This document shows, piece after piece, positions 1 to 64,000 of a DNA stretch of 64,000 nucleotides (position 1 is its first letter; each line of letters begins with the position of its first letter). The position numbers and the translations under genes are program-made. Below the pieces are notes generated by a model, which worked only from the letters and a program-made list of their open reading frames with translations, was not told the origin of the DNA and searched no databases. Source of the DNA: Oxalobacter sp. (GTDB taxonomy: Bacteria; Pseudomonadota; Gammaproteobacteria; Burkholderiales; Burkholderiaceae_D); assembly GCA_018384065.1 (NCBI GenBank), contig JAHAYL010000040.1, positions 1 through 64,000 on the forward strand, in the 5' to 3' direction.

Positions 1-110
1 GGATGGCGGAATACAATGAAATCCGCCCACATGAATCGCTTGGGAACCTGCCTCCACGGGCATTTTTGATGAAAAACAGCGGGAAAGTCTCTAATTTAAG
101 TTGTGCCTAA
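1..110 (+). CDS. IS3-family transposase OrfB, C-terminal fragment
   Basis: Conserved integrase-core C-terminal peptide YNEIRPHESLGNLPP followed by stop. Confidence 0.8.
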   Translation, partial: MAEYNEIRPHESLGNLPPRAFLMKNSGKVSNLSCA

Positions 111-126
111 AATGGGGAGGTTTACA
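1..126 (+). mobile_element. Right end of an IS3-family insertion sequence (cut by window start)
   Basis: Reading frame ending at TAA 108-110 gives ...WMAEYNEIRPHESLGNLPPRAFLMKNSGKVSNLSCA*, the conserved C-terminus of IS3-type OrfB transposases (YNxxRPHxSLGxxxP). Element end estimated at ...TTTACA (~126) from the usual IS3 5'-TG...CA-3' ends; exact boundary inferred. Confidence 0.8.
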
Positions 127-896
127 GTAGAAGTTGGTTCGAGACTTATAATTTTGCTGTCCGCCGCATTGATTGTGTAGGTAGTGGGAAGTGCATTCTT
201 TTTTGTTGTTCCTTCAATATTTGGAATATCTGCCTTCTCAGTAATGTAATCCGCAGCAACCTGGGGATTGCCATTCTCCTTAAGTAACGGTTTACCGTCT
301 ACATCAAGATAAACCCCCTTAACTACTTCTTTTTTATTTTCCGCGTTTGTGATGGTTATATCCGCCTGCAGATATTCGCTTCCAGGCTGAATTCCCACAT
401 TCTGCCCTGCATGCAGGTTCTGCCCCATTGTCTGCACAACCTTGGTATCCAGAACAGAAGTGAATTGACCAGTTGCCTGAGTCTTGATAAGGTCAAAATA
501 ATAATCGTAATCAGGATTCTGTTTTTTTACAGTCGCCACAAGATTTTCAGCATCTTGTTGTGACAACCCATAGGTATCTCTTAAAAGAGGCAACAAAACA
601 TTGTTATAGTCCGCTTCACTTCTCACCCGCACAGCATTATCACTAGACTTGTTCTTATCGGCACGAAGAACGCCCATACCGATATCTCCCTCTACCGAAG
701 TCAAGATAATCGCTGCGTCAAATGACCGACCATAGTCAAGAGCCATCGCAGAGGACGAAAACCCCAGCCCCGACAGCACTATGGCAGCCACCATAACTGC
801 CTTGCATGCGCCTCTCTGTATGGCACTCGCCACCTCGCTGACTACCACATGCCTGCCCAGCACCTTGCTGAAAACAACCTTGAATATCCGATTCAT
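96..896 (-). pseudogene. ESPR-type (type V secretion) autotransporter/adhesin N-terminal fragment, truncated by IS insertion
   Basis: MNRIFKVVFSKVLGRHVVVSEVASAIQRGACKAVMVAAIVLSGLGFSSSAMA matches the extended signal peptide region of large type V secreted proteins. The ORF ends with about 10 residues encoded by the IS end. ATG at 896 chosen over the upstream ORF start at 1079. Confidence 0.75.
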
Positions 897-1256
897 TCCC
901 TTTACTCCATTCAGATAAGATACCTGCAACTTGAAGTTGCCCCTCCAATGTCTTTTAATACTCATTATCGGACGTAAAAAAATCAGATAATTCATTGATT
1001 TATAAAGTAAAAAATATTTACACCCTAGATAACTTCCAGAAACATAATTTTTGATGCTGTAACGTTCTGTCAACAACATTTCTCTATCAATCTATTTACA
1101 TTTAGAATTTTTTGATATACTCATGAGAGTCTATTAATGAGTATTAACAGACATTTTCGTCTGTTGTAAGCACACAAAAATACCCTCAAATAAAATGCCA
1201 GAACATACTGTTTCAGATTATTCCGGTAACGTTCTGGCATCTTGGGAGAGGTATTT

Positions 1257-2234
1257 ATGAATCATTCAGGTAATTATCAGAACGCCCGTATGTTTTTACG
1301 ATTTCTGTCAGAATCGGATCTCAAGCCCCGCTCACGCCGGACGTTCCTGGCGGGAGTCCGGTCTTTCGCCTCATGGTGCATGACGCAGGAAGTGAGTGTC
1401 CCCGACACGACGCATCTGAACCATTGGAAGACTTTCCTGCTGCTGCATTACGAGACCGCCACCGCGAGGACGTATCTGGCGGTGGTGAAGCTGTTTTTCC
1501 GCTGGATTGCGAGGAAAGGCTGGGGATCCGATATCGGGGCAACGGTGAAGGGTATCAAGTCCGATAAAACCTTCCGGAAAGACTGTCTGTCTGCAAAGCA
1601 GATACGTTCGGTACTGGCGTATCTTAAGAAGAAGATTCCTGAGTCGGTACTGACTGATGCCATCAGCAGAAAACACATGCCCTCCCCCAAAGAACGGGCT
1701 TCCCTCAGGAATTACGTGATTGTGCTGCTGCTGGTTTCCTGCGGTCTGCGGGTCTCAGAGGTTTCGCTGCTGGACTGCGGTGACCTGGACAAGGTGGACG
1801 GCAGACCGGTCATCTGGGTGCATGGCAAGGGACGGGATGGTAAATCAGACTTCGTCCGTATCTCAACAGAACTGGAAAAACTGCTTTTCCAGTATCTGAA
1901 GGCACGGCAGACGGTTTCACAGGATAGTCCAGTGTTCATTTCATATGCACCGAACAGTATTGGACAGCGGTTGACGGCCCGCAGCATCAGCCGCTTTGTG
2001 AAACAGGCATTGGTTGCTGTCGGACTGGATTCCCCGCGCTTGACGGCCCATTCATTACGCCATACAGCGGTGACACTGGCACTCAAAGGCGGAGCTTCAT
2101 TGCAGGAAGTCCAGCAGTTTGCACGGCACCGGCTCATCGAGACAACGATGCGTTATGCCCACAATCTTGAAATCCTTGAGAATCCCTGTTCACATCTGGT
2201 GACCGGCCAGTTGGGCAAAACTTTATTGAAGTAG
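1257..2234 (+). CDS. Tyrosine recombinase / site-specific integrase (XerC/D-like, stand-alone)
   Basis: C-terminal catalytic motifs: GLRVSEVSLL (Arg I), AHSLRHT (HxxR), FARHRLIETTMRYAH (His...Tyr); N-terminal SAM-like core-binding domain. Confidence 0.9.
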   Translation: MNHSGNYQNARMFLRFLSESDLKPRSRRTFLAGVRSFASWCMTQEVSVPDTTHLNHWKTFLLLHYETATARTYLAVVKLFFRWIARKGWGSDIGATVKGIKSDKTFRKDCLSAKQIRSVLAYLKKKIPESVLTDAISRKHMPSPKERASLRNYVIVLLLVSCGLRVSEVSLLDCGDLDKVDGRPVIWVHGKGRDGKSDFVRISTELEKLLFQYLKARQTVSQDSPVFISYAPNSIGQRLTARSISRFVKQALVAVGLDSPRLTAHSLRHTAVTLALKGGASLQEVQQFARHRLIETTMRYAHNLEILENPCSHLVTGQLGKTLLK

Positions 2235-2502
2235 CACCATCTATACTTATAAATGGTCGATTGAGATAAATGGCTTGAGGTTTACCGGAGCGGGAACCGC
2301 TGCTGGCTGCTGTCCCCGATAATCTGGCTATGGCGGGAAAACGGCAAGGAATCAACAGGCTTAAGGACTGTTCAGCAGTCTTGAAACAACCGATGCAGCG
2401 GGCATGACAGCCCTGAGCTGGAATAACTGATATCCTGTCTGTATCTTCTGTTGTTTGCTATACTTCATCCGTTTGTATTGCCTCTCATTCCGGCTTGCCA
2501 TC

Positions 2503-3705
2503 ATGTTTAAAAACGCCAAGGTAAAGCGTTACTCGATAATCGCCATCTGCGCACTGGTTATGATTGCCATCATCTGGGCAATCTATTGGGCAATGACAAG
2601 GAACAAGGGCGCATATCCCCGTGGTGGCGCAGTCGCCGTGAAAGTGGCAACCGTCACACAGGCTGATGCGCCTCTGGAAATCACTGCGTTGGGAACGGTC
2701 AATTCAACCTATTCCGTGACGGTCCACAGCCGGGTTGACGGACAGCTGATGCGACTCCATTTCACAGAAGGTCAGTTTGTCCGTCAGGGACAGCTGCTTG
2801 CTGAACTGGATGACCGCCCTTTCAAGGCGCAGCTGCTCCAGGCTGAAGGTCAGCTGATACGCGACAAGGCCCTGTTGGAGAATGCCCGCCTTGACCTGCA
2901 ACGCTACCGTCAGCTTCTCAGCCAGAACTCCATCGCACGCCAGCAGGTTGACACCCAGGCGGCATTGGTCAGGCAGTATGAGGGCTCTGTCAAAATTGAC
3001 CAGGGAGCGGTTGACAATGCCCGCCTGCAGATTACCTACAGCCGCATCACTGCACCGGTATCAGGACGCGTAGGCCTGAGGAAAGTCGATCTGGGCAACA
3101 TCGTCCACGCTTCGGATGCGGAGGGCATCGTCACCATCACCCAGGAGCAGCCGATCAATGTGGTTTTCTCGATTCCAGAAGTGGACCTTACGAAAGTGCT
3201 TGAAGCCTATTCGGCAGACAACCGGCTGGCGGTCGAGGCATGGGACAGGGATGACAAGAACCTGCTCTCGCATGGTGTGATCCTCGCGCTCGACAACCAG
3301 TTGAACACCGAAACCGGAACCATCGGCATCAAGGCAAAATTCGAAAACACCGACCGGAAGCTGTACCCGAACCAGTTTGTCAACGTCCATATGCATCTCG
3401 GCGCTGTCCAGAATGCGGTGCTGGTCCCGACGGTTGCTGTCCAACTGGGCAAGCAGGGACATACTGTCTATAAGGTCAACAGCGACAATAAAGTCAGTCT
3501 GGTGAAAGTGAAGATTGGCGCGGTCTCCGGTGAGAACACCATCATCGAATCCGGGCTCGAAGTCGGGGATACTGTCGTCACCGATGGTGTTGACAAACTC
3601 CGTGACGGCTCACAGGTCAAGGTTGTCGAGCAGATGGAACAGCCGGAACCCCATTCAGGCAAACCTGATGAACAGACCGTTGGAAAAGCAAAACCAGCCC
3701 CTTGA
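2503..3705 (+). CDS. mdtA: RND efflux periplasmic adaptor subunit (MdtA-like)
   Basis: N-terminal TM anchor, lipoyl/HlyD-type hairpin ([44 protein letters not shown]); first gene of adaptor + 2 RND pumps + OMF. Confidence 0.88.
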
Positions 3706-6700
3706 CGGAAACAGGGACGGGGGGCTGAACCCTTCCCGCCCATTCATTCTCCGTCCAGTCGCCACCATCCTGCTGATGGTGGCCCTCTTCCTTTCCGGGC
3801 TGGTCTCATGGCGGATGCTGCCAGTCTCTTCGTTACCGGAAGTCGATTATCCCACCATCCAGGTCGTGACCTATTATCCGGGAGCCAGCCCTGAAGTCGT
3901 GACATCCACCATCACCGCCCCATTGGAAAGGCAACTGGGACAGATGCCAGGGCTTTCGCAGATGTCCTCTTCAAGCTCTGAAGGGGTTTCGGTCATTACC
4001 CTGCAGTTTTCACTGTCCCTGACGCTGGATGTCGCTGAGCAGGAAGTCCAGGCTGCCATCAATGCAGCGAACATGCTGCTGCCGCAGGACCTGCCGAATC
4101 CACCTATCTATAATAAGGTGAATCCTGCCGATACGCCTATCCTGACAATCGCGGTGACTTCACCGACGATGACCATCACGGAACTGGAAGACCTCGCAGA
4201 CACCCGTATCGCGCAGAAACTGTCGCAGGTTCCCGGTGTCGGTCTGGTTTCCATCAGCGGCGGGCAACGCCCGGCTGTCCGTGTTCATGCCAATTCAAAG
4301 GCCCTTGCCGCACGGAACATCACACTGGAAAAAGTCCGTTCCGCCATCAAGACCGCCAACGTCAATCAGGCAAAGGGCAGTTTTGACGGTCAACTGCAGT
4401 CTTCAACCATTGACGGCAACGACCAGCTGAAATCCGCCAAGGAATATGAAGAGGTCATCATCACTTACCAAGGCGGTGCTCCCATCCGCCTGAAAGATAT
4501 CGCATCGGTCTTTGATGGGGCTGAGAACGAGAACCTCGCAGCATGGTCTGGCAACAAGCCCGCCGTCATCCTGACAGTCCAGCGGCAGCCAGGTGCCAAT
4601 GTGATTGAAGTCGCTGACAGAATCAAGCAGACCCTGCCTGTCCTGAAAAGCGCCCTTCCTGCAGCGGTCGATGTGGAAGTCCTTTCAGACAGGACAGTCT
4701 CCATCCGTTCCTCTGTCGGTGATGTGGAACATGAGCTGGTCATGTCCGTCGCTTTGGTGGTGTTGGTGGTCTTCCTCTTCCTACGGAACCTGACCGCCAC
4801 CATCATCCCCGCCATCGCAGTCCCCCTTTCGCTTATCGGCACATTCGGTGTCATGTACCTGTCCGGCTTCTCGTTGAACAACCTGTCCCTGATGGCGCTG
4901 ACCATCGCTACCGGTTTTGTGGTTGATGATGCGATTGTGATGATTGAGAACATCTCCCGCTTCATCGAGGCGGGCGATTCACCGATGGAAGCAGCATTGA
5001 AGGGGTCCAAGCAGATCGGTTTCACCATCATCTCCCTGACAGTTTCCCTGATTGCCGTCCTGATTCCCCTGCTGTTCATGGGCGATGTCATCGGCAGGCT
5101 CTTCCGGGAATTTGCGGTCACCCTGGCTGTCTCCATCCTGATTTCAGCTGTCATCTCCCTGACACTGACACCGATGATGAGCGCCCGCCTGCTGAAATCC
5201 AGCAGCCAGGAAAAAAAACAGGAATCCAGGTTTTTCCAGAAGGTGAACAGTTTTTGGGAAAAAACCATCGAGAAGTATGCAGTCGGGCTGAAATGGGTGC
5301 TGTCCCATCAGCGGTTGACACTGCTGACAACTGTCGGGACGGTTGTCTTCACCGCATTGCTCTATCTGCTTATCCCAAAGGGCTTTTTCCCGCTGCAGGA
5401 CTCCGGTGTCATCCAAGTGGTTTCTGAAATCCGGCAGTCCACGTCATTCAAGTCGATGGCTGCCCAGCAGGAAAAACTGATCAATAGGGTGCTTGAAGAC
5501 CCTGATGTCGAGAACCTCTCTTCTTTCATCGGGGTTGACGGTACAAACCCTGCCCTGAACAACGGACATATGCAGATCAACCTGAAACCCAAAGGCGACC
5601 GTGATGATATCCATACCATCATGAACCGACTTCAGGAACGTGCCAGTGACATCCCCGGCATGACGCTGTATATGCAGCCTGTCCAAGACATCAGCATCGA
5701 CAGCCGCACCAGCTATGCGCAATACCAGTTCACGCTCCAAGCCACCAGCCAGCAGCAGCTTTCTGAATGGACAACCAGGCTGGTTGACCGTCTGAAAGCA
5801 GTCCCGGAACTGACTGATGTGACTTCCGACCTGCTGGAAAATGGACTGAAGGCCTATGTCAACATCAACCGCGACACCGCCTCACGGCTGGGCGTCTCTG
5901 TCCAGGACATCGACGATGCCCTCTATGATGCATTTGGCCAGCGGCTTGTCTCGACCATCTACACGCAGACCAACCAGTACCGTGTCGTCCTGCAGGTCGC
6001 GCCTGAAGAACGCCAGAATCCTCTGTCCATCCGGAACATCTATGTCGCTTCCGCCAACGGTGGCATGGTACCGCTCGATGCCATCGCGTCCATCGAAGAG
6101 AAACCTGCAACCCTGGTCATCAACCATATGGGACAGTTCCCGACGGCAACAGTTTCCTTCAACCTGGCGGACGGTGTCTCATTGTCACAGGCGGTTGACA
6201 TCATCCATGATGTTGAAGAAGAGATGGACATGCCCCAGAGCATCCAGACCGAATTCCAAGGGGCTGCGATGGCGTTCAAGTCATCGCTGTCCTCCACCCT
6301 CTGGCTGATTCTTGCCGCCTTGGTCGTGATGTACATCGTACTGGGCATCCTCTATGAAAGCTATATCCATCCTGTCACCATCCTTTCCACGCTGCCTTCC
6401 GCCGGCATCGGGGCACTGCTGGCATTGATGGTCACCGGCAAAGACCTGACTGTCATCGCCATCATCGGCATCATCCTGCTGATTGGCATCGTGAAGAAGA
6501 ACGCCATCATGATGATTGACTTTGCCCTGGCGGCTGAACGTGACGAAGGTCTGCCGCCAGAAGAAGCCATCTATCAGGCATGCCTGCTACGTTTCCGTCC
6601 CATCATGATGACAACCATGGCGGCACTGCTGGGCGCTGTCCCGCTGATGCTGGCAACCGGCATCGGTTCAGAACTCCGCAATCCGCTCGGCATCACCATG

Positions 6701-6832
6701 GTAGGCGGCCTGCTGCTCAGCCAAGTCCTGACCCTGTTCACAACCCCCGTCATCTATCTTTATTTCGACAGGCTTTCCAGACGGTTCAGGAAAGAAACGC
6801 CGCCTGATACCGAAAAGGCGCATGCCAACTGA
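3668..6832 (+). CDS. mdtB: RND multidrug efflux permease (MdtB-like)
   Basis: [22 protein letters not shown]..., [16 protein letters not shown] and other HAE1-RND motifs; ATG 3668 overlaps the end of mdtA. Confidence 0.9.
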
Positions 6833-6844
6833 TGGGGAACCGGC

Positions 6845-9800
6845 ATGAACTTTTCTGAGACCTTCATACGCAGACCTGTCGCAACGGTCCTTGTGACCCT
6901 GGCAATCCTGCTGTCCGGCATTGTCGCTTTCCGGTTCCTGCCGGTCGCCCCCCTGCCCCAGGTTGATTTCCCGACCATCCGTGTCCGCGCCCAACTACCA
7001 GGTGCCAGCCCGGAAACCATGGCTGCAACCGTCGCCACACCACTCGAACGCACTCTGGGCAGGATTGCCGGCATCAGCGAAATCACCTCCACCAGCACAT
7101 TGGGACAGACTGAAATCACCCTGCAGTTCGACCTGTCACGCGACATCAACGGTGCCGCACGGGATGTCCAGTCAGCCATCAACGCTGCCCGTGCGTTGCT
7201 GCCAACCATGCCCCGCAACCCGACTTACCGCAAATTGAACCCGGCAGATGCCCCGATCATGCTGCTGTCGCTGACATCAGACAGCCTGCCCTTCAGCCAG
7301 ATGTACGATGCGGCAGATACCATCATCGCCCAGAAGCTGATGCAGGTTGAGGGGGTCGGAGATGTGTTTGTCGGCGGGGGATCCCAGCCGGCTGTCCGTA
7401 TCGACCTGAACCCCCAGCAGCTTGCCCGCTACGGCATCAACCTCGAGCAGGCACGCTCAGTCATCTCAAACATGAACGTCGCCCGTCCGAAAGGCTCTGT
7501 CGGGAACGACCATACAAAATGGCAGATCGAAGCCAATGACCAGGTCAAGACCGCCCGGGATTACAAACCGATGATCATCCATCATACCAACGGCGCAGTC
7601 ATCCGTTTGCAGGATGTTGCCGAAGTCACGGACGGTGTCCAGAACATCTACAACAAAGGCATCATAAACGGCAAGCAGAGCATCGTCCTGATCATCTTCC
7701 GGGAACCGGGTGCCAACATCATCGAAACCGTTGACCGCATCTACCATGTCCTACCCAAACTGACAGCGTCTGTCCCCGGTGATGTCGACCTGGGTGTTGT
7801 CATGGACCGCACCCCAACCATCCGTGCCTCCCTGGCGGATGTTGAATTCACGCTGATGGTCTCAGTCGGACTGGTCATTCTTGTTGTCTTCCTTTTCCTG
7901 CGCAATCTCCGCGCCACTTTCATTTCTGCCGTCACAGTCCCAGTATCCCTGATTGGTACATTCACCGTCATGTACCTGGCAGGTTTTTCCCTGAACAACC
8001 TGTCATTGATGGCGATGACCATCGCCACCGGCTTTGTGGTGGACGATACCATCGTTGTGCTTGAGAACATCATGCGCTATATCGAGGATGGCATGAAACC
8101 TATCGATGCCGCCATGAAAGGTGCCAAGGAAGTCGGCTTCACTGTTATCTCCATCAGCCTATCCCTGATTGCCGTCTTCATCCCGATCCTGCTGATGGGC
8201 GGCATCATCGGCAGGCTGTTCCGCGAATTCGCCGTCACACTTTCCATCACCATCCTGGTCTCGCTGTTCATCTCCCTGACCACCACCCCGATGCTCTGTG
8301 CCCTTCTGCTGAAACAGAGAAAACAGCAACCCCAAGGAACCGTCGGTAGGATTTTCGGTAGGAGTGAACATTTCTTCGCATGGCTGCAGAGCGGTTATGA
8401 AAAGACCCTAAGCTGGGCAATCAACCACCGGCGGCTGACACTGATGATCCTGCTGGCGACCATCGCCTTCAACATCTTCCTGTACATCATCGTCCCCAAA
8501 GGCTTCTTCCCACAACAGGACACCGGCAGGATGTTCGGTGCTATCCGGGCAGACCAGAGCATCTCATCCAAAGCCATGGAAAAGAAGATGAAAAATTTTG
8601 TCGAAAAAATCCAGCAGGACCCTGCGGTTGACAAAGTCGCCGGCTACACCAGCAATGCGCAGACCAATTCAGCACACATGTTCCTGAGCCTGAAACCCAA
8701 GGCGGAACGGGATGCCAGTTCCGACCAGGTCATGGCACGCCTCCGTGCAAAACTCTCATCTGAACCCGGCGCAACGATGTTCCTGCAGTCTGTCCAGGAC
8801 ATCCGCATGGGCGGACGTCCCGCCAATGCCCAGTTCCAGTTCACCCTGATGAGCGACGACCTTGAAGAACTGCGTGAATGGACGCCCAAAGCCATGCAGG
8901 CAATGGCGAAACTGCCGATGATTGCCGACCTGAACACCGACCAGGAACTGCATGGCAGGCAGACCATGCTCACCTTCAACCGTGACCAGATGGCACGGTT
9001 CGGCATCACCCAGAAAGATGTCGACAACGCCCTGTACAACGCTTTCGGCCAACGGCAGATATCCAACATCTACAACGACCTGAACCAGTACAAGGTTGTC
9101 CTGGAAATCGGTCTGCAGCATCTGGAAAACCCTGAATCCCTGAATGACATCTATATCCAGACCCGTGACGGTCCGACACCACTTTCATCCATCGCCACCT
9201 GGGAACCGGTGAATACCTCACTGACCGTCAACCATCAGAGCCAGTTTGCCGCTTCGACCTTGTCATTCAACCTGCTGCCTGGGCACTCCCTCTCAGAAGC
9301 TACCCATGCCATCGAGCAGACACTGTCTGATATCGGTATGCCGAAATCCGTTATCGGCAGTTTCCAAGGCACCGCCAAAACCTTCAAGGAATCGCTCTCC
9401 AACCAACCGCTGCTCATTGCCCTCGCACTGGTGGCGGTCTATATCGTGCTGGGTATGCTGTATGAAAGCTTCATCCATCCCATCACCATCATCTCGACAT
9501 TGCCATCCGCCGGGGTCGGGGCACTGCTGGCACTGCTGCTTGCCCGGACAGAATTCTCCATCATCGCCTTGATCGGGGTGCTCCTGCTGATTGGCATCGT
9601 CAAGAAAAACGCCATCATGATGATTGACTTCGCCATCGTTGCAGAGCGTGAAGACGGACTGACACCGGAAAAAGCCATCTATCAGGCTTGCTCGCTCCGT
9701 TTCCGTCCCATTATGATGACAACAGCGGCAGCTCTGTTCGGTGCCCTGCCGCTTGCTTTGGGACACGGCGATGGCGCTGAACTCCGTATTCCGCTGGGCA

Positions 9801-9937
9801 TCTCAATCGTGGGCGGCCTGATCCTCAGCCAGCTGCTGACGCTGTACACCACCCCGATTGTCTATCTGTATATGAACCGCTTCCAGAAGAAGAAACTGAA
9901 AAAGGCAGAATCCGATGAAGCTGAAAACAATGCTTGA
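6845..9937 (+). CDS. mdtC: RND multidrug efflux permease (MdtC-like)
   Basis: [60 protein letters not shown]; second RND pump in tandem. Confidence 0.9.
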
Positions 9938-11402
9938 TAAAGCCATGCCATCCATCCCATCGCACCTCGTGCAGAAAACCGCTTTGGCGCTCGTCTGTTC
10001 CACCGCTTTCCTGACAGGCTGTGCAGTCGGTCCTGACTATGTCCGCCCTGAAGTGGATGTCCCTGCCGCCTATAAGGAAGATGCGCTCTGGAAACTGGCA
10101 AAACCTGCTGATGAAATGCCCAAAGGTGAATGGTGGAAAGTCTTTAAGGATCCCGTCCTCAATCAGCTGATGGACCAGCTGAACCGGCAGAACCTGACCA
10201 TCATCCAAGCAGAAGCCCAATACCGTCAGGCAGCCGCCTACCTGCGGCAGGCAGAATCCGGGCTTTTCCCGACACTCGATGTTGGTGCTTCCCGCATCCG
10301 GGGCATCCATAACAGCAACAGCCGTGCCATCACCAACCAGCATGAGGTCTCAGGCACCATCAGCTGGGAAATCGATATCTGGGGTGAAATCAGACGTAGC
10401 ATCGAAGCCGGTGAAACCGGTGCCGCCGCCAGCCTTGCCAACGTGGCGGCAACCCGCCTTTCCGCCCAGGCACAGCTTGCCAAAGCCTATCTGGAACTGC
10501 GGGTCACTGATTGCCAGATTGCCCGCCTGAAAGAAAGCGAGAAACTACTCGAAGAATCTCTGCGGCTCACCCGCAACCAATACAACGTCGGCATCATTTC
10601 CGATGCCGATGTCGCCCAGGCTGAAAGCCTCTGGAAAAACGCCCAAGCTGCTACACTCGATGCCGAACTCGCCCGTGCCCAGCTCGAACATGCGATTGCC
10701 GTCAGCATCGGGCAGACACCCGCCACTTTTGCGCTTGAATCCGTTGCCGATGCCCCAGACCTGCCAACCATCCCAGCGGGCATTCCTTCGCTGATGCTCC
10801 AACGCAGACCCGATATCGCCGTCGCAGAACGGCGTGTCGCCCAGGCAAACGCTGAAATTGGTGTTGCCAAAGCCGCCTTCTTCCCTGCCCTCACCCTCTC
10901 CGCAGACGGTGGCTGGCGGCATACCTCATTCAACGACCTGTTCACCGTGCCCAACCGCATCTGGTCCATCGGCCCTTCAATCGCCCTGAACATCTTTGAT
11001 GCTGGCCTGAGACGGGCACGGAGCGATGAAGCCATCGCCGCCTATGATGAAAAAGTCGCCGCTTACCGCCAACAGGTACTGACCGCCTTCCAGGAAGTCG
11101 AAGACAGCCTTGCCGCACAGAACTACCTGCACCACGAAGCCGACCACCAGATGGCAGCTGTCAATGCCGCCAAACGTGCCGAACGCATCATGATGAACCG
11201 CTACCGGGCAGGCACCGCCAGCTATATTGAAGTCTTGACCGCCCAGAACACCCGCATCAATGCCGAGAACACCTGGTGGAGCATCCGCAAACGCCAGTTC
11301 ACCAGTGCGGCGTCACTTATCGCAGCACTTGGCGGAGGGTGGGAACAAACTCAGCCAACGCCAGCAACACCTGATGGGAAAGTTCCTTCGACTAATCCAT
11401 AG
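9915..11402 (+). CDS. NodT/OprM-family outer membrane efflux lipoprotein
   Basis: Lipobox-like [23 protein letters not shown]; repeated OEP domain; overlaps mdtC 3' end. Confidence 0.92.
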
Positions 11403-11570
11403 TCAGAACAGGAACCATCAAAAAATCCACCTAATGAGACTGTTCATTTCATTGGATGATATAGCCAACAGACACATATCCATTACGGTTTATAAGCGCC
11501 TGCCGAACCTAGCATTAAGGACTGTTCTGATAAGCCAAGACAGCCCTTCTGACAAATCAATAAAGACTGT

Positions 11571-12428
11571 TTAGAAGGAACTCCGCCGTTTAGCAGCTTT
11601 TTCACGTGCCTTACGCAGTTCTTCTTTCTTCTTCGCTTCTTTTTCTTTGCGTTTTTCCGCATCCTGGCGGCGCTTTGCCGTCTTGGCGCGGTTTTCCTCG
11701 ACTTCTTTCAGGCGTTTTTCTTTGACTTTCTGCTTCTCTTCGTAAGCTTTGACATTCTCTGCCTTTTCTTTCGGGGTCATCAGGTTACCGCGATGTTTTT
11801 CTTTCGGATTATCTGTGATGCCACGGGCAGCAAGTTCACGTTTCTTTTCTTTTTCCTGAACCCGTTTCAGCTTTTCATTATGTGCTTTGATATTTTCATA
11901 ACGGTCAGGGGCATCAACAATCTCGTCCATTTCATTGATGTCCCGCTGGAGGTCACTCTGGCGGACATCATTTGCGCGTTTGTAACGTTTTGCCTCGACT
12001 TCAAGGAAACTCAGCGCCCTGGCATCGGTACGTTTCCGGGCCTCTGCCTCTTCATAGCACGAATAAACAAGAAACTTGTCATTACAGATCAACTTTTCGT
12101 TATAAAGCCTTGCTTCAATATTCTTTTTTTCCTGATCGACAACCTCAAGAACCTCATCGGCTTTTTCTAAGGAACCGATGGCATTGGCAGGATAATGGTC
12201 AAGGATCCGCTGGACTTCTTCTCGTGGCTGTTCTTTCGGCAGCATACTGTCTTCCAGTACACTCTTTGACGCGCATCCTGAAAGGCAAACCGCCAATGGC
12301 AGAAGCAGGACTGCCGATATACGCACCTTGGCAGCTGCATAAGCAGCTGCCTGCATCAATATCTTTTTCACTGTCTTGACTGCAACTGCTTTGTATTCTG
12401 ACAGCTTCACACTCTGCTCCTGCACCAT
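11571..12428 (-). CDS. Putative lipoprotein with long Lys/Glu-rich coiled-coil tail, unknown function
   Basis: Lipobox LAVCLSGC; C-terminal half dominated by K/E/R heptad-like sequence. Confidence 0.7.
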   Translation of the reverse strand: MVQEQSVKLSEYKAVAVKTVKKILMQAAAYAAAKVRISAVLLLPLAVCLSGCASKSVLEDSMLPKEQPREEVQRILDHYPANAIGSLEKADEVLEVVDQEKKNIEARLYNEKLICNDKFLVYSCYEEAEARKRTDARALSFLEVEAKRYKRANDVRQSDLQRDINEMDEIVDAPDRYENIKAHNEKLKRVQEKEKKRELAARGITDNPKEKHRGNLMTPKEKAENVKAYEEKQKVKEKRLKEVEENRAKTAKRRQDAEKRKEKEAKKKEELRKAREKAAKRRSSF

Positions 12429-12499
12429 TGATCCAATTTTTCTGTCTGTAGGCGAAAAATTTGATTTTACCGCAATTACCTGCTTTCCTGTCTGACCTG

Positions 12500-13924
12500 T
12501 TACAGATTCAGTGCCCTGGACTGCACATTCAGGGCAGACTCACGGACTGCTTCGGAAAGTGTTGGATGGGCATGGCAGATACAGGCGATGTCTTCTGACG
12601 AGGCATGGAAAGCCATTGCCATCGCTGCTTCCGCCACCAGTTCAGAAACATTGGGACCAATCATATGGACACCCAATACCTCACCAGTCCTGGCATCTGC
12701 AATGGTTTTGACAAACCCTTCGGTGCTGCCCATCGTCCTTGCCCGTCCGTTTGCCATGAACGGGAATTTCCCAACCTTGATATCCCTGCCTGCCGCTTTG
12801 AGGACCTCTTCTGTCTGACCAACCCAGGCGATTTCCGGATGGGTATAGACCACCCAAGGTATCAGGTTGAAACCGACTTTGGCAAATTTCCCAGCAATGC
12901 GTTCAGCAACGGCAACGCCTTCTTCTTCTGCCTTATGTGCCAGCATCGGTCCCCTGACAACATCACCGATAGCCCAGACATTCTTGACATTGGTCCGGCA
13001 CTGGTCATCAACCTGGATAAATCCCTTGTCATTTGCGGCCAGACCGATGGACTCGATGTCCAAGCCTTCTGTGTTGGGCACCCTGCCAATGGAGATAAGT
13101 ACTTTGTCAAAGGTATCTTTCTTCATTTCCCCCTGAGAGGTACTGTATCGGATCACCACATCATCTACTGTTTTCTGGACAGACTGCACAGAAACCCCTG
13201 TCTGCAGGTTCAGTCCTTGCCGGACAAGCTGTTTCTGGGCTTCTGCTGCAACTTCCCTGTCTGCACCAGACAGGATGGCAGGCAATGATTCAAACAGGGT
13301 CACTTCAGCGCCAAGCCGCCGCCAGACAGAACCCAGCTCCAGTCCGACGACACCGGCTCCGATGACCGCCAGTGTTTTGGGCACGGTTTCCAATGCCAGT
13401 ACTCCGGTATTGGAAAGGATGACTGATTCATCGAAAGGCAGGTTCTGCCAAGCCTTGGGCTTGGAACCGGTCGCGATGATCAGATGGGTAGCCATCAACT
13501 GCTGTGGTGTGTCCGAAGCAACTTTCAGGCAGTAGCCGGTTCCCTCCCTGCCGGCAATCTGGGCTTTACCGGAAATAAAGGTGATGCGGTTTTTCCGGAA
13601 CAGCCAGAGGATACCTTCATTCGTCTGTTTGACGATGGCGGCACGGCGGGACTGCATCTGTGGCATATCCAGACGGATATCGCCAACCTGGATGCCGAAT
13701 GATGGGAAAACCGTCTTTGTTTCTTCATATCTGGCAGATGCCTCAAGCATCGCCTTGGAAGGGATGCAACCGACATTGGTGCAGGTTCCCCCGGGTGCTG
13801 GCTTGCCATCAATCTGCCAGTCATCTATGCAGACAGTCTTCAACCCAAGCTGTGCACACCGGATGGCAGCAGTATAACCACCAGGTCCTGCACCGATTAC
13901 TGCGACATCATATACTGGTTCCAT
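12500..13924 (-). CDS. lpdA: Dihydrolipoyl dehydrogenase (E3 of 2-oxoglutarate dehydrogenase)
   Basis: GAGPGGYTAAIRCAQLG, GGTCTNVGCIPSKAML, GAGVVGLELGSVW, HAHPTLSEA motifs; downstream of odhB. Confidence 0.95.
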   Translation of the reverse strand: MEPVYDVAVIGAGPGGYTAAIRCAQLGLKTVCIDDWQIDGKPAPGGTCTNVGCIPSKAMLEASARYEETKTVFPSFGIQVGDIRLDMPQMQSRRAAIVKQTNEGILWLFRKNRITFISGKAQIAGREGTGYCLKVASDTPQQLMATHLIIATGSKPKAWQNLPFDESVILSNTGVLALETVPKTLAVIGAGVVGLELGSVWRRLGAEVTLFESLPAILSGADREVAAEAQKQLVRQGLNLQTGVSVQSVQKTVDDVVIRYSTSQGEMKKDTFDKVLISIGRVPNTEGLDIESIGLAANDKGFIQVDDQCRTNVKNVWAIGDVVRGPMLAHKAEEEGVAVAERIAGKFAKVGFNLIPWVVYTHPEIAWVGQTEEVLKAAGRDIKVGKFPFMANGRARTMGSTEGFVKTIADARTGEVLGVHMIGPNVSELVAEAAMAMAFHASSEDIACICHAHPTLSEAVRESALNVQSRALNL

Positions 13925-13934
13925 GCGCGTCCTT

Positions 13935-15197
13935 TCAGAGGTCAAGCAGCAGTTTTGCTGGATCTTCCAGTGTTTCTTTAATGGTCCGCAATGCCAAGAC
14001 GGCTTCCCTGCCATCAATCAGACGATGGTCATAAGACAATGCCAGATAATTCATCGGACGGATGACAATCTCTCCGTCCTCGACAACTGGACGGTCCTTG
14101 GTCGCATGGATGCCCAAGATAGCAGACTGCGGTGGATTGATGATGGGTGTCGAGAGCATCGAACCGAAAACCCCTCCGTTGGAGATGGAGAAGGTTCCGC
14201 CTGTCAGGTCCTCAATGGTCAACTGGTTGTTCTGCGCCTTGTCGGACAGTTCATGGATTTTCTGCTCAATCTCGGCGATTGTCATCAGGTCAGCATCACG
14301 CAGGATCGGTACAACCAGTCCCCGCGGTGAGCTGACGGCAATCCCGATATCGAAATAACCATGATAGACGATATCGTTGCCATCAATCGAGGCATTGACA
14401 ATCGGATACCGCTTCAGGGCAGCAACCACCGCTTTCACAAAGAAGGACATGATTCCCAACCGCACCCCATGTTCTTTCTCAAAAGCCTCCCCGAATTTCC
14501 TGCGGAGGTCCAGCACCGGTTTCATGCTGACTTCATTGAATGTGGTCAGGGACGCGGTTGACTGCTGCGACTGAATCAGGCGTTCTGCGATACGGGCGCG
14601 CAGCCGGGTCATCGGAACCCGGTTCTCAATCCTGTTGGAAGTCCCATAAAAAGTCTGCTGGTCAACTGTACCCGATGGCTGCTGGGACTGCAGTGCAGGC
14701 GATACGACCGATGGCGCCGGTGTCTGTGCCACTGAGTCCTCAAGGACACGTTGGACGTCGGCAACCGTTATCCTGCCCCCCTTACCGGTCCCCTTCAGCT
14801 GGGAAGGGTCAAGGGCATTCTCTGCAATCATCTTTTCAGCTGCCGGCATTACAATCCCTGCTGGATAATCATCAGATGGCGGGATTTCAACTGAAACCGG
14901 TTCTTGGGTGCCGCCAACAGCAACCGGTTGAACAGGCTCAGGCAGATCAATGACCACAGAGGTATCTACGGTTGCAATCACTTCACCAGAATGCACGATA
15001 GAACCGTTTTCCTTGAGGATTTCAGCCAACACACCATTTCCCGGACAAGGCAGTTCCAACACCACCTTGTCTGTTTCGATATCGACCAGGTTCTCATCCA
15101 GACGGACAGGTTCTCCGGCTTTCTTATGCCATTCCAACAGGGATGCCTCAGTAACGGACTCTGAGAGCTGGGGGACTTTCACTTCCAATAATGCCAT
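13935..15197 (-). CDS. odhB: 2-oxoglutarate dehydrogenase E2 (dihydrolipoyl succinyltransferase)
   Basis: N-terminal lipoyl domain ([10 protein letters not shown]), C-terminal catalytic [11 protein letters not shown]. Confidence 0.95.
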
Positions 15198-15221
15198 CTG
15201 TTTCTCCACGATTCTGGTTGT

Positions 15222-18086
15222 TCAGCGGGTTATCACAAATTGTTTCACCGGACCAAAGGCCGCCTCAACAAGGTCTTTCTGCTGCTGAAGGTGTTTCTGG
15301 AAATAGCCGACCGCAGGGGATGATGAGGCGGGACGGCTGGAGCAGGACAGTTTCTGTCCTGCCTGCATACAATCATAGACTGGTTTCACCATCTGTAACC
15401 ATGCCCCCTGGTTCCTCGGCTCATCCTGCACCCAGATGATTTCCGTCAGTGCCTTGTGTTTCTGAAGTTCTGCCACGAGGCCATCATGCGGGAAAGGATA
15501 CAGTTCTTCCAGCCGGACAATGGCAACGTCTTTCCGTTTCAACTCTTCCCGTTTATGCAGCAGGTCATAATAGACTCGGCCAGTGCAGAGCAGTATCCTT
15601 GTGACACCGATGTCCTGGATACTGGCATCCGTTTCTCCCAAGACCGGCATGAACCGCCCTTCCGCAAGTTCAGACAGGGAAGATGTGGCATCCTTACTTC
15701 GGAGCAGGGATTTCGGTGTCATAACAATCAACGGCCTGCGCTGCATCCTGAGCATCTGGCGCCGGAGGACATGGAAAATCTGTGCCGCCGTCGTCGGCTG
15801 GACAATCTGGACATTGTTGTCTGCGCAAAGCTGCAGGTAACGTTCAAGGCGGGCAGAAGAATGTTCTGGCCCCTGCCCTTCAAAACCATGCGGCAGCAGC
15901 ATGACCAGACCGCACATCCGTCCCCATTTCGCTTCACCGGATGTGATGAACTGGTCAATGACCACTTGGGCACCGTTGGCGAAATCACCGAACTGGGCTT
16001 CCCATAATGTCAGGGTATTCGGCGATGAAGTGGCATAACCATATTCAAATGCCAGGACAGCCTCTTCTGAAAGGACTGAGTTGATGACGGTGAAATCTGG
16101 CTGGTCAGGGGCAATATGCTGCAACGGGACATAAACCAGGCTGTTGATTTCATCCGGTTCCTGGTCATGCAGCTCTGCATGGCGATGGACGAAGGTTCCC
16201 CTGCCCGAATCTTCCCCAGTCAGCCTGACTGCATAACCGGCAGTCAGTAACGAGGCATATGCCAGATGCTCCGCCATCCCCCAATCGACCGGCATGTTGC
16301 CTTTCCCCATCTCAATCCGGTTCCTGATGACCCGCTCGACCAGAGGATGAAGCTGCAGCCAGTCAGGCATATCGGTGATACGTTCCGCCAACCGCTGCAG
16401 TTCGCTGACCGGGACAGCTGTCACGATATCACCGCCCTCGGTGCCCTGATGCTGGAGGATGGACTGCCACTGCAATGCAGACTGTGTCTGGGCATTGGTC
16501 AGGACTGGATTGACAACTGGTTCACCGGCATCCATCTTCGCCCGGTAAGCGGCAATCATCGCCTCCTCTTCTGCTTTCTGGATGATGCCCTGTTCAATGA
16601 GTTTTTCCGCATAAAGCCTGCGGACGCCAGGATGTGCATCAATCCGCCTGTACATCAATGGCTGGGTCATAGCAGGCGTATCCTGTTCGTTGTGCCCCAA
16701 TTTGCGGAAACAGACGATGTCAAGGAAAACATCCTTCCGGAAAGCCATCCTGAAATCGAGTGCTATCTGGGCAGCGAGGACAACCGCCTCTGGATCATCC
16801 CCATTGACGTGCAGGACCGGTGCCTCAATCATCTTTGCAATGTCGGTGCAGTACAGTGAAGAACGGGCATCACGGGGATCGGATGTTGTGAAACCAATCT
16901 GATTGTTGACCACGATATGCACGGTTCCACCAGTGCCATAACCGCGTGTCTGCGCCATGTTCAGGGTTTCCTGTATCACCCCCTGTCCTGCCATGGCAGC
17001 ATCACCATGGATCAGGACTGCCATCGTCTGGGTACCGTCAGCATCCCTGCGGTGCATCATACGGGCTTTGGTTGAACCTTCAACAACAGGATTGACAATC
17101 TCAAGATGGGATGGATTGAATGCCAATGACAGATGGATGGGACCACCCGGTGTGGAGATATCCCTGACAAACCCCTGATGGTACTTGACATCACCGGCCG
17201 ACAGGTCACTGCCCTGCTGGATGCCTTCAAACTCGGCGAAAAGCTCTGTAGGCTGCTTCCCCATCACATTGACCAGGACATTCAGGCGCCCCCGGTGCGC
17301 CATCCCCAAGACGATTTCCTGGATGCCTTTCTGTCCCGCGCGCTGGACAACCTCATCCAACGCGGGAATCAGGCTCTCGCCTCCTTCCAACGAAAAACGC
17401 TTCTGACCGACATAACGGGTATTCAGGTAATGCTCCAACCCTTCAGCCGCTGTCAGGTCTTCCAGGATATGGCGCTTCTGCGGAACCGTGAACTCAGGGT
17501 TGGTACGGATGGATTCCAACCGTTCCAGCAACCAGCGTTTCTGGGCATGGTCACTGATGTACATGAATTCAGCACCGATGGTCTGGCAGTAGGTTTCCTT
17601 CAGGTAGCGGATCAAGTCTCCAAGCGTGGCGTTTTCTGGTCCGAACCAGGTGTTGCTGATATTGAACGTCATGTCCATGTCTGCATCGGTCAGTCCATAG
17701 AAGGCAGGATCAAGTTCTTCAATCTCAGGCAAGGGATGCCGTTCAAGCGGATCAAGCTTCGCCCTGAAAGTCCCCAGGAAGCGGTAAGCCGATATCAGGC
17801 GCTGGACAGCGATGCGCTTACGTGCCAGTTCCGGATTCCCTGATGAGGCGACAATCCTGACAGGCGAATGTTTTCCCCGTTCCAGATACGCCGCCAGTAC
17901 CGGTGCATGGTTGATATCAGCCCTGGAACTGCCGTCTGATGCAGGGGACGCCTGCATGCTGCTGAAATAATCGCGCCAGTTCTCTGGCACAGAGGCGGGA
18001 TTTTCAAGCCACGATTCATACAGGGCTTCAATATAGGGGGCATTGCCTGCAAAGAGATAAGAATTCTGTCGATATGCCTGCATCAT
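15222..18086 (-). CDS. odhA: 2-oxoglutarate dehydrogenase E1
   Basis: 954 aa; LFAGNAPYIEALYESWLENP, MAHRGRLNVLVNVMGK, thiamine-PP region; followed by odhB-odhL. Confidence 0.96.
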   Translation of the reverse strand: MMQAYRQNSYLFAGNAPYIEALYESWLENPASVPENWRDYFSSMQASPASDGSSRADINHAPVLAAYLERGKHSPVRIVASSGNPELARKRIAVQRLISAYRFLGTFRAKLDPLERHPLPEIEELDPAFYGLTDADMDMTFNISNTWFGPENATLGDLIRYLKETYCQTIGAEFMYISDHAQKRWLLERLESIRTNPEFTVPQKRHILEDLTAAEGLEHYLNTRYVGQKRFSLEGGESLIPALDEVVQRAGQKGIQEIVLGMAHRGRLNVLVNVMGKQPTELFAEFEGIQQGSDLSAGDVKYHQGFVRDISTPGGPIHLSLAFNPSHLEIVNPVVEGSTKARMMHRRDADGTQTMAVLIHGDAAMAGQGVIQETLNMAQTRGYGTGGTVHIVVNNQIGFTTSDPRDARSSLYCTDIAKMIEAPVLHVNGDDPEAVVLAAQIALDFRMAFRKDVFLDIVCFRKLGHNEQDTPAMTQPLMYRRIDAHPGVRRLYAEKLIEQGIIQKAEEEAMIAAYRAKMDAGEPVVNPVLTNAQTQSALQWQSILQHQGTEGGDIVTAVPVSELQRLAERITDMPDWLQLHPLVERVIRNRIEMGKGNMPVDWGMAEHLAYASLLTAGYAVRLTGEDSGRGTFVHRHAELHDQEPDEINSLVYVPLQHIAPDQPDFTVINSVLSEEAVLAFEYGYATSSPNTLTLWEAQFGDFANGAQVVIDQFITSGEAKWGRMCGLVMLLPHGFEGQGPEHSSARLERYLQLCADNNVQIVQPTTAAQIFHVLRRQMLRMQRRPLIVMTPKSLLRSKDATSSLSELAEGRFMPVLGETDASIQDIGVTRILLCTGRVYYDLLHKREELKRKDVAIVRLEELYPFPHDGLVAELQKHKALTEIIWVQDEPRNQGAWLQMVKPVYDCMQAGQKLSCSSRPASSSPAVGYFQKHLQQQKDLVEAAFGPVKQFVITR

Positions 18087-18206
18087 CTCATCGCCTTTCT
18101 CTTCTGGTAATGGGAGCTTTCCTGACAGGATGTGCCATCAGGAAACATCTTTTGATTATACCCTGTCCAGTTGATGAATCTGCATCAGGTTCTCCGAGAC
18201 TGCCAG

Positions 18207-18241
18207 AAAAAACGCCAGGACCATTGCTGGCTCTGGCGTAT
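18207..18241 (-). terminator. Rho-independent terminator downstream of zinc-ribbon gene
   Basis: Minus strand ACGCCAG-AGCCAGCAATGGTC-CTGGCGTTTTTT. Confidence 0.7.
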
Positions 18242-18267
18242 TTCCAAGTATCAGCTTCTACCCCAGA

Positions 18268-19836
18268 TCATGGGACAAACTTCTGGACTTCAGCAGTCAG
18301 CCTCTCAAGCCGCTGTGCTGTACAGCTCAGATAAACGGTTTTCTGGGTCATGCCATCAGAGGTCCCGGTTGCCGCTTTCTTGCAGAATTCACTGATCTGT
18401 TTGCCAGCATTCTGAACCTTGGATATCAGGACAGCTTTCTTTTCAGCTGGCACCTGCTTCCAGGTGTTTGTGAATTTTTCATTTGCCATCTTGTTGAGAC
18501 GGATGGCAGCCTCAAGGTCTGACTGCTGTGCCACCTTGCCTTGTGGAGCAGCCAGGGAATTGACTTTGGCATCATTGCTGTTCGTCGAAGGAGCAATCTT
18601 GGCTGGTCTTGGCTTGACCACAGCAGGCGCATGCTTGGTCGGGAAAGCATTCTGCAACCCGCATGAAATCCCAAAACACGCCAGTGGCAATACCGGCAGG
18701 ATAATCAGGTCAAAAGCCGTCAACGACAGCAGGAGCGGCTTATCCGGTGCTTTCAGATGCTGCGATATCGACTCGGCATCCTCATTGGAAATGTTGTTCG
18801 ATATCTGGTAATTGGTCAGGCTGCGCTGTTTCAGCTTGCGGGAATAGCTTTTGATGCTGGCACGGCGCAGGATCCAGAACAGGAACATGACCACAATCGG
18901 AATCACGAATGCCCACCAGGTATAGGTTTCCTTGAAAAGGAAATAACCGGCAATGGCACCGATGACTGTACCAATCCATGGGATATGCCCCATATGGATT
19001 TTCTTGCTGCGTTCCGTATCCACAGGCAGGGCATCGCCTGAGTACACACCATCATCAGTCCCATCACACCAGACAGTGTATTCATTGCCCTTGTATTCAA
19101 AGGTCATTTCACCGACAGGGACAAGGATAGGCACGGATTCTTTCTGGACCTCACTCTTCCACCGCCAGTCACGCTGACGGTCACCTTGGGCATGTTTATA
19201 GATGTTCTGCTCAATGATGGCATTGACTTTGTTCTCGCCATCCTGCCGATAGATTTCCTCTGCTGTTGCTGCAAACTCGCTGACCTCAGAGTTGATGAGA
19301 TACGCTGGGTCATAGTTTTTCAAATTCTCAAGTCCGGAAGAGCTTTCGACCATCGCGACAACCTGTCCAGGAAGCGGCTCCCCAGCATAGGACATGACCC
19401 TGAAGTCCCCGAAATCCTGACCATTGGCAGGCCGCCAGTCTGTCACAGTCCGGCTCTGTACCTTTCCGTTGACCATATAGCGTTCTGTCCGGTCATAGCC
19501 GAATGATGCCGTCCAGACAGCCTGGTAATGTCCATCAAAGACATAGCAGGGAACATACCGGAGCCTGGTCTTGGTGAAAGTCGCATAGTCAAGGATGTCG
19601 TCAGGCGCATCCTCTTGGGAGAACATATACTTGTAAGCCGCATTCTGAAGCTGTTGCCGGTCAATCGTCATCGGAACGATATACCGGGAATCATTGGAAT
19701 GCGGCGTTTCCCTGCCGGTTGCGATATCAACCTGGGCACCACAATACGGACACTGCAAAGCCTGTGCGCCAGGGGCATATTCAAGTTTTGCTCCACAGGC
19801 GGTACAGGTATATTGTGGTTTCTGGGATGTTTCCAT
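18268..19836 (-). CDS. TFIIB-type zinc-ribbon membrane protein (YdjG-like)
   Basis: N-terminal CTACGAKLEYAPGAQALQCPYCGAQ zinc ribbon; two TM segments in the middle (IPWIGTVIGAIAGYFLF..., WWAFVIPIVVMFLFWIL) and a further hydrophobic stretch (LLLSLTAFDLIILPVLPLACFGI). Confidence 0.65.
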   Translation of the reverse strand: METSQKPQYTCTACGAKLEYAPGAQALQCPYCGAQVDIATGRETPHSNDSRYIVPMTIDRQQLQNAAYKYMFSQEDAPDDILDYATFTKTRLRYVPCYVFDGHYQAVWTASFGYDRTERYMVNGKVQSRTVTDWRPANGQDFGDFRVMSYAGEPLPGQVVAMVESSSGLENLKNYDPAYLINSEVSEFAATAEEIYRQDGENKVNAIIEQNIYKHAQGDRQRDWRWKSEVQKESVPILVPVGEMTFEYKGNEYTVWCDGTDDGVYSGDALPVDTERSKKIHMGHIPWIGTVIGAIAGYFLFKETYTWWAFVIPIVVMFLFWILRRASIKSYSRKLKQRSLTNYQISNNISNEDAESISQHLKAPDKPLLLSLTAFDLIILPVLPLACFGISCGLQNAFPTKHAPAVVKPRPAKIAPSTNSNDAKVNSLAAPQGKVAQQSDLEAAIRLNKMANEKFTNTWKQVPAEKKAVLISKVQNAGKQISEFCKKAATGTSDGMTQKTVYLSCTAQRLERLTAEVQKFVP

Positions 19837-19889
19837 AAGCTCTTCCTTTTTCTCTCAGCAGCATGCAGGGACACCGCCCGGCATGACTG

Positions 19890-20576
19890 TCAGAATTTTG
19901 AACGCGCAATCTGCAGTTTCTGGTTCCTGATCAACAGCAGTTCCTCGATTTTGCCAATCAGGGAATCTGCCAAGGATGTTTCAGCAGGTTTGCCGATTTC
20001 ACCCGGCAATGTATTGTAGATGATGGTTTCAATCTCTGTTTCTTCCGTCTTGGCTACATTATCAATGCTGGATGCACTGAAACGGATTTTCTCTGCCAAC
20101 CGGTTCAGGTTCAGCTTAAGCCCATCATCGGTGGAACGCTGCTGGAGAAGCAGGCACATGCTGCGCCATTCAATCCGGCTGTCTGGATTCTGCTTCGCAT
20201 CACTGTTGGCACGGGAAACTGCCGCATTGATGGCCAACAAGCCCCAGATACCGATGGCAACCGTCACAATATTACCTGCCCAGACCCATTGGACAGGCAG
20301 AACCGTAACGCCGGCAATCAGGATGCCAAAAGACCAAACACTCATCAGGACAATCAGCATGAATGAAGGTCCAATGGCAGCGATGCCACCAGCATTACCC
20401 CGGCTGCCGAACAGAACCGGTGTAATGAAAATCAACGATGTCGATACCGCCAGCAGGACGACACTGGCGTAGATTGCTGTATTCCATATATCGGTTGGAA
20501 TGACCAGCCATGGAATCAGGACAGATGCCGCAAAAGCGACAGCTGCGGCAATAAACATAGGGATACGGTTACGCAT
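19890..20576 (-). CDS. Multi-TM (about 4) membrane protein of unknown function
   Basis: Four hydrophobic helices in first ~130 aa then soluble tail; 53 bp from and co-oriented with zinc-ribbon gene. Confidence 0.65.
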   Translation of the reverse strand: MRNRIPMFIAAAVAFAASVLIPWLVIPTDIWNTAIYASVVLLAVSTSLIFITPVLFGSRGNAGGIAAIGPSFMLIVLMSVWSFGILIAGVTVLPVQWVWAGNIVTVAIGIWGLLAINAAVSRANSDAKQNPDSRIEWRSMCLLLQQRSTDDGLKLNLNRLAEKIRFSASSIDNVAKTEETEIETIIYNTLPGEIGKPAETSLADSLIGKIEELLLIRNQKLQIARSKF

Positions 20577-21206
20577 TTTTTGTTCCTCAAGGATGTCGAG
20601 TTAATCAGAAACTTGAAAGATAAAAAAGTTTCAAACGGTATCTGTTGAGGGTGGTACCCTCTGGTTTAAATACGTTTCAAGAATATTTGTCACAGTTCTG
20701 CCTGCATATTCTTTAATCAAATCACCCACATTATATAGACCATTCACCTGTTATTTTTCCTAAACCCTCCACAGTCTATCATAACGGAATCCAATGTTAC
20801 TCAAAGGAACTTCGGCTTCCAGGGATGATGTCTTTTCCACATAGTCCCCGTTAGCACTCAAAGATATATTATCCCGTATGGAAAGCAATTCCTGATACAG
20901 TCTTTTACATTTTATTTGCCACCTGACAACAGTCTTGTAGAGAAGGGGCGAGTACGGGCAGTGTAACCCTGCAGACTGGGGCTGAATCCCTTCATCTGGA
21001 AGCCCATTTCCAGCTTGGCCTACTGACAGACAAAGGGATATCCTGATGCCCTCACCTGCCACTGGTGCCTGGCATGCAATTCTGAAGATTTCCCCCGACC
21101 AATCCAGTCAGGACCAGTCAAAAAGTTATAGAATGGATACATGGACTATATAGGGCTTATCAAACAGCCCCTTATAAACGTTGAAATCAGCCATTCAGGA
21201 GAAGTT

Positions 21207-21728
21207 ATGAGAAAACTGATGCTCGCCTTATCCTCTTTTATCATCACCGCCTCATCTGTTGCATATGCTGCGGACTGTGAGGGTCTGAAATCAGACGAAA
21301 TAAGGAAAGACTGTGAGATCTTTGGCAGGCAGAAGGCAATAGAAATTGACCAATGCAGGGATGAAGGCAATGTTGCCGCCTATACTTACGATTTCAAAAC
21401 CGCTGAAACCTACAGTCCCCAAGATACCTATAAGGCTGTTTCACAGCTTAACCTGAGCATCCAGGACGGTAGGGTAAAAGAACTGATCAACGAGGTTTAC
21501 TTTGGCAAGTACAACAAGACCTACCCTTTGCCGGGAAGGCTGTATTACATCGTCCAGGATTCATGCCTGAACAAGATTGGGCTGCAGAACTCGAACAACT
21601 ACGAAAACATCGTCAAGAAGTACGAAGCATCACAGGCGAAAAAAGCTGAAGCTGCCAGCACCGCATCAAAAACAGTGAAAACAACTGATGCAGGCAAGAA
21701 TCCCCATAACTGGGAACCGCTGAAGTAA
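21207..21728 (+). CDS. Small secreted/periplasmic protein of unknown function
   Basis: Signal peptide MRKLMLALSSFIITASSVAYA; ATG 21207 preceded by GGAGAAG; four Cys in mature part (ADCEG, KDCEI, DQCRD, DSCLN). Confidence 0.6.
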   Translation: MRKLMLALSSFIITASSVAYAADCEGLKSDEIRKDCEIFGRQKAIEIDQCRDEGNVAAYTYDFKTAETYSPQDTYKAVSQLNLSIQDGRVKELINEVYFGKYNKTYPLPGRLYYIVQDSCLNKIGLQNSNNYENIVKKYEASQAKKAEAASTASKTVKTTDAGKNPHNWEPLK

Positions 21729-21919
21729 CCGTGTCTGTCAAAGCCTTGTTGACAGGAAAACTTCCTGACGCCCTGCCCTGGTCAGCACAATGGTTTTATT
21801 CTCATAAAGGGCGGGCTAGGCGTATAATTGCAAACGGTACATATCAGTCCTTGCATGGACAGGGTCAATAAATGATATGGCAATCCTTGAAAGTCCCTGT
21901 CTGCCTCAAAGACAGTCAT

Positions 21920-21995
21920 GCTGGCATAGCTCAGTTGGCAGAGCGTCGCCATCACACGGCGAAGGTCGCAAGTTCGATCCTTGCTGCCAGCACCA
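21920..21995 (+). tRNA. tRNA-Val (anticodon CAC)
   Basis: GCTGGCA...TGCCAGC acceptor stem, D-arm GCTCAGTTGGCAGAGC, anticodon loop ATCACAC in TCGCC/GGCGA stem, T-loop GTTCGATCC, encoded CCA. Confidence 0.95.
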
Positions 21996-22116
21996 TCCCC
22001 TTCATCATCGATACCGTTGACGACGGTTCAATAACCCTGCATTAAAGGGAGCTTCTTATAAGAAGCCAAGATTATTAAAGAAGGATTTTTCCTAAAAACC
22101 GAGCTTTTGACCGCAG

Positions 22117-22151
22117 AAAAAATTTTGGCGTGCCTTTTCAGGAGGCACGCC
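22117..22151 (-). terminator. Rho-independent terminator downstream of SPFH gene
   Basis: Minus strand GGCGTGCC-TCCTGAAAA-GGCACGCC-AAAATTTTTT. Confidence 0.75.
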
Positions 22152-22171
22152 ATAGGCAGGAACGGTTCTTA

Positions 22172-23275
22172 TCAACCTAAAATCTGTTTCTTCTGGGCAG
22201 CAAACTCTTCTTCTGTCAGGATGCCCTGCGCCTTCAGTTCTGCCAGTTCCTTGAGCATCTGGATCTTGTCCTGATAGCTCGCAGCGGCAGGAGCAGCCTG
22301 CTGGGGAGCCTGCTGTTGTGGCGGCATCTGCTGCTGAGGCATCTGTCCCATCTGCTGTTGCGGCGGCATCTGCTGCCCCATCTGCTGCTGATTACCCATG
22401 TTCATCTGACCAGCCATGTTGCCCATCATGTTGCCCATCGGTATGCCCATGCCCATACCCATGCCCATGCCCATGCCGGCCCCCATCATGCCACCTGCAC
22501 TGCCTTCGTTGCCAGCAGCGGTCTGCATGACATCGAACGAACGTTCCTGCTGGTAATTGAATCCGATGATGTCCATTTCTGTCTTCTTGGCAAGCGCTTC
22601 CTGCAGTTTCTTGTATCCAGGATTGTCCTCTGGGACATTAATGGAGATGATGTTGAAGTTGGACAGTGCAACACCATATTCATCCATATTCGGCAACAGG
22701 GAAGTCTTCAGCATCTCGGAAAGATCTTCCAGCCGTGTCGAAACGGTCAGGATGGATTCACCCTGTTTGACAATCGCATTGGCGATTTCCGTCTTGATAC
22801 GGGTCATGAAGATACCCTTGAAGTAATTGGCGATGGTCTCCGTGTCAAATGCCGGCAATGTACCAACCAATTTCATCAAGAATTTCTTGGCATCTGAAAT
22901 CCGGATACCATACTGACCGAATGCGCGGACAGGCACCAGAATCTTGTACTGAGGATCCTGAAGCTGGATCGGGTCAGGGGTACCCCAGCGGATATCCATG
23001 TTGGTCTGTTTGTTCACATACCAGACTTCTGCTGAGAATGGGGACTGCCCACCAAATGGCAACCCAATCAGGGTTGTCAGCAGCGGGATGTTCTTGGTGC
23101 TCAATGTATGACGCCCAGCCAGGAACGGTCCTTCATAGACCCCGCCCTTGACCAGATAGGCTTCCTGTGTTTCATTGACAATGAGCTGTGTCCAAGTGGA
23201 CAGTTCTTCAGAAGGGAACTTCCAAGCCATCAGGTTTGGATTGCCATTCCATTTAACCAGATCGATGATTGCCAT
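22172..23275 (-). CDS. SPFH (band 7)-domain protein with Met/Gly/Gln-rich linker and C-terminal SHOCT-like domain (YdjI-like)
   Basis: N-terminal SPFH-type sequence (ETQEAYLVKGGVYEGPFLAGRHTLSTKNIPLL...), low-complexity GMGMGMGMGMG...QQQMPPQQ linker, C-terminal QDKIQMLKELAELKAQGILTEEEFAAQKKQILG. Confidence 0.85.
   Translation of the reverse strand: MAIIDLVKWNGNPNLMAWKFPSEELSTWTQLIVNETQEAYLVKGGVYEGPFLAGRHTLSTKNIPLLTTLIGLPFGGQSPFSAEVWYVNKQTNMDIRWGTPDPIQLQDPQYKILVPVRAFGQYGIRISDAKKFLMKLVGTLPAFDTETIANYFKGIFMTRIKTEIANAIVKQGESILTVSTRLEDLSEMLKTSLLPNMDEYGVALSNFNIISINVPEDNPGYKKLQEALAKKTEMDIIGFNYQQERSFDVMQTAAGNEGSAGGMMGAGMGMGMGMGMGIPMGNMMGNMAGQMNMGNQQQMGQQMPPQQQMGQMPQQQMPPQQQAPQQAAPAAASYQDKIQMLKELAELKAQGILTEEEFAAQKKQILG
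22316..22482 (-). repeat. Simple-sequence coding repeats (CCCATG hexamers and CTG-rich triplets)
   Basis: ...catgcccatgcccatacccatgcccatgcccatgcc... and ctgctgctgaggcatctgtcccatctgctgttgcggcgg...; encodes the GM/Q-rich linker. Confidence 0.8.
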
Positions 23276-23395
23276 TTTTCCTTATTCCTTTGAGAAAAAA
23301 TTACACGGATTCCAATTCAATAACTGTACGGAAAAGATTATGTCTTTTCAATAGTTCAACCGAATTATTACTTTTTATTACGTTTTTTCCTTTAG

Positions 23396-23430
23396 AAAAA
23401 AACCCCTGTCATCGCTGAACAGAGGTTTTT
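23396..23430 (-). terminator. Intrinsic terminator downstream of gltA
   Basis: Minus strand AACCTCTG-TTCAGCGATGA-CAGGGGTTTTTT. Confidence 0.7.
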
Positions 23431-23455
23431 GAACATCATAGCTTCCCGCCGCCTT

Positions 23456-24757
23456 TCACTTGACACTGCGGTCCGGCACACTACGGCGTGGTGCACCGGT
23501 ATAAAGCTGGCGCGGACGCCCGATACGCATATCAGGGTCAGAACACATCTCTTTCCACTGGGAAATCCAACCTACGCTCCTTGCCAGTGCAAAGATGCCT
23601 GTAAAGAAAGATGATGGGATACCCAATGCAGACTGGACAATCCCGGAATAGAAATCGACATTCGGATACAGGCGGCGCTTGACGAAATAATCGTCTTCCA
23701 GGGCGACCCTTTCAATTTCAAGGGCAATCTTGAACAGCGGGTCATCCTTCAGTCCCAGCTCTTCAAGGACCTCATGGCAGGTTTCGCGCATCAGGGTCGC
23801 CCGGGGATCATAATTCTTGTAAACGCGGTGACCAAAACCCATCAGGCGGTTGCCAGCCGTCCCATCCTTCACCGATTTGACATAAGGTGCGACATTTTCA
23901 ACTGAACCAATCCGCTTGATCATCGCCAATGATGCCTCATTCGCACCACCATGTGCCGGTCCCCACAAAGCTGCAATCCCTGCTGCAATGCAGGCGAACG
24001 GATTTGCACCTGAAGAACCTGCCAGACGGACGGTCGATGTCGAGGCGTTCTGTTCATGGTCTGCATGCAGGATAAAGATACGGTCCAATGCCCGGACCAG
24101 GACATCATTGACCTTGTAATCCTCCATCGGCGTGGAGAACATCATCCGCATGAAGTTCGCTGTGTAGTACAGGTCCTTGCGTGGATAGACGAACGGCTGT
24201 CCCACCGTATATTTATAAGACATAGCGACCAATGTCGGAATCTTCGCCAACAGACGGATTGCCACCTGGTTGCGGTCTTCTGGATTGTTCAGGTCAACCT
24301 GTTCGTGATAGAAAGAGGACAATGCGCCGACAATCGCCACAAGCAGGGACATCGGATGTGAATCCCTACGGAACCCCCTGAAGAAGAAGTGCATCTGCTC
24401 GTGGACCATCGAATATTCAGCGATATCCTTGGTGAAACGGTCATATTCTTCCTGGGTCGGCAGTTCCCCATGCAGCAACAGGTAACTGGTTTCCATGAAA
24501 TTGCATTTCATCGCCAGTTCCTCAATCGGATAGCCACAGTAAAGCAGCTCGCCCTTGTCCCCATCGATATAAGACAGGGCTGAACGGCAGGATGCAGTCG
24601 CCATAAAGCCAGGATCGTAAGAAAGCTTGCCAGTACTCTGGAAAAGGGAACGCATATCAATGCTGTCAGGTCCCATTGTGCCTTTATAGACAGGCAGCTC
24701 GACGGGAGGGGTGCCGTCTTCGAATGTCAATGTTGCTTTCATTACCGAATCGCTCAT
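23456..24757 (-). CDS. gltA: Citrate synthase
   Basis: [23 protein letters not shown]...; [49 protein letters not shown]. Start MSDSV chosen over the long ORF N-terminus. Confidence 0.95.
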
Positions 24758-24908
24758 TTCAATATCCATCAAGTCAACCACACAGGATTCCAAGGGAAAC
24801 CCTGCCCATATAAACATAAGATTATAGCGTAAACAGTGACTTTTTATCGCCTTTTGCATCAAAAAAGGCTGCTGGATATTTTTCAGTCGGATAAGGGATA
24901 TTGATGCA

Positions 24909-25694
24909 TTACAGGACACCAAAATGGTGAAGGGCTTTTGCGATGCCATCTTCATCCACAGAAGCTGTGACATAATCCGCCTGGTCTTTGACCGCCTGCT
25001 CCGCAGACCCCATCGCCACACCGATGCCAGCAAATTTCAGCATCCCGATGTCATTATGGCCATCGCCAAACGCCATCGTCTCCTCAGGCATGATGTTCTC
25101 GTATTCAAGGACAGCCTTGATACCGGCATCCTTGCCTCCTCCTTCCGGTATTGCATCGAAACAGATTGGCAGGAAGCGGGTCATCTGGATATGCCGGAGT
25201 TCATTGATAATGAGATTTTCCTTACCCTCAGGCATGAATGTGACAAACTGAAGCACCTCGTCTTCCGGAAAAGCATCCAGGTCAGAAGGTTCCGGCAACG
25301 GATGGTTGATGATGCTGTAGAGATCCCTGACACGTTCGTCGATGATATTGAGGCTTCCCCCCTTCTCATGGACAAACAGGCATGGGAAACGGTATTCCCG
25401 GATCAACGCCTTCAGCCTGCGGATATCGCTTGCATCAATCGTCTGTTTCCGGATGACGCCTGATGGTCCATAACAGTACTGGCCATTCAGGGTCAGGTAA
25501 GCATCAAACCTGAAGTACTGGTCCATGAACGGCATCATGTTCGGCGAACGTCCTGTGGCAATATAAAGACGGATGCCCTTCTCCCTTAAAGCCTGAAGTG
25601 CCTGCCGTGTTGAATCTGGCATCGAATGCGTCTTGAAACTGATCAATGTGCCGTCAATATCAAAAAATACCGCCTTGATTTTTCCTGATGCCAT
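24909..25694 (-). CDS. Cof-type HAD-superfamily hydrolase
   Basis: [44 protein letters not shown]. Confidence 0.9.
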
Positions 25695-25826
25695 TCTTGA
25701 GACTTTCCTTCAACTGTTTTTCAACTGTTCTTCCGCGATGGATGACCAAACCACATGCCACAGCGATACCATTAAAGATACTGGTGCCGGAACACCATCA
25801 ATCATGGGAACCCAGCAACGAGGATA

Positions 25827-26489
25827 TCAAGATGCAGGCTGTGTGGCTTTGGATACAGGTTTTGGCACAAATGCCGGTGCAGGAGACGTTGTCTGGACCT
25901 GCGGTGTTTCAGGCTGCACCGTATCAACCGTTTTTTCTGCCTGGACCTGACGGGCTGCCGCCCTTCTCATAGGTCTCCTGACCGGTTTCTTTTTCTTGCG
26001 GACAACCGTTTTTTTCTTCACAGCCTGCGTTGTCTTCCAATTCCATGGCGGAACGGGGTTGGCGCTTGCCCATAAACCATATTCGGCATCCCTTGCCTGC
26101 GTTTCCATGGATTGCCATCTGACACAGATATCTTCTTTGCAGGCTGCATTATGGACCCATGCCAGCCCTGCTCCAGTCAGATAAGCCTGGACACTGTACT
26201 GGTCATGGACATAGACGATGGCAACATCGACATTGCCATCTGCATAGATACGCTGGACATCAACGGAACGTCCCATCACAAGATTGCTGGTGGCTTCTTT
26301 TGCCGCCGCCCCATAAGGTTGGTTCAGTTTCGGTGCCTCCACCCCATAAAGCCGGACATAATAGAGCCCTCCTTCATAATTGACCTTCATGGTATCGCCT
26401 GAAACCACTTCTTCAACGACACCTGACCATTCGGCAAAAGCCATAGGCATCTGCAAAGCCAGAAAACAGGCTAAAAGGAACGCTCTCAC
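25827..26489 (-). CDS. Thermonuclease (SNase)-family protein, secreted, basic C-terminal tail
   Basis: Signal peptide; GVVEEVVSGDTMKVNYEGGLYYVRLYGVEAPKLNQPYG...AKEATSNLVMGRSVDVQ; GTG start with upstream GGGAG assumed. Confidence 0.8.
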   Translation of the reverse strand: MRAFLLACFLALQMPMAFAEWSGVVEEVVSGDTMKVNYEGGLYYVRLYGVEAPKLNQPYGAAAKEATSNLVMGRSVDVQRIYADGNVDVAIVYVHDQYSVQAYLTGAGLAWVHNAACKEDICVRWQSMETQARDAEYGLWASANPVPPWNWKTTQAVKKKTVVRKKKKPVRRPMRRAAARQVQAEKTVDTVQPETPQVQTTSPAPAFVPKPVSKATQPAS

Positions 26490-26678
26490 GCAAAGTCTCC
26501 CATTCAATCAAATCCCGGACCAGACAACGATAGTATGACGGCATCTTCAAACAGTGTACAGAGGGAAAGCCCAGCGGTTACAATTATTTATGACATATCG
26601 TTTTTCTGTTAGGAAAAAACAGCATCATTTCCTTGGAAAAATGTTTTTCTGCTTCTATCAGGGATTCTAGGAAAGCTT

Positions 26679-28418
26679 ATGCAGCTGCACGATTCAGGCC
26701 TGGTGGGGAATTCCCGGACCAGTGCCATCATTGACAGCAACGGACGGATTGTCTGGTGGTGTTTCCCAGTGTTTGACAGCCATCCTTTATGCCATGCCAT
26801 GGCTTCGCCCTGCTGCTGCACTAAAAAAACCGATGATGCCGGTTTCATTGATGTGCTGTTCGGGAAAGTCCGCAGCAAAGACCAGTACTACATCCGGAAC
26901 ACACCTGTCTTGGTCACACGCTTTGCTGATAATGCCCATAATGTCATTGAGACGGTGGACTTCTCCCCCTGCTATATCCAGTATGGCCGCCTGTTCACGC
27001 CACCAGTCATTGTCCGCATCATCCGGCGGATTGCCGGCAGACCACGTATCGCCATCCGCATCCGCCCATGCTTACCAGCTGACGGGCCATCGCAGAAAAC
27101 CATCGGGGCGAACCATGTCACATTCAAGGGCGGTGAACAGGACTTCAGGGTCACGACCGATGCATCCATAACCGCCCTGCTGGAAGAACAGGCCTTTTAT
27201 CTCGAAGACAGCATCACCTTGGTCATGGGCATGGACCAAGCCCTGGAGACAGCGCCGAAAACCTTTGGCCAGTCAGCTTATGAAGCCACCATCGCCTACT
27301 GGCATGGCTGGATCCATAACATCTCGATTCCCCTTGAATGGCAGGATGAAGTTATCCGTGCCGCCATCACCCTGCGCCTGAACACGTTTTATGATACGGG
27401 CGCAATTGTTGCCGGTCATGGTTCCCTGGATGAAAGCTGCCAACAGCCATCAGGAAACATCGCTTCCCTGAGCTGGGTACGTGATGCCTGTTCTGTGACA
27501 GGTGCATTGAACCGTCTTGGCGCAACAGGCACGATGGAACGGTATCTAAGGTACCTGCTCAATGTCATCGCTGATTCAAACGGGCTGCCTTTCCAGGCAG
27601 TTTATGATATCCATCACCGGACGGTTGTCTCTAAGAATGATTCAGGCATCTGGGAAATCCCTGAACACCATGACAGTTACGGTGCCGCCGTCCTGGCATG
27701 CACCCAGGCTTTCTTTGATGGACGGCTTTACCACCCTGCTGACAGGGTGGTTTTTGAACAGCTTGAACGGTTGGGTGAAACCGCTTTTGAAAAATTCCGC
27801 CAGCCCGACCTAGATATCTGGGGATACGGGGAAACCGCCATCCATACCTATTCCAGCATGATGTGCTGGGCAGCCTGTGACCGCCTTTCACGCATAGCCG
27901 CGAAACTTGACCTTCCAACACAGGCAAAAGAATGGGCGGAACGCGCCGGCATCATCCATGGACGGATCATTGAAAATGCCTGGAACCAAGAACTCAAGAC
28001 ATTCACTGCCACCTGGGAAGGCGATGCCGTGGATGCCTCCCTGCTGCGGATGATTGACCTGCATTTCCTGCCTGCCGACGATGAACGTGTCATCAAGACC
28101 GTTAACAGGATTACGGAAAAACTCCTGCAGGGCGATTTCCTGCTGTGCAGTGAGAAAGCCGTTGAAGCTCATCAGGAAAACCTGCCCTTCATCAGCACTT
28201 TCTGGTGGATATTGGCAATCAATGCCCTAGGCAGGAAAGAACAGGCACGGGATGCTTTTGAACGGATCCTCTCATACCAGAATTATCTAGGGATGTTTTC
28301 TTCCTGTGTTTCCTGCGAAGACCGCTCTTTGTCCGGCGTCTTCCCATCGACATCAGCGATGGTCGGTGTCATTCAATGTGCTGTTGCATTGTCCAAGCCT
28401 TGGGACAACCTGTACTGA
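26679..28418 (+). CDS. Glycoside hydrolase family 15-type protein
   Basis: DSGLVGNSRTSAIIDSNGRIVWWCFPVFDS..., SLSWVRDACSVTGALNRLG, FISTFWWILAINALG. Confidence 0.85.
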   Translation: MQLHDSGLVGNSRTSAIIDSNGRIVWWCFPVFDSHPLCHAMASPCCCTKKTDDAGFIDVLFGKVRSKDQYYIRNTPVLVTRFADNAHNVIETVDFSPCYIQYGRLFTPPVIVRIIRRIAGRPRIAIRIRPCLPADGPSQKTIGANHVTFKGGEQDFRVTTDASITALLEEQAFYLEDSITLVMGMDQALETAPKTFGQSAYEATIAYWHGWIHNISIPLEWQDEVIRAAITLRLNTFYDTGAIVAGHGSLDESCQQPSGNIASLSWVRDACSVTGALNRLGATGTMERYLRYLLNVIADSNGLPFQAVYDIHHRTVVSKNDSGIWEIPEHHDSYGAAVLACTQAFFDGRLYHPADRVVFEQLERLGETAFEKFRQPDLDIWGYGETAIHTYSSMMCWAACDRLSRIAAKLDLPTQAKEWAERAGIIHGRIIENAWNQELKTFTATWEGDAVDASLLRMIDLHFLPADDERVIKTVNRITEKLLQGDFLLCSEKAVEAHQENLPFISTFWWILAINALGRKEQARDAFERILSYQNYLGMFSSCVSCEDRSLSGVFPSTSAMVGVIQCAVALSKPWDNLY

Positions 28419-28501
28419 CTGTCTTGACAGGCTTTTGGCTATACAGCTAAATGGGTTAAACTTGATGGCAGACAACCCTTTTCTGGAATCCTTTCATTGA
28501 C

Positions 28502-29836
28502 ATGCAGAAAAAAGTATTCATCAAGACCTTCGGCTGCCAGATGAACGAATACGATTCGTCCAAGATGGTAGCCCTGCTCGAAGCAGATGGCGGTTATGTC
28601 TGTACAGACACGCCAGAGGAAGCTGACCTGATCCTGTTGAATACCTGTTCTGTCCGTGAAAAAGCGCAGGAAAAGGTTTTTTCAGATCTCGGACGCTTCA
28701 AACGTATCCAGAAAGAACGGCCTGAGGTGGTGATTGCGGTATCCGGCTGTGTAGCATCCCAAGAAGGCCAAGCAATCGTAAAACGGGCTCCCTATGTGAA
28801 CCTGGTTTTCGGACCACAGACACTGCACCGCCTTCCCCAGATGATCCGGGATTATGAAAAGACCGGTGACCCGCAGGTTGACATCAGCTTTCCGGAAATT
28901 GAGAAATTCGATCATCTGCCTCCCGCCAGGATTGAGGGGGTGACAGCGTATGTCTCCATCATGGAAGGCTGCAGCAAATACTGCAGTTACTGCATCGTGC
29001 CCTATACCCGGGGAGCAGAAGTTTCCCGTGGGTTTGAGGATGTCCTGACCGAAGTGGCGGAAGCCGCAGAACAGGGTGTCCGGGAAATCACGCTGCTGGG
29101 ACAGAACGTGAACGCCTACCGGGGAGCCATGGAAGATGGTGGAACTGCAGATTTTGCCATGCTGTTGGAATATATCGCAGAAATCCCCGGCATCGAGCGT
29201 ATCCGTTTTGTGACCAGCCATCCACGCGAATTCACCAAGCGGTTGATCGATGCCTATGCCCATATCCCGCAGCTGGTCAGCCATCTGTACCTGCCTGCCC
29301 AGCATGGTTCTGACCGCATCCTGGCCGCGATGAAACGGGGCTATACAGCCCTCGAATACAAATCCATCATCAGAAGGCTGAAAGCCATCCGCCCTGACCT
29401 GCTGGTTTCCAGCGATTTCATTGTGGGCTTCCCCGGTGAAACGGATGAAGACTTCAACAACCTGATGAAACTGATTGATGATATCGGCTTCGACAACAGC
29501 TACAGTTTCCTGTACAGCCCACGTCCTGGTACCCCTGCCGCTTCCATGCCGATTGACATTCCATTGGATGTCCGGAAAGAACGGCTGGCAACCTTGCAGG
29601 CAAAGATTGACGCAAACACCCGGCATTACAACCAGATGATGGTCGGCGGTATCCAGAAAGTGTTGATTGAACACGTCTCACACCGGAACGCCCAGGCTGT
29701 CCAAGGGAAAACAGACAATAACCGCGTTGTCCATATCCCTGTAACAGGCAATCCAGCTGACCTCATCGGGCAGATGCGCAATGTGCGGATTACTGAATCC
29801 GTCAATTTCTCGCTTCGGGGAGAATTCACTGATTAA
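28502..29836 (+). CDS. miaB: tRNA-2-methylthio-N6-dimethylallyladenosine synthase
   Basis: [19 protein letters not shown]; radical [24 protein letters not shown]-terminal TRAM. Confidence 0.96.
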
Positions 29837-29908
29837 AATCTATTTATAACAATTACTTAAAATAATAATTTATTGTTTTACTTGAAGTCTTGAAAAGAAA
29901 GGGAAACA

Positions 29909-31000
29909 GTGAGCAGTCCATCTCAAGATCCTCTGAATACCTTGCACTATTCTCCCGAGCCACCTGACAATGGACGGCTTTCCAATCTTTGTGGTCCACT
30001 TGATGAAAACCTCCGCCAGATTTCATCGGCACTGGATGTGGACATCATCCGCCGGGGCAGCAATTTTATCCTTAAAGGGAAAAATGCCAGCATCGCCCAA
30101 CAGATCCTAGAAGATTTCTACGCAGCCTCGGACCAACCTATCCAGCTCAATGATATCCAACTGGCTCTGGTGGAACACCGTGCGATGACGAAGCATCTCG
30201 CTGCTGGGATGTCTGCCACAGAACTGGTCGAAGCAGAAATGACCAATCCGGTTCTTAAAACCCGCCGTACAGACCTGCGTGGACGGACTCCCCGGCAGGT
30301 TGGATACCTGAAAGCCATCCTGGAACACGACATCACTTTTGGCATCGGACCCGCTGGTACCGGCAAAACTTACCTGGCAGTTGCCTGTGCAGTGGATGCG
30401 ATGGAAAGGGATGCTGTCCAACGCATCATCCTCACCCGCCCTGCCGTTGAAGCCGGGGAACGCTTGGGTTTCCTGCCTGGCGACCTTGCACAGAAAGTCG
30501 ATCCTTACCTGCGACCGCTTTATGATGCGCTGTATGACCTGCTGGGTTTTGAACGGACCCAGAAATGCTTCGAAAAGCAGACGATTGAAATCGCTCCGCT
30601 CGCCTATATGCGTGGCAGGACCTTGAACCATGCTTTCATCATCTTGGATGAAGCGCAGAATACCACGCCTGAACAGATGAAAATGTTCCTGACCCGGATT
30701 GGGTTCGGCAGCCGGGCGGTCGTGACAGGCGATGTCACCCAGATCGACCTTCAACATAACCAACGGAGCGGCTTGGTTGATGCGATGCATATCCTGAAAG
30801 ATGTCCGTGGCATCGCCTTCTCGACATTCAACAGTGCAGATGTGGTCCGGCATCCTCTGGTAGCTCGGATTGTCGATGCCTACGAACATGCAGAGAAACG
30901 GCAGGCTACAGGCAAATCAAAAATGGACCAGAAACTACCGTCTGATCCAACGGCTGGTCATACTGACGACAGCAATGCCGTAGAAGGAAAAGCCGTTTGA
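29909..31000 (+). CDS. PhoH family ATPase
   Basis: GPAGTGKTYLAVACAVDAM, FIILDEAQNTTPEQMKMFLTRIGFGS; GTG start; between miaB and ybeY. Confidence 0.95.
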   Translation: MSSPSQDPLNTLHYSPEPPDNGRLSNLCGPLDENLRQISSALDVDIIRRGSNFILKGKNASIAQQILEDFYAASDQPIQLNDIQLALVEHRAMTKHLAAGMSATELVEAEMTNPVLKTRRTDLRGRTPRQVGYLKAILEHDITFGIGPAGTGKTYLAVACAVDAMERDAVQRIILTRPAVEAGERLGFLPGDLAQKVDPYLRPLYDALYDLLGFERTQKCFEKQTIEIAPLAYMRGRTLNHAFIILDEAQNTTPEQMKMFLTRIGFGSRAVVTGDVTQIDLQHNQRSGLVDAMHILKDVRGIAFSTFNSADVVRHPLVARIVDAYEHAEKRQATGKSKMDQKLPSDPTAGHTDDSNAVEGKAV

Positions 31001-31014
31001 TTCCTGAAAGTGAA

Positions 31015-31521
31015 ATGATGGATAAATACAAACTCTCCTTGTCCGTGCAATATCCAGATGACCGTCTGAAAGATACCCTGCCCCGCTGGCGTCTCAGACG
31101 CTGGGTAAAATCTGCGCTGCTGATGGATGCGGCCATCACCCTGCGTTTTGTCGATACTGAAGAAGGATTGGCATTGAACAGTGCTTACCGGGGCAAAGAT
31201 TATGCCACCAATGTCCTGACTTTCCCTTATGAAGAACCGGTTGATTTCATGCCGGATGCCTGTAATGCAGTTCCTTCCAACAACGGAACAGGAACAACCG
31301 CCTATGCAGATATTGTATTGTGTACGGATGTCCTGATCCGCGAAGCCGAAGAACAGCATAAAACCCTGATTGAACATGCTGCCCATCTCGTCATCCATGG
31401 TACTTTGCATGCCCAAGGCTATGACCATATCGATGATGATGAAGCAGAAACCATGGAAGCCCTGGAAACTGAAATCCTGGCTAAGTTGGGATTTGAAGAC
31501 CCTTACAAAGTGATTGATTGA
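31015..31521 (+). CDS. ybeY: rRNA maturation RNase YbeY
   Basis: LNSAYRGKDYATNVLTFPYE; HLVIHGTLHAQGYDHIDDDEA zinc motif. Confidence 0.95.
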   Translation: MMDKYKLSLSVQYPDDRLKDTLPRWRLRRWVKSALLMDAAITLRFVDTEEGLALNSAYRGKDYATNVLTFPYEEPVDFMPDACNAVPSNNGTGTTAYADIVLCTDVLIREAEEQHKTLIEHAAHLVIHGTLHAQGYDHIDDDEAETMEALETEILAKLGFEDPYKVID

Positions 31522-31746
31522 AAAATCTGCGCTATTGACGCTACTTATCGCTTATCCCTCAAACACCACGCTGACCTGAATTCCCACATTTCTGGCTGTT
31601 CTCAGATTCCAATCTTCCAGAATTGACCTATGTCAAGACATCCTGTTTTTTGGGTATGTCAATGATTTAAAAACAAAACATAGGTCAAGGAATAGTTCCA
31701 TATTTTCAGCATATGATATGCCCTTACAGTCTGATTCTTGGGGTTT

Positions 31747-32355
31747 ATGGGTAAGGTCATCATCAGGGCAACCCTTGCGGTTTTCGTCTGTTGCCTGCTG
31801 TATGAGTTTTTTGATATCGGAACGGGGATTCCTTTCTATGCGGGAATCGCCGCAGTCATCTGTCTGCAATCCGAAATCAAGAGTACTGTACGTGTCGGCT
31901 TGAACCGTACAGTGGGCACGCTGTTCGGCGGGTTCACAGGCATGGGCATCCTGTATCTGACCCATAACTATTACATCCTGAGCCGCCCTATCCTGCGCTA
32001 TGCCCTGATCACCCTCTGCATCATTCCGCTGATGTATATTGCGAACGTCATCCGCAAAGTCAGGATTCCCATCGGCTGGGATGAGACCAGCCTGTTCCCA
32101 GGGACAAAGGTTCTCATCGACTTCCTGAAAAAAAGCACGCTGACCAACATCACCTGCATCGCCTTCCTCAGTGTGACCATCACACATGGCGGCGACGTGA
32201 GCATCACGGAATTTGCCACCAACCGTATCATCGATACGCTGATTGGCGTCGCCTCTTCATTCTTCATCAATCTGATTCCCTCCTTCCCGCTCCATAAAGC
32301 AGCAGTCCAGAATAAGCCTGAATCGCAGGGAAACCGGAGTGATGAACCGGAGTGA
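31747..32355 (+). CDS. FUSC/aromatic-acid exporter (ArAE)-type membrane protein
   Basis: Repeated TM helices, RTVGTLFGGFTGMG motif and cytosolic tail; ATG at 31747. Confidence 0.75.
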   Translation: MGKVIIRATLAVFVCCLLYEFFDIGTGIPFYAGIAAVICLQSEIKSTVRVGLNRTVGTLFGGFTGMGILYLTHNYYILSRPILRYALITLCIIPLMYIANVIRKVRIPIGWDETSLFPGTKVLIDFLKKSTLTNITCIAFLSVTITHGGDVSITEFATNRIIDTLIGVASSFFINLIPSFPLHKAAVQNKPESQGNRSDEPE

Positions 32356-32453
32356 TGAATGCATGTGATTGCCAGACGGCAGGCAGATAGATTATCCTTT
32401 ATATTTTTGATGGTGGCTTCTGTCCATCATGAATCGTTTCAATCTGTTTTCTC

Positions 32454-33038
32454 ATGACTGGTATTGATTTTTCAACTTGGCGGCTTATTGGAGAAGGTTC
32501 CGAGCGCAAGTGCTATCAGGATCCAAATAATCCTGCACATCTCATCAAAATCAGTCCCAAGGAAAACGCAAAACAGTCATTACGTGAGATTGAATACTTT
32601 CAACACCTGATAGATCACAAAGTTCCTTTTGACCACTTTCCTCTTTTTTATGGCAGATTTGAACAGGATGGCTTCATCGGAGTCGAACAGGAGCTGATCT
32701 TGGCTTCGCCTGACTCATCGGACCGGGCTCCACGACTTGGGGAATATCTGGACAGGGCTTTATCAGAAACGGAAATCGCTGAACTCCATATTGCCCTGGA
32801 CAAACTCAAAGACTATCTGATGAAATGGGATATTGTGGTCAATGACCTTCAGATATCCAATATTGTTGTCCAGAAAAAAGACAATGGCATCCGCTTGGTC
32901 ATCATTGATGGTCTTGGCGGGACAGAACTGATTCCGCTCTCCCATTGGTTCAAAAGCATCTGCCAACAGAAAATTACCAGGCATTGGGCAAAGCTTTGCC
33001 GGAAAATCACCCGCCGGAACCCAAATGTGACTTTCTGA
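32454..33038 (+). CDS. YrbL-family protein (PhoP regulatory network/kinase-like fold)
   Basis: LIGEGSERKCYQDPNNPAHLIKISP... IVVNDLQISNIVVQ...LVIIDGLGG. Confidence 0.85.
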   Translation: MTGIDFSTWRLIGEGSERKCYQDPNNPAHLIKISPKENAKQSLREIEYFQHLIDHKVPFDHFPLFYGRFEQDGFIGVEQELILASPDSSDRAPRLGEYLDRALSETEIAELHIALDKLKDYLMKWDIVVNDLQISNIVVQKKDNGIRLVIIDGLGGTELIPLSHWFKSICQQKITRHWAKLCRKITRRNPNVTF

Positions 33039-33107
33039 CTTGAATACCGGGTATTCTGGCATCATATCTATTGCTGGGGTTGGTATTTTCCCCTTTCCAC
33101 AAACCTC

Positions 33108-33998
33108 ATGGGGAAAGCGCTTATGGATTTTCTGCATCACCGTCAATCAAGACTGCTACTGTCCGTGGCAGTGATGGGATGCTTGTGCCTGTCAGCCTTC
33201 CAGACCGCTTCCGCAAAAGGACGGAGACAGGCCGTTTCCTCCGCTGCCCAGCGGAAATCCCATCGTCTTCCAGCGGGGAAAAAACAGGATAAGCCTGCCG
33301 CTGCCCATGAAGAATGGACAAAACGTGCCCCCGTCCCTGATGAATTTGAAGCAGCAGCAAATAACCAATCTGATAAACAAGACCAGATTGCCCTTCAAGG
33401 CAAAACACTGTCAAAAGCTGGCATACAAGGCGGCACCATGACTTCTGTTGGAACACCTTCAGTCTTCAGACAGGCAGGAGAACACCACCAAATCATCCAG
33501 CAGCAGACGGCCAAGCCAGAGGATGAAGCATTACAGCCTTTATATGACGGTCCGGTCAGTCCCTACGTTTTCGGCCCTGCCAGCTTTGAACTGAATTACG
33601 AAAGGCAGAATGACCGTTCACTGGAAACAACACGCGACCTGCTTACTGGCAAGCGGCAGTTCGGCATCAATCAGAACCGTTTCATTGAATCACCGATGGA
33701 CCGTGATGCCTGGCATGTCGGGATGAATTATGCTGTCGGCAAAGGCAGTTTCAATGCCGCTGTCGATTACACACGTATGCGGGATGACAGTGAGTCTGCT
33801 GGTTCCAACAATAGTCCCTCTGACCTGCGGTCGGTCACTTTCGGGTATACCCATAACATTTCAGAGAACACTTCGTTTTATGGTTCTGTCACCCACACCG
33901 AATATGACATGAACAACAGCAATGGCAATACTGATTCAGTACCTTCGGAAGAGGGCAATATCAACCAGGTCAATGTCGGTATCAAGCACCGGTTCTGA
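33108..33998 (+). CDS. Putative outer-membrane beta-barrel protein, unknown function
   Basis: Signal-like N-terminus; alternating amphipathic strands in C-terminal half (SFELNYERQNDRS, FGYTHNISENTSFYGSVTHTEYD) ending in ...VNVGIKHRF (terminal Phe). Confidence 0.6.
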   Translation: MGKALMDFLHHRQSRLLLSVAVMGCLCLSAFQTASAKGRRQAVSSAAQRKSHRLPAGKKQDKPAAAHEEWTKRAPVPDEFEAAANNQSDKQDQIALQGKTLSKAGIQGGTMTSVGTPSVFRQAGEHHQIIQQQTAKPEDEALQPLYDGPVSPYVFGPASFELNYERQNDRSLETTRDLLTGKRQFGINQNRFIESPMDRDAWHVGMNYAVGKGSFNAAVDYTRMRDDSESAGSNNSPSDLRSVTFGYTHNISENTSFYGSVTHTEYDMNNSNGNTDSVPSEEGNINQVNVGIKHRF

Positions 33999-34186
33999 CT
34001 GTCTAGCCGCCATGCAACCCATGCTGTTTCTCCAGGATTCCCGCCAACTGTTGTTTTAGTGTTCAAGCATGGAAAAATTCCGCTCTCCCTGATACGGTAT
34101 CAGGTCTATAAAACGTATAATCCCTTCAACTTTCCCGGATTATCCGGTTTTCCTTTTTTCATGATTCCAATAGGGAGGATTGAACC

Positions 34187-36451
34187 ATGAAGTTCCGTTT
34201 TCCTATCGTCATCATTGACGAAGATTACCGTTCTGAGAATTCTTCAGGTCTGGGTATCCGGGCATTGGCTCAGGCAATTGAAGATGAGGGCATGGAAGTC
34301 TTGGGTGTCACCAGCTATGGTGACCTGTCACAGTTTGCACAGCAGCAGTCCAGGGCATCTGCTTTTGTCCTTTCAATCGATGATGAGGAATTCGGTGAAG
34401 GGACAGATGCTGAAGTCGATGAGGCACTGAAAGCCCTGCGTGCTTTCGTCACGGAAATCCGCGCAAAAAATGCCGATATCCCCATTTATCTCTATGGCGA
34501 GACCCGTACTTCACGTCATATCCCCAATGACCTGCTCCGTGAGCTGCATGGATTCATCCATATGTTTGAGGACACACCAGAATTTGTCGCAAGGCATATC
34601 ATCCGTGAGGCACGGACATATCTGGATGGTCTTGCACCACCTTTTTTCCGCGCATTGATGCACTATGCACAGGACGGCTCCTACTCCTGGCATTGTCCGG
34701 GGCACTCCGGCGGTGTCGCCTTCCTGAAATCCCCGATTGGGCAGATGTTCCACCAGTTCTTCGGGGAGAACATGTTACGGGCGGATGTCTGCAATGCTGT
34801 CGAAGAGCTGGGACAGCTGCTTGACCATACGGGACCCGTTGCAAAAAGCGAGCTGAATGCCGCGCGCATCTTCAACGCAGACCACTGCTACTTCGTGACA
34901 AACGGGACTTCGACCTCCAACAAGATTGTCTGGCACTCGATGATTGCCGACAACGATATCGTGGTCGTTGACCGCAACTGCCATAAGTCCATCCTGCATG
35001 CCATTATCATGACTGGCGCCATCCCGGTCTTCCTGATGCCGACACGGAACCACTACGGAATCATCGGTCCTATCCCGAAATCAGAATTTGATTTTGATGC
35101 CATCCAGCAGAAAATCGAGGCGAATCCCTTCGCCAGGGAAGTTTCCAACAAGAAGCCCCGTATCCTGACCATCACCCAGTCAACCTATGATGGCATTGTC
35201 TACAACGATGAGACCATCAAATCGATGCTGGACGGCAAGATCGATGCCCTGCATTTCGATGAGGCATGGCTGCCACATGCCTGCTTCCATGACTTCTACC
35301 GGGACATGCATGCCATCAGCGAACAGGGTAAGCGCGCCCAGAAATCATTGGTGTTCTCCACCCAGTCCACCCACAAGCTGCTGGCAGGGCTTTCGCAGGC
35401 ATCACAGATTCTGGTCAAGGAATCAGAAGAAGTGAAACTGGACCAGAATTCCTTCAATGAATCTTTCCTGATGCATACTTCAACCTCACCACAGTATGCA
35501 ATCATCGCTTCCTGTGATGTCGCTGCTGCGATGATGGAACCGCCGGGCGGTACGGCTCTGGTTGAGGAATCCATTCTTGAAGCACTGGATTTCCGGCGTG
35601 CGATGAAAAAAATCGACAACGAATTTGCCGATGACTGGTGGTTCCAGGTCTGGGGACCGGAAAATTTCGCTGAGAACGATATCGGCGAACGGGCTGACTG
35701 GATCCTGAAGGCGGAAGACAACTGGCATGGATTCGGTGACATTGCACCGGATTTCAATATGCTTGACCCAATCAAGGCGACTGTCATCACACCTGGACTG
35801 TCGTTGACAGGTGATTTTGAGGAAACCGGCATCCCTGCATCCATTGTGAAAACCTTCCTGGCAGAAGACGGCATCATCGTTGAAAAATGCGGACTGTACA
35901 GTTTCTTCATCATGTTCACCATCGGTATCACAAAAGGCCGTTGGAACACACTGGTCGCATCCCTGCAGCAGTTCAAGGACGATTACGACAAGAACCAACC
36001 GATCTGGCGTGTCCTACCTGAATTTGCAGCAGCAAACCCACGTTATGAGCGGATGGGGCTGAAAGACCTGTGCCAGCAGATCCATGACTTCTACCGTGAA
36101 AACAATGTAGCAAAACTGACCACCGAGATGTACCTGTCAGACATGAGCCCTGCGATGAAACCGTCTGACGCTTATGCAAAACTGGTCCACCGTGAAGTGG
36201 AACGGGTGCCAATTGACAATCTGGAAGGACGTGTCACTTCCATCCTGCTGACCCCTTACCCACCAGGCATCCCCCTGCTGATTCCCGGAGAACGGTTCAA
36301 TAAGACAATTGTCGATTACCTGAAATTCGCCCGTGACTTCAACAGCCGCTTCCCAGGATTTGATACAGATGTCCATGGCCTGATCAGAACAGAGAACGAC
36401 GGGAAAACAGAATACTTTGTGGACTGTGTCAAGACGGAATGTGTTGACTGA
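34187..36451 (+). CDS. Arginine/lysine/ornithine decarboxylase (PLP fold III-type, large)
   Basis: N-terminal wing domain, STHKLLAGLSQASQ PLP-lysine motif, DPIKATVITPG. Confidence 0.92.
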   Translation: MKFRFPIVIIDEDYRSENSSGLGIRALAQAIEDEGMEVLGVTSYGDLSQFAQQQSRASAFVLSIDDEEFGEGTDAEVDEALKALRAFVTEIRAKNADIPIYLYGETRTSRHIPNDLLRELHGFIHMFEDTPEFVARHIIREARTYLDGLAPPFFRALMHYAQDGSYSWHCPGHSGGVAFLKSPIGQMFHQFFGENMLRADVCNAVEELGQLLDHTGPVAKSELNAARIFNADHCYFVTNGTSTSNKIVWHSMIADNDIVVVDRNCHKSILHAIIMTGAIPVFLMPTRNHYGIIGPIPKSEFDFDAIQQKIEANPFAREVSNKKPRILTITQSTYDGIVYNDETIKSMLDGKIDALHFDEAWLPHACFHDFYRDMHAISEQGKRAQKSLVFSTQSTHKLLAGLSQASQILVKESEEVKLDQNSFNESFLMHTSTSPQYAIIASCDVAAAMMEPPGGTALVEESILEALDFRRAMKKIDNEFADDWWFQVWGPENFAENDIGERADWILKAEDNWHGFGDIAPDFNMLDPIKATVITPGLSLTGDFEETGIPASIVKTFLAEDGIIVEKCGLYSFFIMFTIGITKGRWNTLVASLQQFKDDYDKNQPIWRVLPEFAAANPRYERMGLKDLCQQIHDFYRENNVAKLTTEMYLSDMSPAMKPSDAYAKLVHREVERVPIDNLEGRVTSILLTPYPPGIPLLIPGERFNKTIVDYLKFARDFNSRFPGFDTDVHGLIRTENDGKTEYFVDCVKTECVD

Positions 36452-36480
36452 CCATTTAAACCACAATTGGGCACACTGAC

Positions 36481-36527
36481 GGAAAGCAGGAAAACAGAAA
36501 CGCTGTTTCACCTGCTTTCCCCTTTTC
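36481..36527 (+). terminator. Intrinsic terminator of decarboxylase gene
   Basis: GGAAAGCAGGaAAACAGaaacgCTGTTTcaCCTGCTTTCCCCTTTTCT. Confidence 0.75.
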
Positions 36528-36701
36528 TGATACGCCCATTCCTGTGCATAGGAGCCATGAAATAGTGCAGGCATGACCTGATATGGTGCAGGTCTTGTCA
36601 AAAGATAGACTGTTGTCCCAAAGGATGCTACATTTCAAGGCTGTCAAACCTTGCGTCTATGGGGGACGCATTTTCATTCAAACTAATGGGGAACTTTAAA
36701 A

Positions 36702-37688
36702 ATGACAACCAGAGTTGGTATTTTAGGCTATGGCAATCTTGGACGGGGCGTAGAATGTGCCGTCAATGATGCTGAAGACATGGAACTGGCCGCTGTCTTC
36801 ACAAGACGCGACCCAGCCTCCTTGAAAATCTTATCGAAGGATGTGGCTGTTGTCAGCGTCAATGATGCAGCCAGCTATCAGGACAAAATCGATGTCATGA
36901 TCCTTTGTGGTGGCAGTGCAACCGACCTGCCGGAACAGACACCTGAATATGCAAAACTGTTCAATGTGGTTGACAGTTTCGATACACACGCAAAAATCCC
37001 GGAACACTTCAGCAATGTTGATGCGTCTGCCAAGGCGGGCAACAAGGTTGCATTGATTTCTGCGGGCTGGGATCCGGGCATGTTTTCCCTGAACCGCCTG
37101 TATGCCAATGCCATCCTGCCTCAGGGCAATGACTACACCTTCTGGGGGAAAGGGGTCAGCCAAGGGCATTCCGATGCCATCCGCCGTGTAAAAGGCGTCA
37201 AGGATGCCAGACAGTACACCTGCCCGATCGACAGTGCTTTGGAAGCGGTCAGGTCAGGTTCCAACCCTCAACTGAGCACCCGTCAGAAACATACGCGTCT
37301 GTGCTATGTTGTGTTGGAAGAAGGCGCTGATGCTGCGGCAGTTGAAAACGAAATCAAGACCATGCCGAATTATTTCTCGGACTATGACACCACAGTCAAC
37401 TTCATCTCCCAGGAAGAACTGATCAGGGACCATGGTGGCATCCCACATGGGGGCTTCGTCTTCCGGACCGGTGTCACTGGTGCGGGCAAGGAAAACAAGC
37501 ATATCATTGAATACAGCCTGAAACTGGATTCCAACCCAGAATTCACTGCAAATGTCCTCGTTGCCTATGCACGCGCAGTTGTCCGGTTGAACAGGGAAGG
37601 CGTATCCGGTTGCAAGACAGTATTTGATATCGCGCCGGCCTATCTGTCACCGCTGTCAGGCGATGTCCTGCGGGCAACCATGCTTTAA
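36702..37688 (+). CDS. ddh: meso-diaminopimelate D-dehydrogenase
   Basis: VGILGYGNLGRGVE, LCGGSATDLPEQTPEYAKLFNVVDSFDTHAKIPEHF, SAGWDPGMFSLNRLYANAILPQGNDYTFWGKGVSQGHSDAIRRVKGV. Confidence 0.93.
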   Translation: MTTRVGILGYGNLGRGVECAVNDAEDMELAAVFTRRDPASLKILSKDVAVVSVNDAASYQDKIDVMILCGGSATDLPEQTPEYAKLFNVVDSFDTHAKIPEHFSNVDASAKAGNKVALISAGWDPGMFSLNRLYANAILPQGNDYTFWGKGVSQGHSDAIRRVKGVKDARQYTCPIDSALEAVRSGSNPQLSTRQKHTRLCYVVLEEGADAAAVENEIKTMPNYFSDYDTTVNFISQEELIRDHGGIPHGGFVFRTGVTGAGKENKHIIEYSLKLDSNPEFTANVLVAYARAVVRLNREGVSGCKTVFDIAPAYLSPLSGDVLRATML

Positions 37689-37710
37689 GTCTTAGCAGAC
37701 AGGCATAGAC

Positions 37711-37745
37711 AAAACCAGCAGCAAAGAAACACTGCTGGTTTTTTT
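37711..37745 (+). terminator. Intrinsic terminator of ddh
   Basis: AAACCAGCAGcaaagaaacaCTGCTGGTTTTTTT. Confidence 0.85.
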
Positions 37746-37845
37746 GTCTCCATGATTTCTGGCATGGCATTTGCGTCTAGTTGGATAACTCCTAAAAGAA
37801 CCGACAGAGACATTCCTGTCCATTTGATATGGGAACCTTACTGAC

Positions 37846-39048
37846 ATGAACCCGTTACTTGACCGTCTGCAACCCTATCCATTTGAAAAGCTGCGCAGGC
37901 TGTTTGCCGGTGTCAAGCCTGATCCTTCCTATACTCCAATCAATCTGGGTATCGGTGAACCCAAGCATCCGACACCTGGATTCATCCAGCAGGCTGTGAC
38001 AGGCCATCTACAAGGACTCCAGAAATACCCTGCAACCATAGGGACACTGCCCCTTCGAGAAACCATTGCTGACTGGACCGCCAACCGTTATGGTATTCCC
38101 AGATTGGATGCAAACCAGCAGATCCTACCGACATTGGGATCCCGGGAAGCCCTTTTCTCACTTGCCCAGACAGTACTGGATCCATCAGAAGGAGGATATG
38201 TCATCTGCCCCAACCCGTTCTATCAGATTTATGAAGGCGCTGCCTATCTAGGCGGTGCTGAACCCTATTTTGTCAATGCAGACCCGAATCAGGATTTCGC
38301 CTGCGATTATGATGCGGTTCCAGAAAATGTCTGGACAAAAACCAAGATGGTTTACGTCTGCTCACCTGCCAACCCAACAGGTGCCGTCATGCAGCAGGAA
38401 CAATGGAAAAAACTGTTTACGCTTTCCGACAAGTACGGCTTTGTGATTGCTTCGGATGAATGCTACTCAGAAATCTATTTCGACGAACCGCCCTTAGGTG
38501 GCCTTCAGGCAGCACACCTGCTGGGACGCAACGGTTATCCGCGTCTGATTATGCTGTCCTCCCTCTCGAAACGGTCCAATGTCCCAGGGATGCGCTCCGG
38601 TTTTGTCGCTGGGGATGCCTCCATCATCCAGAAATTCCTGCTTTACCGCACTTATCATGGCACGGCCATGAGTGAAACCATCCAGGCTGCCTCTATTGCT
38701 GCATGGCAGGATGAACAGCATGTCATCACGAACCGGGAAAAATACCAAAGCAAATTCCATGAAGCACTGCCACTCCTTCAGCAGGTCACCGATGTCAGCT
38801 TGCCTGATGCCAGCTTCTACCTTTGGGCGGAAGTCTTCAAGAAATCAGGGCTGACCGACACCGTTTTTGCACAGAAACTTTATGAACAGTTCAATGTGAC
38901 TGTCCTGCCGGGCAGTTACCTTGCTAGGGAAGCACATGGCATCAATCCCGGTACAGACCGTATCCGTATTGCGCTGGTCGCAGAGCCGGCAGAATGCCTC
39001 GAAGGCATCCAGCGCATCGTCCAGTTTGTCCAAGGACTGCAACGATAA
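37846..39048 (+). CDS. dapC: Succinyldiaminopimelate transaminase
   Basis: MNPLLDRLQPYPFEKLRRLFAGVKPD; class I/II aminotransferase; precedes dapD-dapE. Confidence 0.93.
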   Translation: MNPLLDRLQPYPFEKLRRLFAGVKPDPSYTPINLGIGEPKHPTPGFIQQAVTGHLQGLQKYPATIGTLPLRETIADWTANRYGIPRLDANQQILPTLGSREALFSLAQTVLDPSEGGYVICPNPFYQIYEGAAYLGGAEPYFVNADPNQDFACDYDAVPENVWTKTKMVYVCSPANPTGAVMQQEQWKKLFTLSDKYGFVIASDECYSEIYFDEPPLGGLQAAHLLGRNGYPRLIMLSSLSKRSNVPGMRSGFVAGDASIIQKFLLYRTYHGTAMSETIQAASIAAWQDEQHVITNREKYQSKFHEALPLLQQVTDVSLPDASFYLWAEVFKKSGLTDTVFAQKLYEQFNVTVLPGSYLAREAHGINPGTDRIRIALVAEPAECLEGIQRIVQFVQGLQR

Positions 39049-39072
39049 ACAAACATCCTAAAGGAACCCAAA

Positions 39073-39915
39073 ATGTCCAATGAAGCTTTGAAACAGGTTA
39101 TTGAAACCGCTTGGGAAACACGCAATGCCTTCACCGCAGCAACCGTTTCCCCTGAAATCCGTGATGCTGTGAATGAAGTCATCCATATGCTGGATACTGG
39201 TGCATTAAGGGTTGCAGAAAAAACCAACGGAACCTGGACAGTCAACCAATGGGCGAAAATGGCCTGCCTCCTGTCTTTCCGGTTACAGGAAAACACGGTC
39301 ATGCCTGTCGGTGAAAACTGCTCCAATGCCCTTCACTTCTATGACAAATGCACCAGCAAATTCACCAATTGGACACAGGAAGACTTCTCGGCAGCCAGCA
39401 TCCGGGTCGTCCCGCCTGCCATCGCCCGTCAAGGCAGCTATATCGGCAAAAATGTCGTCATGATGCCCTCTTTCGTGAACATCGGTGCCTATGTGGATGA
39501 AGGCACGATGATTGATACCTGGGCAACAGTCGGTTCCTGCGCCCAGATTGGCAAGCATGTCCATCTATCTGGCGGTGCTGGAATCGGTGGTGTCCTTGAA
39601 CCGATGCAGGCGAATCCCACCATCATCGAAGACAACTGCTTCATCGGCGCACGTTCAGAAATCGTGGAAGGCGTCATCGTTGAAGAAAACAGCGTCATCG
39701 CAATGGGTGTTTTCATCAGCCAGTCCACCCGCATCTATGACCGTGAAAATGATAAGATTCTCTATGGACGTGTCCCTGCGGGCTCTGTGGTCGTTCCAGG
39801 CAGCTTGCCTTCACCGGATGGCAGATACAACCTGAACTGTGCTGTCATCGTGAAACGGGTATCTGCTGAGACACGCGCTAAGACTTCACTGAATGACCTG
39901 CTCCGGGACAACTGA
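39073..39915 (+). CDS. dapD: 2,3,4,5-tetrahydropyridine-2,6-dicarboxylate N-succinyltransferase
   Basis: Left-handed beta-helix repeats; [45 protein letters not shown]. Confidence 0.96.
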
Positions 39916-39917
39916 CC

Positions 39918-41084
39918 ATGGAAGACATCATGAATCCGACCACCTTTGACCTTGCCTGCGACCTGATTGGACGGCAATCGGTTTCTCCTGCTGACGGAGG
40001 ATGCATCCCCCGTATCGCCAAGTTACTGGAACCATTGGGATTCACCTGTGAAACCATCATGTCCAATGGGGTCACAAACCTCTGGGCACGTCACGGGACA
40101 GCAGGTCCATTGATGGTTTTCGCCGGACACATCGATGTCGTCCCCGCCGGTCCTATTGAGAAATGGGCAACGGATCCTTTCACACCGACTGTCTGTGATG
40201 GACGGCTGTATGGACGCGGTGCCGCTGACATGAAAACTTCCGTCGCTGCAATGGTGATAGCCGCCCGCGACTTCATCAAGATTTACCCCGACTATAAAGG
40301 ATCGATTGGATTCATCATCACCAGCGATGAAGAAGATATCGGCATCGATGGCACCAAGGTGGTTGTGCGTATCCTTGAAGAGCGGAATATCCTGCCTGAC
40401 TGGTGCATCGTCGGGGAACCCAGTTCCATTGAAACATTGGGCGACACCATCAAGAACGGCCGCCGTGGCTCCCTGCTTGGATACCTGACCGTCTTTGGGA
40501 AACAAGGGCATATCGCCTACCCTGCCCGGGCATCCAATCCCATCAACAAAGCCATGCAGGCGCTGGCAGACCTTGCCGCTGAAACATGGGATACCGGTAA
40601 CGAATACTACGAACCGACATCCTGGCAGATGTCGAACATCCATGCCGGCACAGGTGCCAACAATGTTATTCCCGGTGAAATGAAAGTGGATTTCAACTTC
40701 CGCTTCAGCACTGCCTGCACCGCAGAGAACCTGCAGAAACGTGTCCATGACATCTTGGACAGCCATGGACTGGATTATGAAATCAACTGGCGGCTCTCCG
40801 GTGAACCGTTCCTGACACCCAAAGGCAGCCTGACCGATGCTTTGTCAGATGCCATTGCTTCTGTCACCCATACCACACCAGCCCTCTCGACAACCGGTGG
40901 TACATCGGATGGCCGTTTCATCGCAAAAATCTGCCCGCAGGTAGTCGAATTCGGTCCCATCAACCAGACCATCCATCAAATCGATGAAAATGTCCTGATA
41001 GCAGATATTGAACCATTGACGGAGATTTACCGCAGGACATTGGAAAACCTGTTCCTGCTCAATAAACCTGGCGAAATACGGTAA
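39918..41084 (+). CDS. dapE: Succinyl-diaminopimelate desuccinylase
   Basis: [41 protein letters not shown]. Confidence 0.95.
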
Positions 41085-41151
41085 AATCCAAGCTTTAAAA
41101 ATAGATACATCCAGCCCATTTTTGGGGCTGTTACCATCAAAGGACCACGCC

Positions 41152-42078
41152 ATGACCGCACTGCCACAGGAACCCGCACAGGGAACCCTGCCATTCACAA
41201 CTGTCAGGGACCTCTTAAGGTATGCCGTATCCCGGTTCAATAAGGAAAAACTGTTCTTCGGGCATGGCTCGGACAATGCCTATGATGAAGCAGCCTATCT
41301 GATCCTGCATACCCTTTCCCTGCCGCTTGACCGTCTGGAACCTTTCCTTGATGCCAAGCTGCTGCCTGATGAGGTTTCGGAGGTCATGGATATTATCGAA
41401 AGGCGTGTCACAGAACGGGTACCAGCCGCCTACCTGACCCATGAAGCCTGGCTGCAAGGGTATTCCTTCTATGTTGACCGGGGTGTCATCGTGCCACGTT
41501 CTTTCATTGCTGAACTCATTGTTGACCGGTTTGCCCCTTGGGTCAGTGACCCAGACGGTATTGTGGACATCCTTGAACTCTGTACCGGTTCCGGCTGCCT
41601 CGCGATTATGATGGCGGACCAGTTCCCGAATGCCCATGTCGATGCAGTTGAACTCTCTCCGGCAGCATTGGGCATTGCCCAGACCAATATCAGCAATTAT
41701 CAGATGGAAAACCGGGTCAAACTGTACCATGCCGACCTTTATGATGGCATCCCTGAAAAACGCTATCAGCTGATTGTCACCAACCCTCCATATGTCAACC
41801 AAGACTCCATGGGCAGGCTGCCCTTGGAATACAAGGCAGAACCTTCGATGGCGCTTGCTGGTGGTTTTGATGGCATGGACATCGTCAGGCGCATCGTCAG
41901 GACAGCAGGCAAACGCCTCACTGATGACGGTCTGCTGATTGTTGAAATCGGCAATGAGGCGGAACATGCGATGGCGGCATTCCCAGAACTTGAACTGATA
42001 TGGTTGACCACCTCCGGCGGTGACGACCGTGTCTTCCTCCTGACAGCCCAGCAGCTGAAGGAGCTTGACAAGGCATGA
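41152..42078 (+). CDS. prmB: Ribosomal protein L3 N5-glutamine methyltransferase
   Basis: DILELCTGSGCLAIMMA, VTNPPYVNQDSM. Confidence 0.93.
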   Translation: MTALPQEPAQGTLPFTTVRDLLRYAVSRFNKEKLFFGHGSDNAYDEAAYLILHTLSLPLDRLEPFLDAKLLPDEVSEVMDIIERRVTERVPAAYLTHEAWLQGYSFYVDRGVIVPRSFIAELIVDRFAPWVSDPDGIVDILELCTGSGCLAIMMADQFPNAHVDAVELSPAALGIAQTNISNYQMENRVKLYHADLYDGIPEKRYQLIVTNPPYVNQDSMGRLPLEYKAEPSMALAGGFDGMDIVRRIVRTAGKRLTDDGLLIVEIGNEAEHAMAAFPELELIWLTTSGGDDRVFLLTAQQLKELDKA

Positions 42079-44042
42079 TCCGCTTCTCGCATCTTTCCCT
42101 GATGCGGGGAACTAAAATCCTCTTTGACCAAGCGGATGCCACACTGAACCCTGGCGAGAAAATCGGATTGGTCGGTCCCAACGGGACAGGCAAATCCACC
42201 CTGTTTTCCTTGCTCCAGGGTGACCTGCATCCTGATGCCGGTGATGTTGATTTCCCAGCTTCATGGCGGATTTCCCATGTCGCCCAGGAGACCCCTGCAT
42301 TGCAGCGAACAGCCTTGGATTACACCATCGACGGAGATACCCATCTACGCCAACTTGAAGCAGAACTGGCAGGACTCGAATCCAAGCCACAGGATGCCCA
42401 ATCCGGCATCCGGATGGCAGAACTGCACACCGCCCTGGCGGATGCAGGTGCCTATACCGTCCATTCCCGTGCAGAACAGCTGCTGCTTGGGCTGGGCTTT
42501 TCCATGGAAGACATGCAACGCCCAGTTGCAGGGTTTTCCGGTGGCTGGCGGATGCGCCTGAACCTGGCCCAGGCATTGATATGCCCTTCTGACCTGCTGC
42601 TGCTCGATGAACCGACCAACCATCTCGACCTGGATGCCATCCTTTGGCTGGAAGACTGGCTGAAACATTATCGTGGCACACTCATCATCATTTCACATGA
42701 CCGTGACTTTCTCGATGGTGCTGTCAATATCATCCTGCATATCGATGGCAGGAAACTGAGACGTTATACCGGCAATTACTCTGCCTTTGAACGCCAGCGG
42801 GCGGAACAGGTCACATTGATGCAGGCGATGATTGAAAAACAGGCAAAACGCCGTGCCCACCTTGAAGCCTACATCAACCGTTTCCGTTATAAAGCCACAA
42901 AGGCCAGACAGGCGCAGAGCCGCCTGAAAATGCTTGAGAAAATGGAAGAGCTGGCTCCCCTCCGTGCAACAGCCGAATTCTCCTTTGACTTCCTGGAACC
43001 TGAGTCCTCCCCCAATCCACTGCTGGTGATGGAAGACCTCACCGCAGGCTATACCGACACCGACCAATGGGGAAACATCACTGCCACGCACCCGATCCTG
43101 TCCACCAAACGCTTTGCATTGCAGACCGGTGAGCGGATCGGCATCCTCGGGGTGAACGGTGCCGGCAAGTCTACATTCATCCGGACTGTCGCAGGTGAAC
43201 TCCCCCCGCTCGCCGGTGTCTTCACCACCGGCAAGGGCTTGAAAATCGGCTATTTCGCCCAGCATCAGGTGGAAATGCTCCGTGATGCCGAATCCCCGTT
43301 ATGGCACCTTGCCAGACTGGCACCAGATACCCGTGAACAGGACCTGCGGGATTACCTCGGCAGCTTCAACTTCCATGGGGATATGGCAACCAGTCCAGTC
43401 GCTCCCTTTTCCGGCGGGGAAAAAGCCCGCCTGGCATTGGCGCTCATTGTCTGGCAGCGCCCCAACCTGCTGCTGCTCGACGAACCGACCAACCACCTTG
43501 ACCTTGCAATGCGTGAGGCATTGACAGAAGCCCTTGCCCAGTATGAAGGCACCCTGCTGCTCGTATCCCATGACCGCCACCTGCTCCGCGCCACCACTGA
43601 CCGTTTCTTCATCGTTGCCGACCACCAGCTGAAAGAATTTGACGGTGACTTGGATGACTACCGCAACTGGCTGTTTGATACCCGTCTGAAACAACAGGCG
43701 GAAACCGATACTGCACCAGCCAATACAGACAAGACACCCCGCCCTTCGGTTGACCGGAAAGAGCAGAAACGTCAGGAAGCACAGGAACGCCAGCGGCTTT
43801 CCGCCTTGAAAAAACCACTGGAGAAACGGATTGCCCAGCTTGAAAAAGAGATGGAACAGCTGAACAACACGCTGTCAGCCATCGACCGCCAGATGAACGA
43901 CACGGCACTCTATGACTTTGCCAATAAAGACAAATTGAAATCCATCCTCGCCCAGCAAGCTGAATGCAGGAAACGGCTTTCTGTCATCGAAGAAGAATGG
44001 ATGGAAAAACAGGAAGCCCTCGAAGCGGTACTGTCAGCTTAA
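42075..44042 (+). CDS. ABC-F family ATP-binding protein (YheS-like)
   Basis: Two Walker A motifs (GPNGTGKST, GVNGAGKST), two LLLDEPTNHLDL, linker between domains. Confidence 0.92.
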   Translation: MIRFSHLSLMRGTKILFDQADATLNPGEKIGLVGPNGTGKSTLFSLLQGDLHPDAGDVDFPASWRISHVAQETPALQRTALDYTIDGDTHLRQLEAELAGLESKPQDAQSGIRMAELHTALADAGAYTVHSRAEQLLLGLGFSMEDMQRPVAGFSGGWRMRLNLAQALICPSDLLLLDEPTNHLDLDAILWLEDWLKHYRGTLIIISHDRDFLDGAVNIILHIDGRKLRRYTGNYSAFERQRAEQVTLMQAMIEKQAKRRAHLEAYINRFRYKATKARQAQSRLKMLEKMEELAPLRATAEFSFDFLEPESSPNPLLVMEDLTAGYTDTDQWGNITATHPILSTKRFALQTGERIGILGVNGAGKSTFIRTVAGELPPLAGVFTTGKGLKIGYFAQHQVEMLRDAESPLWHLARLAPDTREQDLRDYLGSFNFHGDMATSPVAPFSGGEKARLALALIVWQRPNLLLLDEPTNHLDLAMREALTEALAQYEGTLLLVSHDRHLLRATTDRFFIVADHQLKEFDGDLDDYRNWLFDTRLKQQAETDTAPANTDKTPRPSVDRKEQKRQEAQERQRLSALKKPLEKRIAQLEKEMEQLNNTLSAIDRQMNDTALYDFANKDKLKSILAQQAECRKRLSVIEEEWMEKQEALEAVLSA

Positions 44043-44045
44043 GCA

Positions 44046-44504
44046 TCAGGCATCATCCCTGACACTTTCAACCCCCTTGTTCGCCAGCATGTCGGCCTTC
44101 TCATTGCCTTCATCCCCGGCATGTCCCTTGACCCAGTGCCAGTCAATCTGATGGCGTTGGACTGCTACATCCAATGCCTGCCAAAGCTCGGCATTCTTGA
44201 CAGGCTTCTTGTTTGCGGTTTTCCAGTTATGCAGTTTCCAACTGTGAATCCACTCGGTAATCCCGTTTTTCACATACTGGCTGTCAGTATGCAGATCAAC
44301 ATGGCAGGAGCGTTTAAGCGCATTCAACGCCTCAATGACGGCTGTCAGTTCCATGCGGTTGTTGGTCGTCTCCCGCTCCCCCCCGAAAAGTTCCCGTTCA
44401 TGCCCCCGGCAGGTCAGCCATGCCCCCCATCCACCAAGACCGGGATTACCCTTGCATGCGCCGTCGGTATAGATGGTAACGTTGTCCATTGTCTGCTTTT
44501 CCAT
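44046..44504 (-). CDS. rnhA: Ribonuclease HI
   Basis: [47 protein letters not shown]. Confidence 0.95.
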
Positions 44505-44570
44505 GGTTGTGCCAGTCCAGTTGGGTTTGTGTTTATAATAGCTTTTCAAGCTTATTCTCAGGGGAATATC

Positions 44571-45356
44571 ATGCCAACACCTAAAGTCAGCTTTATCCGC
44601 GCGTTCAGGGATAATTATATCTGGATGATTGAATCTGGTTCACAGGCCGTTCTGGTCGATCCCGGTGATGCCACACCTGTGCTGAACGCCTTTAAGCAGC
44701 GCAAGCTGAAACTTGCCGGCATCCTGCTGACCCATAAGCACAATGACCATACCGGTGGCGTTGCCAACCTGCTGAAAAAAAATGATGTCCCTGTCTATGG
44801 ACCAGCAAACGACGGAATCCCAACCGTCACCCATCCATTGAAAGAAGGCGACACTGTGACATTCGATGCATTGGGCGGGCTCAAGTTTTCCGTACTGGAT
44901 GTCCCTGGACATACCTTGGGACACATCGCCTACTATGCGGAATCCCAGAAATGGCTGTTCTGCGGTGACCTGCTTTTTGGCGCTGGCTGCGGCAGGATCT
45001 TTGAAGGCACGCCTGCCCAGATGTTTGAATCCATCAACAAAGCTGCCGCACTCCCAGATGACACGCTCGTCTATGCCGGCCATGAATACACCATCCCGAA
45101 CCTGAAATTCGCCGCTGCCGTTGAACCTGACAATCCGGCAATCCCCGAACGGGTCAAGACCTGCATGGAAAAACGCAGGAAATATATGCCCACCCTGCCA
45201 TCCACAATCGCCGAAGAGAAAGCCACCAACCCCTTCATGCGGGCAGACCAGACAACCGTCATCGACAGGATGGTTTCGTTGGAAAAACTCTCCGAGAAGA
45301 CACCTGTCGCAGCATTCACGGCAATCCGTGAATGGAAAGACAACTTTGTGGGCTGA
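44571..45356 (+). CDS. gloB: Hydroxyacylglutathione hydrolase (glyoxalase II)
   Basis: [39 protein letters not shown]. Confidence 0.95.
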
Positions 45357-45362
45357 TACCTG

Positions 45363-46187
45363 ATGAAACCTGCCCAGACAATGCATGACTGGCTGGTCTC
45401 ACCAACCGGACAGTACATGCTGCGCTGGGAAGAAACCTATTTCCGGACACTTTCCGAGGATATTTTTGGATTCAACGCCGTCCAGATCGGGCTGACTGAA
45501 CTCGATACCCTGAAAGAAAACCGCATCACCCACCACTGGTATTCAAACCCGTTCCTGCCGGCTGATGACATGGCAGATCCCCACCAGCACAACCATGATG
45601 CGCTCAAAGGACTGAACGGCCATTCCATCCCTGTTTCCCTGACCCATACCGATGGACAACTGCCGTTTGACACAGAATCCATAGACCTCGTGACACTGCC
45701 CCATACCTTTGACCTGGCTAAATCCCCCCATCAGCTCCTGCGTGAAATCCACAGGATCCTGATACCGGAAGGCCAGGTCATCATCAGCGGTTTCAACCCG
45801 ACCAGCCTCTGGGGAATCCGGCAACGCTGGGGACGGATGACCGGCAACCATTTCCTGCCCGTGGATGCCGCATTCATCAGCCTGCCCCGGATGAAAGACT
45901 GGCTTGCCCTGCTGGGCTTTGAAACAAGCCGGGGATATATCGGCTGCTACTGCCCGCCCTGCAAATCGTGGAAAAGCCTGGACCGTTTTGCCTTTATGGA
46001 AAAAGCCGGCAATCGCTGGTGGCCATACTGCGGTGCGGTCTATCTGCTCTGTGCCATCAAACAGGTACCCGGCATGCACCTGATTGGTCCCGCCTTCAAG
46101 AAAGAAACCCGCCGGTTTTTCAATGCTGCCCCTGCCCAGAACAAGGTCAGCCAGATGGATGCGTATCCCTCAGATAAACATCAGTAA
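45363..46187 (+). CDS. Class I SAM-dependent methyltransferase
   Basis: SIDLVTLPHTFDLAKSPHQLLREIHRILIPEGQVIISGFNP; adjacent to gloB/rnhA. Confidence 0.85.
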   Translation: MKPAQTMHDWLVSPTGQYMLRWEETYFRTLSEDIFGFNAVQIGLTELDTLKENRITHHWYSNPFLPADDMADPHQHNHDALKGLNGHSIPVSLTHTDGQLPFDTESIDLVTLPHTFDLAKSPHQLLREIHRILIPEGQVIISGFNPTSLWGIRQRWGRMTGNHFLPVDAAFISLPRMKDWLALLGFETSRGYIGCYCPPCKSWKSLDRFAFMEKAGNRWWPYCGAVYLLCAIKQVPGMHLIGPAFKKETRRFFNAAPAQNKVSQMDAYPSDKHQ

Positions 46188-46252
46188 TCTTTCCAGATAC
46201 AAAAGACATATATTCTGGCAACAGGAAACTTTTGATGGAAAGCTGATCTGAT

Positions 46253-46699
46253 TTACTTATTCAGATAAGATGCTGCTGTCAACTGCATCCGTTTGGCGAT
46301 GTCGTTGCGCTTGAAGACCTTGAAAGTGCCCATGGCCTTGGCGACCAAGGCATCACCGTTCATGATTTCTGCTTCGCAGTAGTACAGGGTCGTTGAACGG
46401 TGGAGTACCCTGCCGGTGGCAACGACATACTGACCGACTTTGCCGCCCGGCTGGAAAAAGCTGGTTTTCATCTCGACAGTCGCCGCCGAGGTCACATCAG
46501 GCAGCACCAGTGAACGTGCCGCCCGTGACATCGTGCAGTCCAGCAGGGTCATAGTGATGCCGCCATGCATGACAGCCCAGCTGTTGCCATGTTCCGGCTT
46601 GAGTCTGATACCGACCTGCGCCTCACCGTTTTCCATCTTCAGCAGTTCAGCACCCAGATGCATCAGATAAGGATTCTCGGTAATCAGTTCTCCTGGCAT
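46253..46699 (-). CDS. PaaI/hotdog-fold thioesterase
   Basis: HGNSWAVMHGGITMTLLDCTMSRAA hotdog motif. Confidence 0.85.
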   Translation of the reverse strand: MPGELITENPYLMHLGAELLKMENGEAQVGIRLKPEHGNSWAVMHGGITMTLLDCTMSRAARSLVLPDVTSAATVEMKTSFFQPGGKVGQYVVATGRVLHRSTTLYYCEAEIMNGDALVAKAMGTFKVFKRNDIAKRMQLTAASYLNK

Positions 46700-46717
46700 T
46701 TGAAACCCCTGTCCTGT

Positions 46718-48673
46718 TTATTTCTTGTCTTCTTCGCCCGGTTTCTTGATCAGGAACTCGACACCCGCCAGTTTTCTCAGGTATTCAACATAGGCATAAA
46801 GTTCCTGGGCACTGCTGGTACCGGTCATCTGACGGTTCATGGCTTCTTCCATCCGTGGATCGATTTTCTCAGGGATGATGACTTTCGTGACGCGGTAGAT
46901 GATATAGCCTTCTTCTGGACGTTCAACGCCGACATAAGCCGGCAGCTTGGAAGCATCGGCTTTCATGACAGGTGCCAGGTCAAGACGGCCGGACTGTGCG
47001 ATCTTCGGACGTGAAACCTTTTCCGGTGCAGAGAAGCCTGTCACCGCACCGCCTGCTTTCAGGTTTGCCAGTTCTGCCTCACCGGCTTCTTTTGCCAGTA
47101 CCAGCGCTTTCTGGTTGGTGACAGCTGTCTGGATGCCGGCACGGACTTTCTCAAACGGTATCAAAGCAGCTGGATAATGCTGGGCGATACGGGCGGAAAC
47201 CAGCACCTGCGGTGCAATCTCGACCGATTCAGTATTGTGCTTGCCCTTGACACAGTCATCCGAGAAAATCTTTTCAAGCAGTGTTGGGTTGGCAAGCATC
47301 GGGTTCTGCTTGGCGGCTGCTTCCGGATCACGCTGTAGGTCCTTGAATGTATGGATCTGCAGTCCCATCGCATCAGCAACCGGTTTCAGGCTGTCAGACT
47401 TCTCATAGACCATATTGGAGAATGCTTCGGACATCTCAGCATATTTCTTGGCGACCTGTGCCCGTTTGAGTTCCTGCATGACAGACTCACGGACCTGTGC
47501 CAGTGTCTTCGGTACAGCTGGCTTGATATCCGTGACCATGATGATATGGAAGCCATATTCTGTCTGGACGATATCGCTGACATCCCCCTTCTGCAGGGCA
47601 AAGGTGGCGTCACTGAATTCCTTGACCATCTTGCCCCGGGCAAAATAACCGAGGTCGCCGCCATTCTTCGCAGAGCCGGGATCCTGTGAGTAGGTCTTCG
47701 CCAGTTCACCGAAGCGTGACGGATTTGCCCGTGCCTGTGCCAGGATTTCTTCTGCTTTCTTCCGGGCTTCTTCCTTGTCTGCATCCTTGGCATTGCGCGG
47801 TGTCAGGATCAGGATATGCTGCGCACGGCGCTGTTCCGGTGTCGCAAAGCGGTCTTTGTTCTGGTTGTAATAGTTCTGCAGGTCGCTGTCAGTGATCTTG
47901 ACACTTTTTTCTGCGGCAGATTGGTCAAGGACAACGATTTCAATATCAGCATGTTCCGGGATAGTGAACTGCTTGGCGTGGTCGTTGTAATAGTTGGTCA
48001 GGTCTTCATCGGTCACAGACACCTGGTTCTTATAAGATGCGAGGCTGAAGACACGCTTCTGGACTTCACGTTCCTGGGTGAACAGGTTGATTACGCGGCG
48101 GCCGACTGTCTTGGAAGGGATGACGCTGAACTGGATCGGCGCCGGAACCTGCTGCATCGACATTTCCTGCCCCATGATGGCGACATGCCCTTCTGGGGTC
48201 AGGCCACGTCCTGCAAGAATCTGCTCATATTTTTTCTGGTCAAAGTTCCCTTCATTGTCAACCAGACCGGGAATCTGACGGATCTTGTCAATGACCACCT
48301 GTTCCGGCACAGACAGGTTTTCTTTCGAGACCGCGTACTGCAACGCATATTTGTTGACAAGCTGCTGGAGGACCTGCCATTTGAATTCCTTTGAGTCAGC
48401 CAGCTTCGCATCGAACGGCCGTCCTTGGGCTGCCGCCTGCTGACGCATCATTTCCACCTGCTTGCGGACAGCATTGTCCCATTCCTGCTGGGTGATGACG
48501 TAATCTTTCTGGAGAAAGCTGAAAGGACCTGTGTCCCGCTTGATCTTCACAACACCATCTGCGTTGTTGAAACGTTTATAACCTTCGATACCGACAAAGA
48601 TGAAAGAAGGAATGATGAATATCAGAAGGATAATCTGGGTAAGGCGTTTATGGTTGCGGATAAAATCAAGCAT
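46718..48673 (-). CDS. ppiD: Peptidyl-prolyl cis-trans isomerase D (SurA_N/PpiC)
   Basis: MLDFIRNHKRLTQIILLIFIIPSFIFVGIEGY TM anchor; parvulin domain RAQHILILTPRNAKD...GGDLGYFARGKMVKEFSDATFAL. Confidence 0.93.
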   Translation of the reverse strand: MLDFIRNHKRLTQIILLIFIIPSFIFVGIEGYKRFNNADGVVKIKRDTGPFSFLQKDYVITQQEWDNAVRKQVEMMRQQAAAQGRPFDAKLADSKEFKWQVLQQLVNKYALQYAVSKENLSVPEQVVIDKIRQIPGLVDNEGNFDQKKYEQILAGRGLTPEGHVAIMGQEMSMQQVPAPIQFSVIPSKTVGRRVINLFTQEREVQKRVFSLASYKNQVSVTDEDLTNYYNDHAKQFTIPEHADIEIVVLDQSAAEKSVKITDSDLQNYYNQNKDRFATPEQRRAQHILILTPRNAKDADKEEARKKAEEILAQARANPSRFGELAKTYSQDPGSAKNGGDLGYFARGKMVKEFSDATFALQKGDVSDIVQTEYGFHIIMVTDIKPAVPKTLAQVRESVMQELKRAQVAKKYAEMSEAFSNMVYEKSDSLKPVADAMGLQIHTFKDLQRDPEAAAKQNPMLANPTLLEKIFSDDCVKGKHNTESVEIAPQVLVSARIAQHYPAALIPFEKVRAGIQTAVTNQKALVLAKEAGEAELANLKAGGAVTGFSAPEKVSRPKIAQSGRLDLAPVMKADASKLPAYVGVERPEEGYIIYRVTKVIIPEKIDPRMEEAMNRQMTGTSSAQELYAYVEYLRKLAGVEFLIKKPGEEDKK

Positions 48674-48706
48674 AGCGCTTCAAAATTCGTGGCAATATCA
48701 ATAGAA

Positions 48707-48730
48707 ATAAGCCGTCTTAAGACGGCTTAT
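48707..48730. repeat. 24-bp perfect palindrome ATAAGCCGTCTTAAGACGGCTTAT
   Basis: Direct inspection: ATAAGCCGTCTT is the exact reverse complement of AAGACGGCTTAT; lies between tRNA-Asp and ppiD. Confidence 0.9.
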
Positions 48731-48753
48731 GAGAATCCTTAGCGGCTGTACGG

Positions 48754-48830
48754 TGGCGGAACGGACGGGACTCGAACCCGCGACCCCCGGCGTGACAGGC
48801 CGGTATTCTAACCAACTGAACTACCGCTCC
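48754..48830 (-). tRNA. tRNA-Asp (anticodon GTC), copy distal to hup
   Basis: GGAGCGGTAGTTCAGTTGGTTAGAATACCGGCCTGTCACGCCGGGGGTCGCGGGTTCGAGTCCCGTCCGTTCCGCCA. Confidence 0.96.
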
Positions 48831-49029
48831 TAAACTCTTAAAACCGCTTTATATCAACGGGAAGTGCCATTATAGCGGTTTTTCAAGATTCTGTAGCAAA
48901 ACCACTGATTTTTTCAGTCAAATGATATGAATCTGTTATTTATTGTAACGGTGTTAAGTACCAAAAACTTTTCAGGTATGCTTTCAGCTTGGCGGTAAAA
49001 CAGCCTTTTTCATCAGGGTGGTTAAGGAA

Positions 49030-50403
49030 ATGGCAGCACAGAAATACCATGGCTTGACAGAAGGCAGCATCCCGAAACAGATGCTGCTTTTTGCCCTGCC
49101 TATGTTCATCAGCAGCCTCTTCCAGCAGCTTTACAATGCCGTGGATTCGCTGATTGTCGGCAATATCCTCGGTGACCAGGAACTTGCTTCGGTGGCATCC
49201 GGCGGCAGCCTGATTTTCCTGATGACCGGCTTTGTCTTCGGCATCTCGGCAGGCGCCGGTGTCGTGATTGCCCGTTACTTCGGTGCCCAGGATAAGGAAC
49301 GCCTGCATAAGGCCGTCCACACAACAGTTGCCATCGGTATTGTCTGCGGCATTTTCCTGACTGCTTTCGGTTTCTTCTTCACACCATGGCTTTTGGAATT
49401 GATGGCGACACCGGATGATGTGATGCCGCATTCTGTGCTGTACTTCAGGATTTATTCTTTAGGCTGCATTACGGTGGTGCTCTACAATTTCGGCGCCTGC
49501 ATCCTGCAATCCATCGGTGACAGCCGCAGCCCGATGATTTTCCTGATTGTCTCTGCTGTCAGCAATGTCATCCTGGACCTTGTTTTCATCTGGGGGCTGG
49601 GCGGCGGTGTCAGCAGTGCCGCCTTGGCAACGGTGCTTTCCCAAGGGCTTTCAGCATTCCTGGTTTTCAGCAAACTGATCCGTCTTGGCAGGCAGGGTCA
49701 TGAATACGGTGTCTCAATCAGATCGATCCGGATTGATTTTCCGATGCTGAAAAATGTCATTACGCAGGGCATCCCATCAGGTATCCAGAACTCTGTCACT
49801 TCTATTTCGCATATTGTCGTCCAAGGCAATATCAACCTGTTCGGTGCCATGGCGATGGCAGGCTGTGGAACACATATGAAGATTGAGGGATTCGCCTTCC
49901 TGTCCATCATGTGTTTCTCAATGGCATTGGCGACTTTTGTCAGCCAGAACCTCGGTGCAAACAAACCTGAACGCGTGATGGGTGGTATCAAGTTTGGATT
50001 GACCTGCTCCATCATCTCTGCCCAGATTGTCGGTGTCATCCTCTTTTTCGGGGCGCCTTTTTTCATCGGGCTGTTCAGTGCCAATCCAGAGGTCATCTAT
50101 TATGGTTCTTCCCAGCTGAAAATTGCTGCCCTCTTTGCATTTGTCCTGGCTATCGACCACTGCTCCATCGGCATTTTGAGGGGATTTGGCAGACCCATCA
50201 TCGCAATGGGTATTGTCCTCGCCATCTGGTGTCTTTTCCGCATCGTCTTCATCACAGGGATGCTGCATTTCATCCATGACATCTTTGTGATTTTCTGGAC
50301 ATTCCCGCTGACATGGAGCATGACGGCGGTTCTTTTCGTCTATTTCCTGTACCGTGAGACAAGAAGGCTTCAACGCAATGCAATACCGGATGGAATGGTG
50401 TAA
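49030..50403 (+). CDS. MATE family efflux transporter
   Basis: YHGLTEGSIPKQMLLFALPMFISSLFQQLYNAVDSLIVGNILGDQELASVASGGS; 12 TM-like pattern. Confidence 0.92.
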   Translation: MAAQKYHGLTEGSIPKQMLLFALPMFISSLFQQLYNAVDSLIVGNILGDQELASVASGGSLIFLMTGFVFGISAGAGVVIARYFGAQDKERLHKAVHTTVAIGIVCGIFLTAFGFFFTPWLLELMATPDDVMPHSVLYFRIYSLGCITVVLYNFGACILQSIGDSRSPMIFLIVSAVSNVILDLVFIWGLGGGVSSAALATVLSQGLSAFLVFSKLIRLGRQGHEYGVSIRSIRIDFPMLKNVITQGIPSGIQNSVTSISHIVVQGNINLFGAMAMAGCGTHMKIEGFAFLSIMCFSMALATFVSQNLGANKPERVMGGIKFGLTCSIISAQIVGVILFFGAPFFIGLFSANPEVIYYGSSQLKIAALFAFVLAIDHCSIGILRGFGRPIIAMGIVLAIWCLFRIVFITGMLHFIHDIFVIFWTFPLTWSMTAVLFVYFLYRETRRLQRNAIPDGMV

Positions 50404-50453
50404 TCAACTGAGTCCGATGAATGTGCATCCCCCGTTAATGAGGTAGAGCCGAA

Positions 50454-50491
50454 AAAAGGAAATCCCGTAGGTTCTCGAAACCTACGGGATT
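50454..50491 (-). terminator. Intrinsic terminator of hup-side tRNA-Val/tRNA-Asp unit
   Basis: 13-bp perfect stem AATCCCGTAGGTT/AACCTACGGGATT with 5-nt loop; minus strand followed by TTCCTTTTTT. Confidence 0.85.
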
Positions 50492-50497
50492 ATCGGT

Positions 50498-50574
50498 TGG
50501 CGGAACGGACGGGACTCGAACCCGCGACCCCCGGCGTGACAGGCCGGTATTCTAACCAACTGAACTACCGCTCC
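50498..50574 (-). tRNA. tRNA-Asp (anticodon GTC), hup-proximal copy
   Basis: Sequence identical to tRNA at 48754-48830. Confidence 0.96.
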
Positions 50575-50596
50575 TAAAATCTGTCTGTTGACTGTC

Positions 50597-50672
50597 TGGT
50601 GGGTGCTGAGAGGGTCGAACTCCCGACATTCGCCTTGTAAGGGCGACGCTCTACCAACTGAGCTAAGCACCC
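50597..50672 (-). tRNA. tRNA-Val (anticodon TAC)
   Basis: GGGTGCTTAGCTCAGTTGGTAGAGCGTCGCCCTTACAAGGCGAATGTCGGGAGTTCGACCCTCTCAGCACCCACCA; loop CTTACAA. Confidence 0.96.
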
Positions 50673-50819
50673 TTCCACTCTTCAGTCAACTGCAACACAG
50701 TCCGTGTCAGCAGAAGACGCTATTCTATTATCCCTTCTATGAGATTGCAAGTGGTTTTTTGATAATCTTCTGCAATTCTATCGCCCACACGCTCAGTGAA
50801 TCCGTGCAGACCGTGGCAT

Positions 50820-51095
50820 TCAGCGGTTAAGGCTGTCTTTCAGGATTTTCCCAGGCTTGAATTTCGGCAGTCTGGCTGACTCAATCTGGATGGTTTCGCC
50901 GGTACGGGGGTTGCGGCCTGTCCTTGAGGCACGTTCGCTGACGCTGAATGTCCCGAAACCGACCAGGGTCACGGTCCCTCCTGCCTGCAGGGTTCCTGCA
51001 ATCGCTTCCAAGGCGGCATCAAGTGAACGGGTTGCAGATGCTTTGGAAATATCGGCTTTCTTCGCAATATATTCGACCAGTTCATTTTTGTTCAC
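50820..51095 (-). CDS. hupB: HU family DNA-binding protein
   Basis: [32 protein letters not shown]...[26 protein letters not shown]. Confidence 0.96.
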
Positions 51096-51196
51096 GGGAA
51101 GCCTCCTTTTATCGTTTTACAGTGCAGTCCTGACAGGAAAGGTTTTTATTAAACCGTCCTGAATCCTGTCTTGTCAAGCGTATCTTTCCAGTAACA

Positions 51197-51218
51197 GAAA
51201 AGGGAGCCGAAGCTCCCT
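51197..51218 (-). terminator. Intrinsic terminator downstream of typA
   Basis: Minus strand AGGGAGC-TTCG-GCTCCCT-TTT (UUCG tetraloop). Confidence 0.75.
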
Positions 51219-51241
51219 CTCCTGCCCTTCTTTACTGGCAA

Positions 51242-53071
51242 TCAGCTACGGCGTTCGCGGCGGCGCTCGATATCCGTCAACAGACGTTTGCGGATACGGA
51301 TGCTGCTTGGCGTGATTTCCACCAATTCATCGTCCTCAATGAATTCAACAGCATATTCCAAGGACATCTGGACGGGCGGGACAAGCCGGATGGCTTCATC
51401 AGTGCCAGAAGCACGGATATTAGTGAGCTGCTTGCCCTTGATTGGATTGACGACGATATCGTTGTCATGGGAATGGATACCGATGATCATACCTTCATAG
51501 ACAGGGTCATTATGGCTGACGAACATCTTGCCACGGTCCTGGAGCTTCCAGATGGCATAGGCGACAGCAGCACCGCCAACACCGGAAATCAGCACCCCGT
51601 TGCGGCGTCTGCCTGCCTTGTCATTGCCAGGATCGACCGGATAATAACCATCAAACACATGACTCATGATGCCAGTGCCACGGGTCAATGTCATGAATTC
51701 ACTCTGGAAACCAATCAACCCACGGGCAGGGACACGGTATTCAAGACGGACACGGCCTTTACCATCCGGCTGCATATCCTGCAGTTCACCACGGCGCTGT
51801 CCAAGTTCTTCCATGACACCGCCTTGGTTTTCTTCATCGATATCCACCGTCAATGCTTCATAAGGTTCATGCTTGACACCATCAATGGTCTTATAGACAA
51901 CCCGGGGGCGCGACACCGCAAGTTCATAGCCTTCACGGCGCATGTTCTCAATCAGGATGGTGAGATGCAGTTCACCACGTCCAGACACTTCGAAGACGGT
52001 GTCATCATCTGTCGGGGAAACCCGCAGCGCCACATTGGATTTCAGTTCACGTTCAAGCCGTTCACGGATCTGGCGGCTTGTGACGAACTTGCCTTCACGT
52101 CCAGCAAACGGGGATGTATTGACCATGAAATTCATGGTCAGGGTCGGTTCATCGATATTGAGCATCGGCAGGGCATCCGGGGTTTCCGGATCACAGAGTG
52201 TGGAACCGATATCAATATCCTCAATACCGTTGATCAGGACGATGTCACCAGCTGACGCCTCATCAATGACTGTGCGCTCCAAGCCCTTGAAAGACAGCAC
52301 CTGATTGATACGCGCCTTGACCGGTGTTGATCCAGGACCATTCATGACAACGACTTCCTGATTGCCCCGGACACGGCCACGGTTGATGCGGCCGATACCA
52401 ATCTTGCCGACATAAGTCGAATAATCCAACGAAGAAATCTGCATCTGGAAAGGACCATCCACATCCGCATCACGGACAGGGACATATTTCAGGATGGCAT
52501 CGAACAATGGGCGCATGTCACCTGACCTGACATCTTCATCAAGCCCAGCATAACCATTGAGCGCAGAGGCATAGACAACGGGGAAATCCAACTGCTCTTC
52601 ATTGGCACCCAGCTTGTCGAAAAGGTCGAATGTTGCGTTGATGACCCAATCCGCACGGGCGCCAGGACGGTCAATCTTGTTGATGACGACAATCGGTTTC
52701 AATCCAAGCCCCAGTGCCTTCCGGGTCACAAAACGGGTCTGTGGCATCGGTCCCTCAACGGCATCCACCAGCAACAGGACACTGTCAACCATTGACAGGA
52801 CACGTTCAACTTCACCGCCGAAATCTGCATGCCCAGGGGTATCGACGATATTGATATGGGTGCCCTCATATTCAACGGCACAGTTCTTGGCTAGGATGGT
52901 GATGCCGCGTTCTTTTTCCAGGTCATTGGAATCCATCACCCGTTCTGCAACAGACTGGTTTTCCCGGAATGTCCCGGATTGACGCAGAAGCTGGTCAACC
53001 AATGTGGTTTTGCCATGGTCAACATGGGCGATGATCGCAACATTGCGGATAGCACGTTTTGTGTCAGACAT
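51242..53071 (-). CDS. typA: Ribosome-associated GTPase TypA/BipA
   Basis: [35 protein letters not shown]; 609 aa. Confidence 0.96.
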
Positions 53072-53166
53072 AGAAATAGAAATCTTTTTTGAAAAATTTG
53101 GATAACTGATTATTTTAACCTGAATGCTGTATGGCTTAAAACCATTCCAGCAGAAGAAAAGCAGTT

Positions 53167-54114
53167 TCAGGACTGTCTCAATGCCACCAGACGTTCTGGT
53201 GCCAGCACGCCATCGTCACGCAGTTGTGCTGTTCCCAAGAAAGTCCCTGCAGCATCATAGATCCGGTATCGCCCTTCACCACCAGGCATCGGGATGTTTT
53301 CCTTGATGACGGAAAGGCGCTGCCCATGACGGTAACGTCCACTCAACGCATCAGGCAGCGTCAATGCAGGGGAATCAGAAAGCAGCCAGTCAACCGGCTT
53401 CAGATGACGGTTCTTGACTTCTTGGGAAGCATCTGATGTCTCCATCAAAACAGGCAAGCCAACCGACTGTTCCAATGTCAGGACACCTACCTGTGTACGG
53501 CGCAGCATCCTGAGATGGGCACCGCAGCCGATGGCTTTCCCGATATCTTCCCCCAACACCCTGACATATGTCCCCTTGCTGCAGGTCACTGACAGTGTCA
53601 GGTATGGGGAACGCCAATCAATGAGTTCCAGTTTATGGATGACAACTTCCCGGGCTGCCCGGTCAAGTTCAATCCCCTGGCGGGCATATTCATAGAGCGG
53701 ACGGCCTTCCCGCTTCAAGGCGGAATACATCGGAGGAACCTGCTGGATAGTGCCCCGGAAACGTTCCAGAACCTGTTCTACTGCCTTGTCTGTCAGTACG
53801 GGGACCCGGACCTGTGAAATGACCTTTCCTTCCGTATCGCCCGTATCGGTGGAAACACCCAGTTGGACAACGGTCTGGTAGGTTTTGTCGGCGTTAAGCA
53901 GGTCTTGGGAAAATTTTGTCGCTTCCCCAAAACACAATGGCAGCAACCCTGTCGCAAAAGGATCCAATGTTCCGGTATGCCCGGCTTTCTTGGCGTTGAA
54001 ATAACGTTTCGCCTTTATCAAGGCATCATTGCTCGAGATTCCAGCTGGTTTATCCAATAAAAGAACCCCGTCTATATCCAGACGGGGGGTGCGGTGAGCC
54101 TGACCTTCTCTCAT
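53167..54114 (-). CDS. truB: tRNA pseudouridine(55) synthase
   Basis: [36 protein letters not shown]. Confidence 0.95.
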
Positions 54115-54139
54115 ATACCTCTTGGCTGCCTGAAGAAGA

Positions 54140-54529
54140 TTATGCCTGACCGTCATCAGGCACATGCGTGGCATTTGCCTTTTCAATCAGTTTCATCAAC
54201 GCCAGACCATCCTTGATGGTGCTGTCATAGACAAAAGTGAGGGTCGGCAGCGTATGGATATGCAGCCGTTTCCCCAATTCATTGCGAAGGAATCCCGAGG
54301 CACGCTGCAGGCTCTTCTGGGTGAGTTCCAGCCTTTCAGCACTGTCATCCAGCATGGTATAGAAGACCTTCGCATTGGCGTAATCCGGTGTCACCTTGAC
54401 CTCTGTGATGGTGATCATGCCGACATCCGGATCTTTCAATTCTGAAAAGATGATATCTGACAGGTCGCGCTGGATCTGGTCCGCGACCCGGAGCGCACGG
54501 TCAGGAATGGATCGGTTGCGTCTTGCCAT
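54140..54529 (-). CDS. rbfA: Ribosome-binding factor A
   Basis: [46 protein letters not shown]. Confidence 0.95.
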
Positions 54530-54561
54530 AATTGCCCTCCTTCCAGGATTGTTTCCCTAGT

Positions 54562-57291
54562 TTACAATGTACGGGCGATTTCCTGGATTTCAAAGACTTC
54601 AATCTGGTCGCCTTCCTGGATATCGTTGTACCCTTTCAGGGTAAGACCGCATTCAAAACCAGCCTTGACTTCCTTCATATCGTCTTTGAAACGTTTCAGG
54701 GAATCGATTTCACCCGTCCAAATCACGACGTGGTCACGCAGCAGATGGACAGGAGCCCCTCGACGGACCAGGCCTTCCATAACGAAGCAGCCGGCGATGG
54801 AACCCACCTTGCTGAGATGGATGACCTGACGGATTTCAAGCAGACCCAATGTGTTTTCACGTTTTTCAGGTGCCAGCATACCAGACATTGCAGCTTTCAC
54901 ATCATCGATTGCATCATAGATGATGTTGTAGTAGCGGATATCAATGCCATTGGCCTCAGCCAGGTTGCGTGCCTGTGCATCTGCACGGGTATTGAAACCG
55001 ATGATGACTGCCTTGGATGCCACCGCGAGGTTGACGTCGGTTTCAGTGATGCCACCGACTGCCGCATGGATGACCTGGACACGGACTTCATCATTGGACA
55101 GCTTGAGCAGGGATGCTGACAACGCTTCCTGGGACCCCTGGACATCTGTCTTGATGATCAATGGCAGGGTCTTGACTTCACCCTCGGCAATCTGGTCGAA
55201 CATGTTTTCCAGTTTTGCCGCCTGCTGTTTCGCCAGTTTGACGTCACGGAATTTGCCCTGGCGGAACAGGGCAATCTCACGGGCCTTGCGTTCATCGTTG
55301 AGCGCGATAAGTTCCTCACCGGCAGATGGCACACCTGACAGCCCCTGGATTTCGACAGGGATACTTGGACCGGCTCCGGTGATGCTCCTGCCATTTTCAT
55401 CCAGCATCGCCCGGACACGGCCATATTCTGGACCTGCCAGCACAACATCCCCACGGTGCAGGGTACCGGACTGGACAAGGACAGTCGCAACAGGACCACG
55501 CCCCTTATCCAAGCGGGCTTCAATGACAATCCCCTGTGCCATGGCTTCGACAGGCGCCTGGAGTTCCAGGATTTCTGCCTGGAGAAGGACATTTTCCAGA
55601 AGGTCATCAATGCCCTGTCCTGTCTTTGCAGAGACATGGATGAATGGTGAATCACCACCGTATTCTTCCGGCAGCACATTTTCTGCAACCAGTTCCTGTG
55701 TCACCCGGTCAGGGTTCGCACCTGGTTTATCAATCTTGTTGATGGCGACTACAATCGGGACATTCGCAGCCCTTGCGTGGGCAATCGCTTCTTTGGTCTG
55801 TGGCATGACACCATCATCCGCTGCAACGACCAGGATGACGATATCCGTCGCCTGCGCACCACGGGCACGCATCGCTGTAAACGCCTCATGCCCTGGGGTA
55901 TCAAGGAATGTGACAATGCCACGTTTTGTCTTGACATGGTAAGCACCGATATGCTGGGTGATGCCGCCTGCCTCACCGGAAGCAATCTTTGTCCGGCGGA
56001 TGTAATCCAACAGGGATGTCTTACCGTGGTCAACATGCCCCATGACAGTAACAACAGGGGCACGGGGCAGTTTCTCTGCATTCTTGCCCATGTCCATATC
56101 TTCAAGGGCAGATTCCGCATCCTGGATCTTGGCGGCAAACGCACGGTGTCCCATTTCTTCTACCAGGATCATCGCGGTTTCCTGGTCAAGGACCTGATTG
56201 ATGGTGACCATCTGCCCCAGTTTCATCATCTGCTTGATGACTTCAGAAGCCTTGACCGCCATCTTATGGGCAAGCTCACCGACTGTAATGGTTTCAGGCA
56301 CATGGACATCATGGATGATTGCTTCTGTCGGCTGATGGAAATTGCTTTCACGTTCCTGCTGGCCATGACGGCGGTTCTTGCCGGATTTACCCCTGCCTCC
56401 TTCCCTGTCACTGGACATATCCCCGCCACGGGTCTTCATGCCTGAACCTCGTTTCCGGGAAGGTTCATCCTGCCAGCTACCATTACCACGGCCACCCTTG
56501 CGGTCACCGTTCCGTTTATCACCTTTCTCGCCCTTTTCCGCCTTTTCATTCCGGGCATCAGCCTGATTGCCTTGGACCTGCTTCCTGTCTGATGCCTTGG
56601 CAGCCTGTGCACCTTTCGCCGGGTGACCAGCCTTCTTGTTTTCCTGGGCAGAAGCGGGAGCCTTGGATGCTGGCTGCTGCGGTTTCTGCTCTGCAGGAGC
56701 CTTTGCCGGTTTCCTGACTGTTCCGTTCATCATCGCCTTGATCTGGGCAACTTCATCTTCAACAGCCTTGCGGGCGCGTTCTGTCTCAGCCAGGCGTTTC
56801 GCCTTTTCTGCTTCGGTTTCCTGAGGGGCTTTCCCCGCTTCTACCGATACAGTCTTTTTGGTTGCCCCTACAGTATCCTTGCTGGAAACCGATTCCTTTG
56901 AAGGTTCCTGCACTGGCTGTACCTGACCAATGGTTTTCTTTTCTGGTTCTGCAGCTGCAGCTTCCCGGGTTTTGTTCCGTTCCGCCTCTGCTTTGGCCTT
57001 CTCCCGTTTTTCACGGGCATCAGCTTCCTGACGGGCAATCAGCTCTGCCTGACGGCGGGCTTCTTCCTTACGCCGCTGCTTTTCAGCTTCATCAATGACA
57101 GGCGCCGCTTTACGACGGGCGATTTCAGCACGGACCTCCGCCTGTTCATCACGTCTGACAATGGTGCGTTTCTTGCGGACTTCTACCTGAATCGTCCTTG
57201 AACGGCCAGCAGCATCTGCCTGACGGATTTCACTGGTTTCCTTCCTTGAGATGGAGATTTTGCGTTTTTCACCTGGAGTATTGATTGCCAT
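54562..57291 (-). CDS. infB: Translation initiation factor IF-2
   Basis: [19 protein letters not shown]; long charged N-terminal region; 909 aa. Confidence 0.97.
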
Positions 57292-57352
57292 GGTTCCCCT
57301 TTTCTTTATTTTCCCGATAGGTGTTCCTGAACCTTATGGGTCCTGTCCCTGT

Positions 57353-58918
57353 TTATCTGGATTCCATCAGTGCACGGGCTGTTTCCTGCAGAGCCCTCGC
57401 TGTATCATCATATTCATCATCAATCATCTGCTGTTCTTCGTCGGTAACGTCTGCAAGCTCGTTATCCAGCAGCTGCCGGGCACGTTCAACAGGCAGTGCC
57501 AGGATTGCCCCAAACTCGTCATATGCCAAGCCAGCGAAACGTTCAACAGTCAGGATGCCTGCATTGCCCAACTTTGTCGCAACGGCAGTCGTCATCCCAT
57601 CAAGATCCCTGAGTGCCGGTTCCATATCCTTCGTGGCTTCCTCATAAGCAATCTCTTCACTGACGAAAATATCCCGTGCACGCTTGCGGAGTTCCTTGAC
57701 GGTTTCCTCATCAAAAGCTTCAATCTCAAGCATTTCATTCATCGGGACATACGCGATTTCTTCAATGGTGGAGAATCCTTCGTCAATCAGGACATCGGCA
57801 ACATCCTGTTCGATATCCAGCTTTTTCATGAAAAGGTCCTGAAGCTCTGCCCTTTCCTGGGCATTCTTGTCATCAGCTTCCTCTTCCGTCATGATGTTGA
57901 TTTTCCAGCCAGTCAGGTCGGTTGCCAGACGGACATTCTGACCGTTCCTGCCAATGGCGATTGCAAGGTTTTCCTCATCAACGATGACATCCATCGCATG
58001 CTTGTCTTCATCAACGACAATCGAGCTCACAGAAGCCGGCGCCAATGCACCGATGACAAACTGGGCTGGATCTTCCGACCAAGGCACAATATCCACACGT
58101 TCACCGGAAAGTTCACCGGTAACCGCCTGGACACGGGAACCACGCATCCCGACACAGGTGCCGATAGGGTCAATCCGTCTGTCAAGCGCATGGACAGCAA
58201 TCTTGGCACGGATGCCAGGATCACGGGCAGCCGACTTGATTTCAAGCTGACCATCTTCGATTTCCGGCACTTCACGGGCAAACAGCTGTTTGATGAATTC
58301 CGGGGAAGTCCGTGACAGCAGGACCTGTGTTCCCCTTGGACCACGGTCAACCCGGTAGATGCAGGCACTGACACGGTCACCGACACGCAGGTTTTCTTTC
58401 GGGATCATCTGGTCGCGTGGCAGACGGCTTTCCACCTTGCTGAATTCAATGATGGCATCTCCCTTCTCCATCCTTTTGATGACACCATTGACAATGGACT
58501 CACCACGGTCAAGGAAATCGTTCAGGTTCTGTTCACGTTCTGCATCGCGGATACGCTGCAGGACAATCTGCTTGGTATCCTGCGCAAAACGGCGCCCCAG
58601 GAAGTCACTGGTGTTTTCAATCGGTTCTTCGATGTACTCACCAACCTCGATATCCGGGAACTGTTCCCTTGCCTCAAAGAAGAGGATTTCCTGGTCAGGC
58701 TGCTGGAGCCCCGCTTCATCAGGAACCACTTTCCAGCGGCGGAAAGATTCGCGCTCGCCGGTTTCCCTGTCAATCGCAACACGGATATCCACATCACCCG
58801 GATAACGTTTCTTGGTTGCCAAGGCCATTGCGTGTTCCAAGGCTTCCAGGACGATTTCCTTGCTGACATTTTTTTCGCGCGCCAGCGCATCCACTAACTG
58901 AAGAATTTCAAGACTCAT
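57353..58918 (-). CDS. nusA: Transcription termination/antitermination protein NusA
   Basis: [33 protein letters not shown]1, KH domains and C-terminal repeats. Confidence 0.97.
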
Positions 58919-59421
58919 GCTTTGCGGCTCCTAAAATCCACCTGGGGTACCAGGTGTGCCCGGTCTATATCCGGAATTGTGAAATGTAATACGGAACTGG
59001 TCTTTCCATCTGGATTGTCGAACTCAAGACCAATCTCATCCCCTTCTGGCTGCTGCAGGATTCCCTGGAATGTCTTCCGGTTCAATCCTTCTACCGGGCG
59101 GCGGAGCCTGACCCACGCTTCAGCACCAGTGAAACGGACAAAGTCCTGAAACTTCTTCAGGGGTCTATCCAAGCCTGGAGACGATACCTCCAGCCGCTCA
59201 TAATCAGCATCCTCAACCATCAGGACATGGGACAGCTGACGGCTGACGGTTTCACAGTCATCCAACGAAATACCGTTACTGCTGCCCGCCTGGTCAGGCA
59301 GGCAGTCGATGTAGACACGCAGGATTCCGCCTGGCGCACGCTCGATATCCACGAGTTCGTAGCCACAGCCTGTCACCGTCTTTTCAATCAGTTCTTCCAA
59401 CAAACAATGCTCCTGTTCCAA
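58915..59421 (-). CDS. rimP: Ribosome maturation factor RimP
   Basis: [33 protein letters not shown]; overlaps nusA start; start codon (TTG in ORF track) uncertain. Confidence 0.92.
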
Positions 59422-59468
59422 TTGCAGCCCCGCCTGTTACCAGCCACCATGCCAGTCATGGCAAGATG

Positions 59469-59496
59469 AAAAAAAAAATGGGCTAAAGCCCATCTG
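59469..59496 (-). terminator. Intrinsic terminator/attenuator in rimP-nusA-infB leader
   Basis: Minus strand ATGGGCTTTAGCCCATTTTTTTTTT located 48-75 nt upstream of rimP. Confidence 0.8.
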
Positions 59497-59547
59497 TTTC
59501 TTCCTTCTGCCCCATAAAACAACGGGCGAAACCTGTAGTGAAATGAG

Positions 59548-59576
59548 ATTATATACGAATCATGCTGGAACATCAA
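59548..59576 (-). promoter_or_regulatory. Sigma70-type promoter for rimP-nusA-infB
   Basis: Minus strand TTGATG (59576-59571), 17 nt, TATAAT (59553-59548). Confidence 0.75.
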
Positions 59577-59827
59577 TGTTATTGGCGGAATAAATCCAAT
59601 AATATCAACAACCTTGATGCGTTCCAGCACCAAGAACCGCCTGAAAATCCCCTGAAAATACTGACCACGTCATGAAAGTCATTGTTTTTTATAGGAAAAA
59701 CCTGTAAAAAGCACCTGCAAACCCTGCTGTTTTATCGGAACAGTATCTTGGGTTATCTTCCGGACCGTTGTAAAATCCGCAGTTTATCATCCATCTGAAC
59801 CGGCAGCTTGCCCGTTCCTGAACCTTT

Positions 59828-61804
59828 ATGGCAGAAAAAAACACCGGATACAGTGAAGATTCAATCAAGGTGCTGAAAGGCCTAGAGCCTGTCCGGCAGC
59901 GCCCGGGCATGTACACCCGAACGGAAAATCCCCTGCATATCATCACTGAAGTCATTGACAATGCCTCAGACGAGGCAATCGGTGGCTGGTGTACAGACAT
60001 CCAGGTCACCCTGAATGCTGATGGCAGTGTCACCGTTGAGGACAATGGACGGGGCATCCCTGTCGGCATCCATCCTGAGGAAGGCGTTCCTACAGTCCAG
60101 ATTGTTTTCACCCAGTTGCATTCCGGCGGTAAATTCACCAAAGGGACTGACAGTGCATACGCCTTTTCCGGGGGACTGCACGGTGTCGGTGTTTCCGTGA
60201 CAAACGCCCTTTCCAAACGGATTGACGTCACTGTCTGGCGTGACAGGCAGGAACATCATATTGCATTCACTGATGGCGAAGTGTCTGTCCCGCTTTCTTC
60301 AACACTCTTGCCACGCAAGGAAAAACGGACCGGTACGAAAATCACTGTCTGGCCAGATGGCACTTATTTCGATGACCTTGCCATTCCCTTGGCAGACCTC
60401 CGCCATCTTCTTCGGTCCAAGGCAATCCTGCTGCCGGGCCTGAAAGTCTCCCTGACCCAACCTGACGGCAAGGAAGAGACCTGGTATTACGCTGATGGCC
60501 TGAAAGGTTACCTGTCAGAATCCTTGGGACTGGTTTCTGAAGAGGATACGGTGATACCCCTCTTTACCGGGGAACACTATGCCACAGCAGAAGAGGAAGA
60601 CTTCGCTGACGGTGAAGGCGCTGCCTGGGTCATCGCATGGACAGCTGAAGGAACACCTGTCAGGGAATCTTTCGTCAACCTGATTCCAACCCCGGCAGGC
60701 GGTACCCATGAAAACGGGCTGCGTGATGGCCTTTTCAATGCAGTGAAGAATTTCACTGAAATCCATTCATTGATGCCCAAAGGCGTCCGGTTGCTCCCGG
60801 AAGATGTCTTTGTCCGGGTTTCTTTCCTGCTGTCTGCCCGTGTACTGGATCCCCAGTTCCAAGGACAGATCAAGGAAAAACTCAATTCCCGTGATGCTGT
60901 CCGCTTGGTTTCGCACTGCATCCGCCCTGTCTTCGAGCAATGGCTGCACCAGAATGTGGAATATGGCAGGAAGCTGGCAGAACTGGTCATCCGCCAGGCA
61001 CAGGCACGGATGCGCCAGTTGCAGAAAATTGAAAAGAAAAAATCCTCTTCAGTAGCTGTGCTGCCCGGCAAGCTGACTGACTGTGAATCCCATGACACCT
61101 CCCGCAATGAACTGTTCCTGGTCGAAGGCGACTCTGCGGGCGGATCCGCAAAAATGGGACGTGACAAAGAATACCAAGCCATCCTGCCCTTACGGGGTAA
61201 GGTCCTGAACTCCTGGGAAACCGACCGTGACAGGCTGTTTGCCAACCAGGAAATCCACGATATCTCTGTTGCCATCGGGGTTGATCCGCACGGTCCGGAC
61301 GATAACCCCGACCTGTCCGGACTGCGTTACGGCAAAATCTGCATCCTGTCTGACGCTGATGTCGATGGTTCCCATATCCAGGTTTTATTGTTGACACTTT
61401 TCTTTAAGCATTTTCCGAAACTCATTGAAAACGGAAATATTTTTGTTGCAAGACCACCGCTTTTCCGTATTGATGCACCAGCAAGGGGCAGGAAACCCGT
61501 GCAGAAACTTTATGCACTGGATGATGCAGAACTGACCAAGATCCTTGAACGCCTGCATAAAGAAGGCCATAAAGATACCGTGCTTGGCATCTCCCGTTTC
61601 AAAGGGCTTGGTGAAATGAGTGCTGAACAGCTCTGGGAAACCACCTTGAATCCTGACACCCGCCGGCTCCTGCCTGTCATGCTGGGGGATATCGGAAAAG
61701 ACGAATCAGTAAAACGCTTCCAGATGCTGATGGGCAAAGGAGAAGCCGCTGCCCGGCGTTCGTGGATGGAAGAGCATGGCAATGAAGCCGAGACAGATAT
61801 CTGA
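59828..61804 (+). CDS. parE: DNA topoisomerase IV subunit B
   Basis: EVIDNASDEAIGGWCTDIQVTLNADGSVTVEDNGRGIPVGIH; EGDSAGGSAKMGRDKEYQAILPLRGKVLN. Confidence 0.96.
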   Translation: MAEKNTGYSEDSIKVLKGLEPVRQRPGMYTRTENPLHIITEVIDNASDEAIGGWCTDIQVTLNADGSVTVEDNGRGIPVGIHPEEGVPTVQIVFTQLHSGGKFTKGTDSAYAFSGGLHGVGVSVTNALSKRIDVTVWRDRQEHHIAFTDGEVSVPLSSTLLPRKEKRTGTKITVWPDGTYFDDLAIPLADLRHLLRSKAILLPGLKVSLTQPDGKEETWYYADGLKGYLSESLGLVSEEDTVIPLFTGEHYATAEEEDFADGEGAAWVIAWTAEGTPVRESFVNLIPTPAGGTHENGLRDGLFNAVKNFTEIHSLMPKGVRLLPEDVFVRVSFLLSARVLDPQFQGQIKEKLNSRDAVRLVSHCIRPVFEQWLHQNVEYGRKLAELVIRQAQARMRQLQKIEKKKSSSVAVLPGKLTDCESHDTSRNELFLVEGDSAGGSAKMGRDKEYQAILPLRGKVLNSWETDRDRLFANQEIHDISVAIGVDPHGPDDNPDLSGLRYGKICILSDADVDGSHIQVLLLTLFFKHFPKLIENGNIFVARPPLFRIDAPARGRKPVQKLYALDDAELTKILERLHKEGHKDTVLGISRFKGLGEMSAEQLWETTLNPDTRRLLPVMLGDIGKDESVKRFQMLMGKGEAAARRSWMEEHGNEAETDI

Positions 61805-61836
61805 AACACCGAATTTGATGCTGGGAAACTGATGAT

Positions 61837-64000
61837 ATGAGTGAGCAACCTTCCCTGTTTGACACTGCGCCAAAAACTGAGGAACCGGTAGCGGAGCACC
61901 AGGAATCCCTGATGCTTGCCCGCTTTGCGGAACAGGCATATCTTGACTATGCCATCTCTGTTGTCAAAGGCAGAGCCCTACCGGATGTCTGTGATGGACA
62001 GAAGCCTGTTCAGCGAAGAATCCTCTATGCAATGAATGAGTTACGGCTGTCTTCTGAAGCAAAACCTCGGAAATCAGCTGCTGTGGTCGGCGATGTCTTG
62101 GGCAAACTGCATCCTCATGGCGACCAGTCTGTCTATGATGCCCTGGTCCGCATGGCACAGGATTTCACCATGCGTTATCCATTGGTGGATGGTCATGGGA
62201 ATTTCGGTTCCCGTGACGGGGACGGTGCTGCTGCCATGCGGTACACGGAAGCCAGACTGACACCGGTTTCCCAGCTTCTGCTGTCTGAAATCAACCAAGG
62301 AACCGTTGAATTCCAAGACAATTATGACGGTTCATCCCTTGAACCTGCCATGCTCCCTGCCCGTCTGCCGATAACACTGATGAATGGGGCATCGGGCATT
62401 GCTGTCGGCATGGCAACAGAAATCCCTTCCCATAACCTGAATGAAGTGGCGGATGCCGCCATAGCCTTGATCCGGGATCCCAACCTGTCCCATGAGGAAC
62501 TGATGCGCATCCTGCCAGGACCAGACTTCCCGGGTGGTGGGCAAATCATTTCCAACGCTGATACGATTTCCGATGTTTATGCATCTGGCCGTGGCAGCCT
62601 TAAAGTCCGGGCAAGGTGGAAAATCGAAGAACTGGCACGTGGTCAATGGCAGGCGGTCATCACTGAACTTCCTCCAGTGACATCAACCCAGAAAGTCCTT
62701 CAGGAAATCGAAGAACTGACCAATCCTAAAGTCCGGTCAGGGAAAAAATCGCTTTCCCCCGACCAGGCAGCGTTGAAACAGCAGTTCCTGAGCCTGCTGG
62801 ATACGGTCCGCGACGAATCAGGACGCGATGCACCGGTACGCATCGTCCTGGAACCAAAATCCCGACGCCAGGATCCAGAATCCTTCATGCAGACACTGCT
62901 TGCCCATACATCGCTTGAAGGCAACACCACCATCAACCTGGTGATGATCGGCATAGATGGCCGTCCCCAGCAGAAAGGGCTTGTGCAGATCCTGAAAGAA
63001 TGGATTGAATTCCGTTTCGACACCGTCAGGCGGCGGACCCGCTGGCGCTTAGGTAAAGTCAACGAACGCATCCATATCCTGGAAGGCCGGATAACCGTCC
63101 TGCTGAATATCGATGAGGTCATCCACATCATCCGTGAATCCGATGAACCGAAAATGGCCCTGATGTCCCGGTTCAACCTGTCAGACACCCAAGCAGAAGA
63201 CATTCTTGAAATCCGTCTCCGTCAGCTGGCACGGCTTGAGAAAATCAAGATTGAACAGGAACTGGCTGACCTTCAGAAAGAAAAAGGCAGACTGCAGGAT
63301 GTATTGGAAAAACCCGCTACCCTGCGGCGCCTGATTGTCCGTGAAATCGAAGCAGACCGGAAACAGTTCGGTGATGTGCGCCGTACATTGATCCAGGAAG
63401 AAGAGAAAGCATCGGTCGAACAGCAGATTGCAGACGGTCCTGTCACAGTCATCGTCTCCAAGAATGGTTGGCTGCGGTTACGCCAAGGACATGCTTTGAA
63501 CCTCTCTGCCCTGACCTTCAAGCAGGGAGACAGCCTTTACAGTACCTTTGAATGCCGCACAACAGATGTCCTGCTGGCTTTCTCGAACAAAGGCCGGATC
63601 TATTCAATCCCTGTCCATCAATTGCCAGGCGGCAGAGGGGACGGTACACCGGTCACAACCTTCGCAGAAGTCGGTATCGAAGAGGAAATCGTCCATTATT
63701 ACGCTGGGAAAGCAGATACCCAGATGATGCTGGCCATGTCATCCGGTTACGGCTTTACCACAACGGTCAATGACATGACCAGCCGGACCCGGAACGGCAA
63801 ATCATTCATCACCTTGGAAGAAAATGATACCTTGCTCCAACCTGCTGTCCTGAATGACAGCCAGCAATGGATTGCTGTCCTGTCTGGACATGGCCGCATC
63901 TTGGTATTTGAACGCCATGAACTGCGCTCACTGGCTTCAGGGGGACGTGGGACAACGCTCATTTCCCTGGAGCCTGATGAAAAAATCCTGGCTTTCCTGC
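61837..64000 (+). CDS. parC: DNA topoisomerase IV subunit A (truncated by window end)
   Basis: [29 protein letters not shown]; catalytic [13 protein letters not shown]. Confidence 0.95.

Follow-up and report, generated by a model that had tools for sequence, protein, structure and literature searches.

A probable multi-locus promoter-inversion switch in Oxalobacter, with dif-like sites and a Xer-like recombinase family

Introduction

The inversion of promoters by tyrosine recombinases at autotransporter genes is established from the IpuA/ipuS system of uropathogenic Escherichia coli, in which an invertible intergenic promoter of 260 bp lies at UpaE (PMC6083910). Master invertases of both the tyrosine and the serine type, Tsr19 and Mpi, are established in Bacteroides (PMC4747536). 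In Bacteroides fragilis, Tsr19 (BF2766) is a single tyrosine recombinase that inverts one nearby and one distant promoter of surface structures, and Mpi acts on 13 dispersed regions, seven of which are surface polysaccharide promoters (PMC4747536).

The locus studied here lies in a 64,000-nucleotide stretch of Oxalobacter DNA, to which we refer as the window, and which lies on contig C4 of a 64-contig genome (G000). Oxalobacter is a gut oxalate degrader studied for kidney-stone risk. The canonical dif site is laid out as 11-6-11, and XerC/XerD and XerA with dif are the nearest comparison for our locus in terms of closest sequence families, PDB chains and site layout; however, the window recombinase falls far below the equivalog cut-offs, and many inverted site pairs at surface genes take the place of one dif. 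With Tsr19 and other tyrosine master invertases of B. fragilis the system shares segments bounded by inverted repeats, but it belongs to a different phylum, its sites are 28 bp long and dif-like, their central hexamer usually varying from locus to locus, and its targets are autotransporters, trimeric adhesins and porins. As in IpuA/ipuS, a tyrosine recombinase gene stands beside a probably phase-variable autotransporter, with a probable invertible promoter in the intergenic region, whereas the ipuS repeats measure 7 bp and have half-sites similar to fimS (PMC6083910), and the window protein reaches only 25-28 bits on DNA invertase models. Mpi is alike in being a master invertase of dispersed surface promoters, yet it is a serine recombinase of unrelated mechanism, and its citation as a tyrosine recombinase in the initial annotation of this DNA was mistaken (PMC4747536).

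What is added here is an Oxalobacter system in which the recombinases form a distinct Xer-like family and the sites are dif-like, with cores matched within pairs. We found no link between Oxalobacter and invertible DNA in the open-access literature searched, which is not proof of novelty, and only three papers there name both Oxalobacter and phase variation, each with one or two mentions. If our reading is true, Oxalobacter populations would be mixed in surface type, a matter of relevance to colonisation and to phage or immune exposure.

Results and discussion

Anatomy of the window locus

The intergenic region between the adhesin and recombinase genes (Table 1) holds a 21-bp inverted repeat (947-967 / 1135-1155), complementary at 20 of 21 positions with 167 bp between its arms, and its score of 18 exceeds the maximum of 15 reached in 1000 dinucleotide shuffles. 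When extended, the arms become two 28-bp quasi-palindromic sites of Xer/dif-like type, with an identical central hexamer (TACTCA) inverted relative to each other. The layout is that of an inverton: short inverted repeats bounding an intergenic segment, within about 100-400 bp, upstream of a gene. The initial annotation had proposed an invertible promoter beside a tyrosine recombinase, and in this it was very probably right, given that the architecture recurs at five loci of this genome and in six related species, with flipped forms in relatives. Its boundaries were wrong: it had 1073-1194 inverting between four short motifs, whereas the sites are at 948-975 and 1127-1154.

Table 1. Positions in the window of the features discussed
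Feature	Position	Strand	Remarks
Insertion sequence end, IS3-like by inspection	1-126	+	interrupts the adhesin gene
ESPR adhesin gene, 5' part, ~257 codons	127-896	-	ESPR domain 35.3 bits
Recombination site, adhesin side	948-975	+	atgtcttttaa-TACTCA-ttatcggacgt, 28 bp, 11-6-11
Central hexamers of the two sites	959-964 / 1138-1143		
Predicted invertible segment	962-1141		hexamer centre to centre, ~179 bp; from site geometry
Motif pair 1 (CCAGAAACAT / GTAACGTTCTGTCA)	1036-1072		within the predicted invertible segment; probably a promoter/operator element
Sigma-70-like promoter toward the adhesin, present orientation	1044-1073	-	TTGACA-18-AATTAT; consensus match only
Promoter-like site toward the recombinase, present orientation	1095-1121	+	TTTACA-15-TATACT, extended -10, short spacer; consensus match only
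Recombination site, recombinase side	1127-1154	-	atgtctgttaa-TACTCA-ttaatagactc (minus-strand reading)
Motif pair 2, with exact 10-bp inverted repeat	1195-1240		beyond the segment, within the leader of the recombinase gene; likely operator
Tyrosine recombinase gene, 325 aa, Xer-like	1257-2234	+	R165, K191, H265, R268, H291, Y300

The assembly of this genome contains the window segment in a single orientation. The suggested comparison with relatives could not supply the flipped form of this particular region, since the segment lacks a close homologue in the 12 relatives and no inverted form of it was found. An alignment of the C4 segment against the others, meant to show which way round it lies, matched only a 23-bp region around the motif to those of C29 and C38, in opposite orientation, and this is not significant alone. 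Beside the recombinase, an ordinary RND efflux operon occupies positions 2455-11402 (membrane fusion protein, two pumps and outer-membrane factor).

The recombinase

The window protein carries a Phage_integrase domain (Pfam, 85.3 bits), and the R-K-H-R-H-Y positions that define a tyrosine recombinase are invariant in eight homologues. Its closest NCBIfam families are XerA (112.9 bits), XerC (111.2) and XerD (85.9), against equivalog cut-offs of 220, 335.15 and 329.6, so that it is Xer-like without qualifying as any of the three; the closest PDB chains are likewise XerC-like 4a8e, XerD 1a0p and XerA 5hxy. Nor is it of the FimB/FimE type, scoring 25.2 and 28.2 bits on the tyrosine-type DNA invertase models NF007370 and NF007371 (cut-offs 221 and 222), and its membership of the Phage_integrase family sets it apart from serine recombinases such as Mpi. 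The same genome encodes intact paralogues on contigs C51 (66%) and C55 (54%) and remnants on C29 and C14. The family occurs in 6 of 13 sampled Oxalobacter species and was absent from 299 other sampled genomes of the order (E 1e-80). In G007 and G008 the homologue occupies the same chromosomal place behind rpoH, which denotes a stable position. There (L050 and L048, respectively) the gene immediately follows ftsX and rpoH, and most of its sites are a long way off.

Further site pairs in the same genome and across the genus

A degenerate pattern derived from the sites of the five loci described here, run over the whole genome, recovered those five pairs and a single isolated match elsewhere; the reversed control gave 0 forward matches and 3 reverse ones. 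All five pairs lie upstream of ESPR adhesin genes, and the arm consensus of the window sites is also present at the other four. Three of them (C4, C51 and C55) adjoin members of the one recombinase family; at C51 and C55 the intact paralogue is the divergent neighbour of an ESPR trimeric-autotransporter-type gene, with the inverted site pair between the two. At C29 and C38 the pair likewise stands in front of an ESPR adhesin gene, but no recombinase adjoins it, and a recombinase presumably acts there in trans. Downstream of the pairs, the C55, C29 and C38 genes encode both ESPR and anchor, and C51 encodes them in two overlapping frames; the window gene has the ESPR and lacks the YadA stalk and anchor, because it is cut by the insertion sequence. 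The C29 and C38 segments and that of G005 C29 share one orientation, as do the switches of G004 and G005.

Signs of decay were also seen. Decayed modules, with recombinase remnants beside ESPR genes, lie on C29 (L016, about 7130-7440) and on C14 (L083, 20500-21900), and the former keeps one degenerate site. In one site of the pair at G005 C29 (L090), and in one at C38 (L017, 7030-7057), the core or its immediate surroundings carry a small deletion, and these two switches may be locked as a result.

Six relatives, G004, G005, G007, G008, G010 and G011, also have site pairs, spaced about 150-210 bp; G011 has about 12 of them. The genes downstream are mostly autotransporters, trimeric autotransporters and a porin; in G011 and G008 they include classical autotransporters, an ESPR/pertactin-type autotransporter and a porin. 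Among the 13 genomes, pairs occur in all six that have the recombinase and in one of the seven that do not, and the hypergeometric probability of a co-occurrence as good or better is 7/1716 = 0.004, ignoring phylogeny. The single exception, G010, has a site pair with no recombinase detected in an assembly that is 72% complete.

Cores are matched within pairs

The central 4 nt are identical and inverted in 23 of 24 curated pairs, whereas swapping partners gives a mean of 2.5 and a maximum of 10. In three of these pairs (G011 418, 474 and 526) one site had been found by its core match, which is circular for a test of cores, and we set them aside. Among the pairs located by arm score alone, the 4-nt core is identical and inverted in 20 of 21, with G011 1144 agreeing only in a second register. 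The arms are nearly as alike between loci (16.8/24) as within them (17.5/24). Arms that are alike across loci, combined with a core matched within each pair, would follow if the recombinase binds the arms and strand exchange needs a core match. In G011 most loci have different cores, but the addressing is not strict: three loci of G008 share GCGT, and C29 and C38 share GCTT.

We think it somewhat more probable than not that a genus-specific, Xer-derived master invertase family runs a regulon of up to about 12 surface-gene switches, with common arms and mostly locus-specific hexamers, such that each promoter could flip independently and without recombination between loci. The set of sites offers a natural test of how tyrosine recombinases avoid cross-reaction among many sites via core identity.

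Flipped forms in relatives

Both orientations of a segment could be recognised in relatives. Near position 418,700 of G011 two copies of one segment, oppositely oriented and identical over 195/195 positions, lie around a 100-N scaffold gap. The adhesin-side flank, TTAACGGAAGCAGACGCCTT, is common to the two copies, as is the outer half-site, whereas the inner half-site is CATACCGCTAA in one and ATGTCCGCTAA in the other. Near 1,144,000 of the same genome, both orientations are again found on the same flank (182/182 identical). Lastly, G007 and G008, which their flanking genes mark as sister species, have an orthologous porin switch in opposite orientations, with inner half-sites exchanged at the core: the left flank meets one end of the segment in G008 (acatccgttaaTGCGTAttaacggatgt) and the other end in G007 (acatccgttaaTGCGTAttaacggacat). 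The crossover falls within or beside the core in all three cases. The G011 evidence consists of assembly duplications around 100-N gaps and is indirect. All three cases come from assembled sequence, which leaves a misassembly conceivable; still, half-site swaps at the core, such as those of G011 and G007/G008, would not be expected from chance misassembly.

Proposed mechanism

Site anatomy, recurrence, the pairing rule, the flipped forms in relatives and the intact catalytic residues, all of them read from sequence, point to a multi-locus promoter-inversion switch at 28-bp sites, run by a Xer-like recombinase family, and we hold this to be very likely. The window locus would be one switch of this phase-variation system. 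The recombinase encoded at 1257-2234, or either of its two intact paralogues, would bind the arms of both sites, and strand exchange within the common TACTCA hexamer would invert some 179 bp containing the predicted promoter elements. Adjacency and co-occurrence suggest that the window recombinase itself performs the inversion, and half-site exchange in relatives suggests, by analogy, a crossover inside the core. In one orientation the promoter would read into the ESPR adhesin gene, and in the other toward the recombinase, so that the adhesin would be expressed in only part of the population. Motif pair 1 would travel with the segment and pair 2 would stay in the recombinase leader.

The predicted promoters may be the ones used, but scans of the segment yield no more matches than shuffles, or than expected for such AT-rich DNA, and both directions score alike, which does not separate the ON orientation. 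The -35 of the adhesin-facing site overlaps the motif copy at 1059-1072.

The repeated motifs as probable promoter or operator elements

The motifs that first drew attention to this region are real. All six sequences lie exactly where the initial annotation had placed them. The two copies of GTAACGTTCTGKCA agree at 13 of 14 positions, a direct 14-mer pair that surpasses all 60 dinucleotide shuffles of 897-1256 (maximum 12), and ATGCCAGAAC and GTTCTGGCAT, when checked by coordinates, form an exact inverted 10-mer. With sites at 948-975 and 1127-1154, pair 1 is placed inside the segment and pair 2 outside it. The GTAACRTTCTGT motif is better read as a promoter or operator element than as a recombination site, and the same annotation had in fact offered operators for a regulator as its alternative. 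Most likely, the CCAGAAC/GTAACRTTCTG motifs are promoter or operator elements common to the segment and the recombinase leader, and a single such element in both pairs is the most economical reading.

A narrower version, in which the motifs serve as operators at the adhesin and recombinase promoters, for a transcription factor or for the recombinase, has to our mind slightly the better of the argument; it does not conflict with inversion at the 28-bp sites, to which it would add coordinated control. The search for further copies that had been suggested bears on it: GTAACRTTCTGT has three exact matches in the 1.93-Mb genome (the C4 window, C29 and C38), each inside an invertible segment upstream of an adhesin gene, and eight in 13 genomes of the genus, six of them upstream of adhesin genes. 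The three are not all independent, since the C29 and C38 segments are homologous. In addition, pair 2 forms an inverted repeat in front of the recombinase gene, 17-62 bp from its start. Against operators stand the absence of the motif from the C51, C55 and G004 switches, and the possibility that it is a conserved promoter core inherited by duplicated segments. As a genome-wide operator the motif was rejected: CCAGAACRTTAC with one mismatch is no commoner than its reversed control, which argues against a large regulon. At one adhesin gene of G005 (L096, C11), the upstream region is homologous to the C29 segment and still has the GTAACATTCTGT motif, although a site pair can no longer be recognised there; this switch is possibly locked.

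Is the window switch a relic?

The adhesin gene is interrupted by an insertion sequence, and the window switch may consequently now control a broken gene. A 32-bp end of the element (95-126) is identical near the termini of contigs C1, C2, C3, C4 and C57. One can ask whether the C4 pair is a relic, in which sites and recombinase persist and the switch is irrelevant. In favour of this, only about 257 codons of the gene precede the truncation, the insertion sequence forms the end of the contig, and the genome has further decayed remnants of recombinases and sites. Yet the recombinase reading frame and its catalytic residues are intact, both sites are well conserved, and the recombinase may serve other loci. 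On balance we regard a relic as rather unlikely, though to be taken seriously, and the conservation of sites and enzyme suggests that the window locus may still invert.

Two improbable alternatives: inversion between the motifs, and a mobile origin

The proposal that recombination takes place at the four CCAGAAC/GTAACGTTCTG motifs, so that 1073-1194 inverts, has in its favour that they are exactly as described and flank an AT-rich stretch. However, the long matching copies of GTAACGTTCTGKCA are direct repeats, between which recombination deletes instead of inverting; spacing differs within the two pairs (13 versus 19 nt); the other switches of the family use 28-bp sites with no motif pairs at their borders; and where other loci have the motif, it is inside the segment. 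We consider this proposal very improbable. Just as improbable is a recombinase that belongs to a mobile element, with inverted repeats that are coincidental or element ends, for although it has the Phage_integrase domain, no element genes surround it in these loci, the G007/G008 homologue keeps its place next to rpoH, and the site pairs recur with a strict pairing rule and a spacing of about 200 bp.

Returning to the inversion system as we read it, two observations in relatives concern its reach. In G011, a site pair lies between sugar-nucleotide genes and an hldE-like PfkB/cytidylyltransferase gene (L146, C2:1261500-1268000, at 3192-3434 of that stretch), which suggests phase-variable lipopolysaccharide. 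In G008, near-identical invertible segments with the same core are found at two unlinked porin loci (L148 and L150), which makes recombination between loci conceivable.
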